A stretch of 64,000 nt of DNA, taken from the NCBI GenBank assembly GCA_016125275.1, contig WGMB01000003.1, positions 310,001-374,000 of the forward strand, given 5' to 3'. The position numbers and the translations under genes are program-made. The notes under the pieces were generated by a model. That model searched no databases and was not told the DNA's origin. It was given only the letters and a program-made list of their open reading frames with translations. Position 1 is the stretch's first letter. Each line of letters opens with the position of its first letter. Source of the stretch: Acidobacteriota bacterium (GTDB taxonomy: Bacteria; Acidobacteriota; Terriglobia; Bryobacterales; UBA6623). Below are positions 1 through 64,000 of this stretch, in pieces.

Positions 1-633
1 GCGAATGACGTGACGCCGCCCAGTCTCGTGAACGCCGTACCGGCGGAAGGAGCCACCGAGGTTCCCATCAACCACTCGATCGTCCTGGAGTTCGACTCGG
101 CGATCAGGCCCGAGTCGGTGACCGATTTGGTGCGGATCGAAGCGGGGGGCTCGCCGATTCCGATCGACCGGACCGTCTCGGGTTCGTTCCTCGAACTGAG
201 ACCGAAGGCTCTGTTCGATCTGCTCACGCCTTACGTATGGATCGTAGAAGGGGTGCAGGACCTTGCCGGCAATACCGTAGCGACGCCGCTCACCGGAACG
301 TTCTCGACGGGACCGACGGCTGACCTGTCGCCGTTGGAAGCTACGGTGTCGCCGGATTCCGAAGCGACGAACGTACCTCGAGACACGGTGATCGTCTTCC
401 ACTACAATCGCGCGCTCAACCCGCGGTTCCTCAGCGCCCAGTCCTTCGGAATCTGGTCTCAAGGGGAACTGCCCTTCGACTACACGGTCTCCGACGACTT
501 GCAGACTGTCACAATCCGGCCGCTGCAACCGCTGCCTGCGAACGCGAGTATTTCCGTAACGCACATTGGGCCGAGGGACCTGACCGGCGCAAGTCTCCAG
601 GCGCGCGGCGTGACATTCACAACGGGCAACTGA
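1..633 (+). CDS. Secreted protein with SbsA-type Ig-like (Big_5) domains, 3' part only
   Basis: The reading frame is open from the first base of the window, so this is the C-terminal end (about 210 residues) of a longer protein whose start lies outside. Two repeats are visible. Each opens with a Pro-rich phrase (TPPSLVNAVPAEGATEVP, then LEATVSPDSEATNVPRDT), continues with an IVLEF/IVFHY strand, and closes with a LTGTFSTG or VTFTTG strand. This layout is typical of Big_5 / SbsA Ig-like domains in large exported or surface proteins. The domains are structural and no catalytic residues are seen. A strong hairpin follows the stop codon, so the gene probably ends a transcription unit. The rest of the protein, and hence its function, is unknown. 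Confidence 0.8.
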   Translation, partial: ANDVTPPSLVNAVPAEGATEVPINHSIVLEFDSAIRPESVTDLVRIEAGGSPIPIDRTVSGSFLELRPKALFDLLTPYVWIVEGVQDLAGNTVATPLTGTFSTGPTADLSPLEATVSPDSEATNVPRDTVIVFHYNRALNPRFLSAQSFGIWSQGELPFDYTVSDDLQTVTIRPLQPLPANASISVTHIGPRDLTGASLQARGVTFTTGN

Positions 634-658
634 GCGCCGCGACGGGCACAAACGTAAA

Positions 659-686
659 GGCGACGGTCGGTGGAACGACCGTCGCC
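659..686 (+). terminator. Hairpin terminator after the Ig-like gene
   Basis: A perfect 11-bp stem (GGCGACGGTCG at 659-669 with CGACCGTCGCC at 676-686) encloses a 6-nt loop, 26 nt after the stop codon at 633. The following sequence GATTTGG is only weakly T-rich, so termination is inferred mainly from the stem and its position. Confidence 0.6.
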
Positions 687-705
687 GATTTGGCGACAGG
701 CCCCG

Positions 706-743
706 CTCGAGGGCGTCAGCGGCGATCGCTGGACGCCCTCGAG
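706..743 (-). terminator. Long hairpin terminator of the methyltransferase gene, possibly bidirectional
   Basis: CTCGAGGGCGTC (706-717) pairs with GACGCCCTCGAG (732-743), and AGCG/CGCT extends the stem inward across a one-base bulge, giving 16 bp with a GCGAT loop. It lies about 10 nt beyond the minus-strand stop codon at 753. On the plus strand it is followed by TTGCTGTTTCT, so it may also stop read-through from the left. Confidence 0.65.
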
Positions 744-752
744 TTGCTGTTT

Positions 753-1832
753 CTACACTTTGGCTTCGAGGACCAGGTTGAAGGGCGTTTGGGTCGCGCG
801 GCGGAAGGAGGCGAAGCCGGCCTCGTCGACGATCATCTTGCGCAGGCGTTGCTCTCCGGCTTGGGCGCCGAGCGCCGCTCCGTTTTCTTGCGCCAGGGAT
901 GTGGGCACGCAGACCATGGTCGAAGCCGAGTAGTACATCCGGCCGACCGGGTTCAGGTTCTCTTGGAGGCTGTCGCCCGCCATCGGCTCCACGATCATCA
1001 AGGAGCCGCCGGGCTTGAGGGCCGCGCGGATGCGCTTCAGCGCGCCGACAGGGTCGCCCATGTCGTGCAAGCAGTCGAACAGGGTGATCAGGTCGTACTT
1101 GCCGGGGAGGTCCTTCGCTTCCTGGATGTGGAAGTCGACGTTCGGCGTGGAGTGTTCGCGAGCGTGCTTGCGCGCTTCGTCAATCGACTTTTCGTGGAAG
1201 TCGAAGCCGTGCACCTTGGCTTGCGGGAACGCCTGCGCCATCAGCACGGTGGAGACGCCGTGTCCGCAGCCCACGTCGGCGACTTCGCCGCCGGCTTCGA
1301 GCGCTTCCACCGCGCCGCTGATCGCCGGCAACCATTCCTTGGTGAGGTGGTTCTCGTAGCCCGGACGGAAGAACCGCGCGACCGAGCACGACAGGCAACG
1401 GGACTGGTCGCCCCAAGCGACGCCCTCGCCGGTCCGGAACGCCGCTTCGACCATCGGCAGATTCTGCTGGAACGCCGCCGCGGCGCCGAAGGCGGGCGCC
1501 AGGTAGAACGGGCTGTTCGGGTTCGCGAACACGAAGGTCTGTTCCGGCGTCATCGAGAACTTGTCGGTCGCCGGGTCGTAGCTGATGTATTTGGAGGCCG
1601 CCTGGGCGGACAGCCATTCGCGCAGGTAGCGCTCGAACAGGCCGGTCTCGGCAGCGAGCTCCTGGGACGACATCGGGCCGCCCTCGCTCAAAGCCTGGTA
1701 AAGGCCCAGGCTCTCTCCCATTTGGACCAGGGGCACGCTGAAGGCGCCGCCGAGGTCCTGGAGCACGCCGCCGATGAGGGCGTGCAGACTATCTTCATTG
1801 ATCGCAGTGGCTTGTGGGGTGTGAGCGGTCAT
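753..1832 (-). CDS. SAM-dependent methyltransferase with N-terminal winged-helix dimerisation domain
   Basis: Predicted class I SAM methyltransferase of 359 residues. The C-terminal half carries motif I (VADVGCGHGVS), the acidic end of strand 2 (HGFDFHEKS), the DLITLFDCLHDMGDP motif and LKPGGSLMIVEPM. The first ~110 residues resemble the winged-helix/dimerisation region seen in Rv2258c-like and O-methyltransferase-like proteins (LYQALSEGGPMSSQELAAETGL). The start at 1832 is chosen because an AGAGG ribosome site lies about 8 nt upstream. The frame stays open for 46 more codons, but these read as low-quality sequence and overlap the intergenic region. It is divergent from the propeller/PHP gene and stands alone. 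The substrate cannot be told from sequence. Confidence 0.85.
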   Translation of the reverse strand: MTAHTPQATAINEDSLHALIGGVLQDLGGAFSVPLVQMGESLGLYQALSEGGPMSSQELAAETGLFERYLREWLSAQAASKYISYDPATDKFSMTPEQTFVFANPNSPFYLAPAFGAAAAFQQNLPMVEAAFRTGEGVAWGDQSRCLSCSVARFFRPGYENHLTKEWLPAISGAVEALEAGGEVADVGCGHGVSTVLMAQAFPQAKVHGFDFHEKSIDEARKHAREHSTPNVDFHIQEAKDLPGKYDLITLFDCLHDMGDPVGALKRIRAALKPGGSLMIVEPMAGDSLQENLNPVGRMYYSASTMVCVPTSLAQENGAALGAQAGEQRLRKMIVDEAGFASFRRATQTPFNLVLEAKV

Positions 1833-1968
1833 GATTCTTGCCTCTGTCCCCAAGAGGCGCGGGCGCTGGGGCAGACCCGACACGGCAGGCGGAAAAACCC
1901 TCGGAAGAATTGCCGACGCGCCGTGTAAAATGCCTTCGAACGTCGCGAGGTTGCGGCGTTTAGCAGCC

Positions 1969-4548
1969 ATGTTTCGCTCCTCGCTCTTCGTCCTCTTCGC
2001 CGCACTGGCGGCTCCGCTTTGCGCTCAGGTCGTGCCGTTGCCGCTCGACTTGCCCAATACGCCGGGGCCGTCCCTGGACCAAATCGAAGCCGGCGGACGG
2101 GTGGCCTGGATGACCGGGATTCTGCCGCTGGGGGACAGGCAGCGCCACAACGACTTTCCGTCCGCCGCGGCGGCGCCCAACGGCGACATCTGGACGGTCT
2201 GGTCGTCCTACAGCGGGCTGCGCGAGGAGTTGCATGTCCGGCGCTTTTCCAAGGGCCACTGGTACGCCGCCACGCCCATTCCGGGCGTCAGCGGCGATAC
2301 CTGGACGCCGCAGGTCGCCATGGACGCCGAGGGCCGCCCGTGGTTCGTCTGGTCGCAGCAGACCGACTATCCGGGCGGCGATCCCGAACGGCCGAACTGG
2401 GATCTCTACGCCGCGCGCCTGGACAAGGACCGCTGGCTCGGCCCGATCCGGCTGACCGACGATCCGGGCTCGGACATCCATCACCGGCTCACGGCTGATT
2501 CGAGCGGCAAGCTCTGGCTCGTTTGGCAGGGGTTTCGTGACGGCCAGTCGGAGATCTTTTTGCGCTGGTACGAGAACGGCGCATGGTCCGAGCCGCAGCA
2601 GGTGAGCCACGACGCGGCCAACGACTGGGCGCCGTCGGTGGCGGTGGACTCGACCGGCGGCGCCGCGGTCGTGTGGGACTCCTACCGCAACGGCAACTAC
2701 GACGTGCTGATGCGAACCTTCCGCGGCGGAGCTTGGGGCGAGCTGACGCCGGTGGCGCAGACCGCCGGCGGCGAGCGCCTGGCCAGCGCGCTGTATGACC
2801 GCGACGACCGCCTGTGGGTCGCCTTCGAGCAAACCGGAGTGAACTGGGGCAAGGACACCGGAGGCGCGACGCTGGGCGTGAAGCAGCCGGGCGTGCGGCT
2901 GGGCGAGCATCGCACGGTCCGCATCAAGGTGCTGCAGAACGGCAACTGGGTCCAGCCGGCCCAGCCTCCGTCGTCGTCGTTAGCCAACGGCGAGGACCCG
3001 AATATGTTCGCGCCGAAGCTGCAGCTCGACCCGACCGGCCGCGTCTGGCTGCTGTTTCGGCACATGGCCTCGAGGTTCGCCTACTGGACCTGGGCGGTCG
3101 ACAGCGAACAGACGCCCAATGCCGCCGCGCCGCGCGTCTACTGGAACACCTTTGTCACGTTCTACGACGGGGACCAATGGCTGACGGCCTCCGAGCTGCC
3201 GCGCAGCCGCGACCGCAGCAGCTCCACCATGGCCGCCGCCGCCGCGCCCAACGGCCAGATGTGGGTGTTCTGGCATACGGACATGCGGGACGACATGCAG
3301 TTCCACGTGCCGCAGGAGGACCAGATCTGGTCCTGCGTGCTGACGCCGATGAAGGCCTCGGAGCCCTCGCGCTTCGTGCCGGCCGAAGACCCTTCGCTGG
3401 AGAAGCCGCCGCTCGATCCGCTCTCCGAGCGGACGGACCTGGAGACGCTGCGCGGCGAGCGGCTCGCGTGGAACGGCCAAACCTATCGCCTGTTCAAGGG
3501 CGATCTGCACCGCCACACGGAGCTTTCGACAGACGGCGGCGGCCGCGTGGACGGCTCGATCCTGGACTTCTTTCGCTACATGATCGACGCCAATGGCGCG
3601 GACTTCGGGGCCATCACGGACCACTCGGCGGGCGGCGACTACGAGTACTGGTGGTGGCTGCTGCAGAAGGTGACGGACATGCACCATCTGCCCGGCCGCT
3701 ACGTGGCCCTGTTCGGCTATGAGCGCACGCCGCACTGGCCCAAGGGGCACAAGAACGTGATCCACGCCGTGCGGAACGTGCCGAACGTGAAGCTGTTCAC
3801 ACGGCCCGACATGCCCGAGCACTGGTCCACCTACGCCATCCAAGCGGGCGACCTGGTCGACAACGACACCCTGCTGCTGTTCGACGCCGTGAAGAAGTCC
3901 CAGGGCTTGGCCATTCCGCACACGTTGGCGACCAGCCAGGGCAACGACTGGACCGAGACGGACCCGGACGCGCAGCCGGTGGCCGAAATCTTCCAAGGGG
4001 CGCGGGCGGCCTATGAGCACGAGGGAGCGCCCGGCGCGCCGAAGCCGTCGTTGCCGGGGACCGACCACCGGGGGGCGATCCACCCGGAAGGCTACATCTG
4101 GCGGGCTTGGGAGAAGGGCGTGCGGATCGGCGTGATCGCCAGCTCCGACCACTCCTCCACGCACCTGTCACACGCCATGGTCTACTCGAGCGACGCCTCG
4201 CGGGAGGGCGTGCTGGAGGCCATCCGCGCCCGGCGCACCTACGGCGCCACCGAAAACATCCTGCTCGAGTTCTCTATCGGCGACCACTTCATGGGCGAGG
4301 AGTTTCGCGCCGCCGCCACGGTTCCCGAGATCCGCGTGAGGGTGCGCGGAACCGCGCCGGTGGCCAAGGTCAGCCTCATCCGCAACGGCCAGTACATTAC
4401 GCAGCAGACGCCAAACAGCGCCGAGGTCTCGTTCGCTTACCGCGACATGAGCCCGGACAAGGGCGAGAACTACTACTACGTGCGCGTGGAGCAGGCCGAC
4501 GGGCACCTGGCGTGGAGCTCGCCGATCTGGGTGGACTTGCCGAACTAG
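1969..4548 (+). CDS. Secreted beta-propeller protein fused to a PHP-type (DUF3604-like) metallohydrolase domain
   Basis: Predicted exported protein of 859 residues. MFRSSLFVLFAALAAPLCAQ is a clear signal peptide, so the start is placed at 1969 and not at an earlier in-frame codon. Residues ~40-480 contain repeated Trp-rich motifs (GDIWTVWSSYSG, GRPWFVWSQQTD, GKLWLVWQGFRDG, GQMWVFWHTDMRD), as in sialidase/BNR-like propellers. From about residue 511 a PHP-type fold begins, with a GDLHRHTELS metal motif, ITDHSAGGDYEYW near 548 and a late SSDHSSTH motif near 721. This arrangement is seen in DUF3604 and related CehA/McbA-type proteins. The last ~90 residues form a beta-rich tail. The domain order is read from sequence. 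Hydrolase activity and a phosphoester or similar substrate are inference. Confidence 0.8.
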   Translation: MFRSSLFVLFAALAAPLCAQVVPLPLDLPNTPGPSLDQIEAGGRVAWMTGILPLGDRQRHNDFPSAAAAPNGDIWTVWSSYSGLREELHVRRFSKGHWYAATPIPGVSGDTWTPQVAMDAEGRPWFVWSQQTDYPGGDPERPNWDLYAARLDKDRWLGPIRLTDDPGSDIHHRLTADSSGKLWLVWQGFRDGQSEIFLRWYENGAWSEPQQVSHDAANDWAPSVAVDSTGGAAVVWDSYRNGNYDVLMRTFRGGAWGELTPVAQTAGGERLASALYDRDDRLWVAFEQTGVNWGKDTGGATLGVKQPGVRLGEHRTVRIKVLQNGNWVQPAQPPSSSLANGEDPNMFAPKLQLDPTGRVWLLFRHMASRFAYWTWAVDSEQTPNAAAPRVYWNTFVTFYDGDQWLTASELPRSRDRSSSTMAAAAAPNGQMWVFWHTDMRDDMQFHVPQEDQIWSCVLTPMKASEPSRFVPAEDPSLEKPPLDPLSERTDLETLRGERLAWNGQTYRLFKGDLHRHTELSTDGGGRVDGSILDFFRYMIDANGADFGAITDHSAGGDYEYWWWLLQKVTDMHHLPGRYVALFGYERTPHWPKGHKNVIHAVRNVPNVKLFTRPDMPEHWSTYAIQAGDLVDNDTLLLFDAVKKSQGLAIPHTLATSQGNDWTETDPDAQPVAEIFQGARAAYEHEGAPGAPKPSLPGTDHRGAIHPEGYIWRAWEKGVRIGVIASSDHSSTHLSHAMVYSSDASREGVLEAIRARRTYGATENILLEFSIGDHFMGEEFRAAATVPEIRVRVRGTAPVAKVSLIRNGQYITQQTPNSAEVSFAYRDMSPDKGENYYYVRVEQADGHLAWSSPIWVDLPN

Positions 4549-4578
4549 CGTCGGCTCGGGTGTTTCCAGCTTTGGGCC

Positions 4579-4607
4579 TTGGACGCGCCGCGGAATTCGT
4601 TTAGAAT
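4579..4607 (+). promoter_or_regulatory. Sigma-70-type promoter giving a near-leaderless mRNA
   Basis: TTGGAC (4579-4584), a 17-nt spacer and TAGAAT (4602-4607). The GTG start of the next gene is at 4616, only 8 nt after the -10 box, so transcription probably begins at or next to the start codon and there is no room for a ribosome site. Confidence 0.7.
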
Positions 4608-4615
4608 CCGCAGCG

Positions 4616-7159
4616 GTGCCTCTTGCTTGCATCGGCCGTCGCGTCCTCGGAGCCCTGTTCGTTGTGGGGTTCGGCCCGAGCCTCGTCCAGGCCGCGCCCG
4701 CGCCGGACTTCGTGCGGGAGATCCGGCCGATCTTCGAGCAGCGCTGCTTCGTCTGCCACGGCGAGCAGTTGCAGCAAGGGGAGCTGCGGCTGGACCAGCG
4801 CGAGCGGGCGTTGCGCGGAGGCGGGTCGGGCGTCGCGGCCATCACACCCGGCGATAGCGAGCGCAGCCTGCTCTACCGCTACGTCGCGGGTCTCGACGAA
4901 GGCGTGCGGATGCCTCCCGCCGAGCCCTTTCTGGACGACGAGCAGGTCCGGCGGATCAAAGAATGGATCGACGCGGGCGCGGCTTGGCCCGAGCAGGGCC
5001 GGAGCGAGCAGGAGCCGGCGGAGCCCTCGAAGTTCGACCGCGCCAAGGACCACTGGTCCTTCCAGCCGCTGCACGACCCGGCTCCGCCGCCGCTGCAAGA
5101 CCCGCAGCTCGTCGCCCGGGCTCGCAACCCGATCGACGCCTTCGTGTTCTCGAAGCTGGAGCGCAAGGGTTGGACGCCGGCGCCCGAGGCCGAGCCGCGG
5201 CAGCTCCTGCGGCGCCTCTATTTGGACCTGACCGGGCTGCCGCCGACCCCGGCCGAACAGGAATCCTTTCTGCAAGATCCCTCGCCGGAAGCTTTCGATC
5301 GGCTGGTGGATGAGTTGCTGGCCCGGCCTTCCTACGGGGAGCGCTGGGGCCGCCATTGGCTGGACTTGGTGCGCTACGCCGAGACGAACGGCTACGAGCG
5401 CGACGCCGTCAAGCCGTCAGTGTGGCGCTACCGGGACTACGTGATCCGCGCCTTCAACGACGACAAGCCGTTCGACCGCTTTGCGCTGGAGCAGTTGGCC
5501 GGAGACGAGTTGCCCGACCTCACGCCGGAGACGCTGATCGCCACGGGCTTCTACCGCCTGGGGCCGTGGGACGACGAGCCGGCCGACCCGGCCACGGACC
5601 GCTACGACCAGCTCGACGATCTGGTCCGGACGACCTCCGAGGTCTTTCTCGGCCTCACCATCGGCTGCGCACGCTGCCACAACCACAAGTTCGAGCCCCT
5701 GACGGCGGCCGACTACTACAGCATGGCGGCGATCTTCGCGCCGCTCACGCGTCCGCGGGCGGGCCGCAGGGAGCTACTGCAGCCGATCGCGCCGCTCGAA
5801 GAGCTGGACGCGCTCGAGCAGCGCGACGGCCAGGTGAGCGCCCTCGAGCGGCGCATCGCGGCGATCCGGCTGGAGGCCCAGAACGCCTTTCTGCGGTCCG
5901 GCCGATCCGCTCTGCCGCAGCGAGCCGTGGACGCCTTGCTGACGCCTCAGGCCGAGCGGGACCAGGTGCAGGCGGCCACGGCCGCCGAGTTTTCGCGCCC
6001 ACTGGCGGCGGAGATGGCCGAGGCGCTGCCGATGGAGGCTCGGCTGGAGATTTCGGAGCTCGAAGACCGCATCTGCGAGCTGCACGAGAGGACTCCGACG
6101 CGCGACGCGGCCTACATTCTGCACGAACCGCGCGGCGAGCCCGCGCCGAGCGCGCTGCTGATCCGCGGCAAGGCCACGAGCCCGGGCCCGGAGGTGGAGC
6201 CCGCCACGCCGGCCGTGCTCAGCCGGGTGAACGCGAGTTTTCCGCCGTGGTCGGCCGACCGGCGCACGAGCTTGCGGCGGCTGAGCCTGGCGCAGTGGAT
6301 CGTCGCGCCGGAGAACCCGTTGACCGCCCGCGTGATCGTGAACCGGGTTTGGCAGTTCCACTTCGGCGAAGGTTTGGTGCGGACGCCCAGCGACTTCGGG
6401 CTGATGGGCGAGGCGCCGACGCACCCGGAGCTGCTGGACTGGCTGGCTCGCTGGTTCATCGACAACGGCTGGTCGGTCAAGAAGCTGCACCGGCTGATTC
6501 TGGCCAGCAGCGCCTATCGCATGAGCAAAGCCTGGAACCCGCAGTACGGGGCGGAGGACCCGGCCAACCTGCTGCTGTGGCGCGCTCCCTACCGGCGGCT
6601 GGAGGTCGAGCCGATCCGCGACTCGATGCTGGCCGTGAGCGGACGCCTGAACCCCGCGATGTACGGGCCGAGCATGTACCCCTACGTGCCTCCGGCGGCG
6701 CTGGAGGGGTCGAGCGATCCGGACAAGATCTGGAAGCCGTTCGACGAGCGCGACGCCTCGCGGCGGACGGTGTACGCCTTTGTGAAGCGTTCGATGATCG
6801 TGCCGATGCTCGAAGTGCTGGACCTTTGCGACACCACCAAGTCCTCGGCCCAGCGCAGCACGACGGCCGTGCCGACGCAGGCGCTCACGCTGTTCAACGG
6901 CGAGTTCGTCAATCGCCAGGCGCGCTACTTTGCCGAGCGGCTGGTGGAAGAGGTCGGAAGCGATCCGGCGGCGCAGATCGACAGGGCTTTCCGGCTGGCG
7001 CTGGCCCGCCCGCCCAAGCCGGAAGAGCGCGACGCGCTGTTGGCGTTCCTGCGCTCGGAAGCCGAAGCCGAGCAGGCGGCCGACTCGCCGGCGTTCGAGG
7101 CGCTGGTGCAGATGTGCCGCGTCGTGTTCAACATGAACGAGTTCGTCTACCCGGACTGA
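4616..7159 (+). CDS. Secreted PSCyt1-DUF1549-DUF1553 cytochrome-like protein
   Basis: Exported protein of 847 residues in the large family joining a Planctomycete-type cytochrome c domain (PSCyt1) with DUF1549 and DUF1553. A signal peptide ends near residue 27 (VQAAPAPDF). The first CxxCH haem motif is C44-F-V-C47-H48. The DHWSFQPL phrase that usually opens the linker is present, then DUF1549 (LYLDLTGLPPTPAEQ) with a second CxxCH at C351-A-R-C354-H355. DUF1553 follows (NPLTARVIVNRVWQFHFGEG, PTHPELLDWLA, LILASSAYRMS). The DUF1501 gene starts 14 nt downstream, the usual partner in this family. Function is not established experimentally as far as I know. A periplasmic redox role acting with the DUF1501 protein is inference. 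Confidence 0.9.
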   Translation: MPLACIGRRVLGALFVVGFGPSLVQAAPAPDFVREIRPIFEQRCFVCHGEQLQQGELRLDQRERALRGGGSGVAAITPGDSERSLLYRYVAGLDEGVRMPPAEPFLDDEQVRRIKEWIDAGAAWPEQGRSEQEPAEPSKFDRAKDHWSFQPLHDPAPPPLQDPQLVARARNPIDAFVFSKLERKGWTPAPEAEPRQLLRRLYLDLTGLPPTPAEQESFLQDPSPEAFDRLVDELLARPSYGERWGRHWLDLVRYAETNGYERDAVKPSVWRYRDYVIRAFNDDKPFDRFALEQLAGDELPDLTPETLIATGFYRLGPWDDEPADPATDRYDQLDDLVRTTSEVFLGLTIGCARCHNHKFEPLTAADYYSMAAIFAPLTRPRAGRRELLQPIAPLEELDALEQRDGQVSALERRIAAIRLEAQNAFLRSGRSALPQRAVDALLTPQAERDQVQAATAAEFSRPLAAEMAEALPMEARLEISELEDRICELHERTPTRDAAYILHEPRGEPAPSALLIRGKATSPGPEVEPATPAVLSRVNASFPPWSADRRTSLRRLSLAQWIVAPENPLTARVIVNRVWQFHFGEGLVRTPSDFGLMGEAPTHPELLDWLARWFIDNGWSVKKLHRLILASSAYRMSKAWNPQYGAEDPANLLLWRAPYRRLEVEPIRDSMLAVSGRLNPAMYGPSMYPYVPPAALEGSSDPDKIWKPFDERDASRRTVYAFVKRSMIVPMLEVLDLCDTTKSSAQRSTTAVPTQALTLFNGEFVNRQARYFAERLVEEVGSDPAAQIDRAFRLALARPPKPEERDALLAFLRSEAEAEQAADSPAFEALVQMCRVVFNMNEFVYPD

Positions 7160-7173
7160 GAGACCGTCCCGCC

Positions 7174-8619
7174 ATGAGCGCACAGCCCCCCTCCCAGCCT
7201 TCCCGCCGCAGCCTGCTGCGCACCGTCGGCGCGGGCTTTCCGATGCTCGCTCTGACGGACCTGCTCTCGCGCGACGGCTTTTTCGCCCAGCCCGCCCGAG
7301 CCGCCGGCGCCGAAGGGCTGCTGGCGGCCAAACAGCCGCACTTCGCCGCCAAGGCGAAGCACGTCGTCTTCCTGTTCATGAACGGGGCGCCGAGCCAGGT
7401 GGACACCTTCGACCCCAAGCCGGAGCTCGTCAGACAGCACGGCCGGCCCTACCAGGGCGACCTGGCGATCGGCTCGAACAACCGGCCGATCGGCCACCTG
7501 ATGCAGTCGCCGTTCGAGTTCCGGCGGCATGGACAGAGCGGGCTCGAGATCAGCAGCCTGTTTCCCCACATCGCCCGGCACGCCGACGACTTGTGCGTCA
7601 TCCGCTCGCTGTACACGGACACGGCGGCGCACGCCTCCGGGTGCATCCAGATGAACACGGGCAGCGTGGCCATCGGCAAGCCCAGCCTGGGCTCGTGGCT
7701 CAGCTACGGCCTCGGCACGCTGAGCCAGGACCTGCCCAGCTATGTGGTGATGACCGACCCGCGCGGCGGCCCGATCGGCAGCGCCTCCAATTGGAGCGCC
7801 GGCTTCATGCCTGCGGCCTACCAGGGCACGCTGTTCCGCAGCGGCGGCACGCCGTTGCTCAACCTGGAGACGCCGCCCGGGGTCAACGACCACACCCAGC
7901 GGGGCTCGCTGGACATGCTGAAGCGACTCAACGAGATGCATCAGCAGGGCCATGAGGGCGACAGCGAGCTCGCCGCCCGCATCCACTCCTACGAGCTGGC
8001 CTACCGCATGCAGACGACGGCGGCCGAGGCGGTCGATCTGGACGCCGAGAGCCGCCAGACGCGGGAGATGTACGGCCTGCACAACGACCGCACCGCCGAC
8101 TTCGGCCGCAAATGCCTGATCACCAAGCGGCTGCTCGAACGCGGCGTACGCTTTGTGCAGCTCTACTCCGGCGGCGGACACATCGAAGACACCTGGGACG
8201 GCCACAACGACTGCATCTCCAACCACACGCTGCACGCCGGCGAGACGGACCAGCCGATCGGCGCGCTGATCACCGATTTGAAGCGCAGCGGGCTCTGGGA
8301 CGAGACGCTGCTGGTGTGGGGCGGAGAGTTCGGCCGCACGCCCACCAGCGAGGGCCTGGGCAAGCCGGGGCGCGACCACAACTGGCTGGGCTTCAGCATG
8401 TGGCTGGCCGGCGCCGGCGTGCAGGGCGGCCAAGCCGTGGGGGCCACCGACGAGCTGGGCTTCGAGGCGGTGGAGGACCGCTGGCACGTCTCCGACCTGC
8501 ATGCCACGATCCTGCACCTGATGGGCCTGGAGCACAAGAAGCTCACCTACTTCTACCAAGGCCTGGACCAGCGGCTCACCGGCGTTCGCGGCGAGCTGAT
8601 CCGCAAGGCGCTGGCCTGA
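7174..8619 (+). CDS. Tat-exported DUF1501 protein
   Basis: DUF1501 family protein of 481 residues, related by fold to the sulfatase/alkaline phosphatase superfamily. A twin-arginine signal (RRSLLRTVGAGFPMLALTDLL) lies at residues ~10-30. Family landmarks include VVFLFMNGAPSQVDTFDPKP, a CLITKRLLERGVRFVQLYSGG block, WDETLLVWGGEFGRTP and DRWHVSDLHATILHLMGL. The frame is open far upstream inside the preceding gene, but that part is the out-of-frame shadow of DUF1549/1553. The ATG at 7174, 14 nt after the previous stop, gives the Tat signal at the right place. It is co-transcribed with the PSCyt1 protein, and the two are probably exported as partners. No substrate is known to me. Confidence 0.9.
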   Translation: MSAQPPSQPSRRSLLRTVGAGFPMLALTDLLSRDGFFAQPARAAGAEGLLAAKQPHFAAKAKHVVFLFMNGAPSQVDTFDPKPELVRQHGRPYQGDLAIGSNNRPIGHLMQSPFEFRRHGQSGLEISSLFPHIARHADDLCVIRSLYTDTAAHASGCIQMNTGSVAIGKPSLGSWLSYGLGTLSQDLPSYVVMTDPRGGPIGSASNWSAGFMPAAYQGTLFRSGGTPLLNLETPPGVNDHTQRGSLDMLKRLNEMHQQGHEGDSELAARIHSYELAYRMQTTAAEAVDLDAESRQTREMYGLHNDRTADFGRKCLITKRLLERGVRFVQLYSGGGHIEDTWDGHNDCISNHTLHAGETDQPIGALITDLKRSGLWDETLLVWGGEFGRTPTSEGLGKPGRDHNWLGFSMWLAGAGVQGGQAVGATDELGFEAVEDRWHVSDLHATILHLMGLEHKKLTYFYQGLDQRLTGVRGELIRKALA

Positions 8620-8689
8620 GGCTCGGGCCGCTTGTTAAATCCTCTGGATTTCTTCCGTCTCACATCGTGAAACGAAAGAAAAATTCCGA

Positions 8690-8718
8690 TTGACCGACCT
8701 GATATCCGGTGCTACGCT
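8690..8718 (+). promoter_or_regulatory. Promoter of the TonB-dependent receptor gene
   Basis: TTGACC (8690-8695), a 17-nt spacer and TACGCT (8713-8718). The chosen ATG at 8794 lies about 75 nt downstream, leaving a leader of roughly 68 nt. Confidence 0.7.
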
Positions 8719-8793
8719 ACCGCTGCCCGTTGGGCGGAAATGCCTGTCGCGGCACGACGTAAGCCTCCAAGGCGAGGACGGGACGTACCGGAA

Positions 8794-11700
8794 ATGTCGC
8801 TCTTTCGACCCATCTCTTCGGCGGGATCTCGCCTTTGTTTTCCGCTGCTGCTGGCGCTCACGTTGAGCGCGCAGACGCCCACCGGGCAGATCACCGGCCG
8901 GATCACCGACGCCAGCGGGGCGGTGATTCCCTCGGCGACGATCACCGTGACGAGCGTGGACAACGGCATCGCCCGCCGCGCGCAGTCGAACGAGTCCGGC
9001 TACTACACGTTCTCGCTGGTGCGCCCCGGGGACTACTCCATCAGCGCCGAGAGCGAAGGCTTCCGCAGCGTGCACCGCACGGGCGTCAGCATCTCCGTGG
9101 ACCAGGTGGCGCGCATCGACTTCACCATGGAGGTCGGCGCGGTCACGGAAACGATCGAGGTGACCGGGGCCGCGCCGACCATCGAGTCGGAGACTTCGTC
9201 GCTGGGCACGGTGGTCGACTCCAAGCAGATGACCGACATCCCGTTGAACTCCCGCAACACCTTCCGGCTGGCGTTCCTGGTGCCGGGCTTCATGCCCACC
9301 CGCAACTTCTCCGACCAGTTCAACCGCGCCAGCAGCTTTCGCATCAACGGCGGGCGTTCGAATATGAACGACGCCTACATCGACGGCATCAGCAATTCCC
9401 CGCCCGCCAGCAACGGCTTTCTCTCCTACGCGGCGTTTCCCTCGCCCGACGTGCTGCAGGAGTTCAAGGTCCAAACCAACAGCTACTCGGCCGAGTATGG
9501 GCGCACCAACGGCGGTGTGCTGAACATGGTGATGCGCTCGGGAACCAACGAATTCCACGGCGTGTTCTATGAGTTCCTGCGCAACAGCAAGATGGACGCC
9601 AACGACTTCTTCGCCAACCGTTCCGGAACGCCGCTGGCGAGCTTCAAGCGCAACCAGTTCGGCGTCGCAGGCGGCGGCCCGATCGTCCGCGACAAGGCGT
9701 TCTTCTTCATGAACTACGAAGGCTTGCGGCAGAGGCAGGCGGCGAACCAGACGAACACCTTCCCCACCCTACTCGAGAAGTCCGGCGACTATTCCTCGAG
9801 CGCGGCCCGGGTGGGCGGGGCCTGCGTTCCGGCGCAGATCTTCGACCCGATGTCGACGCGCGCGGCGGCCGGCGGAGGCTTTACCCGCGACGTCTTTCCT
9901 AACGCCCGCATCCCGCAGTCGCGCCTGGACCCGGTTGCGGCCAACATCGTCGATCTCTACCCGAACCCGACGCAGGCCGGCGACCCCTGCACGGGCGTCA
10001 ACAACCACTTCAGCTCCAAGAGCGGCGTGTTCGACAGCAATCAGCTCGACGCCAAGCTCGACTGGGCGCCCACGGACCGCGACCGCATGTTCGGCGGCTT
10101 CAGCTACCGCCTCTCCAAGACCTTCGCGCCGAACTACTACGGCAACTACGCCAACCCGACGTTCCAAACCGCGGGCTTCGAGATTCCCAACTACAGCTAC
10201 CGCTTCGACTACACGCGGATCCAGTCGCCGAGCCTGATCCTGAACGTCCGAGCCGGGTTCACGCGCGTGACGCAAGATTCCCCGCCGGTGGTGCCGGACG
10301 GCTTCTCGCTCACGGACTTGGGCTTTCCGCAGTCGCTGGCCGACCAGGTCTTGCAGCCGGCCACGGTTCCGCGGTTCCAGCCGGCGGGGTTCAGCCAGCT
10401 CGGCATCGTCTGGGCTTCGCCGCTGGAAACCTTCCAAACCTATTCGCTGGTGGGCAGCGCCACGGCCACCAAGGGCAAGCACACCGTCAAGTTCGGCGCC
10501 GACCTGCGGCTCAACCAAGTGGGCTCGAACCTCAAGCAGTACACCTCGGGGCTCTACCAGTTCTCCCGCGCCATGACCCAGGGCCCCAATCCCAACACGG
10601 CCCGTTCCGACCTGGGCAACTCCATCGCCAGCATGATGCTGGGCGCCGGCAGCGGCGGCTACACGCAGATCGTTCCCAGCGTCTTCACCTCCAACAACTA
10701 CACCGGGCTGTATGTGCAGGACGACTTCAAGCTGACGCCGCGGATCACGCTCAACCTCGGGCTCCGCTACAACGTGGAGAACGGCAAGGGCGACCGCTTC
10801 AACCAGCTCACTTGGTTCGACTATGACGTCGCGTCGCCGCTGGCCGGCCAGCTCGGCATGCCGGACCTGCGGGGGGGCGTGCGCTTCGAGGGCTTGGACG
10901 GCGATCGGCAGTACCCGACCGACTGGAACAATCTCGCGCCGCGCTTCGGACTGGCGTACTCGCTGAACTCCAAGACGACCATCCGCGGCGGCTACGGCGT
11001 CTTCTATCCGCCCTACGTGGGCCAGGCGGGCAACTCGCGGGCCTCGGAAGGCTCGACGACGCAAACCTCGTGGGTGACCTCGATCGACGGGGTTACGCCG
11101 GAGAACCTGCTCTCCAACCCCTATCCCAACGGCCTGCTGGCGCCCACCGGCAGCTCGCTGGGGTTGCTCACCAACGTGGGCCAGAACCAGGGCGATTCCA
11201 TTGACCGCAACTCGGTGCGCTCGTCCTACGTGCAGCAGTGGAACTTCAACATCCAGCGCGAGCTGCCCGGCCGGATCGCCGCCGAGGTGGCCTATGTGGG
11301 CAACAAGGGCACGAAGCTGACCGACGGCGGCTGGGAGATGAACCAACTGCGGCCGGAGCTGCTGTCAATGGGAACGGAGCTGCAACGCCGCGTGGGCAAC
11401 CCCTTCTACGGCGTGATCGGCTCCGGGCCGCTGGCCGGTCCGCAAGTGGCCCTGGGGCAGTTGCTGAGGCCCTATCCGCAGTACGCGACGCTCACGAACT
11501 TCCGGCCGACCTCCGCCAGCTCGATCTATCACGCGGTGCAGGTGCGGGTGCAGAAGCAGTTCTCGAGCGGCCTCGGATTCCTGGTCTCCTACACCGGCGG
11601 CAAGCTCATCGACGACAGCATCGGCGTGGGCGCGGGGGGCGCCGAGGCGGCGCACCTGAACGCCTACAATCGGGCGCTGGATCGCGCGGTGTCGCCGCTC

Positions 11701-12258
11701 GACATCAGCCAGCGGCTGGTATTCAGCTACAACTACGAGCTGCCGGTGGGGGCCGGCAAGGCGTTCGGCTCGTCCTGGCCCGGCTGGGCGAAAGCCGCGC
11801 TGGGCGACTGGCAGGTCAACGGCATCTTCTCGTGGAACACAGGCTTCCCGCTGCTGATCTCGGCGCCCAACAACACAAACGCCTTCTCGGCGACCCAGCG
11901 GCCCGACATCAGCCACAGCGCCAAGCTCAGCGGCGATCGCTCCACTGACGACAAGCTCAGCCAATGGTTCGACACGACCGTGTTCTCGCAGCCGGCCGCG
12001 TTCACCTTCGGCAACGCGCCGCGCTCGCTGCCGGACGCGCGGACCCCGCCGACGGCTCAGCTCGACTTCTCGATGTACAAGGATTTTCCCTTCGGCGAGA
12101 AGCGCCGCTTGCAGTTCCGGGCGGAGTTCTTCAACTTCACGAACACGCCCAACTGGGCGCCGCCGGGGACGGCCTTCGGAGCGGGAAATTTCGGCGTGAT
12201 CGGCGCGCTGGGCAACACGCCGCGGCAGGTGCAGTTGGCCTTGAAGCTGTATTTGTAG
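8794..12258 (+). CDS. TonB-dependent receptor with carboxypeptidase-regulatory N-terminal domain
   Basis: Outer-membrane receptor of about 1154 residues, of the large Oar/SusC-like type abundant in Acidobacteriota. A signal peptide ends near residue 27 (LLALTLSAQ). A carboxypeptidase-regulatory domain follows (GQITGRITDASGAVIPSAT). A plug domain covers ~115-260, with VTGAAPTIES, PLNSRNTFRLAFLVPG, RINGGRSNMNDAYIDG and the GGVLNMVMRSGTNEFHG motif. The remainder is beta-barrel, with strands such as YVQDDFKLTPRITLNLGLRY. The last residues (RQVQLALKLYL) end in the alternating pattern of an outer-membrane C-terminal strand. ATG 8794 is preferred over 8740 because it places the signal peptide at the N terminus. 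It sits between two PSCyt blocks and is a plausible uptake route for their unknown substrate. Confidence 0.9.
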   Translation: MSLFRPISSAGSRLCFPLLLALTLSAQTPTGQITGRITDASGAVIPSATITVTSVDNGIARRAQSNESGYYTFSLVRPGDYSISAESEGFRSVHRTGVSISVDQVARIDFTMEVGAVTETIEVTGAAPTIESETSSLGTVVDSKQMTDIPLNSRNTFRLAFLVPGFMPTRNFSDQFNRASSFRINGGRSNMNDAYIDGISNSPPASNGFLSYAAFPSPDVLQEFKVQTNSYSAEYGRTNGGVLNMVMRSGTNEFHGVFYEFLRNSKMDANDFFANRSGTPLASFKRNQFGVAGGGPIVRDKAFFFMNYEGLRQRQAANQTNTFPTLLEKSGDYSSSAARVGGACVPAQIFDPMSTRAAAGGGFTRDVFPNARIPQSRLDPVAANIVDLYPNPTQAGDPCTGVNNHFSSKSGVFDSNQLDAKLDWAPTDRDRMFGGFSYRLSKTFAPNYYGNYANPTFQTAGFEIPNYSYRFDYTRIQSPSLILNVRAGFTRVTQDSPPVVPDGFSLTDLGFPQSLADQVLQPATVPRFQPAGFSQLGIVWASPLETFQTYSLVGSATATKGKHTVKFGADLRLNQVGSNLKQYTSGLYQFSRAMTQGPNPNTARSDLGNSIASMMLGAGSGGYTQIVPSVFTSNNYTGLYVQDDFKLTPRITLNLGLRYNVENGKGDRFNQLTWFDYDVASPLAGQLGMPDLRGGVRFEGLDGDRQYPTDWNNLAPRFGLAYSLNSKTTIRGGYGVFYPPYVGQAGNSRASEGSTTQTSWVTSIDGVTPENLLSNPYPNGLLAPTGSSLGLLTNVGQNQGDSIDRNSVRSSYVQQWNFNIQRELPGRIAAEVAYVGNKGTKLTDGGWEMNQLRPELLSMGTELQRRVGNPFYGVIGSGPLAGPQVALGQLLRPYPQYATLTNFRPTSASSIYHAVQVRVQKQFSSGLGFLVSYTGGKLIDDSIGVGAGGAEAAHLNAYNRALDRAVSPLDISQRLVFSYNYELPVGAGKAFGSSWPGWAKAALGDWQVNGIFSWNTGFPLLISAPNNTNAFSATQRPDISHSAKLSGDRSTDDKLSQWFDTTVFSQPAAFTFGNAPRSLPDARTPPTAQLDFSMYKDFPFGEKRRLQFRAEFFNFTNTPNWAPPGTAFGAGNFGVIGALGNTPRQVQLALKLYL

Positions 12259-12297
12259 TCCGGGCCCCCGGAGAGGCCGGAAGAAGCGCGTTCGCGT

Positions 12298-12326
12298 TTG
12301 CCAGCGGAGCGCGGTTTGGTTACGCT
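12298..12326 (+). promoter_or_regulatory. Promoter of the DUF1592/LamG gene
   Basis: TTGCCA (12298-12303), a 17-nt spacer and TACGCT (12321-12326), the same -10 hexamer as the TonB receptor promoter. The start codon is at 12398, so a leader of about 65 nt is expected. Confidence 0.65.
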
Positions 12327-12397
12327 AACAGTGCCGGATTCGGGCTGGCTTGCTCTGACCGGCGCCGCGTCGCCCGCCAGCCCCTTCCGCAAGGCTT

Positions 12398-15300
12398 ATG
12401 ATCTCCATCACCCGTCGGCTACGACTCCGGACCGCCGGCTCGCTTCTGTTGCTCACGTTGGCGGGCACGGTCTGGACGACTCGCCTGCTGTGGGGCCAGT
12501 CGGCGGAGAGCCCCGCGGCCCCGCTGGAGGCGTCGTTCGAGAACGACGTCAAGCCCTTCCTGGCGAAGAATTGCGCCGCCTGCCACAACGCGGACACCAT
12601 GACGGCGGGCGTGCGCGTGGACGACCTGGACGCCTCTCTGCCCGACCGCACCGTGAAGGTCTGGGAAGGCATTCGGCGGCGGGTGAGCAACGGGTCGATG
12701 CCTCCGAAGGGATTGCCGCAGCCCGACGGCGCGGAGCGCCAGCGGGTGGTGGGTTGGGTGACGCAGGCCCTGGAGGTCGCCAAGCTGCGCCCGTCGCCGA
12801 AGAACGGCATCGTGCGGCGGCTGACCGTGGCGCAGTACCGCAACACCCTGCGCGAGCTGCTGCTGCTCGAAGACGACTTGACTGACGCCTTGCCGCCGGA
12901 CGCGATCTCCAAGGACGGCTTCGTCAACAACACGGACACGCTGCAGCTCTCGCCGCTGCTGATGGAAGCGTACTTCGAGATCGCCGAAGAGGCCCTCAAC
13001 CGCTCCATCGTGGACCCCGACAAGGTCCCCTCGATCCAGAACTTCCGCGTGGACCTCGGGGCCTCGATCAATCCGGAGCCCTTGCCGGACGAGCTGATCC
13101 TGGGCGCCAACAGCCTGCTGCTGGAAAACCAGGACGTGCTGGTGACCCAGCTCATCCCGCAGAAGCCCTTCGTCTTCGAGCCCTTCCGTATGCGGACGAA
13201 GTATCGCTTCATCGAAGGTTACGAGGGCAACGCGACAGTGCGCGGCTGGCGCGACTTCGACAGCATCTATCACGCCGTGTTCGCCGACATGCGCGGCAGC
13301 CGAGGCTATCCCAAGGGCCTGCCCTACAGCACGGTTCCGGCGGGACTGCTGTTGCGGCCGGCCATCCCCACGGACGAGCTGTTCGGCAGCGACGGCACCT
13401 ACGGCCCCAAGGCGAACTTCAAGATCTCGCTGCGCGAGCTGCCCGACCACGGGCGCTTCCGGGTGACAGTGACCGCCGCCAAGTATGACGACGGGTTGCT
13501 GCTCGATCCCGGCGCCTCGCCGCGCGATCCGGCCGCCGCCGGGGCCATCGTGAGCAACGAGCCCACGAAGCGGCAGTCCCTGCGTATTCCGCAGGCCGGC
13601 GTCTACCAGGTGGACATCCACGTGGGCGAGAGGGGCAAGAAGCAGGGCGACCCGGATTCGTCGCGGCTCAGCGAGGCGCTGGGCGGCTACTGGGCGCTCG
13701 ACGGGGAGGCCCCGGGCGCGCTGGAAGGCGAGGCCAAGTTCGTGGAATCGCCCTTTGGGCAGGCCGTGTCGCTCAACGGCAACGGGGACGCGGTGGCCAT
13801 TCCGCACGACGCTGCCCTCGACGTAGGCGAGGGCGACTTCACCGTGGCCGCCTGGATTCGCCCGAAGCAGCTTCGCAAGGCCGGCATCATCGCCGTCGGC
13901 GGCAAGGACTGGGCGCAGGGTTGGCGGCTCGAGATGCCCGACAACAAAGGCGGGCTGCAACTGGTGACCACCGGCCCCGGAGACCAAGCCAACGGCTCGA
14001 TCGCTTCGCCCGCGGGCGTGATCCTCGACGACGCTTGGCAGCACGTGGCGGCCGTGGTCAAACGCGGAACCAAGGAGAGCCGGCTGTACATCAACGGCTA
14101 CGCGGTGGCCAAGGGCGAGATCAAGGCGGCCGACCTGAGCAACCCGAACATCGCGCTCTACCTGGGCCGCATCCCCGAGGCGAACCAGTTCCGCGGCGAG
14201 TTGGACGAAGTGCGGCTCTACCGCCGGGCGCTCGATGAGGCCGAGCTGCAAGCCCTGGTAGAGCCGGGCCGGCGCTTCGCGCTGCCTCCGCCGGAGGAGC
14301 CGCAGACGGTGACGCTCCAACTCGGCGACCGCTCGTTCTCCGGCAAGCTCGAGCAGCCCGCCTTCGTGGCCGTGCGGCTGGAAGCCGGCGAGTTGCCCGT
14401 GCAGGCCCTGTACGACGGCATGAGGGATTTGGAGCAGGTGACGCTGACGCCGTTGAGCGCGAGCGATCCGCTGACGGCCAGGCTCCGCGCCTTCGAGAAG
14501 CGCGCGCCTCGCGTGGGCGTGCATCTGGGCTTGCGCCGCGACTGCGGCGGCACGTTCGCGCCGGTGCAGGAGCCGCAGACGGTTTCGAGCCTGGAGCCCG
14601 AGAAGTTCGTCTTCGAGGGGGCGATCGCGAACTATCCCAGCCCGGATGTCGAGAAGGACAACGTCAACTACTTGGCCGGCATCCGGGAGATCGCGGTGCG
14701 CAGCGAGTACACCGACGGCCGGGACATGCCGCGGCTGATGGTGAAGTCCGTAGAGTTCGAGGGGCCGCTGTATGAGACCTGGCCGCCGCGCGCTCACCAG
14801 AGCATCTTCATCGAGTCCGAGCACAAGGACGATCCGCCGGCCTACGCTCGCGAGATCATCCGCTCGTTTGCGACCCGCGCCTACCGACGGCCGGTCACGG
14901 AGGCCGAGGAGGCCGCGCTGTTCCGTGTCTTCGAGGAGTCCTATGCCGAGGGCGGCGACTTCCGCCAGAGCGTCAAGGACGCTCTGCTGGTGGCGCTCAC
15001 CTCGCCGCAGTTCTTGTTCCTGATCGAGACCAGCAGCACGCCCGACCCGGAGCCGCTGACGGACTACGAGCTGGCCTCGAAGCTCTCGTACTTCCTGTGG
15101 AACGGGCCGCCCGACGAGAAGACCCTGAAGCTGGCCGCGGCCGGCAAGCTGCGCGAGAACCTCGACGCCGAGGTGAGCCGCATGGTCGGCGACGCTCGTT
15201 TCTCGCAGTTCACGCGCGAGTTCGTGGCGCAATGGCTGAGCCTGGAGAAGTTCGACGTGGTCGAGCCCGACCGCGAGCGCTACCCGGGCCTGACGCGGGC

Positions 15301-16045
15301 CGCCCGGGCGCAACTGCGCAAGGAACCCATCGAGTACTTCCAATACCTGATCCGCGAGAACCTGCCGGTGAAGGACATCATCACCTCGGACTTCGTGATG
15401 GCCAACGAGGTGGTCGCCAACTACTACGGGTTGGCCGACGAGGAGACCGACAGCGGATTCCAGTTCGTGCCGATCGTGAGCCGCCGTCCGGAGCTCGGCG
15501 GGGTGATCACGCAGGCGGCGATCATGGCGGGCCTTTCGGACGGCCGCGAGTCCAACCCCGTGAAGCGCGGCGCCTGGCTGGCGCGCAAGATCGTGGCCGA
15601 GCCGCCCAACGACCCGCCGCCCAACGTGCCGGCCCTGAGCGAGGACACCACCGGCCTGACGCTGCGGCAGCGCCTGGAGCAGCACCGCAACCAGCCCGGC
15701 TGCGTGCAGTGCCATACGATGATCGACCCCTGGGGCGTGGCCTTCGAGGAGATGGACGCCGGCGGCCACCGCAAGACCGGCGAGGTCGACTCGCACTCCA
15801 CGCTGCCCGACGGGACCGAAGTGTCCGGCGCGGAGGACCTGAAGCGCTACCTCAGCCAGGACCGCATCGACCAGGTGGCCTACAGCGTCCTCAAGCACCT
15901 GATGACCTACGCCGACGGGCGCACTTTGACCTACAGCGAGCTCAATTCGCTCAAACAAGACGGGAAGCGGCTGCAAGCCGGCGACTATCGCATGCAGGAC
16001 CTGCTGCGGTACGTGGTGACGAGCAAGCTGTTTCTCGAGAAGTAG
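12398..16045 (+). CDS. Secreted DUF1587-LamG-DUF1592-DUF1588-DUF1585 cytochrome-like protein
   Basis: Exported multidomain protein of 1215 residues. The first haem-type motif is C59-A-A-C62-H63, followed by the DUF1587-like phrase [16 protein letters not shown]. At ~428-625 a concanavalin/LamG domain is inserted ([55 protein letters not shown]). Then come the DUF1595/1592 region ([39 protein letters not shown]), DUF1588 with a second CxxCH (C1102-V-Q-C1105-H1106 followed by MIDPWG), and a DUF1585-like C terminus ([19 protein letters not shown]). A DUF1552 gene follows at once, the standard partner. LamG suggests binding of a glycan or other polymer. The redox role is inferred from the CxxCH motifs. 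Confidence 0.88.
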
Positions 16046-16078
16046 TAGAATGCTAACGACCGCCGCTGGGAGATGCTC

Positions 16079-17419
16079 ATGAACTCGCCCTTGAAATTGG
16101 ACCGCCGCGCCTTCCTTCGTGGGATTGGAGGAGCGGCGCTGGCCCTGCCCGCGCTCGACGCCATGGGCGCGGAGGTCACCGATCAGCTTCCGCGGCGGTT
16201 CTGCGCGATGTATACGGCGAACGGCATGTCTCTTCCGAAGGAGGAGAACGGCCTGGACGACTGGAGCTGGTTCCCGACGGCGGAGTGCAACGGCGAGTTC
16301 GTCTTCGGCAAGTCCACCGAGCCGCTGAGCCCGTTCCGCAAGCAGCTCAGCTTCATGGGCGGTTTGCATCACCCCAACGGCCCCAAGGCCGACCCGCACA
16401 CGTGCTCGGACATGTGGCTGACGGGCGCGCCGCTGCAGGACCCCAATCGCGCGGTCTACAACTCGGCCGGGCTCGATCAGGTGATCGCGCTGCACACCAA
16501 GCAGTACTGCCGGCAGCCGTCGCTGGTGATGTCGATCGACGCCGGCACGGGCTTCCTGTCGCGCACGGGCACCATCTCCTACAGCCTGGAGGGCCGGCCG
16601 ATCCCGGCGGAGAACAATCCGCGGCGGATCTTCAACCGGCTGTTCCGCGGCGACCGCGCCTCGCTCGAATCGGAGCGCGAGAAGCTGCAGCGGCGGATCA
16701 AGCTCGTCGACGCCGTCGCCGAGAGCGCCAAGTCACTCGACCGGCAGTTGGGCAAGTCCGACCGCGAGCGCATGGACCAGTACATGACCTCGCTCGATGA
16801 GGTGGAGTCACGCCTGATCGCCTCCGAGCGCTGGATCGACGTGCCGCTCAAGGAGCAGGACTACTCGCACCTGAACCTGGACGCGACCTCCGAAGGCGAG
16901 CCCGCGGAATACTACCGCAACATGTTCGACCTGATCGCGCTGGCCTTCGACGCGGACATCACGCGCTCGGTGACGTTCATGCTCAACCGCGAGGACGGCA
17001 TGGGCATCAGCGACACTTTCCCGCTCAAGCTGGGCCTTTCGAAGACGCACCACCAGCTCTCGCACGCCACTGACAAGGAAGGCCAGTCGCACTTCGCCAA
17101 GTACGACCACTTCCTGAGCGAGCAGATCGCGCACTTCTTCGAGCGGCTCAACGGCTACAAGGACCGCGAAGGGAGCGTTCTGGACAACACGATCGTGCTG
17201 TTCGGCAGCGGCGCCAGCACCACCCACAACCCGCGCAACCTACCCACGCTGGTGGCGGGCGGCGCGAACATGGGCCTGCGGCACGGGACCTACTGGCGGC
17301 GGGAAGACGCCCGCATGTCGAACATGTACCTGAGCATCCTGCGCTCGATGGGCATCGAGCAGGAATCGTTCTCCGACAGCACCGGCACGCTGTCGGACTC
17401 CATCTTCAGCCGCGCCTAG
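16079..17419 (+). CDS. Tat-exported DUF1552 protein (first copy)
   Basis: DUF1552 protein of about 446 residues. It has a twin-arginine signal ([21 protein letters not shown]) and family phrases [69 protein letters not shown] and [13 protein letters not shown]. Two in-frame ATGs occur at 16073 and 16079. GGGAG at 16068-16072 touches the first but is spaced 6 nt from the second, so 16079 is chosen. A TAGAAT at 16046-16051 could give separate transcription, but it directly follows the DUF1592 stop and lacks a good -35. Co-transcription with DUF1592 is the simplest reading. A second DUF1552 copy is at 45967-47334. Confidence 0.9.
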
Positions 17420-17432
17420 GCGGAGCGGTCCC

Positions 17433-17461
17433 TTTTCGGGACGCGAAACCCGTGCTACCTT
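17433..17461 (+). promoter_or_regulatory. Possible promoter of the alpha-toroid gene
   Basis: TTTTCG (17433-17438), a 17-nt spacer and TACCTT (17456-17461). The spacing fits the better promoters of the window, but both boxes are weak matches. Confidence 0.4.
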
Positions 17462-17501
17462 GGTCCTCGTGCGGGCGCCCGCCGCGAGCCTGAGGTTCGG
17501 T

Positions 17502-18548
17502 ATGTCGGCCGCCGTCCTTTTGTTGGGCGGCCTGACGATGTTCTCACGGCCCGCCGCCGCGGAAGCTTCCTGGAATCGGGAGGCGGCGGCGCGCTATCTC
17601 GACGCCCGGGCGGCGACGTGGACCACGGAAGCCCGGACGCGCCGGAAGCTCGATACGGCCTGCATCTCCTGCCATACGGCGGTTCCCTACTTGCTCTCCC
17701 GAGCCCTGCTGAGCGGCTTTTCGGAAGCCAAACCGGCTGCGGAATTGTTCGCGGACGTCGAGAGCCGCGTCGCCGGCTGGACGGACAACCGCGCCTGGTA
17801 CGACCACGAAGCGGACAAAGTCGCCCAATCCCAGGGGGCCGAAGCGGTGCTCAACGCCCTGGTCCTGACGGCGCGGGACCGCCGCGCCGGGCGCGCGCTC
17901 TCCCCGCAGTCTCGGGCGGCGCTGGGCTACATGTGGGCGCAGCAGAAGCCCGCCGGCGACTGGGACTGGCTGTACTTCAAGCTGGGCCCGTGGGAGACCG
18001 ACGGGAGCAATTATTGGGGCGCGGCGCTGGCCGCCGTCGCAGCCTTGCCGGTAGCCGGCGAGGCTCCGCCGCCGGAGGAGTCGCTCGATCGGCTTCGCGG
18101 CTATTTGCGATCGGGGCTGGACGCGTCGACGAGCCTCCACAACCGCTTGGCGCTACTGTGGGCGGCCAGCGCTTGGCGCGGCTTGCTGTCGAGCGCGGAG
18201 GTCGCCGCGCAGGTGCAGCAGACCCTCCAAGGGCAGCAGGACGACGGCGGCTTTCGGCCTGAAACGACGCCCCCCTGGTGGCCGGAGACCGGCGGCGACG
18301 CCTACACCACGGCCCTGGCGGCTTTCGCGTTGCAGCAGGTCGACGATCCGCGGGCGGCCGTGGCCATCGCTCGCGCGCGGCTCTGGCTGGAGCGCAACCA
18401 GCAGCCCGACGGCCGCTGGAACGCCCTTTCGCTCAACAAGGACCGCAGCGGCGAAGGCGACTTCACGCGGCTGCTGATGTCCGACGCCGCTACCGGCTTC
18501 GCCGTGCTGGCGCTGACGTCCCCCGTCTCGACCGCCGACGCTCGCTGA
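17502..18548 (+). CDS. Secreted alpha-toroid (squalene cyclase/prenyltransferase-like) protein with CxxCH motif
   Basis: Exported protein of 348 residues. A signal peptide (MSAAVLLLGGLTMFSRPAAAE) follows the ATG at 17502, which has GAGG 6 nt upstream. An in-frame GTG at 17469 sits about 7 nt after a possible -10 box and is the alternative, leaderless start. The mature part carries C54-I-S-C57-H58, a haem-type motif. Repeats typical of alpha/alpha-toroid proteins follow: YMWAQQKPAGDWDW, QQTLQGQQDDGGFRP, YTTALAAFALQQV and ARLWLERNQQPDGRWNALSLN. Squalene-hopene cyclases are about 630 residues and have a DxDD motif, neither of which fits here, so cyclase activity is unlikely. It follows the DUF1592/DUF1552 pair on the same strand. 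Confidence 0.75.
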   Translation: MSAAVLLLGGLTMFSRPAAAEASWNREAAARYLDARAATWTTEARTRRKLDTACISCHTAVPYLLSRALLSGFSEAKPAAELFADVESRVAGWTDNRAWYDHEADKVAQSQGAEAVLNALVLTARDRRAGRALSPQSRAALGYMWAQQKPAGDWDWLYFKLGPWETDGSNYWGAALAAVAALPVAGEAPPPEESLDRLRGYLRSGLDASTSLHNRLALLWAASAWRGLLSSAEVAAQVQQTLQGQQDDGGFRPETTPPWWPETGGDAYTTALAAFALQQVDDPRAAVAIARARLWLERNQQPDGRWNALSLNKDRSGEGDFTRLLMSDAATGFAVLALTSPVSTADAR

Positions 18549-18558
18549 AGCGGCCCGC

Positions 18559-19326
18559 CTAGCGCGGCGCCAGCACGGAGTCTTCGGCTGGCTGCAGGAC
18601 TTCCATCTGCGGGTGCTGCGCTTGGAGCTGGGCCAGCGTGGTCTCCTCCCAGCGCAAGGGGTGGATTTCGCGGCCTGCCAGAGGTCCCAGCAGGGCCTCT
18701 CCGTCGGCCTGCGCCCACCAGGAGTGGGTCTGCTGGTCTTCGAGCACCAGGTTGCCGTTGGCGAAGCCGGCGATGCGGAAGGTCAAAGGCTTGCCGGGCT
18801 CGAGCTCCGCGCGCCAGATCTCCGGCGCCTTGCGCACGCTGCACCAGGTGACCGCGACGGGCGTTCCTCCGGCCGTGGTGTTGACCACGTGGTGGAACTG
18901 CAACAGCCGTAGGGGGTAGGCGCGGTCGCCTTCGTCGCCGTGGGCCACCAGCAGCTTGTCGTCAGGCTCCAGGAACTTCACCTCAGCCGCCGGAATGTAG
19001 CCCACGGCCTCCATCGGCCGAAAGATCTCTTCCAACAGGTTCGAGTTGGCCACGAACGCGCTCAAGCCCAGCAGGATCAGCGCGGGGACGGACAGCAGCT
19101 TGCCCCACAGGCCGCCGAGCGTCCAGCGGCGCATGCACAGCAGCGCGCCGGCGGCCAGCGACATCATGGCCAGCACAGAGCCCCAGCCGGTCCGTACCGA
19201 GTAGGCGAACTGCAGCTCGGTGGCGCTCTGCGGACGCGCCGGGTCCATCACCCACCAAGGCGCCACGGCCATCGCCGCTGACGACGCGATCAGCAGCACG
19301 ATCAGAGCCCATTCCAAACGTTGCAT
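18559..19326 (-). CDS. Membrane-anchored DUF3179 protein with altered cysteine motif
   Basis: Protein of 255 residues with three hydrophobic N-terminal segments (ALIVLLIASSAAMAVA, GSVLAMMSLAAGALLC, VPALILLGLSAFVAN). A DUF3179-like domain follows from about residue 105. Characteristic phrases are TFRIAGFANGNLVLEDQQTH, SWWAQADGEALLGPLAG and the closing LQAQHPQMEVLQP. The CPLCG-type cysteine pair usual in DUF3179 proteins is here reduced to TWCSVRK, with a single Cys near 163. Fusion to membrane segments is also unusual, since most DUF3179 proteins are lipoproteins or periplasmic. TACACT at 19339-19344 (minus) just before the ATG is a likely -10 box. The gene ends 10 nt from the convergent alpha-toroid gene. 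Function unknown. Confidence 0.7.
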   Translation of the reverse strand: MQRLEWALIVLLIASSAAMAVAPWWVMDPARPQSATELQFAYSVRTGWGSVLAMMSLAAGALLCMRRWTLGGLWGKLLSVPALILLGLSAFVANSNLLEEIFRPMEAVGYIPAAEVKFLEPDDKLLVAHGDEGDRAYPLRLLQFHHVVNTTAGGTPVAVTWCSVRKAPEIWRAELEPGKPLTFRIAGFANGNLVLEDQQTHSWWAQADGEALLGPLAGREIHPLRWEETTLAQLQAQHPQMEVLQPAEDSVLAPR

Positions 19327-19424
19327 CGAAGAACTTCCAGTGTAGCCATAACCCCGCTTGCCTCAGCGCTTCCCGAACCGCGCCTAGGGCATTCCCCGGA
19401 GGGCCCTACGGCCAGGGTCTCTCC

Positions 19425-19451
19425 TATGATCGAGGGCGGAGGACGGACCGC
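19425..19451 (+). promoter_or_regulatory. -10 box and ribosome site of the 58-residue membrane protein gene
   Basis: A good -10 hexamer TATGAT lies at 19425-19430 and a GGAGG ribosome site at 19438-19442, 9 nt before the TTG start at 19452. No convincing -35 box was seen 17 nt upstream of TATGAT. Confidence 0.5.
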
Positions 19452-19628
19452 TTGGCCAAGAGTGGATATACGCCCGTTAGCAGTTTCTGGGCCGTAATCG
19501 TTCCGGCCGTACTGGGGGGAGTCCTGTACTACGGCTACACCACGCCGAGCTGGGTCGGCGTTCGCATTCAGAAGCTCTTCGGACCGGTCGTCGAACCGAT
19601 CCTGCACTTCTTCCACCGCATCGTGTGA
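19452..19628 (+). CDS. Small membrane protein, 58 residues, unrecognised
   Basis: A short open frame starting with TTG and ending at TGA (19626-19628), in the gap between the divergent DUF3179 gene and the convergent ABC permease gene. It is preceded by TATGAT and GGAGG in the right order and spacing. The product begins MAKSGYTPVSSFW and continues with one hydrophobic stretch (AVIVPAVLGGVLYYGY). It then has a tail with a basic residue pair and aromatic residues (WVGVRIQKLFGPVVEPILHFFHRIV), which could form a second amphipathic helix. The composition is that of a single-pass inner-membrane protein, not of a random frame. I do not recognise the family. The support is the start signals plus the product's composition. 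No partner is evident. Confidence 0.6.
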   Translation: MAKSGYTPVSSFWAVIVPAVLGGVLYYGYTTPSWVGVRIQKLFGPVVEPILHFFHRIV

Positions 19629-19643
19629 GCAGGCCGTCGCGGT

Positions 19644-21335
19644 CTATTCCAGACGCAGGAGCTGGATCAGCTCGCCGGACTCCTCGAAGCGGATCTCCGA
19701 CGCAGGGGCGCGCACCCAGCGCACCGCCAGCCACAGCGCCGGCGCCAGCAGCAGCAATCGCCAGGGAAACTCCGCCACCCAGGCCTCCAGGGACGCGAAC
19801 GCGCCGCCGTAGACGAACATGCCCACGGCGCAGAACGTCCAAGGGATGATCACGTGCGGCCTGCCCGCCAGGTAGCGGCAGGCGAAGGGGATCTTGCCCA
19901 GCCGCAGCAGAGCCGCTTCCACCGTCAACCAGGAAGCCAGCAGCCACACCGGCAGCCGCCACAGAGCGTCAGCCGGGGAGACGCAGGCCGCCACGACGGG
20001 CGTCGCCGCCAGGGCCAACGGCAGCGGCCCCACCGCCCACAAGGCTTTTCGGACGCCTCGCAGGTAGCGCCGGCTGTCCGGCTGCAAGTGGAACCGGAAC
20101 GCCCAGGTGGCGGCGAGGTCGCCCGGCATCGCAAAAGCCATCCGGATGCCGGCCAGCAGCAGGAACAGCAGGATGTACGGCTGGGCGCGGGCCGCCTCCA
20201 CCCAGTCGCCGCGGCGTCCCCAGGCCGTCCAGATCTGCGCAAAGGCCACGGCGCAGCCCACGGCTAGGAACAGGCCCGCGTGAAAGCGGTGGCGGGGGCT
20301 CCGCAGCAGGGTCCGCAGCGTGAACAGGTAGGTGGCGAGCTCCAGCCGGTCCGGCAGCCAGCGCTCCAGGAGCGCCCACCGAAGCCGCCGCAGGGCTGCG
20401 CTGCCGCCTTCCCGCGTGGCCGTCTCCTCCAGGGAGCGCACGATGAAGCGCCGATACGTCCCCAGATAGACGCCGACGGCCAGCCCCAGGGTCAGCGCGA
20501 GGCCCGCCGCCGCCATGGCCGCCAGCGGAGCGAAGGCGGCGCCGTGGCCGGCGCCCCATTCGCCCAGGCCCGCGAACCAGACCGGCGGCAAGCCCAGCAT
20601 CCAGCTCGACGAACGAGCCATCTCCGCCGCCGTCGACCCCGTCGCCATCAAGCGCCCGCGCAACACGGGGACGGTCACCACGAAGATGACGAACCCCGTG
20701 GTCAGCAGCGACTGAAACACGACCGACGCCCGGGCGTAGACTCTCGCCGGCAGCAGCGCCGTGAGCAGCCCTTGCAGCCCTGCCACAAAGCCGACCGTGG
20801 CCGCCGCCGAGGCGCACAGGCACAGCCAGTGCGACAGCGTGAACGCCAGCCCCTCCACGACGCCGGCCCGCCATGGAATGACCGCCAGCGGGTAGAACAG
20901 GGCGGCGAAGCCGTTGACCAGCAGAAAGAACAGGCCCAGAAAGCGCACCAGCGCCCGAGCCTGCGCGCCGAACAGCTCCGCCACCGTCACCGGCTGCGGT
21001 CCCAGGATGAGATAGTCTCGGCGGTCGGGAAAGAGCCTATCCCACTGCAGCGTCGTGATCAGGCCGATCACGCCCATCTGGAAAGCCACCCAGAAGAAGC
21101 GGTCGCCGAAGCCGTGCGCCATCCGGACGGACTCGGGCGCCCGGGCCAGCAGCACGTAGTATTTGGGGATCCAGTAGAGCGTGAGCATCCCCGGAAAGAC
21201 CAGCATCGCCATGACGTTGGCGGCGGCCAGTTGCGGGTCGTCGGGGTCCGAGACGAGGTCGTTGAAGAAGAACCGCTCGTAGAACAGCTCGGTCAGCCGG
21301 GCGCCGCGCGGGCCGGAGTCGAACAGGCGCCTCAT
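19644..21335 (-). CDS. ABC transporter permease, about 12 membrane segments
   Basis: Polytopic membrane protein of 563 residues. Many hydrophobic segments are evident, for example VMAMLVFPGMLTLYWI, VAFQMGVIGLITTL, FLGLFFLLVNGFAALFY, FVIFVVTVPVL and LAAMAAAGLALTLGLAVG. It overlaps the upstream ATP-binding gene by four bases (ATGA at 21335-21332), implying translational coupling and a shared complex. There is no detectable substrate-binding protein and no MacB-type periplasmic domain, so it looks like an ABC-2-type or exporter-like permease of unknown cargo. The family could not be named. The call as the membrane partner rests on context and topology. Confidence 0.75.
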   Translation of the reverse strand: MRRLFDSGPRGARLTELFYERFFFNDLVSDPDDPQLAAANVMAMLVFPGMLTLYWIPKYYVLLARAPESVRMAHGFGDRFFWVAFQMGVIGLITTLQWDRLFPDRRDYLILGPQPVTVAELFGAQARALVRFLGLFFLLVNGFAALFYPLAVIPWRAGVVEGLAFTLSHWLCLCASAAATVGFVAGLQGLLTALLPARVYARASVVFQSLLTTGFVIFVVTVPVLRGRLMATGSTAAEMARSSSWMLGLPPVWFAGLGEWGAGHGAAFAPLAAMAAAGLALTLGLAVGVYLGTYRRFIVRSLEETATREGGSAALRRLRWALLERWLPDRLELATYLFTLRTLLRSPRHRFHAGLFLAVGCAVAFAQIWTAWGRRGDWVEAARAQPYILLFLLLAGIRMAFAMPGDLAATWAFRFHLQPDSRRYLRGVRKALWAVGPLPLALAATPVVAACVSPADALWRLPVWLLASWLTVEAALLRLGKIPFACRYLAGRPHVIIPWTFCAVGMFVYGGAFASLEAWVAEFPWRLLLLAPALWLAVRWVRAPASEIRFEESGELIQLLRLE

Positions 21336-22102
21336 GGCCTTGCCGAGACGGCCTCCAGGATCTCGCCGGCGATGCGGTCGGTGTCCTCATCGATCACCAA
21401 CTGCGCGAAAACGTCCTCCAGGGAGGGAGACTGCATCAGGTCGCGCAGGGCGTCCACCGAATCGTGGGCGGCCACGCGCCCCTTGCGCAGGATCAGCACG
21501 CGGGTGCAGATCTTCTCGACGGTCTCGAGCGCGTGGGAGCTGTAGACGACCGTCTTGCCGGCCTGGGCCAGCCGCCGCACGAGGTCTCGAAAGATCAGCG
21601 CGGAGGTGACATCCAGGCCCGACAAAGGCTCGTCGAACACCAGCAGGGGCGGGTCGTCGATTAGCGCCGCCGAGATCAGGATCTTCTGGCGCATGCCCTT
21701 GGAGTACGACGAGATGCGCGCGCCGCCGTCCGACCCCAGCGAGAACAGCTCCAGCAGCCGCCGGATCAGCGGCTCCAGGCGGCGCCCGGGGATTTCCCGC
21801 AGGCAGCCGATCAGCTCCAGATACTCCCGGCCGCTGAGGTAGTTGTACAGGTCGGGGGCCTCGGGCACGTAGCCCATCCGACGGCGATAGCCGGTCAAGT
21901 CGTCCCGAATCGGCTGATCCCGGAACAGGATCAGGCCTGTGGAGGGCTCGAGCAAGCCGGTCAGCATCTTGACCGTCGTGGACTTGCCGGAACCGTTCGG
22001 CCCCAGCAGGCCCAGGATCTCGCCGGGCTTCACGATGAAGCTGACCGACTGCACGGCGGGGATGCGTGCGTAGAGCTTCGACAGTCCGCGAGCTTCCAAC
22101 AT
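21332..22102 (-). CDS. ABC transporter ATP-binding protein
   Basis: ATPase subunit of 256 residues. The Walker A motif GPNGSGKST is near residue 37, the Q-loop region is MGYVPEAPDLYNYLSGREYLE, and the signature loop reads SYSKGMRQK in place of LSGGQ, common in ABC-2/CcmA-type ATPases. Walker B with the catalytic Glu is LLVFDEPLSGLD, and the switch His lies in VVYSSHALETVEK. It resembles the NatA/CcmA/YhaQ group of ATPases that pair with ABC-2 permeases. The gene begins 6 nt after the ADOP-like gene and overlaps the permease gene, so the three form one unit under the PadR regulator. Confidence 0.92.
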   Translation of the reverse strand: MLEARGLSKLYARIPAVQSVSFIVKPGEILGLLGPNGSGKSTTVKMLTGLLEPSTGLILFRDQPIRDDLTGYRRRMGYVPEAPDLYNYLSGREYLELIGCLREIPGRRLEPLIRRLLELFSLGSDGGARISSYSKGMRQKILISAALIDDPPLLVFDEPLSGLDVTSALIFRDLVRRLAQAGKTVVYSSHALETVEKICTRVLILRKGRVAAHDSVDALRDLMQSPSLEDVFAQLVIDEDTDRIAGEILEAVSARP

Positions 22103-22108
22103 AGCCGT

Positions 22109-23500
22109 TCAGCCTCCCACGCTCGTCGACGACGCGCTCGCGCCCAGCAAGGCGTCCCACCAGTCGGCCGTACGGCTCCAAGAAGGCTCCCTGACGCCCT
22201 CGGAGGTCGGCTCCGGCCGATACAAGGTGCCGTGCCCGTAGGCGCAGATGTACTCCACCGCCGGCAGGTCGAAGAGGATGCTGCCGGTGACGCCCAGGGT
22301 CAGCGGCATGGCCAGATCCCTATGGCAGACGGGGCAGCGGGTCTGCTGATCGGCCACGACGCGCCAGACGATGGCCGTGAGCAGCAGCGCGAGCAGGTAC
22401 CCCGACACCAGGAACCAGACCTTGGAGAAGTAGCCGACCGACACCAACGCAGCGCTCTCCATCGCCACCGTCCACAGGATGGCCGGCGCAGCCAGCACCG
22501 GTAGCCCCTTCGCCAGCAGGAACAGGTAGCTGCGCGCCAGCAGCCGGAAGCCCTTGCGGCAGCCGCCCAGAGCCCTGCCCAGCGCCGCCGCCTGCGCCAA
22601 CCCCAACACGGCCAGCAAGCAAACGGCGAACTCGAACAGCGCCACGGCGGCCGAAACCGTTCCGCGGCAAACGTCTCGGTAGGCCACCAGCGCCACGCTG
22701 CGCTCAGCCGCCTTCGGCGGCTCGCCGCCGCGGAGCAGCAGATAGGCGGCCGACCAGCGATCGGCCTCCCCTTCCCCGACGATCCAGAGCGACCGCGAGC
22801 GGTCCAGGAACCAGTACTCCCGCGCCGCCACGCCGCAGATCGGAAGGGTTTCGCCGCTCACTGAAACCGTGCGGCCCGCCACGGAGGGGTCCGCGCCGAA
22901 CTGGTTCCGCCACAGGCGGTCTCCCAGGACCAGGCACGGCGCGCCGGCGGTTTCGACTGAGCCCAAGGCCAGGCGGACGCCTTGCAGCCGGAAGAAGCCG
23001 CTCGAGACGCGGAACCCCAGCGCCTCCGCCGGGCCGTCCGCCGCTTCCAGCCGCGCCGCGATGGGCCGGAAGGCCGCCGTGAATTGCGGGAATTGCCTGG
23101 CTACGGCGAAACCATAGGCGTCGGGCCGCTGGGAGACCGACAGAGAGCTGGGGTCCTCCACCGGCAAAGGCCGCAAGTGATGGGCCAGCAGGAGCAGCGC
23201 CAGCACGGGCGGGGTGACGACGGCGGTCGCGGCCAGCGCCAGCGTCTTGGCGCGCCGAACCTCGACCGGGCTCGCCTCGCTGCGGGGACCCAAGGCGCTC
23301 AGGCAGTCCCGCGTGATCGCCCGGCGGTCGCCCAGCCGGGCCGCCGCGGCGGCCTTGGCTTGGCGGCGGCTCGACCCCGCGGCGGTCTCGTCGGCGGCGG
23401 CTTGCTCCAGGTGAAACCGCAGTTCCTCGGCGACGCGGAGCCTGAGCTCGCGCCGCTCGCGCCACTGCAACAGCAGGATCCAGGGCCAGGACGACGGCAT
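22109..23500 (-). CDS. Reduced ADOP/MacB-like permease with C-terminal cysteine motif
   Basis: Protein of 463 residues. The N terminus (WRERRELRLRVAEELRFHLEQAAADE, written here from its key part) and the phrase AARLGDRRAITRDC match the N-terminal region of Acidobacterial duplicated orphan permeases (ADOPs). A single MacB-type periplasmic core domain follows one membrane segment: SSGFFRLQGVRLALG, LVLGDRLWRNQFGADPSV and GRTVSVSGETLPICGV. Two or three membrane segments come next, then a cytoplasmic-looking tail with CPVCH and CAYGH, a possible metal site. Normal ADOPs are about 800 residues with two FtsX domains, so this is a half-size, altered form. The start at 23500 shares one base with the PadR stop codon (TGATG). 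Its place between PadR and an ABC ATPase suggests a sensing or accessory role. Confidence 0.72.
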   Translation of the reverse strand: MPSSWPWILLLQWRERRELRLRVAEELRFHLEQAAADETAAGSSRRQAKAAAAARLGDRRAITRDCLSALGPRSEASPVEVRRAKTLALAATAVVTPPVLALLLLAHHLRPLPVEDPSSLSVSQRPDAYGFAVARQFPQFTAAFRPIAARLEAADGPAEALGFRVSSGFFRLQGVRLALGSVETAGAPCLVLGDRLWRNQFGADPSVAGRTVSVSGETLPICGVAAREYWFLDRSRSLWIVGEGEADRWSAAYLLLRGGEPPKAAERSVALVAYRDVCRGTVSAAVALFEFAVCLLAVLGLAQAAALGRALGGCRKGFRLLARSYLFLLAKGLPVLAAPAILWTVAMESAALVSVGYFSKVWFLVSGYLLALLLTAIVWRVVADQQTRCPVCHRDLAMPLTLGVTGSILFDLPAVEYICAYGHGTLYRPEPTSEGVREPSWSRTADWWDALLGASASSTSVGG

Positions 23501-23826
23501 CACTTCAGATCCAGAATGCTGCCCATGACCGCGGAGACGCCGAGCCAGTTGGCCTCTTCCTGAGCGAGCTGTCGGCCGCCTTCGTCGCTCAGGCGATAGA
23601 CCCGGGCGCGGCGTCCGTTGTCGGTCTTCTGCCACTCGGACTCGATCCAGCCCTTGCGCTCCATGCGGTACAGCGCCGGATAGAGCGACCCTTCCTCGAG
23701 CAGCAGACGGCCGTTCGAGGCAGCCTGCACGCGCTGTGAGACGGCGTAGCCGTGCAGGGGTTCGATCGACAGCACCTTGAGGACGATCAGATCGAGCGTT
23801 CCGGGCAGGATGTTCAGCTTGGTCAT
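23500..23826 (-). CDS. PadR-family transcriptional regulator
   Basis: Winged-helix regulator of 108 residues with the PadR hallmarks: GTLDLIVLKVLSIEPLHGYAVSQRV, LEEGSLYPALYRMERKGWI, then RARVYRLSDEGGRQL. Acidobacterial ADOP permease genes are commonly headed by a PadR gene of this type. It is first in a four-gene operon and its stop codon overlaps the next start by one base. A perfect inverted repeat lies between its promoter and start codon, so autoregulation as a repressor is the likely mode. The ligand is unknown, although PadR proteins often respond to phenolic or toxic compounds. Confidence 0.92.
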   Translation of the reverse strand: MTKLNILPGTLDLIVLKVLSIEPLHGYAVSQRVQAASNGRLLLEEGSLYPALYRMERKGWIESEWQKTDNGRRARVYRLSDEGGRQLAQEEANWLGVSAVMGSILDLK

Positions 23827-23840
23827 TTAGACGCTCTATG

Positions 23841-23855
23841 CTTAGATTGTCTAAG
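23841..23855. promoter_or_regulatory. Inverted-repeat operator in front of padR
   Basis: CTTAGA-TTG-TCTAAG is a perfect inverted repeat with 6-bp arms. It sits 15 nt before the PadR start codon and just downstream of the predicted -10 box, overlapping the expected transcription start. This is the position of a repressor site, and the PadR protein is the natural candidate to bind it. Confidence 0.6.
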
Positions 23856-23857
23856 TA

Positions 23858-23887
23858 ACTCTACGCTGGTCCGCGGCGGGCTGTCAA
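23858..23887 (-). promoter_or_regulatory. Promoter of the PadR/ABC operon
   Basis: On the minus strand, consensus TTGACA (23887-23882), an 18-nt spacer and TAGAGT (23863-23858). It points toward padR and overlaps neither the RND terminator hairpin nor the operator. Confidence 0.65.
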
Positions 23888-23932
23888 CAAAAAGAAAGAG
23901 GGGGCTTCGCCGGTGCGGCGAAGCCCCCTCTT
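23885..23932 (-). terminator. Strong intrinsic terminator after the RND pump gene
   Basis: A 16-bp perfect stem (23896-23911 with 23917-23932, core GAGGGGGCTTCGCC) closes a GGTGC loop. On the minus strand it is followed by a T-rich run (CTTTCTTTTTG), 21 nt after the stop codon at 23954. It isolates the RND gene from the PadR operon. Confidence 0.9.
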
Positions 23933-23953
23933 GTTGGTTCATCGAGCAGCGAG

Positions 23954-26900
23954 CTAGTCGCCGGCCGCCGGAGCCTCGGTCATCTCGCCGACGCCCAGCC
24001 GCTGCTGCTCGCGCCGCCAGCCGCGCTCTTCCAGCAGCATGTAGACCGCCGGAATCACGACCAGCGTAATCAGCGTGGAGCTGGTCAGCCCGCCGATGAC
24101 GGTGCGCGCCAGCGGCGCCTGCAACTCGCCGCCCTCGCCCAGACCCAGGGCCATCGGCACCAGACCGAGCACGGTCGTCAAAGTCGTCATCAGAATCGGC
24201 CGCAGGCGACGGGCGCCGGCGGTGATCACGGCCTCCCGCGGCGAGTAGCCGTGGTCGCGCCGCAACTGGTTGGCATAGTCGATCAGAACGATGGCGTTGT
24301 TCACCACGATGCCCACCAGGATGATGACCCCGAGGAAGGCCTGCATGTTGAAGGTGGTGTCGGTGAGCAACAGGGCCAGCACGACGCCGACCGTCGCCAA
24401 CGGGGCCGAGAACAGCACGATGAACGGGTCGCGCCAGGACTCGAACTGCGCGGCCATAACCATGTAGACCAGCACCAGCGCCAGAATCGCCGCGAAGGTC
24501 ATCTGATCGAAGGCCTCCACCTGCTCCTCGTACTCGCCGCCGAAGCGGATCTCATAGCCGGCCGGCCGCGAGATTTGCGCAATGGCGCCTTGCAGGTCGG
24601 TGACGATGGCGCCCAGGTCGCGGTCCTGGATGTTCGCGCTCACCACGACGATGCGCTCCTGGTCGCGCCGGTCGATCTGCGTCGGCCCCTCCTGGCGAGT
24701 CATGTTCACCACGCTGAGCGCGGGCGTCGTCCGCCCCGAGGGCAGGTTCAGCGGCACGTCGGCGATCTGGTCCACGGCCAAGCGGTCGGGCTCGCGTAAC
24801 CGAATCAGGATGTTGTACTCGTCGCCTTCCTGGCGATACATCGACGAGCGGCGCCCGCCGACGGCCGTCTTGAAGGTCTCGGCGATCGTGAACACGTTCA
24901 GGCCCATCGAAGAGGCCTTGTCGCGATCGACCTCGACCACCATCTCGGGCAGGCCCGCCCGCTGGCTGGTCTGGGCGTCGGCCACGCCGGGCGTCGCCAC
25001 CATGGCTTCACGCACCTGCTCGGCCAGGCTCTTGAGGATCTCCAGGTTGTCGCCGCGGACCTCCACCGAGAGGCGGTCGCCCTGGTTGGAGCCGGTGGAG
25101 CTCGAGCGCCGATACATGCCGCTCGACACGCTCGTGCGCACCAGCATGCCGGGCCCGATCTGCATCATCGGACGGATCTCGTTGGCCACGTCGAGGGCCT
25201 TGCGGCTGCGCTGGCGCTGGTCCACCAGACGGATGCGGAGCTCGCCGGAGTTCTGGCCCTGCGCCGACGAGAAGCCGCCGCCGCCGGACTCGATCATGAT
25301 CGTCTGGACCTCGGGCACCTTGTCCTTCACGATCCGCGCCAGGTGCTGCAGCATGTCGTCGGTGACTTCGACGCGGGTGCCGGGCTCGAGCTCCAGGTTC
25401 ACGCGGATCTCGCCCTCGTCAACCTCGGGCTGGAGCTCGACGCCGATCAGCGGCATGATCTCCAAGGCCATCAGGAACAGCAGGGCCGCACCGCCCAGCA
25501 CGGTCCAAGGACGGCGCAAAGCGCCGTCGAGCAGGTCGCCGTACCAATCGCCGAGCTTGGAGATCCAGGCGGCGCAACCGCGCAGGGTCCGCTGGAAGAT
25601 GTTGCCACGGCCCACCTTGGAGTGCTCCAGCATGCGCGAGGTCATCGCCGGCACCACCGTCAGAGCCACGATCAGCGAGCACAGCAGCGAGAACGACACG
25701 ACGTAGGCCAACTGCTGGAAGGTGACCGCCGACATGCCCTGCGTGAACAGCACGGGCACAAACACGGCGACCGTGGTCATGGTCGACGCGGTGATCGCCG
25801 TGGCGACCTCCTTGCTGCCGGTGATGGCGGCAGTGCGCGCATCGGCGCCTTCCTCGCGGTGGCGCACGATGTTCTCGAGCACCACGATGGCGTTGTCCAC
25901 GAGCATGCCGACGCCCAGCGCCAAGCCGCCGAAGCTGACCGTGTTGAGCGAGAAGCCAGCGAAGTACATGAGCGCGAAGGTGGCGATGACCGAGACCGGG
26001 ATGGCTACGCCGATGACGAACGCGCTGGAGAAGCTGCCCAGGAAGACCAGCAGCACGCCCACGGCGAGCAGGCCGCCCTGCCAGGCCGAATCGCGCACGT
26101 TCGCGATGGCCGCCTTGATGAAGTCCGCCGAGTCGCCGGTGGTCGAGATGTGAATGTTGGGGTAGTCCTTGTGGATGCGGGCGACCTCGGACCAGACGCC
26201 GTCCGAGACCTGCACGGTGTTGGAGCCGGACTGCTTGTAGACGAACAGACGGACGGCCGCCTGGCCGTCGACCGACACCATCTGTCGCACCTCTTCGTGC
26301 GAGTCCTCGACGGTGGCGATCTCCCGCAGGTAGACCGGCACGCCGTTGCGCACCGACACCACCACGTTACGGATCTGTTCCAGCGTGGCGAACTCGCCCT
26401 TGGTGCGCAGCAGCACCTCGTAGCGGCCCTCGCGCACCGGACCGACCGGCTCGTTCAGGTTCTCGTCGCGCACGATGCGGACCACGTCAGCCACGTCCAG
26501 GTCCAGCGCGCGGAGCTTGTTGAGCTCCAGGTCCACGTGGATTTCCCGGCGCAGGCCGCCGCGAATGGTGAACTGGGCGACGCCGGGAACGCGCTCGAGC
26601 CGGGGCTGCAGGCTCTTCTCAGTGAAGTGCCGCAATTCCTTGGGGTCCATGTCGTCGGCGGCCACCGTCAGGAACATGATCGGGAACTGCGAGACGTCGA
26701 ACTTGTACATGACCGGCGGCTCCATGTCCTCGGGCAGGTCGCCGCGACGACGGTCCAGCCGGGCGCGCAGCTCATTGGCCGCCTCGTCGAGATCGATGCC
26801 GTAGTTGAAGCCGACGCGTACGTAGGCGTTGCCTTCCGAGCAGGTGGAGGTGATCTCCTTGACGCCCGGGGCGGCCGAAAAGGCCTCTTCGAGCGGACGC

Positions 26901-27091
26901 GCGACCAGCGTCTCCATCTCCTCGGGACCGACGCCGGGGTACTCCGCCCGGGCGCTGATCGTGGGATAGACGGTCTCCGGCATCAGATCCACCGGAATCT
27001 TCACGAAGGCGATGGCGCCGAGCAGGATGGCCAGCAGACAACCGACCGAGACGGTCACCGGTCGATTGATCGAGAACTCAGGAAGACCCAC
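23954..27091 (-). CDS. RND-family efflux pump, inner-membrane subunit
   Basis: AcrB-like resistance-nodulation-division transporter of 1045 residues, the usual full length. The N terminus [20 protein letters not shown], the [18 protein letters not shown] block, the periplasmic repeats and the closing [20 protein letters not shown] are all typical. In membrane helix 4 the motif reads [13 protein letters not shown] (near residue 400), with Asp-Asn where AcrB has Asp-Asp. The GTG start at 27091 is supported by GGAGG about 8 nt upstream. No membrane-fusion or TolC-like gene is next to it, so partners must be elsewhere. Substrates cannot be predicted, and the HAE1-type drug/hydrophobe class is the closest. 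Confidence 0.93.
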
Positions 27092-27232
27092 GACAGAACC
27101 TCCAACGAACGCTGCATTCGGAACGTCGCCTTGGCCTCTCGCATCCGGACGGGGGAGGCGCGGTACAAAGCCCTACGTCGGGGCCCGCGCCGATAAGGGC
27201 GCTTGCCTCTGAGGGATAGGCGCTAGGAGCGA

Positions 27233-27266
27233 AGGCGACGTTTCCCCTGGAAACAGGGGATCGCCT
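27233..27266. other. Stem-loop with GAAA loop between the HAMP gene and the RND gene
   Basis: Two stacked helices, AGGCGA/TCGCCT (27233-27238 with 27261-27266) and TCCCCTG/CAGGGGA (27243-27249 with 27254-27260), close a GAAA loop with a CGTT bulge on one side. The element lies about 43 nt after the HAMP gene stop and 140 nt before the RND start, both on the minus strand. It may terminate the Trk operon or form part of the RND leader. No strong T-run follows it. Confidence 0.45.
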
Positions 27267-27308
27267 CGACAAACCTGGGGGATTCCGAAAGACTCGCGCG
27301 CCGCCGGA

Positions 27309-27998
27309 TCAGAGCGCGTCGTCGTCGAACGGCGACGACGACGGGTCCGGGGCCTTGCGGCGGTCGAGCAAGCGGTTGACGCCGTCGGCCAGGCTCTGGA
27401 TCTCCGGGCTCTCGCTGTGGATCGAGCAACGCCGGAAGAGGTCTCCCTGGCGGGCCACGTTCACCACGTTGGCGATCTCCAGGATCGGCATGACGAACAC
27501 CCGGTCGGCGCGCCGCGCCATGAACTGCACCAGCAGAAAGGCGATGAGCGCCAGCATGACGGCCGCCCAAGCGCCGGCCCGGGCCAGCCGCTGGGCGTCC
27601 TCGTCGGCCCGGCGGAGGGCCTTGCGGTTGATGTCGGCGAGCTCGGTCAAGGCCCGCAGCACCCGGTGGCGCGCCGCCGGCTCGCCCTCCAGGGCCTGCT
27701 CGGCGTCGGTGCGAATGGCCTGCAGGAGGGGGCGTTCCTCGTCCTCGGTGACGTTCTTGTCGGCTCGCGCATAGGCGGCCAGAAAGGCCTTGGGCGCCTC
27801 GTCGTCCTCGGAGGGCGGCGTCGCCAGAGCCCCCAGCATCTGCTCGACGGCGGACAGGGATTCCACGTTCTCCTCGGCCACGTTCGCGATCGCCGGCCCC
27901 ATCCGCGAAAGCAGCGCGATCGCGCCGAACGAGGTCGCCAACTGCACCGCCAGGATGAGCAGGAACACCGTCCGGCTCTGCCGCCGTAGGGCCATCAT
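27309..27998 (-). CDS. Membrane protein with periplasmic helical domain and HAMP-like region, no output domain
   Basis: Protein of 229 residues. One membrane segment is at residues ~10-32 (FLLILAVQLATSFGAIALL). A mostly helical, acidic periplasmic stretch of about 110 residues follows, then a second segment (AGAWAAVMLALIAFLLVQFM). A HAMP-like linker (PILEIANVVNVARQGDL through SLADGVNRLLDRR) comes next, and the protein ends about 15 residues later. This is the layout of a four-helix-bundle sensor without kinase, cyclase or methyl-accepting domain. The start ATG at 27998 overlaps the TrkA stop (ATGA), so it is translationally coupled to potassium uptake. A role in sensing or modulating Trk is inferred only from this position. 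Confidence 0.7.
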   Translation of the reverse strand: MMALRRQSRTVFLLILAVQLATSFGAIALLSRMGPAIANVAEENVESLSAVEQMLGALATPPSEDDEAPKAFLAAYARADKNVTEDEERPLLQAIRTDAEQALEGEPAARHRVLRALTELADINRKALRRADEDAQRLARAGAWAAVMLALIAFLLVQFMARRADRVFVMPILEIANVVNVARQGDLFRRCSIHSESPEIQSLADGVNRLLDRRKAPDPSSSPFDDDAL

Positions 27999-28657
27999 CG
28001 CGACGCGCCCACCAGCCGCGCGATGGCGCTCTTGCGCGCCACGACGATCATGATGTCGTCGGCTTCCACTTTCTGATCCGGGGTGGGCAGATGGACGTCG
28101 GGGGCTCCGGCGCGGCGGGTGGCCACGATGGTCACCGAGAAACGCGCAGGCAACTTCAGCTCGGAGAGGGTCTTGCCCACGAACTCTTCCGGCGGCTGCA
28201 CCTCGGCGACGACCAGATCGCCGCCCAGCGGCAGCTCGCCCTTGAGCCTCTCGAAGGCGAACTGATCGGCAAAGCGGGCGCCGAACTCCTCGAGCGGGTT
28301 GATGACCTCGTGGGCGCCGACCAGCTTGAGGATGCGCCCCTGCAAGGGACTGTTGGCGCGAGCCACGATGCGGCGGCCGCCCAACTGCCGCAGCAGGGCC
28401 GTGCATAGGATGGAGGCCTCGCTCGATTCGTCGCCGATGGCGCAGACGCACAAGTCCCGATCCGCCGGACGCACCTTCGACAGATCCTCCTCGCTGGTCG
28501 CGTCCAACACGATCGCCTCGGCGGCGAACGCAGCCACCGAGTCCACCCGTTCGGGCTTGCGGTCCACGGCCAGAATCTCCACGCCGCGCGAGCTCAAGGC
28601 CTTCGCCAGGCTCATGCCGAACCGTCCCAGCCCGACGATCAAGACCTGCTTCTGCAA
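27995..28657 (-). CDS. trkA: TrkA/KtrA-type potassium uptake regulatory subunit (RCK)
   Basis: Cytoplasmic gating subunit of 220 residues for a Trk/Ktr potassium transporter. An RCK_N Rossmann domain starts with VLIVGLGRFG (G9, G11, G14), carries the acidic nucleotide-ribose contact in LAVDRKPERV, and continues to DQFAFERLKG. An RCK_C domain follows (GDLVVAEVQPPEEFVGKTLSEL to DDIMIVVA). One RCK_N/RCK_C pair of about 220 residues fits KtrA better than the double-length E. coli TrkA. The start is TTG at 28657 with a GGAGG site 5 nt away. TrkH lies 32 nt upstream, and the HAMP gene overlaps its end. Confidence 0.92.
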   Translation of the reverse strand: MQKQVLIVGLGRFGMSLAKALSSRGVEILAVDRKPERVDSVAAFAAEAIVLDATSEEDLSKVRPADRDLCVCAIGDESSEASILCTALLRQLGGRRIVARANSPLQGRILKLVGAHEVINPLEEFGARFADQFAFERLKGELPLGGDLVVAEVQPPEEFVGKTLSELKLPARFSVTIVATRRAGAPDVHLPTPDQKVEADDIMIVVARKSAIARLVGASR

Positions 28658-28689
28658 AATTCCTCCCTCCTACTCCGGCGCGCGGGCGC

Positions 28690-30729
28690 TCAGCCCACGT
28701 CGATCGGTTCGGCCGGATGCCCGGACTCCCGCACCGACTCCCGCGACGAAAGAAACGCAAACAGTGACAGCGGCCCCACCCGGCCGGCGAACATCGCGAA
28801 GACGATCACGATCTTACCCACCACGTCGAGCGCGCCGGTTCCGCCGATGGTCAACCCGACCGTCGCAAGCGCCGAGACGGCCTCGAAAGCGGCCCACTCC
28901 ATGGGCATCACCTGGGTGAGCAGCAGGGCCAGGATGATCAAGAACAAGGTGCCCAGACCCAGCGTGACGATCGCCGCCGCACGGTCGACTGTTTCCGTCG
29001 GAATCCGCCGCCCGAAGGTCGCGGCTTCCTTGCGTCCGCGGATCGCCGTCAGCACCGACAGGGCCATGACCGCCGCCGTGGTGGTCTTGATGCCGCCGGC
29101 CGTGCCGCCCGGGCTGCCGCCGATAAACATCGAGATCATCATCACCAGCAAGGTCGAGGGCTGCACGGCCTCGAGCGGGATCGAGTTGAACCCGGCCGTG
29201 CGCAGCGTCACCGACTGGAACCAGGCGTTGTGCAGACGGTCCATGGTCGATAGGTCGGCCAGGGTCCCCTGCCACTCGAAAGCGGCCACCAGCACGAAGT
29301 CCAGTACCAGCAGGATCGCCGTCACGGCCAGCGCGATCTGCACCTGAGCCCGCCGCTCCTTACCCCGCAGCACGTTGGGAACGGCCAGGGCGGCGGCGGG
29401 CGAGAGGCCGCCGAGGATGATCAGCGCCGCCACGACGTGCAGCACGCCGGGATTGGTCTGGTAGGGGATCAGGCTGTCCGTCTGGAGCGCGAAGCCGGCG
29501 TTGCAGAAGGCCGAGACCGAGGTGAACAGGCCGCGCCACACGGCCTGCGGCAGGCTGTCGCCGTCGAATCGAAACATCGTCGCCAGCAGCGCCGCGCCGA
29601 TGGCCTCGGTGGCGAAGGTGAACGTGAGCAGCCGCCGCAGCACGAATTGCAACTGGCTGCGGTCGGCCGCGCTGAGGCTCGACGCCACCGCGCGCTCCTC
29701 GCGCAGCCCCAGCCGTTTGCCCAGCGTAATGATGATGGCCGCGGAGTAGCTCATGATGCCCAGCGCGCCGAGCTGGATCAGCAGCAGGATCACCGCCTGG
29801 CCCCACAAGGTGAAGTCGTGCGGCGTATCCAGCGTGATCAGGCCCGTCACGCAGACCGCGCTGACGGCCGTGAACACCGCGTCGATCCAGTGCACTCCGC
29901 CCTGGACCGTGGTGGCCCAGGGGGCGAACAGGAGCAGCGAGCCGCCCGCGCAGAGCAGCAGAAAGGAGGTTACCAGCGGCCCGGCCGGATGCTGCTGCAG
30001 CAGCATCGCGGGGCTCTCGGCGGCGGACTTCCGCTCGTTGGAAGGGATGACGACCAGAGCGGAGGCGACCAGCAGGATGTGGCCGGCCACCGCGCCCCAC
30101 AGCCAGTAGAGCCCAGCCGAGGCGGCCGTCAGGGCCACCGCGGTCAGCGCCAACCGCTGCCGCTCCTCCAGGATCTCGGTGGCCCAGCGCAGCAGCATCC
30201 CCGCCGCGACGGCAAAGCCGGGGAGGACATGGAAGCGGTCGGCGACGCCAAAGCCCACGCTCAGCGCCACCGTCGCGGCGGCGGCCGTGAGCGTCGCCGC
30301 GCGCGCCGCCGTGCCGGCGAGCTCGCCGCGGGTGGGAATCAGCGCGCGGGTGCGCAACAGCAGCGGATCGTCGGAGTGCCAGGCCTCGAAGACGATGCCC
30401 ACCGCCAGCAGCAGCACGGCCAGGGTGAGGCTGGGGCTGTCAGCCAAAGCCGGCGCGAGCGAGAGCGCCACGCCGACCACCCCGACCGTCAACAGCCCTT
30501 GGTCCCAGGTGCGGTCGGCCCGCGTGGTCAGGCCGCCGAGGGTGACGGCCGCGCAGGCCGCCAGCAGTGACCAGGGCTGCGGGAACCAGCCGGTCTGCTC
30601 CAAGGCGCCGATCGAATCGCCGAAGGCGTAGGCGTAAGGCCCCAGCGCCGCCGTCGTCCCGGCCAGCGCCGCGATCGCGGGCCCCGGGTGCATCAGCGTG
30701 CGCCTGGACGGATTCACGTGGGTCGCCAT
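28690..30729 (-). CDS. trkH: TrkH/KtrB-type potassium transporter with long N-terminal membrane extension
   Basis: Membrane subunit of 679 residues. All four pore loops of the SKT superfamily are present, each with its filter glycine: SAVCVTGLITLDT, SAFCNAGFALQTD, LRTAGFNSIPLEA and SALATVGLTIGGTG. The GGSPGGTAGGIKTTT segment before the third membrane-pore repeat is also conserved. KtrB/TrkH proteins are usually 440-490 residues. Here about 230 extra N-terminal residues form six or more predicted membrane segments (ALLAACAAVTLGG, LTVGVVGVALSLAPAL, LTLAVLLLAVGIVFEAW and others). TAAGAT at 30756-30751 (minus), 21 nt before the ATG, is the likely -10 box. First gene of the Trk operon. Confidence 0.92.
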   Translation of the reverse strand: MATHVNPSRRTLMHPGPAIAALAGTTAALGPYAYAFGDSIGALEQTGWFPQPWSLLAACAAVTLGGLTTRADRTWDQGLLTVGVVGVALSLAPALADSPSLTLAVLLLAVGIVFEAWHSDDPLLLRTRALIPTRGELAGTAARAATLTAAAATVALSVGFGVADRFHVLPGFAVAAGMLLRWATEILEERQRLALTAVALTAASAGLYWLWGAVAGHILLVASALVVIPSNERKSAAESPAMLLQQHPAGPLVTSFLLLCAGGSLLLFAPWATTVQGGVHWIDAVFTAVSAVCVTGLITLDTPHDFTLWGQAVILLLIQLGALGIMSYSAAIIITLGKRLGLREERAVASSLSAADRSQLQFVLRRLLTFTFATEAIGAALLATMFRFDGDSLPQAVWRGLFTSVSAFCNAGFALQTDSLIPYQTNPGVLHVVAALIILGGLSPAAALAVPNVLRGKERRAQVQIALAVTAILLVLDFVLVAAFEWQGTLADLSTMDRLHNAWFQSVTLRTAGFNSIPLEAVQPSTLLVMMISMFIGGSPGGTAGGIKTTTAAVMALSVLTAIRGRKEAATFGRRIPTETVDRAAAIVTLGLGTLFLIILALLLTQVMPMEWAAFEAVSALATVGLTIGGTGALDVVGKIVIVFAMFAGRVGPLSLFAFLSSRESVRESGHPAEPIDVG

Positions 30730-30830
30730 CAGTCGCTACCCCGAACCGCCATCTTACCCCGGCGCGCCCGGCGTCGGCGCCGCCCGCCGGCCTGACCCGC
30801 CGCGGTCTGGCTCCCGCTCGGGCGCCGTGC

Positions 30831-30836
30831 TAAGCT
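30831..30836 (+). promoter_or_regulatory. -10 box of the PhoD-like gene
   Basis: TAAGCT lies only 9 nt before the ATG at 30846, implying an almost leaderless transcript. No clear -35 box was found 17 nt upstream (TGGCTC at best). Confidence 0.4.
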
Positions 30837-30845
30837 ACCCGCGCC

Positions 30846-32423
30846 ATGCCGACTCGTCGCGAATTTCTTGCCTCCGCCGCCCTCGTTCCGGCCGCGCTCG
30901 CCTCGGCTCCGTCGGCCCAGGCGGATTCCTGGCAGCCCGGCTCGGTGGAGCATCTGCTGCCGACCGCGTCCCACGACCGCATCCTGCTCAAGGCCTCGTT
31001 TCGCGACGCTCACCCCAAGCCTCCGCAGTTGCGCGTGGGGAAACGCACCGTCGACGGCGCGCGCACGGACACCGCCGGCCGCTTCTGGCGCTTCGACGCA
31101 GCGGGGCTGGCGCCGGGCGAGCCGCACCGGCTCGAGCTCGTCGACGCCCGCGGGCGTTCGCTTTGCGATCCCTGGACGCTGAAGACCTTCCCCGCCCCTT
31201 CGGCCGAGCCGCAGAGCTTTCGCCTGCTGGTGTACACCTGCGCCGGCGGCGACGAGCGCGTGATGAACGCGCGCGGCAAGCACAACTTTCTGCCCATCGC
31301 GTTGCGCCGCCGCTTCTTCGAGCGGGCGCTCGCGCTGCAGCCGGACGCCGTCATCTCCAACGGCGATCACACCTACTGGGACCTGCACCAGACCGGCTCG
31401 CCGAACTTCGCCGAGGACGTGATCGCCTCGGTCGGCCGTTTCGACCGCAAGCTGCCCGTGCTGGGAACCGAGAATGAGCTGGTCCACCAGAGGGTCTGCG
31501 AGCACCAGATCCGCAGCCTGTACGGCAATCTGTTCCGGTCCGTGCCGACCTTCTTCATCCAGGACGACCACGACTACTTCGAGAACGACGACGCCAACGA
31601 CCGAATGGTCACGTTTCCGCCCGACCACTTCATGCTGCAGCTCGGCCGGGCTTCGCGCCGCCTGTACTTCCCCGAGTTCCTGCCCGACGCCAACCGTCCG
31701 GCGGGCCTGCCCGGGGCCTCGGCGGTGGACCGCTCCCCGGGCGTGGGAGAGGCCTACGGGACCATCCGCTGCGGCCGGCTCGCCGAAGTGCTGCTCTACG
31801 ACTGCCGGCGCTACCTGACGCTTGCCGGCCCCAACGCCGTGATCGTGGCGCGCGAGGCCGAAGACTGGCTGATGGGCCGCATGGCCGACCGGGAGGTGCG
31901 CCACGTCGTACACGCCCCCTCCATGCCGCCGGTTTGGAGCGCCGGCAAGTGGGGCGACTGGTACCCGGACTTCCTCGACGACCAGGGCGTGCTGGGAACC
32001 AAGAAGCCCAAGCCCTACTACCAGGCCGGCTGGCTCGCGCAGCACGACCGTATCTTCCAGGCCGCCTCGGCCATGCCCGACCGCACGCCGCTGATCGTCA
32101 GCGGGGACATGCACGCCATCGGCGAGTGCGCGGTGCAGCAGTCCGGGGCGCTCGACCTGTCGAAAAATCCCGTCCACGTCGCGCTGCCCGGCCCCATCTC
32201 CACCCTCAACGGCTGGCCTTCGGGAGGCCGCCGCACGCCGCCGCTGCCGGCTGAGCACGTCCGCATCGACGCCTCGATTCCGGCGCTCGAGGAGAACGGC
32301 TTTCTGCTGGCGGACTTCACCCCGGCGTCCATCCGGCTCAGCTTCTACCGCTGGAACCCTTCCCTGCCCGAAACGGCCATCGACAACCTGATGCCCTTCC
32401 AGGAGGTCGAGCTGAAGCGTTAG
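30846..32423 (+). CDS. Tat-exported PhoD-like metallophosphatase
   Basis: Predicted exported metallophosphoesterase of 525 residues. A twin-arginine signal (RREFLASAALVPAALAS) is followed by a beta-rich N-terminal domain of about 110 residues, as in PhoD-family enzymes. Metal-binding motifs follow: NGDHTYWD at 172-179, QDDHDYF at 239-245 and SGDMH at 419-423. Together they give the Asp/His set of calcineurin-like phosphatases. PhoD enzymes act on phosphodiesters and phosphomonoesters outside the cell. The exact substrate is not known. It is divergent from the Trk operon, and the PspC gene follows 38 nt after it. Confidence 0.85.
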   Translation: MPTRREFLASAALVPAALASAPSAQADSWQPGSVEHLLPTASHDRILLKASFRDAHPKPPQLRVGKRTVDGARTDTAGRFWRFDAAGLAPGEPHRLELVDARGRSLCDPWTLKTFPAPSAEPQSFRLLVYTCAGGDERVMNARGKHNFLPIALRRRFFERALALQPDAVISNGDHTYWDLHQTGSPNFAEDVIASVGRFDRKLPVLGTENELVHQRVCEHQIRSLYGNLFRSVPTFFIQDDHDYFENDDANDRMVTFPPDHFMLQLGRASRRLYFPEFLPDANRPAGLPGASAVDRSPGVGEAYGTIRCGRLAEVLLYDCRRYLTLAGPNAVIVAREAEDWLMGRMADREVRHVVHAPSMPPVWSAGKWGDWYPDFLDDQGVLGTKKPKPYYQAGWLAQHDRIFQAASAMPDRTPLIVSGDMHAIGECAVQQSGALDLSKNPVHVALPGPISTLNGWPSGGRRTPPLPAEHVRIDASIPALEENGFLLADFTPASIRLSFYRWNPSLPETAIDNLMPFQEVELKR

Positions 32424-32461
32424 CAAACATCGGCCCGGTCGATCTCGTATCTCCCCATGAG

Positions 32462-32680
32462 ATGCCTTGGAGAGGAGCTCCCTTCCGCCGTTCCCGCCGT
32501 CGCCGCCTGCTGGGCGGCGTCTGCGGCGGATTGGCTGAGGCTTGGGGGCTGCCGCCGCTGCTGGTGAGGGTCCTGTATGTGGTCGTTTCGCTGGCGCTGA
32601 TCTTCGTGCCCGGCTGGCTGGTCTACCTCATTCTGTGGGCGGTCATCCCCCTGGAATCGGAGACTCTTGGGCGCGCCTAG
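32462..32680 (+). CDS. PspC-domain membrane protein, 72 residues
   Basis: Small inner-membrane protein with the full PspC domain. It has a basic start (RRSRRRRLLGGVCGGLAEAWGL), the GVCGG/LAE core, and a hydrophobic segment (VLYVVVSLALIFVPGWLVYLILWAVIP). PspC proteins take part in the phage-shock or envelope-stress response, but no other psp genes are nearby and stand-alone PspC proteins are common. The start ATG at 32462 follows the PhoD-like stop by 38 nt. Confidence 0.9.
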   Translation: MPWRGAPFRRSRRRRLLGGVCGGLAEAWGLPPLLVRVLYVVVSLALIFVPGWLVYLILWAVIPLESETLGRA

Positions 32681-32754
32681 CCTCTGTCCCGGCGCATCTG
32701 GAGCCGTCAGGCGCTCTTCTGAGAACGTCTTTTTCATCCCCCACAATCGTGCCG

Positions 32755-32772
32755 GTCCGTGCGGTAACGGAC
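32755..32772 (+). promoter_or_regulatory. Leader hairpin before the TPR gene
   Basis: GTCCGT (32755-32760) and ACGGAC (32767-32772) form a perfect 6-bp stem with a GCGGTA loop in the 149-nt gap before the TPR gene. A weak promoter (CTGAGA at 32719-32724, 17 nt, CACAAT at 32742-32747) lies just upstream, so the hairpin would be near the 5' end of the mRNA. Confidence 0.35.
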
Positions 32773-32829
32773 ATCCCCCCGGTCCCGCCTTCCGTGCCAA
32801 TTAGGCTCCGCGTCCATAGGGAGGGTGCG

Positions 32830-33957
32830 ATGACCCGATTGGTTTCTTGGGCGACCGTAGCGTTCGCCTCGCTCGTCGCCGGTCCGGGATTGGCTCTGCT
32901 CGAGGCTCAGGAAGAGGAATATGCCAACGACGCGCCGCGGCCGGTACTGACCGCTCCGGTCGCGACCGTCCGCGGCCGCGTGGTGTTGCCCAACGGGGCG
33001 CCGCCGCCGGACCAAGCGCGGGTGGAACTGCGCTGCGCCGACCGATTGGTGGGCGAAACCTACTCGGACTCCCAGGGCCGTTTTCGCATCGACACCGACG
33101 GCGGCTCGAACTTCGTCTCGGCCGCCTCGACGAGCGAGCAGAGCAACACCAACCGGGCCGCGGCGCTGCAGGAAGCGGCCCTGGCCGATCGGTACCACTC
33201 TTGCGAGATCCTGCTGGCCCTGCACGGGACCCACGGGCTGCGCGCGCCGATCAGCGACAACATCGACAGCTTCGGGCTCGACGTCGGCGACTTGGTCGTC
33301 GGGGCCGGCATGGACATCGGGGCCTGGATCAGCTCGACCTCGTACGCGGCCCCCCGAAAGGCCCGCGCGGCCTTCGTGAAGGGTTCGGCGGACCTGCGGC
33401 GGCAACGGCTGGAGCCCGCCGAGCGCCGTCTGCGCGAAGCCGTCGGACTGTATCCGGCCTACGCCGCAGCCTGGTACGCGCTGGGCATGGTGCAATCGGC
33501 CCGCTCGGCCTTCCCGGACGCCTGCGCCTCTTTCGAACAGGCGATCGCCGCCGATGCGGGCTACGCTCCGCCGTACTCGCCGCTGATTCGCGGGCGCGCG
33601 GAGCTTGGCGAATGGAAGGAAGTCGAGCGGCTGGCGGAGCGGATGCAGAGCATCACGCCGGGCGCCGAGCCCCTGTTCTTCCGTTCGTTGGCGCTGTGGC
33701 GCCAGGGTCTGGCCGAGGAGGCGTCCAAGGCCATCAGCGTCGCCCGCAAGGCGCCGCCATCCGGCCACAAGCCCGTGATCTGGCTGCTCAGCGCGGAGGT
33801 GCACATCGCCTCGCAGCGCTGGCCCGAAGCCGCCCAGGACTACCGAGAGTTCCTGGCCATGGAGCCCAATTCGCCGGCCCGGGGCGAGATCGAGAAGGCT
33901 CTGGACGCCTGGGAGAGCGGCGGCCTGCTCAAGCCCTCCCCGGCCGGCCAGGACTGA
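32830..33957 (+). CDS. Exported carboxypeptidase-regulatory / TPR protein
   Basis: Protein of 375 residues starting at an ATG with GGAGG about 6 nt upstream. A signal peptide (LVSWATVAFASLVAGPGLALLEA) is followed by a carboxypeptidase-regulatory-like domain (TVRGRVVLPNGAPPP to GETYSDSQGRFRIDTDG). From about residue 175 there are tetratricopeptide repeats (AAWYALGMVQSARSAFPDACASF and the next units). This pairing is widespread in Acidobacteriota and probably has a structural or protein-binding role outside the cytoplasm. No enzymatic motif is seen. It ends 9 nt from the convergent esterase gene. Confidence 0.8.
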   Translation: MTRLVSWATVAFASLVAGPGLALLEAQEEEYANDAPRPVLTAPVATVRGRVVLPNGAPPPDQARVELRCADRLVGETYSDSQGRFRIDTDGGSNFVSAASTSEQSNTNRAAALQEAALADRYHSCEILLALHGTHGLRAPISDNIDSFGLDVGDLVVGAGMDIGAWISSTSYAAPRKARAAFVKGSADLRRQRLEPAERRLREAVGLYPAYAAAWYALGMVQSARSAFPDACASFEQAIAADAGYAPPYSPLIRGRAELGEWKEVERLAERMQSITPGAEPLFFRSLALWRQGLAEEASKAISVARKAPPSGHKPVIWLLSAEVHIASQRWPEAAQDYREFLAMEPNSPARGEIEKALDAWESGGLLKPSPAGQD

Positions 33958-33966
33958 CGGCGCGGC

Positions 33967-34950
<984 letters not shown>

Positions 34951-35010
34951 CGGGTCACCTCGGGACAAACGTCATAGAGGGTAGCAGGGCGGGGCTTCCG
35001 ACGGGTCCGC

Positions 35011-35016
35011 TACAAT
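35011..35016 (+). promoter_or_regulatory. -10 box of the sulfatase gene
   Basis: TACAAT lies 7 nt before the ATG at 35024, so the mRNA would be leaderless. A -35 box at the usual distance is not recognisable. Confidence 0.4.
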
Positions 35017-35023
35017 CCTCCCG

Positions 35024-36400
35024 ATGCCGTTGTTTCGCTCGCTGGCGTTCGCCTGGATCGCGATCGCCGCGCAGGCCCTGGCCGCGCCGCCGAACCTGGT
35101 GGTCTTCCTCTCGGACGACCATTCGATGCTCGATTCCACGCCGTACGGCTCCACGGCCGTGCGGACGCCGAACATGCAAAGGGTCGCCGATGACGGCCTG
35201 CGGTTCACGCACGCCTTCGTCGCCGCGCCGGCCTGCGCCCCCAGCCGAGCCTCGCTGCTGACCGGCCTCTACCCCGCCCGGCACTTGGCCGAGGACAACC
35301 ACGCCCAGCCTCGCGACGACGTGCGCAAGCTGCCGGCGTACCTGCATGACTTGGGCTACCAGGTCGTGGCCTTCGGCAAGGTGTCGCACTACCGCCAGAC
35401 CGGGCTGTACGGCTTTGACCACTTCGACTACGACAGCTTCCACGACCACCGCGGCATCCAGGCGGCGCTGGACTACCTCGACGCCTGGAAGCAGGACAAG
35501 CCGCTGTGCCTGTTCGTGGGGACCAACTGGCCGCACACGCCCTGGCCGGAGAAATCGACCTACGATCCGGCCGAAGTCTCGCTCGAAGCCAAGTTTGTGG
35601 ACACGCCCGAGACGCGCGACGCCGTGGCGCAGTACTACCAGGCGATCAACAACATGGACGACGACCTGGGCCGCATCTACGACGGCGCCCGGCGCAAGTT
35701 CGGCGACGACTTGATCTTTCTGCAGACGAGCGACCACGGGGCGCAACTGCCGTTCTCGAAGTGGAACCTCTACGACGGCGGCATAAGGGTTCCGATGCTG
35801 GCCGTCTGGCCCGGCGTCATCCGGCCCGGCAGCAGCACCTCCGCCATGGTGCAGTGGATCGACATCCTGCCCACGCTGGTGGAGTTGGCCGGCGGCAGAG
35901 CCCCGGACGAGAACATCGACGGACGCTCGTTCGCCCCCGTGCTGCGGGGAGAGCGGGACGAGCACCGCGACCGGATCTTCACCACCCACAGCGGCGACCG
36001 GCAGTTCAACGTGTATCCGATCCGCTCGATCCGCACCCGCGACTGGAAGTACATCCGCAACCTGCATCCGGAATTCCAGTACGCCAGCCACATCAACCGC
36101 CACGCCCCGGCGCCGAGCCTGATCTACTGGCGCAGTTGGGAAAAGGCCGCCCAGACCGACCCGGCCGCCCGCACCATCGTGCACAACTACCGCGAGCGGC
36201 CCCGCGAGGAGCTCTACGACCTGCGCAACGATCCGCACGAGCTCCACAACCTGGCGGGCGAGCCGGCGCACCGTCAGCGGCTCGACGAGATGGCTCTCGA
36301 GCTCGATCGCTGGATGCAGCGCAACCAGGATTCGCAGCGCGTGTTCTCCCAACCGCTCCTGCTGGGCGACGAGCCCACTTTGCTGCCGCCCAAACCCTAG
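35024..36400 (+). CDS. Secreted sulfatase
   Basis: Type I sulfatase of 458 residues with a short signal peptide (LFRSLAFAWIAIAAQALA). The metal site opens with VVFLSDDHSMLD. The formylglycine-forming signature is C71-A-P-S-R75 (CxPxR) followed by ASLLTGLYPARH. FLQTSDHGAQLPFSKW gives the later Asp/His pair. An anaerobic or aerobic maturase would be needed to convert Cys71 and is not in the window. The C terminus (LYDLRNDPHELHNLAGEP) is the usual sulfatase ending. The next gene starts 21 nt downstream on the same strand. With the nearby GH29 it points to sulfated, fucose-containing glycans such as fucoidan, by inference. Confidence 0.92.
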   Translation: MPLFRSLAFAWIAIAAQALAAPPNLVVFLSDDHSMLDSTPYGSTAVRTPNMQRVADDGLRFTHAFVAAPACAPSRASLLTGLYPARHLAEDNHAQPRDDVRKLPAYLHDLGYQVVAFGKVSHYRQTGLYGFDHFDYDSFHDHRGIQAALDYLDAWKQDKPLCLFVGTNWPHTPWPEKSTYDPAEVSLEAKFVDTPETRDAVAQYYQAINNMDDDLGRIYDGARRKFGDDLIFLQTSDHGAQLPFSKWNLYDGGIRVPMLAVWPGVIRPGSSTSAMVQWIDILPTLVELAGGRAPDENIDGRSFAPVLRGERDEHRDRIFTTHSGDRQFNVYPIRSIRTRDWKYIRNLHPEFQYASHINRHAPAPSLIYWRSWEKAAQTDPAARTIVHNYRERPREELYDLRNDPHELHNLAGEPAHRQRLDEMALELDRWMQRNQDSQRVFSQPLLLGDEPTLLPPKP

Positions 36401-36421
36401 CGGGCGGCCACGACCCGAGAC

Positions 36422-37420
36422 ATGACACTCCAACGAACCGCATTCCTGCTGCTCGTGCTGGCGGCCTTGCCGCTCCAGGCCGAGCCCGTGAAGATCATCT
36501 TCGACACCGACATGGCCAACGACTGCGACGACGCGGGCGCCCTGGCCGTGCTCAACGCGCTCGCCGACCGCGGCGAGGCCGAGATCCTGGCCGTCGTCAC
36601 CAACCGCAAGGACGCCTCCAACGCTTCCGCCGCCGCCGTCGACGCCATCAACACCTGGTACGGCCGCCCGGACGTGCCGATCGGGACCGACAAGGACGGA
36701 GCCAAGGTCGACCGCGGCCGCCCCAGCTCCTACGCCGGCGCCTTGCGCGACGAGTTTCCTCACGATGCGCGCCCCGACGACGCCATGCCCGACGCCGTGG
36801 AGGTCTACCGCAAGACCTTGGCCGCGCAGCCCGACGGCAGCGTCGTGCTCTGCTCCGTGGGCGCGCTGAGCAACCTGGAGGATCTGCTGCGGTCCCCGGC
36901 GGACTCGTCCAGCCCGTTGCCGGGCCGCGAGCTGGTGGAGCGCAAGGTCCGCCGCATGTACCTGATGGGCGGCGGCTTTCCGCGCACCGCCCGTCCCGAG
37001 ACGAACCTGCTGCTGGACCCCGCCGCCGTGGTCACGGTGGTCAACGAGTGGCCCACGCCCATCGTCTGGCAGGGCTACGAGGTCGGGGCGGCGATCCTGA
37101 CCGGCCGCGAGCTGTTGCCCACGCCGAAGGCCAACCCGGTTCGCCGGGCCTATGAGCTGCGGCCGTACTTCGACAGCTTCGCGTTGCAGCTCAGCAAGCC
37201 CAGCCACGACCTGGCGACCGTGCTGTTGGCCGTGCGCGGCGTCGACCCGAAGCTATGGAACGAGGTCTCCGGGGGCCGCGTGGTCTCCGACTCCGACGGC
37301 CACACCGAATGGCGTTCCAACCGGGTCGCCAAGCATTCCTATGTGGTGATCCGAGGCAACCCCGATACGCTCGAAGGGCTGCTCGGCGAGCTGTTGGCCG
37401 CTCCGCCGGCACGGCATTGA
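36422..37420 (+). CDS. Secreted inosine-uridine nucleoside hydrolase-like protein
   Basis: Protein of 332 residues with a signal peptide (LLVLAALPLQAE). The calcium-binding N-terminal motif is D28-T-D30-M-A-N-D34-C-D36-D37, the variant DTDMxND.DD form found in exported relatives of IunH/RihA enzymes. VVLCSVGALSNLEDLL and the RRMYLMGGGFPRTA segment correspond to the central family motifs, the latter where MGG normally contacts ribose. These proteins release ribose from nucleosides. The exported subgroup may act on other N- or O-glycosides. It follows the sulfatase by 21 nt and is probably co-transcribed. Confidence 0.85.
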   Translation: MTLQRTAFLLLVLAALPLQAEPVKIIFDTDMANDCDDAGALAVLNALADRGEAEILAVVTNRKDASNASAAAVDAINTWYGRPDVPIGTDKDGAKVDRGRPSSYAGALRDEFPHDARPDDAMPDAVEVYRKTLAAQPDGSVVLCSVGALSNLEDLLRSPADSSSPLPGRELVERKVRRMYLMGGGFPRTARPETNLLLDPAAVVTVVNEWPTPIVWQGYEVGAAILTGRELLPTPKANPVRRAYELRPYFDSFALQLSKPSHDLATVLLAVRGVDPKLWNEVSGGRVVSDSDGHTEWRSNRVAKHSYVVIRGNPDTLEGLLGELLAAPPARH

Positions 37421-37434
37421 CGGGCCGGACCCGC

Positions 37435-37440
37435 TAAGAT
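37435..37440 (+). promoter_or_regulatory. -10 box of the fucosidase gene
   Basis: TAAGAT lies 11 nt before the ATG at 37452, in the 31-nt gap after the nucleoside hydrolase gene. No good -35 box was seen, so this may be a weak internal promoter of the operon. Confidence 0.35.
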
Positions 37441-37451
37441 TCCTTGCAGCC

Positions 37452-39047
37452 ATGTCGTCCCGCCTGCTGTCCCTGCTCCTGTTGCTCGCCGCCTGCGTCT
37501 CCGCGCCGGCCCAGAACAAGCCCGAACGTCTGGAATGGTTCCGCGACCTCGGCTTCGGCCTGTTCATCCACTGGAGCCTGGACAGTCAGGTGGGGTCGGT
37601 GATCTCGCACTCGCTCGTCGGCGCTTCGCTGCAGTACGTCGAACGCTTCTTCACCGAGCTGCCCCGAACTTTCAACCCCACTGAGTACGATCCGGTCGAG
37701 TGGGCCCGGCTGGCCAAGCTGTCGGGCTTTCAGTACGTCGTCTTCACCACCAAGCACCATTCGGGCTTCTGCATGTTCGACACCAAGACGACGGACTTCT
37801 CGATCATGAACACGCCCTATGGCCGGGACATCACCGCGGAGCTCGTGCAGGCCTTTCGCGCCGAGGGCATTCCGATCGGGTTCTACTTCTCGCCCGACGA
37901 CTTTCACTTTCTCTCCGAGCAGGGGACGCTGCTGAGCCGCCGCCGGCCCGAGGTGTTTCCCGAGAACAACCCCGGCCTGATGAAGCACGATCTAGCCCAG
38001 ATCCGCGAGCTGATGACCAACTACGGCCCCGTGGACGTGCTGTTTCTGGACGGTCCGCCGGAAGGCCTCCGCGAGCTGGCCTGGCAGATCCAGCCGAATG
38101 TCGTGGTGACCCGCGGGGCCATCGAGACGCCGGAGCAGTACACGCCCGGCCTGCCCCTGGAAGGCGCCTGGGAAGGCAACCTGACCATGGGCGTGCAGTG
38201 GCAGTACCGGCCCACCAACGACACCCTCAAGTCCGGCACGGAGCTGCTGCGCACGCTGATCGAGACCCGCGCCAAGGGCGGCAATCTGCTGCTCAACATC
38301 GCACCACATCCCCGGGGTTCGATCCCGGGCCCGCAGGAGGACCGGCTGCGCGAGATCGCCCTGTGGATGCTGGTCAACCGCGACTCCATCTACGACGTAA
38401 GGCCCTGGATCATCACCAACGAGGCCGACATCTGGTTCACCCGTTCCAAGGATGGCGCCACGCTCTACGCGCTGGTCGCCGGCGAGCCCTGGAAGTACGC
38501 CGAGGAGAAGACGCTGCTGCTGCGCTCGGTGCGGCTCGGCGCCGGCGGCGCGGTGCGCGTGCTGGGCCAGAACGACAAGGCTCTCGAGTACCGCCCCGAG
38601 GTCGTCCCCGCCACGCACTGGCGTCAGACCGAAGCCGGCCTGGAGATCAGCGCCACCCGCGCCCAGCGCCTCTACAACGACCGCCGTTGGCCGAATCCCG
38701 TGGTGCTGGCAATCGGCGGAGCCGAGCCGAACCTGCAGCCGCCCGTGGTGCTGACGCTCGACGCCGAGCGCCAAGGCTCGAAGACCGTGCTGCACGGCCG
38801 GCTCGACAGCCTGGGAGACGCCGACAGCCTGGAGGTCGCCTTTGAGGTACGCCGGCTCAAGGACATGGCGGACCTCTACGAACCCGACGACCCCTGGCGC
38901 ACCGTCGAAGCCGGCAAGTTGGCCGCGCCGGGCGCCTTCGCGGCGGAAGCGCCGGCGCTGGACCCGGCCAGGACCTGGGAGTTCCGCGCGGTGGTGCGCC
39001 ATCCCGCCATCACGCTCTACGGCGCGGTCAAGCCGGTAGCCCCGTAG
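37452..39047 (+). CDS. Secreted alpha-L-fucosidase-like glycoside hydrolase (GH29)
   Basis: Protein of 531 residues with a signal peptide (LLSLLLLLAACVSAPAQ), possibly a lipoprotein since LLAACV resembles a lipobox. The GH29 barrel is clear: WFRDLGFGLFIHWSL at the start, YVVFTTKHHSGFCMFDTKTTDFS with the substrate-binding His pair, YFSPDDFHFL, and DVLFLDG with Asp200 as the probable nucleophile. TKGGNLLLNIAP-like sequence (RAKGGNLLLNIAP) closes the barrel. A beta-sandwich C-terminal domain follows. The acid/base residue cannot be assigned by eye, as is usual for this family. It removes terminal fucose from glycans, matching the sulfatase upstream. Confidence 0.9.
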   Translation: MSSRLLSLLLLLAACVSAPAQNKPERLEWFRDLGFGLFIHWSLDSQVGSVISHSLVGASLQYVERFFTELPRTFNPTEYDPVEWARLAKLSGFQYVVFTTKHHSGFCMFDTKTTDFSIMNTPYGRDITAELVQAFRAEGIPIGFYFSPDDFHFLSEQGTLLSRRRPEVFPENNPGLMKHDLAQIRELMTNYGPVDVLFLDGPPEGLRELAWQIQPNVVVTRGAIETPEQYTPGLPLEGAWEGNLTMGVQWQYRPTNDTLKSGTELLRTLIETRAKGGNLLLNIAPHPRGSIPGPQEDRLREIALWMLVNRDSIYDVRPWIITNEADIWFTRSKDGATLYALVAGEPWKYAEEKTLLLRSVRLGAGGAVRVLGQNDKALEYRPEVVPATHWRQTEAGLEISATRAQRLYNDRRWPNPVVLAIGGAEPNLQPPVVLTLDAERQGSKTVLHGRLDSLGDADSLEVAFEVRRLKDMADLYEPDDPWRTVEAGKLAAPGAFAAEAPALDPARTWEFRAVVRHPAITLYGAVKPVAP

Positions 39048-39078
39048 CGGCGGGCGGCCACCTCTCCCCGTTTTGGGG

Positions 39079-39107
39079 CTGGACGTAGCGCTGTCTGCTG
39101 CTATGCT
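39079..39107 (+). promoter_or_regulatory. Promoter of the SGNH hydrolase gene
   Basis: CTGGAC (39079-39084), a 17-nt spacer and TATGCT (39102-39107), with the ATG at 39142 about 34 nt downstream. Confidence 0.65.
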
Positions 39108-39141
39108 CGGACTGATTCATTCACCCGAGGACCTCGTACCC

Positions 39142-40449
39142 ATGCTCCGTATCCCGCTCTGCCTGCTGTTGCTCAGCTCCGCCGCCCTGGCCCAAACGGT
39201 CGTCTCCGTGGGGGAGAGCAGCGGCGAGGGCGTCCAATCCGCCGATGTCTCCGCGGCCACCCAACTCGGCGTCTACTCCAAGCTGGTGGCCGACCAGATG
39301 GGTGCGGCGCATCCGCTGCCGCTGATCATCAGCCACCCGTTCGGCACCGTCTTCAGCACGTTCGGCCGCTTTCGCCTCGACCCGAACCTGCACGCCCACA
39401 ACCTGGCCATCAGCGGCGCGGACGTAACCGATGTGCTCGAAAAGGTCCCCACGCTGCCGGTCGACAGCGAGACCGACCTGATCCTGTCGCCGTATAGCGG
39501 CAGTCAGGTGGAGATTGCCGAGTCCCTCTCGCCCGACCTGACGCTGTGCTGGGTGGGCAACAACGATTCGCTGGGCGCCATTCTGCCGTTCGATCAGCTC
39601 GACGCGTCGCAGCTCACGTCGGTCTCGACCTTCCAGACCAAGTTCCATGAGATCGCCCAGCGCCTCAGCGCGGCCAGCGACAAGGTCGTCTTCGCCAACC
39701 TGCCCAACCTGACCAACATCGCCTTCACGTTCGACGCCGCGGAGCTCGCCGAGTACGCCGGGTCGGACTTTGGGCTGCCGGCCGGCTACCGCACGTCCCT
39801 GGTCACGGCCACGGCCCTGCGCACCGGTCTGGTCGACGGCTCGGTGCTCGACGATCCGAACTGGGTGCTCGACCCGACCGAGATCGCGACCATCCAGCAG
39901 CGCATCGAGGACTTCAACCAGATCATCGCCGACGAGGCGGCCGCCGTCGACGCGCCGGTGGTGGACATTGCGGCGCTCTTCGACGACATCGAGCAGAACG
40001 GCTACAACCTGTTCGGCCTCACGCTCACCAACGACTTCCGAGGCGGCGTCTTCTCGCTCGACGGCGTGCACCCGACCAACATCGGCCACGCCATCATCGC
40101 CAACGAGTTCATCGCCAAGCTCAACTCGCACTATTCGATGTCGATCCCGGCGCTCAGCCCGCTGCAGTTGGCGCTGATTTTGTTCACCGACCCGGAAATC
40201 GACAAGGACGGCGACGGCCGCGTGACCGGGCGGGCCTTCGCGGGACTGCTCGAGACCGTCGCGCCGGCCTTGGGCGTATCGGGCGACCTGAACGACTTCG
40301 TGGCCGATGCGCCGTTCAATCTGTCGCAGTCGAACGGCAAGAGCTTCGTGCGCCAGGTCGAGGGCTCGGCGGGGCTGACGAGCTGGGGCAAGACGCTGCA
40401 ACAGCGCGCGCTGAGCGCTTCGTCGCGGGCGTTCGGGTCGCTGGAATAG
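39142..40449 (+). CDS. Secreted SGNH/GDSL-like hydrolase with altered block I
   Basis: Protein of 435 residues. The signal peptide MLRIPLCLLLLSSAALAQ fixes the start at 39142, although the frame is open for 23 further codons. Block I reads V-G24-E25-S26-S-G, so the usual Asp of GDS is Glu and Ser26 is the presumed nucleophile. Block III is CWVGNND and block V is LDGVHPTNIGHA, supplying the Asp and His. About 100 residues after block V form an EF-hand-like loop (DKDGDGRVTG) and a tail. The fold suggests an extracellular esterase or lipase of unknown substrate. It is preceded by its own good promoter and ends convergent to the FAD oxidoreductase. Confidence 0.78.
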   Translation: MLRIPLCLLLLSSAALAQTVVSVGESSGEGVQSADVSAATQLGVYSKLVADQMGAAHPLPLIISHPFGTVFSTFGRFRLDPNLHAHNLAISGADVTDVLEKVPTLPVDSETDLILSPYSGSQVEIAESLSPDLTLCWVGNNDSLGAILPFDQLDASQLTSVSTFQTKFHEIAQRLSAASDKVVFANLPNLTNIAFTFDAAELAEYAGSDFGLPAGYRTSLVTATALRTGLVDGSVLDDPNWVLDPTEIATIQQRIEDFNQIIADEAAAVDAPVVDIAALFDDIEQNGYNLFGLTLTNDFRGGVFSLDGVHPTNIGHAIIANEFIAKLNSHYSMSIPALSPLQLALILFTDPEIDKDGDGRVTGRAFAGLLETVAPALGVSGDLNDFVADAPFNLSQSNGKSFVRQVEGSAGLTSWGKTLQQRALSASSRAFGSLE

Positions 40450-40464
40450 CGGCTGCGCGATCAG

Positions 40465-40483
40465 CCCGGCAGGGCGAGCCGGG
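40465..40483. terminator. Possible bidirectional hairpin between convergent genes
   Basis: CCCGGC (40465-40470) pairs with GCCGGG (40478-40483) across a 7-nt loop in the 37-nt gap between convergent stop codons. No T-run follows on either side, so the call rests on position. Confidence 0.35.
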
Positions 40484-40486
40484 AGG

Positions 40487-42523
40487 CTACCGAGTCAACC
40501 GCTCGGCCAGCTCCCGGCGAAGCACGGGCCCCAGCCGCTCCAGCTCCATCGGCGGCGGTTCGGGGCCGTTCCAATCCGACCAATAGAACGGCAGATCGGG
40601 GTGGAACCAGTTGCGGTGATCCCGCAGCATCCAGCTTTTCTCCACGGCGATCTCCACGGCCCTGGCGTGCGGATGGTCGGCCGGCACGTCCAGCAGGCCC
40701 TTGGCCGGGCCGTCGACGTCCTGGCCGAAGAACTTGGCGAGGGCGCGCGCTGCCTCGGCCCGCGTCACCATGGCCTCCGGCGCGGCGTGCAGGTCGTGCT
40801 CGCTGAGGGGGTAGATGCCTCGAATCGCCGCCAACTGGATGGCCGCGAAAGAAGGGTGGTCGAGCGGCAGGTCGTCGAACCAGACCAGCGCCACGCCGGC
40901 TTGGGCCAGCTCCCGCTGCACCCGGCCGATCGCCGGGCGCCGCCCCTCGGCCAACCCCAAGCTGGCGATCGTGGCCGCCGCCTCGCCGATGTTCCACTCC
41001 ACCGGGTGCAGCCGGTAGGCCCCGTTGGTGAGGTGCGTCACGCCCAGGCTCTTGCCCGCCGGCAACAGGTTGTCCACGCCCTTCGGGAGCATGGTCCCCA
41101 TCGGAATCTGGAACGGCCGCGGCATCATCATGCGTCCGCGCTCGTTGGCGCCGCAGGGGTGGATGTCCACCATGTAAAAGCCCGTTCCGACGGAATCGGG
41201 GAAGGCGCGCGCCCGGGCCCCTGGCTGCTCCTCGAGCACGATGTCCTGCTCGATCACGCGGGTTTCGCCGACGAGACGGCGCGATTCGCGGATGTAGGGG
41301 TACTTGGAGAGGCCGTCGTCGGATTCCATGGCCTCCTTCACCAGCAGCAAGCCCGGCTGGCCTTGGCCGTCCGCGTCGGTTTGCAGCCAGTGCAGAAAGG
41401 CGTAGGCTTGGCGTTTGGCCTGTTGCAGGATGCGGGCTTGTTCGGCCGGCGACTTCTCGAGCAACGATTCCTCGTGGTAGTCCTGCCGCGGCCAGTTGAT
41501 CAGCGCCCGGTCCGGCGGCGGATTTTCACCGGCGATCTGCTTGCTCGCCCGCACACGCCGCCAGGTGAAGAACGGCCCGGGCGACTGGTTGTTCGGAATC
41601 GGCGGCGCTTCCCCGAACATGTCGTAGACGATCTCGCCGCTCCAGCCGTACTCCTTGGAGTAGTTGAACTTCATGGTGAAGGGCTGGCCGTCGCGAAACT
41701 TCTCGTAGTCGGGCGGGCGGGGGATGCGGTGATCCTCGCCGTCGCGGCGTTCCAGGATGAAGGGGTAGGTGAAACTCTGCACACAGGCCGGATTGGGCTC
41801 GGCCGCGGCGTGGGGCTCGCCGGTGTCGGCCTTGGCCTCCGAACCCGCCACGTAGGGAACGCCCGAGAGCGGCAGCAGGTCGCCCAGCTCGGTGGCGTCC
41901 AGCACCCAGCCGGGCTCGAAGCGCACGCCCTCGTCGCGGTCGAGGCGGTACGCCGTGACCGAGCGGATGCGTCCGTCGCGCACCTCCAGGTCCAGCACCT
42001 TGGTTCGCGGGAACAGGCGGATGCGGTCGCCGTGGGCGGCCAGCATCTCGCGAATCGCCTCGCGCCCGAAGCGCGGCTCGAAGCACAGCTCGGAGACGAA
42101 GCAGGCGCCCGGGTTGAAGTCCGTCAGCCGGGCGACCTCGGGCTTCCAAGCGTAGGCCGCCCGGGAGCCGTCGCGGATGCGCCGCCGCAGCTCCTGGTAG
42201 AGCTTCGTGCCGCCGGCTCTCTCGATGAAGCGATGCTCGTCGAGCGCCGAGACGCTGAGGAGTTGCCCGCCGATCTCGTCGGTCTCTTCGAGCAAACAGA
42301 CGTCGTGGCCTCTCTCGGCGGCCCGCAGCGCCGCCGCCACGCCGCCCGGCGCGGCTCCGGCGACCAGAATCTCGCAGGCGATGCGAGGCGCCGAGGCGTC
42401 GACCTGGACGGTTCGCACCCATTGCGCCGGGTCGCCTTCGACCCGCACCTTCTGCACGTCGAGAACCTCGAAAGTCTGGCCTGCCAGCGAGGCGGCCAGT
42501 AACGAAACCCACCAAAGACGCAT
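40487..42523 (-). CDS. Secreted FAD-dependent oxidoreductase with SLH-like C-terminal region
   Basis: Protein of 678 residues. A signal-like N terminus (LWWVSLLAASLAGQ) precedes about 35 residues of linker. The FAD-binding fold then begins with ILVAGAAPGGVAAALRAAERG (key glycines 56-61) and the acidic ribose contact in VCLLEETDEIGGQLL. The family of FAD_oxidored proteins fits (VLDATELGDLLPLSGVPY, LLPAGKSLGVTHLTNGAYR). At ~585-650 there is an S-layer-homology-like repeat (MVTRAEAARALAKFFG, LDVPADHPHARAVEIAVE). This would hold the enzyme at the cell envelope and is unusual for this family. The substrate is unknown, but secreted members sit near glycan-degradation genes, as here. Confidence 0.8.
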   Translation of the reverse strand: MRLWWVSLLAASLAGQTFEVLDVQKVRVEGDPAQWVRTVQVDASAPRIACEILVAGAAPGGVAAALRAAERGHDVCLLEETDEIGGQLLSVSALDEHRFIERAGGTKLYQELRRRIRDGSRAAYAWKPEVARLTDFNPGACFVSELCFEPRFGREAIREMLAAHGDRIRLFPRTKVLDLEVRDGRIRSVTAYRLDRDEGVRFEPGWVLDATELGDLLPLSGVPYVAGSEAKADTGEPHAAAEPNPACVQSFTYPFILERRDGEDHRIPRPPDYEKFRDGQPFTMKFNYSKEYGWSGEIVYDMFGEAPPIPNNQSPGPFFTWRRVRASKQIAGENPPPDRALINWPRQDYHEESLLEKSPAEQARILQQAKRQAYAFLHWLQTDADGQGQPGLLLVKEAMESDDGLSKYPYIRESRRLVGETRVIEQDIVLEEQPGARARAFPDSVGTGFYMVDIHPCGANERGRMMMPRPFQIPMGTMLPKGVDNLLPAGKSLGVTHLTNGAYRLHPVEWNIGEAAATIASLGLAEGRRPAIGRVQRELAQAGVALVWFDDLPLDHPSFAAIQLAAIRGIYPLSEHDLHAAPEAMVTRAEAARALAKFFGQDVDGPAKGLLDVPADHPHARAVEIAVEKSWMLRDHRNWFHPDLPFYWSDWNGPEPPPMELERLGPVLRRELAERLTR

Positions 42524-42617
42524 GAGAGCCCATGATAGCCGCGACCGCGAAGGGTCCGCCTAGCGGGCCCAGGCGCGGGGATCGCAAGATTCCCGCAACC
42601 TAAAGACCGGCTTGGGC

Positions 42618-42646
42618 TTACACATCACGGCCCGACCCGCTATACT
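42618..42646 (+). promoter_or_regulatory. Promoter of the second DUF1592/DUF1552 pair
   Basis: TTACAC (42618-42623), a 17-nt spacer and TATACT (42641-42646), the closest -10 to consensus among the + strand promoters. The start codon at 42668 is 21 nt downstream. Confidence 0.72.
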
Positions 42647-42667
42647 CTGTAGCGAATTCTAGTTGTG

Positions 42668-45600
42668 ATGAAATTCTCCTCGACCTTGACGTCCGCGGAG
42701 GATCACTGGAGGTTTATCCTCCACACCTCCTCCGTCTGCCTCGTCCTCGCCGTGGCCTTCGGCGGTTCTACGCTCCGGGCGGCCGAATCCGTCGTGCCCG
42801 GCGGCGAGGCAATCTTCAAACAGTACTGCGTGGCCTGCCACGGCGACGCCGCCAAGATGGCCGGCGTCAGCTTTACGGAGCTCACCAGCCGCCCGTCGGT
42901 CGCTGAAGGCTTCCATGAATGGGAGAAGGTGGTCTCGGCGCTCCAGGAGAAGCGCATGCCGCCGGCCGGCATGCCGCAGCCCAGCGAGCAGGAGCGCGCG
43001 CAGGCGATCGCCGCCGTGCAGAACGCTCTGCTGAGCTATGCCAAGCAGCACGACGGGGCCCCGGGCCGCGTGACCGTGCGGCGCCTGACCAGCGGCGAAT
43101 ACACCTATACGATCGAAGACCTGACCGGCCTGGACCTGAATTTCGACCGTGACTTCGTGGCCGATTCGGTCGGCGGCGAGGGCTTTACCAACTACGGCGA
43201 CGCCCAGTTCATGGCCGACGCCAGCCTGGAGCTGTACCTCGAAGCCGCCAAGCGGGTGGCCGACCACGCCGTCATCGGCGCCGGTCCGCTGCAGTTCTAC
43301 ACCGACCCGGGGATGAGCGGTTTCGAGATGTCGGCGATCCATCGCATTCACGACATCTACCGCCAACATGGCTTCCGCGCTGTCGCCGCCGAGGGCGGCC
43401 GGGCGTTCGGGCTGGAGCTGTACGGCAAGGCCTTCTTTGCGGCTTGGCAGTATGAGCACCGTGCGGAGCTGGGTATGGGCGAGCTGTCGCTGGAGCAGAT
43501 CGGCGCCAAGCACGGCCTCTCGCCGCGCTTCGTGCAGCATATTTGGCGCGTGCTGCAACAGCCTTCGACGACCTATCCGACGAGCGAAGTGGTCACGATG
43601 TGGAAGGATCTGCCCGCCCCCGGCGCCGATGCGGACGCCGTGATGGCGAAGTGCACCGAGATCCAGGGCTTCGTGATCAGTTGGCCGCGCTGGCTGTTCG
43701 GCGCCGGCGAGCTGGCCGCCGGAGGCGCGGGCGACGAACGCGCGCTGGTGATTACCGACGCCGCCGTGGTCGCCAAGCGCAGCGAGGAGCTCAACTTCGT
43801 GGAGCGCATCGAGGATCCGGGCAAGGCCACCGTCCACATCTCGCTGGGCGAGGCCAACCCGCAAGCCTCCACTGACGCCGTAGTGATCTTCCGCGGCGCC
43901 GCGGTGCGCATGACGCGCGGGCAGGACTCGACGCCGCTGCGCGAGCTGCTCGACGCCGCGACCATCGAGAAGCTGGCCTTGGGCCATGGACCCGCCGGAA
44001 CGCCCCTGGGCCCGGACGACTTCGCGTTGCCGGCCGGCTCCGAAGTGGACTTCCAGCTCAACATCGGCAAGGAAGCCCGCTTCTTCTCGATGAAGATGAC
44101 GGCCGAGCTGGCCGGCGATCCCGGCGACGCGGTGCTGCGACTGCTAGTCTCCCAGACGGCCGACGGGCAGAGCGGCCGGCCCTCCTGGGCGCTGCTGGCT
44201 GATTCGGACAGCCCCGGCTTCAAGTCCTGGAAGGCCAACGTTCTCGAGTACGCCGGCAACTTCCCGCAGGCTTCGCACGGTGAGCCCACGCCGGCCGACC
44301 GGGACCCGATTCCGCCGCCGTTCAACAACGACTACAACCAGCCCGAGCGCGACCGCTTCCACCAGCGCGTCAAGTACTATCGCCAGGACGACTTTCTGGT
44401 CGACAAGATTCTCGACGACGCGACGCGCCAGCAGCTCGACGAAGCTTGGTCCGACCTGATGGCCTCGTTCGAGTTCCACCAGGCCACGCTGAACTTCGTC
44501 AACGACAAGTACGACCTGAAGCTCGAGAAAGGCATCGCCGAGCTGACCGAGGCCGACATCGCCGCCATGCCGGAGGAAGCGCAGCACTGGGCTCGCACGC
44601 TGACCTCCGAGTACCAGGCCGTGATGGCCCAGCAGGCCGCCGCCCAGCCCGGCCACGTCGATGACGCCATCGCCTTCGCGCAGCGCGCCTGGCGCCGGCC
44701 GCTGACCGCCGCCGAGAAGGACAGCCTGCGCGGCTTCTACGTGCAGGCTCGCGAAGAGCTGCAGCTCGACCACCGCAAGGCCGTCCGGGCGCTGCTCACC
44801 CGCATCCTCGTGGCGCCTTCGTTCCTGTATCGGCTCGAGGAGCCCGATGCGCCCAAGGGCGTCACCGAGCTGACCGACTACGAACTCGCCAGCCGCCTCA
44901 GCTACTTCCTATGGTCCTCCACGCCGGATCAGGAGCTGCTCGACGCAGCCTCCGCGGGCAAGCTGCGCGAGCCCCAGGAGATGGAGCGGCAGGTGCGGCG
45001 GATGCTCGCCGCGCCCAAGGCCCGCCGCCTCGCCACCGAGTTCTTCGGCCAGTGGCTGGGCTTCTACCGCTTCGACCAGTACCGCGGCGTGGACGCCAAG
45101 CGCTACCCGGAATTCACCGACAAGGTCAAGGCGTCGATGTATGACGAAGCCGTGTCGCTGTTCGAGCACATCATCCGCCGCGACAAGCCGATCCGGGATG
45201 TAGTGTTCGCCGACTACGACTTTTTGAACAAGGATTTGGCGCAGATCTACGGCCTCGATGTGGACGTGGAGGCGGCCGACGGCGTGACGCTGGTGGAGGG
45301 GACGGACAAGCTCCACCGCGGCGGCGCGCTGCGGCTCGGCGCGGTGCTCACGGCGACTTCCGCGCCGTTGCGCACCAGCCCCGTCAAGCGCGGAGACTGG
45401 GTGCTGCGGCGCATCGTCGGCACGCCGGTGCCGCCGCCGCCGCCCAACGCCGGCTCGATCGCAGCCGACGACAAGGCCTTCGGCTCGGACACGGTCTTCG
45501 AGCGCCTGCAGGCTCACAAACGCAACGCCACCTGCGCGGGCTGCCACAACCGCATCGACCCGCTGGGCTTTCCGCTCGAACACTACGACACCATCGGCCG

Positions 45601-45970
45601 CTGGCGGAACGAGTACCCCAACGGCCAGCCGATCCACGACTCCGGCACGCTGACGGACAAGACCGAGATCAGCGGCGTCGACGGTCTGATCGGGTATCTG
45701 GAATCGCAGGAAGATCAGATCCTGAAGAACCTTTCCAACAAGCTGCTCGGCTTCGCCCTGGGCCGTACGGTGCTGGCCTCGGATCAGTTGCTGGTCCGGC
45801 GCCTGACCGAGGCCGGCGGACGGCAGTCGTTCGCGGACATGGCCACGGCCATCGCCACGAGCGCACAGTTTCGAACGCGGCTGGGACGCGAGGAAGCCCC
45901 GCCGTCCACGTCAGAGAACCCGGACTCCGCCCCGGCGGCGCCCACAGTAGCAGGAGCAGGCGGAAGATGA
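42668..45970 (+). CDS. Secreted DUF1587/DUF1592/DUF1588/DUF1585 cytochrome-like protein (second copy)
   Basis: Exported protein of about 1100 residues, start at GTG 42665 or ATG 42668. After the signal region the first haem-type motif is C54-V-A-C57-H58. DUF1587-like [21 protein letters not shown] follows, then a long middle region with an [16 protein letters not shown] phrase and a Trp-rich beta domain. The DUF1595/1592 block ([35 protein letters not shown]) comes next, then DUF1588 with C956-A-G-C959-H followed by NRIDPLGF, and a DUF1585-like end. Unlike the copy at 12398 there is no LamG insert. It overlaps the next gene by four bases, so the two are translationally coupled. Confidence 0.88.
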
Positions 45971-47334
45971 AGCGCATCGACCCCGACCACCGTAACTCTC
46001 GAGTCTCTCGTCGCAATTTCTTGCGCGGAGCCGGCGTCGCCTTGACGCTGCCCTGGATGGAATCGTTGCGCGCGGCCGAAACGGACGATCCCAAGGCCGC
46101 CGGCCTCGACAAGCCGCCCATCCGCTTCGGTTTGGTCTACTTCTCCAACGGCGTCGAGCCCGAGCACTGGTGGGCCAAGGGTTCCGGCAAGGACATGGAG
46201 ATCGGCCCGGGCCTGGAGCCCATGCGGCCCTACACCCAGGACATCAACTTCCTGCGCGGGCTCTACAACCAGAAGGCGGTCGATTCCTCCAGCCCGCACC
46301 TGGGACGCATGCCCAACATGCTCTCCGGGGCCGACGTGAGCCTCGATCCGGCGGTCATCAAGGTCGGCACGACCATGGACCAGGTGATCGCCCAGAGCAT
46401 CGGCCACAACACGGCCGTGCCGTACCTGGCGCTGGGCATCGAGCCCAACGAGCTGCGGCTGGAAGACGGCGTGTCGATGATCTACGGCTCGAACGTCTCC
46501 TGGGCCACGCCCACCAAGCCGGCCAGCAAGGAGATCTACCCGGCCCGCGCGTTCGACCGGTTGGTCGGCGACGGCAAGGACCGCGATCTCGATCGCAGCA
46601 TTCTCGACACCGTTCTCGAGCAGGCTCACGACCTCGAAGGCAAGATCAGCCTGGGCGACCGGCGCAAGCTCGGCGAGTACATGGACTCGGTCCGCGACAT
46701 CGAGCAGCGCATCGAGAGGGCCTCGCAGCAGGGCCGGCTCGAAGGCTGGCGCCCCACGATCACCGAGCCGAACATCCCGCGCCCGGCCGACGAGTTGCCG
46801 CAGGAAGTCGCCGAGCACATGAAGCTGATGCTCGACATCGTGGTGCTCGCCTTCCAGATGGACAAGACGAGGGTCGCGACGCTGATGCTCAACAACGACC
46901 TGTCACAGATGAACTTCGGCTTCATCCCCGGCGTCCACGGCGCGCTGCACCTCGACCTCACGCACAACGGCAAGGCCCCCGAGCTCGAGGCGATGTACCT
47001 GCGCACGAATCAGTTCCACGTGCAGCAGTACGCCTACATTCTGGAACGGATGAAGGGCATCGACGAGGGCAACGGCACGACGCTGCTCGACAACTCGATC
47101 ATGATGGGCGCCTCGAACCTGTTCGACGGCGACTCGCACGGCGCCGACCAGATGCCGATCCTGCTCGCGGGCCACGCCGGCGGCTCGCTCCAGACCGGCC
47201 GGGTGCTCGACTACCTGGAGCCCGGCGTCGACGACAACCGCCGCGCCTGCAGCCTCTATCTGTCGATCATGGACCGCATGGGCGTCGAGCTGGAGCGCTT
47301 CGGCGACACCGACAAGCGCTTGGCGGACCTGTAG
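45967..47334 (+). CDS. Tat-exported DUF1552 protein (second copy)
   Basis: DUF1552 protein of 455 residues with a twin-arginine signal ([21 protein letters not shown]). Family phrases match the first copy at 16079: [72 protein letters not shown] and [13 protein letters not shown]. The start ATG overlaps the stop of the DUF1592 gene (ATGA). A strong hairpin terminator follows the stop codon. The two copies differ widely in sequence, so they are old paralogues and not a recent duplication. Confidence 0.9.
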
Positions 47335-47357
47335 GGCGTCAGAAGACTTCCCAGGAG

Positions 47358-47387
47358 CGCGGGGACCCGGGTGGGTCTCCGCGTTTT
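47358..47387 (+). terminator. Intrinsic terminator after the second DUF1552 gene
   Basis: CGCGGGGACCC (47358-47368) pairs with GGGTCTCCGCG (47373-47383), with one G-U pair and a GGGT loop, followed by TTTT and a further GCGTTTG. The T-run doubles as the -35 region of the next promoter. Confidence 0.85.
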
Positions 47388-47412
47388 GCGTTTGTGGACG
47401 ATTCGCTAGAAT
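47384..47412 (+). promoter_or_regulatory. Promoter of the GT39-like membrane protein gene
   Basis: TTTTGC (47384-47389), a 17-nt spacer and TAGAAT (47407-47412), 14 nt before the ATG at 47427. Its -35 box is the T-tail of the preceding terminator. Confidence 0.6.
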
Positions 47413-47426
47413 CGCCAAGGTTCGGC

Positions 47427-49322
47427 ATGCCTTCCGCCTCCGTTCTCATCCTGTTGGTCGCCTGGGCGGCGCTGGCCGCCGCCGACCGCTCGCCGAGCCT
47501 GCGGGAACGCCTGTTGCGCGGCGCGGTCGGGTGGGGCGCGGCGGTCGTACTGCTCACCGAAGGGCTCGGCCTGGCTGGGCTGCTGCGGCCGGGGCCGGTC
47601 TTCGCGGCATGGTGCGCGGTGACGGTCGCCGCCGTCGGGGTTGCGGTCGCTCGGAAGACGCCGCCGCCGTCCCTGCGGCCTCCGCGACCGTCCTGGAGCG
47701 ACGCCGCCGCTCTGCTCGCGATCGGAGTCGTGTTCGGCTGCACGGGCCTGACGGCCTGGGTCAGCGCCCCCAACAGCGCCGACGCCATGGCGTACCATCT
47801 GCCGCGCGTTCTGTACTGGATGCAGCAGGGCAGCGTCGATTTCTTCCCCACGCACTATCTGAACCAGGTCAGTCTCCAGCCTTTCGCCGAGTACGTCACG
47901 CTCCACACGTTTCTGCTCTCCGACGGCGACGGCTGCGCCAACCTGCCGCAGTACGGAGCGTTCCTGCTGTGCGTAGTCGGGGTCTCCGTGGTCGCCCGCG
48001 AGCTCGGGGCCGGCCGCTCCGGCCAGATCCTGGCGGCCTTCTTCGCCGCGACGTTGCCCAACGCCACGCTGCAAGCCTCGGGCGCCAAGAACGACCTGGT
48101 GCTGGCGGCTTGGCTCGTCGCCTTTCTGGCCTTGGGGCTGGCTTCTTCGCGCTCGGGCGCCCGCGCCGGCTGGGTTCCGGCCGCCTTCGCCGGGGCACTG
48201 GCGCTTTTCACCAAGGGGACGGCCTATCTCTTCCTCCCGCCATTGGCGCTGGCCTTGGTCGGGATGCGCAGCAGGCAGGACCGCTGGGCTTTCGCCGGGC
48301 GGCTTGCCGTGGGCGGGATCGCGGCGACGCTCCTGCTCAACGGGCCGCTGTTCCTCCGCAACTTCGAGCTGAGCGGATCGCCGCTGGGCTTCGACTCCTC
48401 GCAGGCGGACGGCCGCTACCGCTGGCAGAACGAGGCCCCCGGAGTGCGCACGACGCTGTCGAACCTGTTGCGCCACGCCTCCGAGCAGTTGGGCGCCCGC
48501 AGCCCGGCCTGGAATGAGGGCGTGTATCAGGCCGTCCTCACCGCTCATGCTTGGCTGGGCGCCGACCCCAACGATCCGCGGTCCACCTGGCGGGAAGCGG
48601 CCTACCAGGCGCCCCGCAACGCGAACCACGAGGCGGACGCCAACAATCGCTGGCATCTGTTGGCCTACGCTCTCTCGGCGGCCTTCCTGCTGGGCCGCCC
48701 GAGGGCGAAGGGCCGTCGCGAGCTGTTGCTGCTGGGCGGAGCGGTCCTGCTGGGGCTGCTCGGCTTCTGCGCTTACCTGAAGTGGCAGCCCTTTCAGGCC
48801 CGCATGCTGACGCCGCTGTTCATCCTGGCCGCGCCGATCCCGGCGCTGCTGCTCGAGTCCGTCCCGGCCGTCGCGCGCTTGCTCGTGACGCTGTTGCTGC
48901 TCAGCAACGTGCGGTTGGCGCTGACGGCGAACTGGACGCGGCCGCTGGAGGGCCCCCACAGCATCCTGCGCATCGAGCGTAGCGAGGGCTATTTCGCCGA
49001 TCTGACGCCTTGGGGCAATCGCGAGTCCTATCTCGCCTCCGTCGACATCCTGGCGGATTCCGGCTGCGACGATGTGGGGCTCGACTTGACCGAGTATCAG
49101 ATCGAGTACCCCTTCCAGGCGTTGCTGCGCCTGCGGCGGCCCGAGGTCCGCTTTCGGCACGTCCAAGTGCGCAACCCCAGCGCACGCTTCGAACGGCCCG
49201 GGATGCCGCCGCCCTGCGCCGTGGTCTGCATGAATTGTGCGGATGTGCCCGAGACGCGGGTTCTCTACACGGACTACCCCGTCGCCCGGACCGCCGGACG
49301 CTTTCTGGTCTTCTTGCGCTGA
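47427..49322 (+). CDS. Polytopic membrane protein, GT39/PMT-like glycosyltransferase
   Basis: Membrane protein of 631 residues. The frame is open upstream inside the DUF1552 gene, but the promoter and the hydrophobic N terminus place the start at 47427. About 10-12 membrane segments are visible. After the third there is an extracytoplasmic loop with an acidic residue in PNSADAMAYHLPRVLYW, the position of the catalytic Asp in C-fold polyprenyl-phosphate sugar transferases. A basic/aromatic stretch and a soluble C-terminal domain of ~130 residues end the protein. It would move a sugar from a lipid carrier to an envelope acceptor. The family match is by topology and motif only, so the sugar and acceptor are unknown. 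Confidence 0.65.
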   Translation: MPSASVLILLVAWAALAAADRSPSLRERLLRGAVGWGAAVVLLTEGLGLAGLLRPGPVFAAWCAVTVAAVGVAVARKTPPPSLRPPRPSWSDAAALLAIGVVFGCTGLTAWVSAPNSADAMAYHLPRVLYWMQQGSVDFFPTHYLNQVSLQPFAEYVTLHTFLLSDGDGCANLPQYGAFLLCVVGVSVVARELGAGRSGQILAAFFAATLPNATLQASGAKNDLVLAAWLVAFLALGLASSRSGARAGWVPAAFAGALALFTKGTAYLFLPPLALALVGMRSRQDRWAFAGRLAVGGIAATLLLNGPLFLRNFELSGSPLGFDSSQADGRYRWQNEAPGVRTTLSNLLRHASEQLGARSPAWNEGVYQAVLTAHAWLGADPNDPRSTWREAAYQAPRNANHEADANNRWHLLAYALSAAFLLGRPRAKGRRELLLLGGAVLLGLLGFCAYLKWQPFQARMLTPLFILAAPIPALLLESVPAVARLLVTLLLLSNVRLALTANWTRPLEGPHSILRIERSEGYFADLTPWGNRESYLASVDILADSGCDDVGLDLTEYQIEYPFQALLRLRRPEVRFRHVQVRNPSARFERPGMPPPCAVVCMNCADVPETRVLYTDYPVARTAGRFLVFLR

Positions 49323-49324
49323 AA

Positions 49325-50230
49325 TTAACTCACGTAGAGGAACGCCGGGTAGCGCTCGACCTCGGCGTCGTCCCGTTTGCGCGCCAAGCAGTAGATCTGT
49401 TCGCCGCGCAGGCGGGGGTCGAAGCCGGCCTGCTCGATCAGCTCGAGCGCCCAGGTCTCCGTGGCGACGCCTTCGAAGCGCTCGGTGAACAGCCACTCCG
49501 TCTCGAAACCGGCGCAGCGCAGCGCGCGGTCGAGCTCGTTCGGCGTGTACTCGCGCACGTGCGCGGCGCGGTCCTCGCCGCGGTCGGGGAGGGCGTACTG
49601 CGCGAACACCTGGGGATTCTCACCCCGCAGGGCGCGCGCCACGCTGCCGATGCTGGCGCAGTTGGGGGTGGTCAGCAACAGCCCGCCGCCGGGTTTGAGA
49701 ATCCGGCGGGATTCCACCAGCATGTGCATCGGGTCGGTGCGGAAGTGCTCGAAGATCTCGCACGCCAGCACGAGGTCGAAGGAACCCTCCGCGTAGGGGT
49801 AGGGGTCCGTTTCGGCGTCGAACAGGTCGACCTCGCAACGGAAGACTTCCCTGCCCTGGACGTTCGCGAGGCGGGTCTCGGTGCGACCGGCCTCGCCGAA
49901 GTACGCCCCACGCACCGAGCCGTAGCCCAGCTCGGACGCGAGCAGCGGCGTGATCTGCATGTAGCAGCCGAGCTCGAGGATGGCTTGGTCGGGACGGCCC
50001 TTCGGCGTCAGGCTGAGGGTCCGCGCCAGCCGGGCGCCGTGCACCTTCAGGTATCCCGTCGAGCTCTCCTCGCGGTCAAAGGCTTCCAGCAGCTCGCGAT
50101 AGCGGGTGAGTTGGGAGTCGTCCGGGCGCAGCTCGGCCGGCAGGGCAGCCTCTTCGCGCGCCAGACGAACGTCGATCTCACGAGACAGGCGGCGCACCGC
50201 GCGAAGAACGAAGCGCGCCGCCGGTCCCAT
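49325..50230 (-). CDS. SAM-dependent methyltransferase, class I
   Basis: Protein of 301 residues. Motif I is AILELGCYMQITPLLASELG, in which the usual GxGxG is weakened. The post-I acidic residue lies in VFRCEVDLFDAETDP. FDLVLACEIFEHF is the motif II/III segment found in many UbiG-like methyltransferases, and RILKPGGGLLLTTPN follows. About 95 residues precede the fold and are charged and helical. The start is 7 nt after the rho stop codon, so it is likely co-transcribed with rho, though the functional link is unclear. It is convergent with the GT39-like gene with a 2-nt gap. A sugar- or lipid-methylating role is possible but unproven. Confidence 0.8.
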   Translation of the reverse strand: MGPAARFVLRAVRRLSREIDVRLAREEAALPAELRPDDSQLTRYRELLEAFDREESSTGYLKVHGARLARTLSLTPKGRPDQAILELGCYMQITPLLASELGYGSVRGAYFGEAGRTETRLANVQGREVFRCEVDLFDAETDPYPYAEGSFDLVLACEIFEHFRTDPMHMLVESRRILKPGGGLLLTTPNCASIGSVARALRGENPQVFAQYALPDRGEDRAAHVREYTPNELDRALRCAGFETEWLFTERFEGVATETWALELIEQAGFDPRLRGEQIYCLARKRDDAEVERYPAFLYVS

Positions 50231-50237
50231 CGCTCGA

Positions 50238-51722
<1,485 letters not shown>

Positions 51723-51790
51723 GAATTCTTCCTATGGGTCCGCCGAGGCGGAACGAAAAAAACGGGCCCTGCGCTCGTGAAATTGGACAG
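51723..51790 (-). promoter_or_regulatory. engB-rho intergenic leader with U-tract
   Basis: The 68-nt gap holds, in transcript order, a run of seven T (51762-51756) and then a short hairpin (TCCGC-CTCG-GCGGA, 51752-51739) just before the rho ribosome site. Rho genes are often autoregulated in their leaders, and such a U-rich stretch would fit that. The role is inferred. Confidence 0.35.
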
Positions 51791-52396
51791 TTAGCTTGCC
51801 GAGGCCAAAGCCTCGAGAATCCCGTCCCACAGCGTCGTAACGCCTTCTCCGGTGACGGCCGAAAAGGCCACGGGTGGGCTGAAACTCTCCTCGATCGCGC
51901 GGATCGCAGCGTCGCGCTGCGAAGGCTTTAGTTTATCAGCCTTTGACGCCACAACCAAGAACGGTACGTCGTTGGCCGTCAACCATTCTCGCATTTGCTC
52001 GTCGGTGTCCTTGGCGCCGTGCCTGGAATCGATGATCAGCACCACCAGACGCAGCGGCAGCCGGTCGGTCAAATAGCTCTCCGCCAGCCTCTTCCACTCG
52101 TTGACCACCGATCGCGGAGCCTTGGCAAAGCCGTATCCCGGCAGGTCCACGAAGTAGTAGCGGCCGTCAATCTTGTAGAAATTGATCGTCTGCGTCCGGC
52201 CCGGCGTGGCCGAGGTCTTCGCCAACTGCTTCTTGCTGATGGGCGGCTCGCCCTTGCGGCGCTTGCCTTTGGTCAACAGGGCGTTCAGCAAGCTGGACTT
52301 TCCGACGTTCGAGCGGCCCACGAAGGCCACTTCCAGCAGCCCGTCGGCCGGAAACGATTCCGGCCGGCCCGCCGACGCGATGAACTCTACGGACAC
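51791..52396 (-). CDS. engB: Ribosome biogenesis GTPase EngB (YsxC/YihA)
   Basis: Essential GTPase of 201 residues that assists assembly of the 50S ribosomal subunit. G1 is GRSNVGKSSLLNALL, switch I contains the conserved Thr in KTSATPGRTQTINF, G3 is DLPGYGFAK and G4 is ASKADKLK. Length and motif order match the family exactly. The start is a GTG at 52396 with GGAG 5 nt upstream. It lies between the pirin gene and rho on the same strand. Confidence 0.96.
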   Translation of the reverse strand: MSVEFIASAGRPESFPADGLLEVAFVGRSNVGKSSLLNALLTKGKRRKGEPPISKKQLAKTSATPGRTQTINFYKIDGRYYFVDLPGYGFAKAPRSVVNEWKRLAESYLTDRLPLRLVVLIIDSRHGAKDTDEQMREWLTANDVPFLVVASKADKLKPSQRDAAIRAIEESFSPPVAFSAVTGEGVTTLWDGILEALASAS

Positions 52397-52477
52397 CGCT
52401 CCATCATACGCGCTGGCTCCGCTTCCCCGCCGACTCTAGCGGTTGAACCAGCGCCGGACGGGGTTGCTGAAGACTGA

Positions 52478-53395
52478 CTACGCTTTTGAAGCGGCCGATT
52501 CATCCCCGAGAAACACTCCCCGGCGGAGCTCATCGAAGGCCTGCATCAACTGCTGCTGCGTGTTCATCACGATGGGCCCACGCCAGGCCACGGGCTCCTC
52601 CAAGGGCTGCCCCGACACCAGCAGGAAGCGAACCCCTTCCTCGCCGGCCTCGACTCTCACCTCGTCGCCGCGGTCGAACAGCGCCAGCGTGCGGTTCTCA
52701 ACCGCCAGTCCGGCGTCCTCTCCGCCGTACACCTCGGTCTTCACGGCCTGCGGCTCGGAGGCCCCGCGAAAACGGCCCGCGCCGGCGAACACATAGGCAA
52801 ACGCGTGCCGCGTGGTCTCCACCGGCAGCGTCTTCGTTCGGCCGGGGGGCACCGAAACGTCCAGGTACACAGGGTCGGCGGCGATGCCGTCCACCGGGCC
52901 CCGGGTCGACCCGTAGCGCCCGCAGACGATGCGAATCGCCGTGCCGTCGTCCTCGACGACCACCGGGATGTCGCCGGACTGGACCTCCTGGTAGCGCGGC
53001 GCCGTCATCTTGAGCGACGACGGCAGATTGGCCCAGAGCTGAAAGCCGTGCATACGGCCCTCAGCGTCGCCCTTCGGCATCTCCTGGTGGATGATGCCGC
53101 GCCCGGCGGTCATCCATTGCACGTCGCCGGCCTTGATGGCGCCGCTGTTGCCGAGGCTGTCGCCGTGCTCGACCGTGCCGGCCAAGACGTAGGTGATGGT
53201 CTCGATGCCCCGGTGCGGATGCCACGGGAAGCCGGCCAGGTACTCCTCCGGCGTGTCGTTGCGGAAGTCGTCGAGCAACAGAAAGGGATCGAAATCCGAC
53301 GTATTGCCGAACCCGAACGCGCGCCGCAGATGGACGCCCGCGCCCTCCATGGTCGGCTGGGAATGAGTGAGCTTCTTGATGGGCCGTAAGGACAC
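52478..53395 (-). CDS. Pirin-family bicupin protein
   Basis: Protein of 305 residues with the pirin N-terminal cupin: GFPWHPHRGIETITYVLAGTVEHGDS, with the three metal-binding His, and VQWMTAGRGIIHQEMP with the further His/Glu. The pirin C-terminal cupin follows (DVSVPPGRTKTLPV, FRGASEPQAVKTEVYG). Bacterial pirins include quercetinase-type dioxygenases and redox sensors, and the metal ligands are intact, so either role is open. The GTG start at 53395 is the first start in the frame. It is 81 nt upstream of engB, with no clear functional link. Confidence 0.92.
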   Translation of the reverse strand: MSLRPIKKLTHSQPTMEGAGVHLRRAFGFGNTSDFDPFLLLDDFRNDTPEEYLAGFPWHPHRGIETITYVLAGTVEHGDSLGNSGAIKAGDVQWMTAGRGIIHQEMPKGDAEGRMHGFQLWANLPSSLKMTAPRYQEVQSGDIPVVVEDDGTAIRIVCGRYGSTRGPVDGIAADPVYLDVSVPPGRTKTLPVETTRHAFAYVFAGAGRFRGASEPQAVKTEVYGGEDAGLAVENRTLALFDRGDEVRVEAGEEGVRFLLVSGQPLEEPVAWRGPIVMNTQQQLMQAFDELRRGVFLGDESAASKA

Positions 53396-53453
53396 GCAGC
53401 GCCTCCGAGCCCTCAGTCTAGCGACCGGCTCGGGCGGCCGTCCGCAGGGACGG

Positions 53454-53837
53454 TCAGGCAGCGGCGCGCTGGCGGATTTCGACGATGCGGGAGGTCGTGA
53501 TCGTGTGGTACTCGGGGTGGTGAAACTCCAGGTGCATGCCGCGGCCGATGAAGGCCACCTTGAGCATCGAACCGCCCCAACTGGAGCCGTGGATGCTCAC
53601 CTTCACCGGGCAGGGGCAGAAAACGGGGTGTCCGGAGATCTCGGCGCTGCCGTCGTGATGGACCACCAACTGGTAGGAGCGGTTCTCGGTCTCGACTTCC
53701 AGTGCGAAGCCTTCCGGCAGGTCGCCCAGATGCACGCCGCCCTCGATCTCCGACTGCACGATGCGTCGGTTGACCACATCGCTGAAGTTACGCGAACACC
53801 CTACGATGTCCGTTCCGGTTTGGCCCCTCGTACCCAT
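53454..53837 (-). CDS. Conserved hypothetical protein, 127 residues
   Basis: Soluble, mainly beta protein without signal peptide or membrane segment. The middle contains [20 protein letters not shown] with a CPC pair, and the end has [28 protein letters not shown], rich in His. Together these could bind a metal. The start ATG at 53837 has CGGAAG just upstream, and TATACT at 53852-53857 (minus strand) is a good -10 box about 14 nt away, so it has its own promoter. I do not recognise a named family. The next gene on the minus strand is pirin, 58 nt away. Confidence 0.7.
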
Positions 53838-53918
53838 CTTCCGACGCTCACAGTATAAACAAGAACAACCCGCCTCGGAGGGGCGTCCATTCCGCCGACC
53901 GGGGGCTGATTTTTCCCT

Positions 53919-56900
53919 CTAATTACCCTTCCCCTCACTGAGCCGGCGGAAGTAATCCGCCACGGCCTGCCGATATTCGTCCGGCACGGGGTCGGCGACC
54001 AGGGCGCGCACTGGGCCGCCGGTATCGCCCTCCACCTGCCGCCGCACCTGCAGCTCGAGCTGCTCGAGCAGAGAGAGCATGTCGCGGTACTCCCGCTCCA
54101 GTAGCTCGGGGTTGCCTTGGAAGCGCGAGCTCGGCAGGTTCTGGACGAAACGACGGAGTTCCTCGAGGTCCTCCTCGTAGACGCCGCCCTGGCGCAGCTC
54201 CTTGGTCAGCCGGGGCAACTCGGAGGCGCTGCGCTCGAACGCGGCCCGCATGCGCTCGCGGTCCTCGGCCGTGAAACCGCCGCCGCCGCGCAGATTCTGC
54301 CAGTCGAGCAAATTGCCGTCGCTGGGACCGCGCTGCGGCCCGCCGCCGCCGCCGCGGCGACCGCCGAAGCCCTGTTGCTGACCGGGCGTCATGCCGCCCT
54401 GCGCCACCTGGGCCTGCCCGGAGCCCTGGCCCTGTCCGTTGCCTTCGCCGGGCTGCTGGCCTTCGCCCTGCTGGCCGCCCTGGCCCTGCTGGCCCTGTTG
54501 CCCTTGCTGGCCGCCCTGCCCCTGGCCGGGTTGCTGGCCGGGCTGCTGACCGCCGCCTTGGGCCTGCTGCTGGCCCTGGCCCTGCTGTCCTTGGCCTTGA
54601 CCTTGCTGCCCCTGTTGGCCTTGACCTTGCCCTTGCTGCTGACCCTGTTGGCCCTGACCTTGTTGGCCCTGACCCTGCTGTTGCCCTTGGCCTTGCTCGC
54701 CCTGGCCTTGGCCTTGCTCGTCGCCCGGGCGCTGGCCGCCGCGGCGTCCGCTGGGATCATCCAAGCCGGCGGCCTTCTCCAAATCGCGCCGCAACTGCTC
54801 CATCCGCGTCAGCGCCTGGGCCAGTTGGTCGCCGCCTTGGCCGCTGCGGCCCTGGCCGCCGTTCTGGGCGATCTGCTCGGCGTCGCGCACGTTGTCGCGG
54901 AACTCCCGCAGCGCCCGCGCCACGCCTTCCTCGCTGTTGGCCACGTACGGCGCGCCGCCGCGGCGAATGTAGTCCGCCGCCGTCTGCAGCCGCGTGGACG
55001 CCTCGGACTGCTGCAGCTCTCCCAGCGCCCCCCGCAAGCGCCGCGAGGCCTCGGGGCTGGACTGGCTGAGGTTGCGGATCGCTTCCTGCGCCTGCCGCTC
55101 GAGCCCTTGCAGATCCTCGGCCATCTTGCCCTTCTCGGCTGACAACTCGCGCTCCTGGTCCCGCGTCAAGCCGCTCGGAACGGCGCCGCGCCGTCCTTCT
55201 TCCTTCTGGCGCTTCATCTCCTCCAGCGCCGTCTGCAAAGCCCGCTCCAGGTGCGGTTGCACCTCGGCTTGGCGGTCCACCAGATCCTGCGCGCCTTCGG
55301 CGAGGTCCGACAGAGCCGACTGGCCTTGCTGGCGTCGCTGCTCGGCCATCTGTTCGAGCGCCCGGTCCAGCTCCTGGCTGGCCTGCTCGGCGCCCTGCCG
55401 CTGTTGCGCTCCCTGCTGCGGCGAGCCGCCCTGCTGGCCGCTGGACTGCCGCATTTGCTGGGTCGCCCGGTCCAGCCGCTCGATGGTCTGCTGCACCAGT
55501 TGCTGTTGCTGCCGCTGCGACGAGGACTGGCCGGATTGCCCCGACTGGCCGGACTGGCCCGACTGGCCGGACTGGCCCGATTGCCCTTGCTGGCCCTGTT
55601 GGCCCTGCTGGCCGCTCTGACTCTGCTGCGAATTGGAGGCCTGCTGCTGGCGACCTTCCCGCTGTAACTGTTCGAGCTGCCGTTTGAGCTCTTCGGCCTC
55701 GCGCCGCAACATCTCCTGCTGCCAGCGCTGGGCGAAGCTCATCTCCTGCTCGCGCCGCGCCTGTTCGGCGAGCTGCTCTTGCCGTTTGGCCAGCTCTTCG
55801 AGCTTCTTGAAGGCGTCGTCGATCTCGCGCTGGAGCTGCTGCTGCTGCCCGCCGCCCCCGCCGCCGGTCTCGTACTGGTTCTTCTCGAGATCCATCTCGA
55901 GCTCGAACATCTCCGCCAGATCCCGGCTGGCGCCGCCGCCTCCGCCCCCGCCGCCTTGCTGGAAGGCCACCTGGATGTCAGTGAACAGCGACTCAGCCCG
56001 CAGCAGGTGCTGCAAGGCCTTCTGCTCGGGCCGCACGGCCTCCTGCAAATCCAGCTCCGAGAGCAGATCCGCGGCCGGCTGCATCGCTTCGGCCGCCTGC
56101 TCCAGGTTCTCCACGAAGAGGCGGAATTTCTCGTTGGTTCCCGTCAGCTCCCGGGCCCGGGTGCGCTCGGCCAAGGTCTTGGCCTGGTCGCGCAGGGTGA
56201 GCTGCAGCTCGGAGAGCATCTGGGCGCTCTGCTCGATCTCCTGCTTGGAGCGGCCGTCCTTGGCGCCGCGCTCCTTGATCAGGTTCCAGGTGGCCGCGAT
56301 GATCTCCTTCTGCCGCTTGGAGATCTCGTTCTGCTGGTCCTGCTGGCCGCCCTGCATGCCGCCGCCGCCCTGCTGTGACTGCTCGAAGGTGCGGTTGAAC
56401 GGCTGCACCTCGATGAAGTACATGTCCGTCTGCACTTCGCTCTCGTGGTCACGGGCCACGGCGTAGTAGGCGATCACGTCGCCCGGAAACAGCCGCGGCT
56501 GCATCTCGCTGGGCGCCTTTTCCCGGTCGGGCGTCAGAATCTCCACGCCGTCCGGCGTAATGGCTTGGCCGGCCTGCTTGCCCAGCTCTTCGAGCTCGAA
56601 CACGTAGCTGGCGTTCACCTGTCCGCGATTGCCGCCGCCCAAAGGCTTGGTCACCCATTCGCCGCCGTTGACCGAGTAGCGCAGCTCCAGATTACGGACG
56701 CCGAAGTCGTCGGTCGCTTCAAAGCGCGCCGTCACTTCTTCGATCGGCGTGGCGCGCCAGTCGCGGCCCGGACGCAGAATCTTCACCTGCGGCTTCTCAT
56801 TGGGCAGCACGGTGATGAAGAAGTCCTCGGTCAGCCGCACCTTCTCTCCGTCGTAGAAGGCCGCGATGTAGTATTCGCCGTCTTTCTCGACCTCGAGTTT

Positions 56901-57950
56901 GCCGGAAGCTGTCAGGTCGGAACCCTTGAGCGCCAGGTCGTTTTCGTTCACGACGAGAACGGCGCCCTTGAGCGGCTTGTCGGTCGTGATCTGGACGGTG
57001 ACCTCGGTCCCGGGCACGGCGCGGATGTCGCCGCCGGGGTCCTCGGTGCGGTCCTCCATCCCGGTCCAGTCCGGGAAGTCGTAGGTGAGCTTGATGTTCT
57101 CCACATTGGGCATCACCACGACCTTGACCTCGTAGGTGGTCGACTTGAGCCCGGCCGCTTCGACGTAGTAGCGGAAGGGTTCGGTGACTCCCGCCAGCGT
57201 GAACTCGAACCCGGTTCCTTCCATGCGGGGCGGCATCGGCGCCGCCTCCCAGTCCACCGAGCTCTCGTACTGCACGTAGATGACGGCTTCCGTGGAGTCC
57301 AGGCCGATCAGGGAGGCGTGGATTTCGAGAGACGCGCCGGAGCGCACCGTCGTATCCCCGGGCTCCACGATCAGGTCGTAGAGAGGCTTGTTGTCCGGCT
57401 GCATCCAGCCCGCCCAGAGCCTCTGCGCGCCGTAGCTCCAGTAGCCCGGCCCCGAGGTCCCCAGCCAAACCAGCAGCGCGGCGGCGGCCAGCCCGGCTCC
57501 GGCAAAGGTCAAAATGCGTCCGGTGGTGACGATGGAGTCCGCCGGCGCCGTCTGCGCCACCTTCATGGCGTCCTCGGCCAGCAGTCCCAGCATCGGGTTG
57601 GCGGGCTCGCCCTCTTGCTGACGGCGGGTCTGGTCCAGGTAGGTGGTCACGCGGCCGTCGAAAGCCGGCACCTGGCGCTCGAGCTCGTCGCCCACGCCCT
57701 TGCGGCCCAGACGCCGCAACGGCAGCACCAGCAACAGCACGATCACCGCCGCCAAGCCGCCGAACAGGGCCGTGCGCGCGCTGAGCACGCTCGCGTCAGA
57801 GAACGCAAAGCGGTTGGCGATGAACACCAGCGCCACCGTCAGCGCCAGCGCGGCGGCGGCCAGGGCGCCCAGTCCTTGGGAGGCGATGCTGAGCTTCAGT
57901 CTCCGCCGGAATTGCGCCAGATAATCTTGCAAATTTCCGCTCGACAGCAT
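53919..57950 (-). CDS. Giant DUF4175-like membrane protein with coiled coils and Gln/Gly-rich repeats
   Basis: Protein of 1343 residues. Two N-terminal membrane segments (GLGALAAAALALTVALVFIA, ALFGGLAAVIVLLLVLPL) and one near 155 are followed by a beta-rich periplasmic region (~180-500). A long helical, Glu/Gln-rich region comes next, with Gln/Gly/Ser low-complexity tracts at about 775-815 and 1077-1182 and a final helical domain. The design matches the DUF4175 family, which is often next to MoxR/BatA-type genes. GGGGGA 6 nt before the ATG at 57950 supports the start. It is last in a five-gene operon, 10 nt after the BatA-like gene. Function unknown. The coiled coils suggest a large envelope scaffold. 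Confidence 0.82.
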   Translation of the reverse strand: MLSSGNLQDYLAQFRRRLKLSIASQGLGALAAAALALTVALVFIANRFAFSDASVLSARTALFGGLAAVIVLLLVLPLRRLGRKGVGDELERQVPAFDGRVTTYLDQTRRQQEGEPANPMLGLLAEDAMKVAQTAPADSIVTTGRILTFAGAGLAAAALLVWLGTSGPGYWSYGAQRLWAGWMQPDNKPLYDLIVEPGDTTVRSGASLEIHASLIGLDSTEAVIYVQYESSVDWEAAPMPPRMEGTGFEFTLAGVTEPFRYYVEAAGLKSTTYEVKVVVMPNVENIKLTYDFPDWTGMEDRTEDPGGDIRAVPGTEVTVQITTDKPLKGAVLVVNENDLALKGSDLTASGKLEVEKDGEYYIAAFYDGEKVRLTEDFFITVLPNEKPQVKILRPGRDWRATPIEEVTARFEATDDFGVRNLELRYSVNGGEWVTKPLGGGNRGQVNASYVFELEELGKQAGQAITPDGVEILTPDREKAPSEMQPRLFPGDVIAYYAVARDHESEVQTDMYFIEVQPFNRTFEQSQQGGGGMQGGQQDQQNEISKRQKEIIAATWNLIKERGAKDGRSKQEIEQSAQMLSELQLTLRDQAKTLAERTRARELTGTNEKFRLFVENLEQAAEAMQPAADLLSELDLQEAVRPEQKALQHLLRAESLFTDIQVAFQQGGGGGGGGASRDLAEMFELEMDLEKNQYETGGGGGGQQQQLQREIDDAFKKLEELAKRQEQLAEQARREQEMSFAQRWQQEMLRREAEELKRQLEQLQREGRQQQASNSQQSQSGQQGQQGQQGQSGQSGQSGQSGQSGQSGQSSSQRQQQQLVQQTIERLDRATQQMRQSSGQQGGSPQQGAQQRQGAEQASQELDRALEQMAEQRRQQGQSALSDLAEGAQDLVDRQAEVQPHLERALQTALEEMKRQKEEGRRGAVPSGLTRDQERELSAEKGKMAEDLQGLERQAQEAIRNLSQSSPEASRRLRGALGELQQSEASTRLQTAADYIRRGGAPYVANSEEGVARALREFRDNVRDAEQIAQNGGQGRSGQGGDQLAQALTRMEQLRRDLEKAAGLDDPSGRRGGQRPGDEQGQGQGEQGQGQQQGQGQQGQGQQGQQQGQGQGQQGQQGQGQGQQGQGQQQAQGGGQQPGQQPGQGQGGQQGQQGQQGQGGQQGEGQQPGEGNGQGQGSGQAQVAQGGMTPGQQQGFGGRRGGGGGPQRGPSDGNLLDWQNLRGGGGFTAEDRERMRAAFERSASELPRLTKELRQGGVYEEDLEELRRFVQNLPSSRFQGNPELLEREYRDMLSLLEQLELQVRRQVEGDTGGPVRALVADPVPDEYRQAVADYFRRLSEGKGN
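54406..54720 (-). repeat. Gln/Gly-rich coding tract in the DUF4175-like gene
   Basis: About 315 bp of imperfect short repeats built on CTGGCC/CTGTTGG-type units on the + strand, which encode Gly-Gln runs (GQQGQGQ and variants) on the minus strand. The tract is in frame and uninterrupted, so it is a protein repeat and not a mobile or CRISPR element. Confidence 0.8.
55525..55587 (-). repeat. Seven tandem 9-bp units encoding Gly-Gln-Ser
   Basis: Seven head-to-tail 9-bp units of the form GACTGGCCG/GACTGGCCC on the + strand, with GATTGCCCC and GATTGCCCT as variants. They alternate to give an 18-bp higher-order period. On the minus strand they encode seven Gly-Gln-Ser triplets. Replication slippage is the likely origin, and copy number may vary between strains. 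Confidence 0.85.
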
Positions 57951-57960
57951 CGCGTCCCCC

Positions 57961-59970
57961 TTATACCTCTCGCCGCACGTCCAGTCGCCGATTACCCACG
58001 ACGGATTCTATCAGCACGATCGCAACCAGCAAGAACAGCAGCCACTTCCAGATCTCCACCGGCGGCGGCTTGATGGGCGTGGCCGCGCCGCCCTCGGCGG
58101 CGACTCCGCCGCTACGGCCCGTGGAGCGCCACAGCCGCAGCGTCTCGTCGTCGATCGGCCGCATGTTCGACTCTCGCGGGTCCGGATTGACGGCCACGAT
58201 CTCCACGCCGCCTTCGCCCCGCAGTTCCCAGAAACCGGCCTGATCGAGCGTCAGGTCGTCCCGCTGCATCGCCTCCGACAGCGACAGCGCGCGGTTGCCC
58301 GCCGGGTCGTAGACCTGCACCATCCGGCTCGCCTCGCGGCGTCGGCCCAGCTCGAGCGCATCGTCTACGGTCAGCGTCGCCGTCCGCTCGGCCGCGCCGG
58401 CCAGATAGCGCGCCGATTCGGCCGCGAACGGCACGAACACCGGGCGCACCGGCAGATCGTTCCAGACGTTGTCCAGGGTGGAGGCGAACACCAGCGCCCG
58501 GCCTTCTCCCAGCCTTCTCTCCACCAGCAGCGGAGCGCCGTCGGCCAGAGTCGCCAGCACCTCGTCGCCGTCTTCGACCTGCAACCGGGCCGTCTGGAAG
58601 AACTCCACGCCCCGCAGGCTCTCCACACGGCTCAGCGCCTCGTGCGTCTCGTCCACGCGACCGGCCAACTGGAACTCCCCGCCTTGGGGCAGCCGCCCGG
58701 CCGTCACCCGCATCCCCAGCGCCGGGATCGACCCGCGCCGCGCGGTCTCGGGGCCGACGGCGACGAGCAGAGCCCCGCCGCCCTCGACGTACGAGCGCAA
58801 CTTCTGCTCGAACGCCGTCGAGAGCTGGCCGACGTCCGACAGCACGACCAGCGCGAACTCCGAGGGGTTTCGCCGCTCGGCGTCTCCCGGCGACGACACC
58901 TCCACCTGCAGCACCGACTGCGTCGACGAGCGCAAGGCCTCCTGGTAGAACAAGGCGTCGCGGCGGCGGCGATCCGCGGTGACGAACAGGATCGGCTCCG
59001 GCGGCGAATTGTCCAGCGCTACCAAGCGCACGTCGTCGGCCGGCAAATCGTCGGCCGGGGACAGCGCCAAGCGCGCCCGGCTGTAGCCCTTCGGCGCCTC
59101 GAACCCCTCGAACAGGAACGACGTCCGTCCCATCGCGGCCACTTCCTGGCTGATGGAATCGACGGCTTGCCCGTTGATCTCCAGCGTGACGGTCTTGCGC
59201 GCCGGCTGGGTCGAATACGAGGCCACCGTCGCCTCCAGGCGAGGCTTCTCGGACTCGTGCAGACGCAGAGTTCCCTTGACGCTTTCGATCGCCCAGTTGG
59301 CGTCGTCGGGCTCGGAGACGTTGTGGACCTCCAACTGCGCCATCGTCGGCAGCACGAGGTCGGAGAAGCGGCCCGGCATCGCCGAGCTCTGGAAGTCCGA
59401 GATCAGGTGCAGCTCGACGGGCGTGTCGCCGTCGGGAGACAGGCTGCGGGCGGCCTCGATCACATCGCCGAAGGAGTTGGACGAGGAGCCCGGCTCGAGC
59501 GAGGCGGCGGCCGCCTTCAGCTCCGCCTTGTCGCGCGTGGGCTGGGTGATCACCCGCACCGACGGCCCCGTCGCCAGAATCTGCGCCCGGTCGGCCTCGC
59601 CCAGGCCGTCGATCACCGTGTCGGCCGCCGCCAGAGCCCGCTGCCAGCGGCCATCGTGGCCCATCGACAGCGAGGTGTCCAGCGTGATGAGCTGCAAGGA
59701 GGGGATGTCGCTGACGATGGTGGTCGGCGGCCTCTCCCAAATCGGTTTGGCGAACGCCAGCGCCGCCAGCGCAATCAGCGCCAGCCGCAGCGCCATCAGC
59801 AGCAAATAGCGCCACTTGCGCTCCAGCAGGGTGCTCGTCTTGCGCTTCTCGAAGAACATCAACGAGCTGAAGGGCAGGCGGATCGGGTTCTCGCGCTGCA
59901 GCAGGTGCAGCCAGAGAGGCAGGCCCACGGCCAGGGCTCCTGCCAGAAACAGCGGCGCGAGCAGAGACAT
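57961..59970 (-). CDS. BatA-domain protein with VWA and periplasmic region
   Basis: Protein of 669 residues. The first ~90 match the aerotolerance BatA N-terminal domain (LAGALAVGLPLWLHLLQRE, PFSSLMFFEKRKTSTLLERK and a second membrane segment). A von Willebrand A domain follows with the metal site LDTSLSMGHD (the DxSxS form) and LHLISDFQSSAM. A beta-rich middle and a glutamine-amidotransferase-like part (VVLSDVGQLSTAFEQKLRSYVEGGGALLVAVG) come next, then a C-terminal membrane helix (WLLFLLVAIVLIESVVG). This protein type is usually encoded with MoxR and DUF58 proteins, as here. The gene begins 4 nt after the DUF58 stop codon. Confidence 0.85.
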   Translation of the reverse strand: MSLLAPLFLAGALAVGLPLWLHLLQRENPIRLPFSSLMFFEKRKTSTLLERKWRYLLLMALRLALIALAALAFAKPIWERPPTTIVSDIPSLQLITLDTSLSMGHDGRWQRALAAADTVIDGLGEADRAQILATGPSVRVITQPTRDKAELKAAAASLEPGSSSNSFGDVIEAARSLSPDGDTPVELHLISDFQSSAMPGRFSDLVLPTMAQLEVHNVSEPDDANWAIESVKGTLRLHESEKPRLEATVASYSTQPARKTVTLEINGQAVDSISQEVAAMGRTSFLFEGFEAPKGYSRARLALSPADDLPADDVRLVALDNSPPEPILFVTADRRRRDALFYQEALRSSTQSVLQVEVSSPGDAERRNPSEFALVVLSDVGQLSTAFEQKLRSYVEGGGALLVAVGPETARRGSIPALGMRVTAGRLPQGGEFQLAGRVDETHEALSRVESLRGVEFFQTARLQVEDGDEVLATLADGAPLLVERRLGEGRALVFASTLDNVWNDLPVRPVFVPFAAESARYLAGAAERTATLTVDDALELGRRREASRMVQVYDPAGNRALSLSEAMQRDDLTLDQAGFWELRGEGGVEIVAVNPDPRESNMRPIDDETLRLWRSTGRSGGVAAEGGAATPIKPPPVEIWKWLLFLLVAIVLIESVVGNRRLDVRREV

Positions 59971-59974
59971 CAGC

Positions 59975-60868
59975 TCATCGCCTCCTCTGGCGGAAGGTCA
60001 GATACTCCCGCAGGGCCAGGTCCATCGGCTTCGAGGTGTCCAGCATCACGTAGTCCCCGCCGGCGCCTTGGACCGCCTTCTTCAGGCTTTCGGCGTGCGC
60101 TCGAATGCGCTCCGGGTACTCCTTGCGCGCGAACTCCGAGGAGACCTCCAACAGATCGCCCGTCTCCATGTCCTCGAGCACCGTCGTCTCGGTCAGATCC
60201 GGCTGAATCTCGGTCGGGTCCAGCAGGTGGAAAAAGGCCATGTCCTGGCCCTGGAAAGCCAGCGGCCGGACGCCCTTGATGACCTCTTCGGGGTCGTAGT
60301 AGAAGTCCGAGATCACCACCACCAGACCGCGCTTGGAGACGTACTGCCGAAAATGCTCGAACGGCTGCGCCATGTTGGTGCCCGTGGCCGCCTCGGCCCG
60401 TTCCAGCGTGTGCAGAATCGAGTGGAAATGCCCGGGGCGGATCGACGGGTGGCGGTAGTCGCGCACTTTCTCGTCGAAGACAATCAGCCCAGTGGCGTCG
60501 TGCTGCTTGGTGGTCAGATAGGCCAGCGAAGCCGCCAGCATCTTGCCGTACTCGAGCTTGGAGACGTTCTTGCCGCTCTTGTAGCCCATCGAGGCCGAGG
60601 CGTCGAGCAGGATCACCAGGTGGGTGTTCGTCTCCCCGAGGTAACGCTTGATGTAGGTGCGCTCGGTCCGCGAGAAGACGTTCCAGTCCACGAACCGCGG
60701 GTCATCGCCCTGCACGTACGGCCGGTACTCGGCGAATTCCAGGCTGAAGCCGAAGAAGGGCGAGCGGTGCAGACCCGTCAGGAAGCCGTCGACGACCGTT
60801 CGCGCGACGAGCTCGATGTTCGATAAACGAACCAGGACCGTGGGATCGAGAAGGTTCTGTACCGCCAT
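59975..60868 (-). CDS. DUF58 protein with VWA-like domain
   Basis: Cytoplasmic protein of 297 residues. The DUF58 signature is RFVDWNVFSRTERTYIKRYL preceded by YVQGDDPR. A degenerate VWA metal site follows (VILLDASASMGYKSG), then VVVISDFYYDPEEVIKG. DUF58 proteins act with MoxR AAA+ ATPases, and the gene starts 28 nt after the MoxR stop. No enzymatic motif is present. It is thought to be an adaptor or chaperone partner in assembling envelope or metal-dependent complexes. Confidence 0.92.
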   Translation of the reverse strand: MAVQNLLDPTVLVRLSNIELVARTVVDGFLTGLHRSPFFGFSLEFAEYRPYVQGDDPRFVDWNVFSRTERTYIKRYLGETNTHLVILLDASASMGYKSGKNVSKLEYGKMLAASLAYLTTKQHDATGLIVFDEKVRDYRHPSIRPGHFHSILHTLERAEAATGTNMAQPFEHFRQYVSKRGLVVVISDFYYDPEEVIKGVRPLAFQGQDMAFFHLLDPTEIQPDLTETTVLEDMETGDLLEVSSEFARKEYPERIRAHAESLKKAVQGAGGDYVMLDTSKPMDLALREYLTFRQRRR

Positions 60869-60896
60869 TCGTTACTCTGTTTCGGCAAACAGGGCG

Positions 60897-61922
60897 CTAC
60901 TCCCGCGGAGCCGGCCTCTCCTCCAGGATCTTGCGCAGGACGTCATCGACGGTGATTTTGTCCGATTCCGCGTAGAAATTCGTCAGGACGCGATGCCGCA
61001 GGATGGGCAGCGACAGCTTTTGCACGTCCTCCACGGTCACGTGATAGCGGCCGTTCATCAGCGCCCGGGCCTTGGCGGCAGTGGCGATGAACATGGTCGC
61101 GCGCACCGACGCGCCGTAGTTGACGTACTTCTTCACCCACTCGATCGCCAAGGGGTCGGCCGGCCGCGTGGCCCGCACCAGCTCCACGGCGTAGCGGTTG
61201 ATCTGCTCGGAGATCGGCACCTGCCGGACCAGCTTTTGGAAGGCCACGATGTCCTCGGCCGTGGTCACGGCGACGACCTCGTCCGGCGGCGTACCGCCGG
61301 TGAAGCGGTTGACCACCCGCATCTCCTCTTCCGGGCCCAGATAGTCCAGGACCACGTTGAACAGGAAGCGGTCGAGCTGGGCTTCCGGCAGCGGGTAGGT
61401 GCCTTCGAGCTCGATGGGGTTCTGCGTCGCCAGCACGAAGAACGGGGGCTTGAGCATGTAGGTGTTGCCGCGCACCGTCACGCTCTTCTCCTGCATCGCC
61501 TCGAGCAGGGCGGCCTGGGTCTTCGGCGGCGTGCGGTTGACCTCGTCGGCCAGCAGCACATTGGTAAATAGAGGGCCCTGGATGAAGGTCCAGGTGCGGT
61601 GCCCGGTCGTCACATCCTCTTCAATGATGTCGGTGCCGGTAACGTCGGTGGGCATCAGATCGGGCGTGAACTGGATGCGCTTGAAGGTCAACCCGAGCGC
61701 CGTCGCCAGGGTCCGCACGAGCAGCGTCTTCGCCGTGCCCGGCATGCCCGTGATCAGGCAATGGCCGCCCACCAGCAGCGTCAGCAACAGGTGCTCGACG
61801 ACCTCATCCTGGCCGACGATGATCTTGCGAACCTGTTCCGTGATGCGGGTGATCGACGAGTGGAACTTCTCGATCTGTACGCGCGTTTCGGCGGTGTCCT
61901 GGAACGTTGACGGTGCACTCAT
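60897..61922 (-). CDS. MoxR-family AAA+ ATPase
   Basis: ATPase of 341 residues. Walker A is GMPGTAKTLLVR near residue 60. Walker B with the following sensor segment is VLLADEVNRTPPKTQAALLEAM. FFVLATQNPIELEGTYPLPEAQLDRFLF is the MoxR hallmark, and a C-terminal lid domain follows. MoxR ATPases drive maturation of protein complexes together with VWA-domain partners, here the DUF58 and BatA-like proteins encoded just downstream. The gene starts 8 nt after the stop of the TPR-peptidase gene. Confidence 0.95.
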   Translation of the reverse strand: MSAPSTFQDTAETRVQIEKFHSSITRITEQVRKIIVGQDEVVEHLLLTLLVGGHCLITGMPGTAKTLLVRTLATALGLTFKRIQFTPDLMPTDVTGTDIIEEDVTTGHRTWTFIQGPLFTNVLLADEVNRTPPKTQAALLEAMQEKSVTVRGNTYMLKPPFFVLATQNPIELEGTYPLPEAQLDRFLFNVVLDYLGPEEEMRVVNRFTGGTPPDEVVAVTTAEDIVAFQKLVRQVPISEQINRYAVELVRATRPADPLAIEWVKKYVNYGASVRATMFIATAAKARALMNGRYHVTVEDVQKLSLPILRHRVLTNFYAESDKITVDDVLRKILEERPAPRE

Positions 61923-61930
61923 AAACGGAC

Positions 61931-64000
61931 CTAATTCTTAGAAATCTCCAGCAGCAGCTTTTGGGCCGGGCGGTAACCGGGCGCGGCTTCGAGCGCGTAG
62001 AGCAGGTGCCGCCGGGTTTGGGGGCGGTCACTCAGTTTATAGTAGGCTTCGGCCAAGCGATAGTGCGCCGCCGCCTTATCGATCGGCCCCATCGCCAGCG
62101 CCGCGCGGAACTCTCGTAGCGCCTCCTGGGAGCGGCCGGCGGCCAGCAACTGCTCGCCCAAACTCACGTGCAGGCCCTCGTCGCCGGGCCAGATGTAGAT
62201 CACTTCGGTCAGGGTCTTGATGGAGTCGTCGCGGCGGTCGGCTTCCTGCAGCCAGCCGGCCAGCTTCTCGAGCGTCTCGGGCTGGCGTCCGCCATGGTCG
62301 CGGTACTGCTCGAGCTCGGCGATGGCCTTGTCGCGGGCGCCCTCTTCCTCATAGGCCTGGGCCAGCGCCACGTAGGCGTTGCCCGCCTCCACGTAGTCGG
62401 GGTAGAGCTCCTTCACCGACTCGCCCTTCTCGATCACCGCCGACCAGTCCTTTTCGCGGGCCGCTTCGAGCAGAGCCTTCCACTCCTTGCGCCACTTCTC
62501 CAGCCCTTCCTTCTCCGCCACCGCGCCCAAGCGCATCTTCAGGTAGACGTTGAAGCGCTCGTCGAACTCCTCCGGCTCCACACCGAGGGCGGTGCGGATC
62601 GCGTCGGCGGTCGAGCGGTCCTTGCCGAACTCGGTCAGCATCGCCACCAGCTTCTCGGTTCCCCACTCGCGGTCGATAAGGCGGCAGATCAGCCCGGCCT
62701 GAAAGTACGAGACGGCGATCTGGTTGGGGTAGCTCGGCCGGATGAAGCCCTCGTCGAGGTCCGCCACCGGCAGCAGCTTGCCCTCTTGCAGGGCGTTGAT
62801 GAAGTCCGGCGAGATCTGCTCGCCCCAGTTCGGGCGAGCCTCCCACTCCTCATACATCGAGACGCCTTCGCTGAACCAGCGCGGCACCAGGTGATCGGTG
62901 GCCTCCAGCGTAAAGACGTGGGCCATCTCGTGCCACAGCGTCGTACCCCAGTGGAACGAGCCCGGCTTGCGGCCCGACGGACTGTCCATCGCCACCAGAT
63001 AGCCGAAGGTCACGCCCAGCAGTCCCACGCCCGGCATGCCCATCGTCCGCACGGCGAAGTCGTCGTGGTCTGGGTAGAGCTCCACCCAGACGGGGCGCTG
63101 CGGCGTGAAGCCGTACTTCTTGGAAAAGCTCGCCACGGCTTCGTCGGCCAGCTCGATCACATACGGCCGCAGTAGGTCGGCTTCCTTCTCGTGCAGACGC
63201 ACGATCACTTCCGGCTTGGCCAGATCCTCCGCCGTCGGCTGGAGGCCCTCGTCGCGCAGCAGATCCTTGTTGGAGAAGGTCTTGAAGTGCTCGAACGAGT
63301 CCAGCAGCCGCAGCGTGTTGACCGTCTTGGCGCTGAACGGGTCGCCTTGGAAAGCGATCTCGAGGTGCTTGCGACCCTCCTGCTCGCGCGCCTCGCGCAG
63401 CAGGTTCACGCCCAGATCGGCATGCGCCGACCAGTTCTCCGGATCGACCTGGACGGCCTTCTCATACAGCTCGATGGCTTCGCGGTAGCGCCGCGTGATG
63501 ATGTAGTAGCGCGCCGGGATGGAGTAGATCTCGCCGTAGCGGGGGTTGTATTCCAGGGCCTTCTTGGTCCACTCGCTGTCGGTCGTCTCGCGCAGCAAGT
63601 CCACCGAAGCCTTCAGCGCGTAGAGTTCCAGCGGCGAGCGTTGCTGCGCAGCGGCCAACTCCAGGGCCTTGTCGAGCGACTTGTCGGCCTCGGCCAGGTT
63701 GCTCACTTCCAGCCGCAGACGGCCTTGCAGCAGGTGCGCTTCCACCGACTCCGGGTTGGCTTCCAGCGCTTCGTCCACCAGCTTCTGGGCCTTGTCCTCG
63801 AAGCGCTCGGCAAAAACCCTCGCCAAGCCGAGCTTCGCAGGCAGGCACTTCTCGTCGATCTCCAGGGCTTCGCCGAACAGCGCCAGCGCCTCGCCCTCCT
63901 GGTGGGTCTGGAGATACAGGTAGCCCCAGCGCACGCGCAGATCGGGATTTTCGGGCTGGGCCTTGATGGCGTCTCGGAAGACTTCGTTGGCGCTCTTCAC
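61931..64000 (-). CDS. TPR protein with gluzincin (MA-clan) metallopeptidase domain, 5' end outside window
   Basis: At least 689 residues. The frame is open to the right-hand window edge and probably continues beyond it, because the first visible codons already lie within a TPR. N-terminal TPRs (LRVRWGYLYLQTHQEGEALALF and following, IELYEKAVQVDPENWSAHADLG) are followed by a peptidase domain with WHEMAHVFT (HExxH zinc motif), and the Glu of WFSEGVSMYEEW as the likely third ligand. Further TPRs form the C terminus. This matches the Peptidase_MA_2 arrangement. As first gene of the MoxR operon it may process or bind the envelope complex made by the downstream genes. Peptidase activity is predicted, not shown. 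Confidence 0.85.
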   Translation of the reverse strand: MKSANEVFRDAIKAQPENPDLRVRWGYLYLQTHQEGEALALFGEALEIDEKCLPAKLGLARVFAERFEDKAQKLVDEALEANPESVEAHLLQGRLRLEVSNLAEADKSLDKALELAAAQQRSPLELYALKASVDLLRETTDSEWTKKALEYNPRYGEIYSIPARYYIITRRYREAIELYEKAVQVDPENWSAHADLGVNLLREAREQEGRKHLEIAFQGDPFSAKTVNTLRLLDSFEHFKTFSNKDLLRDEGLQPTAEDLAKPEVIVRLHEKEADLLRPYVIELADEAVASFSKKYGFTPQRPVWVELYPDHDDFAVRTMGMPGVGLLGVTFGYLVAMDSPSGRKPGSFHWGTTLWHEMAHVFTLEATDHLVPRWFSEGVSMYEEWEARPNWGEQISPDFINALQEGKLLPVADLDEGFIRPSYPNQIAVSYFQAGLICRLIDREWGTEKLVAMLTEFGKDRSTADAIRTALGVEPEEFDERFNVYLKMRLGAVAEKEGLEKWRKEWKALLEAAREKDWSAVIEKGESVKELYPDYVEAGNAYVALAQAYEEEGARDKAIAELEQYRDHGGRQPETLEKLAGWLQEADRRDDSIKTLTEVIYIWPGDEGLHVSLGEQLLAAGRSQEALREFRAALAMGPIDKAAAHYRLAEAYYKLSDRPQTRRHLLYALEAAPGYRPAQKLLLEISKN

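Follow-up and report, generated by a model that had tools for sequence, protein, structure and literature searches.

A candidate PadR-controlled ABC export operon with a half-ADOP/zinc-ribbon mosaic protein in a Bryobacterales genome

ADOPs (TIGR03434) are a large protein family in Acidobacteriota, recognized by MacB cores and FtsX domains, two of each, with no dedicated ATPase encoded nearby, and it is puzzling how they can act with no ATPase. A periplasmic core of the MacB fold occurs in type VII systems (MacAB-TolC, LolCDE, YbbAP), and type V exporters include ABCG1/2, NosY and the mycobacterial efflux pump 8k1m-8k1p, which we take to be Rv1217c-Rv1218c. For regulation, LmrR-LmrCD is an earlier case of an ABC drug pump controlled by a PadR that represses its own operon (PMC4534193). 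The locus described here resembles it in having a PadR repressor gene with an ABC exporter and a promoter palindrome, whereas LmrCD is heterodimeric and the exporter of our locus is read as type V. To our knowledge, no membrane accessory protein accompanies LmrR-LmrCD.

The window (the whole 64,000-nucleotide stretch analysed) comes from a 7.55-Mb genome of Bryobacterales, Acidobacteriota. It contains four genes arranged head to tail on the minus strand, all with open frames, in the order padR, half-ADOP, ABC ATPase, permease:

23500..23826, minus strand: padR, PadR-family repressor, 108 aa (PF03551 9.2e-22; TIGR03433 128.3 bits)
22109..23500, minus strand: half-ADOP/zinc-ribbon mosaic membrane protein, 463 aa, 4 TM (MacB_PCD 3.6e-7, ADOP 7.6e-15)
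21332..22102, minus strand: ABC ATPase, DrrA/GldA-like, 256 aa (PF00005 6.2e-27)
19644..21335, minus strand: single-chain 12-helix permease, read as ABC-2 (type V), 563 aa (AlphaFold and VIA-align fold)

The tight packing described in the initial annotation is borne out, with 1 nt common to padR and the half-ADOP gene (TGATG), 6 nt between the half-ADOP and ATPase genes, and a 4-nt ATGA overlap between the ATPase and permease genes. The host genome encodes 24 full-length ADOPs and 14 padR genes of the TIGR03433 type. Because 13 of these adjoin a full-length ADOP and the 14th, that of the window, adjoins the half-ADOP gene, the latter pair resembles a remodelled padR-ADOP cassette to which an ABC pair was added, a history that we infer from this arrangement. 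No other permease locus examined has precisely the gene order of this operon. The operon is real, but its general kind is already known. Around it, an AcrB-type RND pump gene (23954-27091, minus strand), closed by a strong terminator, lies directly upstream, and genes for TrkA-like and TrkH-like potassium uptake proteins occupy 27309-30729 (minus strand) together with a 229-aa gene without assignment. A DUF3179 protein with N-terminal membrane helices is encoded downstream of the operon (18559-19326, minus strand), and a possible gene for a 58-aa single-helix membrane peptide (19452-19628, plus strand) is convergent with the permease gene.

The second protein of the operon, of 463 residues, begins with a prefix; a MacB-type core follows between TM1 and TM2, and a 2-TM module carrying a CxxC/CxxGH motif completes the chain. 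Its parts are as follows:

23303..23467, minus strand: permease prefix domain 1, residues 12-66, predicted cytoplasmic (NF038403 30.3 bits, cut-off 30)
22658..23185, minus strand: MacB-type periplasmic core, about residues 106-281 (Foldseek and VIA match to MacB)
22211..22354, minus strand: zinc-ribbon-like motif CPVC...C-x2-GH, about residues 383-430, predicted cytoplasmic side (conserved Cys pairs)

It had been described initially as a small ADOP relative with a MacB-type domain and a C-terminal CPVCH/CAYGH cysteine pair, a structure lacking such a domain being named as evidence to the contrary. The domain was found by sequence as well as by structure, with one MacB_PCD match (PF12704 31.1 bits, cut-off 27, E 3.6e-7), and with a core that in the AlphaFold model (pLDDT 72) aligns to MacB (Foldseek E 1.5e-7) and to 3ftj (VIA Z 12.0, rmsd 3.8 over 167 residues). 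The N-terminus is ADOP-like, and the prefix domain, the MacB-type core and the TIGR03433-type PadR neighbor are features shared with ADOPs. Unlike an ADOP, the protein is of half length, has a single core, no FtsX and a zinc-ribbon tail, and shares its operon with an ABC ATPase and permease of its own, the ATPase gene starting only 6 nt downstream. The FtsX domain was found in none of 40 half-ADOP relatives at E 0.1, and the match to TIGR03434 covers residues 108-240 only and reaches 54.1 bits against a cut-off of 622.3. On these two grounds the identity of a small ADOP was rejected: the protein is a mosaic of an ADOP-like N-terminus, a MacB core and a 2-TM zinc-ribbon module, and not an ADOP. 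It also differs from MacB and other type VII proteins in having neither the FtsX/NBD coupling region nor a fused ATPase, and in its partner permease being read as type V. In the tree, it sits on a long branch (2.37) and is not grouped with other ABC-linked half-ADOPs. Among the papers searched, the ADOP phrase occurs in one only, a species description of Dyadobacter.

The two cysteine motifs are present at residues 389-393 (CPVCH) and 419-423 (CAYGH). C389, C392, C419 and H423 are invariant in all 40 fused relatives, as are both Cys pairs and the GHG, which the free small proteins keep as well; one relative gives a weak zf-LITAF-like match. Judged by these conserved Cys/His knuckles, the C-terminal module is a zinc ribbon that presumably binds zinc. 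Loop charges predict a cytoplasmic location for the prefix and the cysteine motif and a periplasmic one for the core. A reading of the cysteines as a periplasmic redox pair was considered and rejected, given the predicted cytoplasmic side and a zinc-ribbon pattern common to the free proteins. The latter, of ~145 aa and two TM segments, are homologous to the C-terminal third of the half-ADOP protein but stand alone; in many Bryobacteraceae (L089, L093, L097, L100 and others) they have no Pfam match and are encoded beside a PBP1A-like gene, which we take to be a class A penicillin-binding protein. At 17 loci, the free protein was never found near padR or an ABC pair.

The ATPase shows the expected motifs in its sequence, GPNGSGKST (Walker A), YSKGM (signature), LLVFDEP (Walker B) and the H-loop, and scores 95 bits with PF00005 and 197 bits, below cut-off, with drrA. 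Its partner permease has no Pfam or NCBIfam match, the same being true of Pfam for all 26 family members searched, and no sequence relatives of it were detected in the PDB. The lack of a Pfam ABC-2 match counts against placing it in those sequence families but leaves its fold class unaffected. The AlphaFold model (pLDDT 88.3, pTM 0.89) consists of two six-helix halves, in agreement with the ~12 segments proposed at first; hhalign detected no internal duplication at the sequence level (probability 0.2), and therefore the statement on two halves rests on the fold only. With VIA-align, residues 8-301 match ABCG1 at Z 14.9, the first half matches ABCG1/ABCG2 and NosY at Z 14.0-14.9, the top rows are chains of ABCG, NosY, ABCA and KpsM (Z 11.9-14.9), and the whole chain aligns to 8k1m-8k1p at Z 10.8-11.6 over 423-436 residues. 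Foldseek gave nothing below 0.001 (best 0.09), and the assignment to type V relies on the VIA-align Z-scores and the coherent list of matches, not on Foldseek E-values. On this modelled fold, the permease is read as a single-chain type V (ABC-2) exporter. It differs from the known ones in having no detectable sequence relation to them, in the proposed extra accessory protein of the operon, and in belonging to a family that is recurrently fused to ADOPs and to beta-lactamase-type and hydrolase domains.

This family was found in 124 of 257 Bryobacterales genomes and is widespread in Acidobacteriota (65 of 396 sampled genomes), yet it is absent from Pfam. At nearly all permease loci examined an ATPase gene adjoins the permease gene. 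A scan of named genomes with the window permease alone as query returned no match, and with close relatives as queries it returned 34 loci, nearly all of them Acidobacteriota according to their record titles. One locus titled Acidimicrobiia (L160:8001-9671) has an ATPase-permease-PadR-ADOP row of Acidobacteriota-like character, possibly a misnamed bin or a transfer. Within the family, we identified 17 in-frame permease-ADOP fusions (L084, L112, L113, L269-L275, L277-L283), in which the ADOP is mostly full-length; only one (L278) has the reverse order with the ADOP first, and in three of the fusions Pfam confirms MacB_PCD plus FtsX. In other members (L105, L108, L109, L261), a single membrane-domain loop, close to residue 150 of the permease model, harbors an inserted serine beta-lactamase-type domain (PF00144), and in L082 and L284 the permease has an alpha/beta hydrolase at its C-terminus. 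The permease family thus repeatedly gains extra domains, and the window does so through a separate protein.

Linkage between the zinc-ribbon protein and the pump varies between lineages. In Bryobacterales, an ABC pair lies within 4 kb of seven of the 42 distinct half-ADOP/zinc-ribbon loci, where by our estimate about 1% or less would be expected by chance, with few pairs per 6-7 Mb genome. The initial annotation had proposed that homologues found mostly without the ATPase/permease pair would speak against it, and this is the situation in Bryobacterales (35 of the 42 genes), whereas it is reversed in Acidobacteriaceae (our reading of family f4 in the phylum sample), in which the zinc-ribbon protein is encoded beside the ABC pair in 14 of the 16 genomes that carry it, counted with or without a MacB core. 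There, padR and the zinc-ribbon gene usually form one unit, with ATPase-permease running divergently on the other side of a small gap, commonly 55-90 bp. Copies with such linkage occupy about five lineages of the permease tree; most ABC pairs at the permease loci examined have no half-ADOP/zinc-ribbon protein. This repeated pairing in related genomes suggests that the partners may form a real working complex. Among loci of the Acidobacteriaceae type (L329/L342), genome G488 keeps the half-ADOP/zinc-ribbon gene but has a shortened permease gene (392 aa), and G583 keeps the half-ADOP/zinc-ribbon gene with no permease found near it.

The regulatory region of the window lies between the RND gene and padR:

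23896..23932, minus strand: intrinsic terminator of the upstream RND (AcrB-type) gene (17-pair stem, 12 G-C pairs, T-rich tail)
23858..23887, minus strand: core promoter TTGACA-18-TAGAGT (sole sigma-70-like site in 19300-24100)
23841..23855, no strand assigned: perfect palindrome CTTAGA-CAA-TCTAAG (CTTAGA-N3-TCTAAG), putative PadR operator (unique in the genome)

By its predicted stem, the terminator insulates the operon from the upstream RND gene. The proposed promoter was confirmed, one sigma-70-like site being observed in 19300-24100 against 0.2 expected from shuffles. The palindrome, which spans the expected transcription start, is likewise as perfect as had been claimed, and its role as an operator is putative. 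In a pattern search, CTTAGA-N3-TCTAAG occurred once in the 7.55-Mb genome, even when one mismatch was allowed, and the reversed pattern, used as a control, gave six matches per strand. None of the 13 other TIGR03433 padR genes of the host has a CTTAGA-type operator with the window sequence; close to the promoters of several of them there are inverted repeats with sequences of their own. At the host padR-ADOP loci L314, L318, L319 and L325, the inverted repeats around the promoters differ from one another, as if the operator were specific to each PadR.

With 128.3 bits against a cut-off of 101.8, the PadR of the window is of the ADOP-linked TIGR03433 type, whereas the PadRs of the relatives score below this cut-off. 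For these relatives, boxes were surveyed in 2.25 Mb of fetched loci, many of which are related by descent, so that the counts are not independent events. Seventeen divergent loci with a zinc-ribbon gene carry inverted pairs of CTATGTAG...CTACATAG, although one of the 17, L243, has only a single clear copy. The 8-mer CTATGTAG is rare, with 65 matches in the fetched loci. Of the 119 ATPase genes, 28 have a CTATGTAG/CTACATAG box upstream, as do 23 of the 67 padR genes; the corresponding figures are 9 of 1613 for unannotated genes and 0 of 118 for permease genes, and shuffled box words gave at most four upstream matches. The CTATGTAG box is also present at co-directional operons headed by the ATPase gene (L233, L236), at orphan padR-half-ADOP cassettes (L088, L241, L341) and at ABC pairs without a zinc-ribbon neighbor (L087, L114, L343). 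Genome G305 has its cassette and its ABC pairs at distant sites, yet the box is common to them (L341, L343, L293). In the relatives, one PadR-type box is found at the PadR cassette as well as at the ABC pair, and it fits the ATGT-N8-ACAT motif of PadR proteins (PMC5050560). Across whole genomes, CCTATGTAG occurs at 5-15 sites in each of six genomes, gene assignment being limited to sites at fetched loci. The window's own genome, one of the six, has five CCTATGTAG sites, none of them near the operon, and the operator of the window differs in sequence from CTATGTAG; therefore, the evidence for a regulon comes from the relatives only.

We lean, with moderate confidence, towards reading the operon as a PadR-repressed ABC exporter with the half-ADOP/zinc-ribbon protein as its membrane accessory subunit. 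Gene order, domains, folds, repeated linkage and the operators common to relatives are the direct observations behind it. The proposal of a regulated, self-contained ABC export operon is supported, and an accessory relation of the mosaic protein to the pump gains support from the repeated linkage, the common operator and the ADOP-permease fusions. In such a system, PadR would bind the palindrome over the transcription start and keep its own operon off, until a small amphipathic molecule, the presumed ligand, releases it and turns the operon on, as for LmrR with LmrCD (PMC4534193). One permease chain would assemble with two copies of the ATPase into the pump, because the single chain carries two fused type V transmembrane domains. 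The mosaic protein lacks FtsX, the part through which type VII permeases contact the ATPase, and for this reason it would be an accessory rather than a pump subunit itself. Its MacB-type core would reach into the periplasm and receive, sense or gate a compound that is presumably exported, while the prefix and the zinc ribbon would lie in the cytoplasm, where they may contact the ATPase or PadR.

It is possible, although rather unlikely, that the conserved unit is instead PadR plus the half-ADOP protein, which would sense envelope stress or a periplasmic compound and signal to PadR through its cytoplasmic zinc ribbon, the ABC pair being a mere regulated output that it does not touch. PadR is indeed the more frequent neighbor in Bryobacterales, with padR within 400 bp of 16 of the 42 half-ADOP/zinc-ribbon loci versus seven for the ABC pair; in the host, the 13 other TIGR03433 padR genes all stand beside full-length ADOPs, and orphan PadR-half-ADOP cassettes carry the CTATGTAG box of distant ABC pairs (L341, L343, G305). 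However, 26 of the 42 genes have no adjacent padR, the permease-ADOP fusions speak for a physical partnership with the pump, and LmrR, which among the PadR proteins of ABC pumps has been studied most closely, itself binds drugs (PMC4534193). We consider it improbable that the half-ADOP is a coincidental neighbor, that is, a decaying ADOP which lost one half, has a zinc-ribbon tail instead and plays no role inside an ordinary ABC operon. The abundance of ADOPs (24 full-length in the host), the divergence of the window protein and the variable gene order would be in line with this, but about 40 loci preserve the mosaic architecture together with invariant Cys pairs, the link to an ABC pair is found repeatedly, in about five lineages of the permease and in the 14 Acidobacteriaceae genomes, and the frames of the window overlap tightly and remain open. 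A mechanotransmission or lipid-remodelling machine instead of an exporter, in which the ABC pair extracts membrane lipids and the periplasmic domain or an attached hydrolase processes them, has in its favor the family permeases with beta-lactamase-type or alpha/beta hydrolase domains and the example of YbbAP-TesA, a known ABC-hydrolase complex (PMC12646458), but is very improbable here, as the window permease has no hydrolase and its fold belongs to type V (ABCG/NosY-like) rather than to type VII.

Returning to the exporter with a membrane accessory subunit, a specific ABC exporter as the partner of ADOPs is hinted at by the mosaic protein and by the fusions of ADOPs to the permease. The divergent Acidobacteriaceae versions are found in complete or near-complete genomes, which makes the idea open to gene removal. 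Tentatively, and as a doubtful generalization, the orphan ADOPs of Acidobacteriota, which number two dozen in this genome and have no known energy source, might be the extracytoplasmic partners of the Pfam-less type V exporters, with the operon, the 17 fusions and the PadR boxes as aspects of one modular machine. If this were true, a modular export machine would couple a periplasmic domain of type VII origin with a pump of type V.
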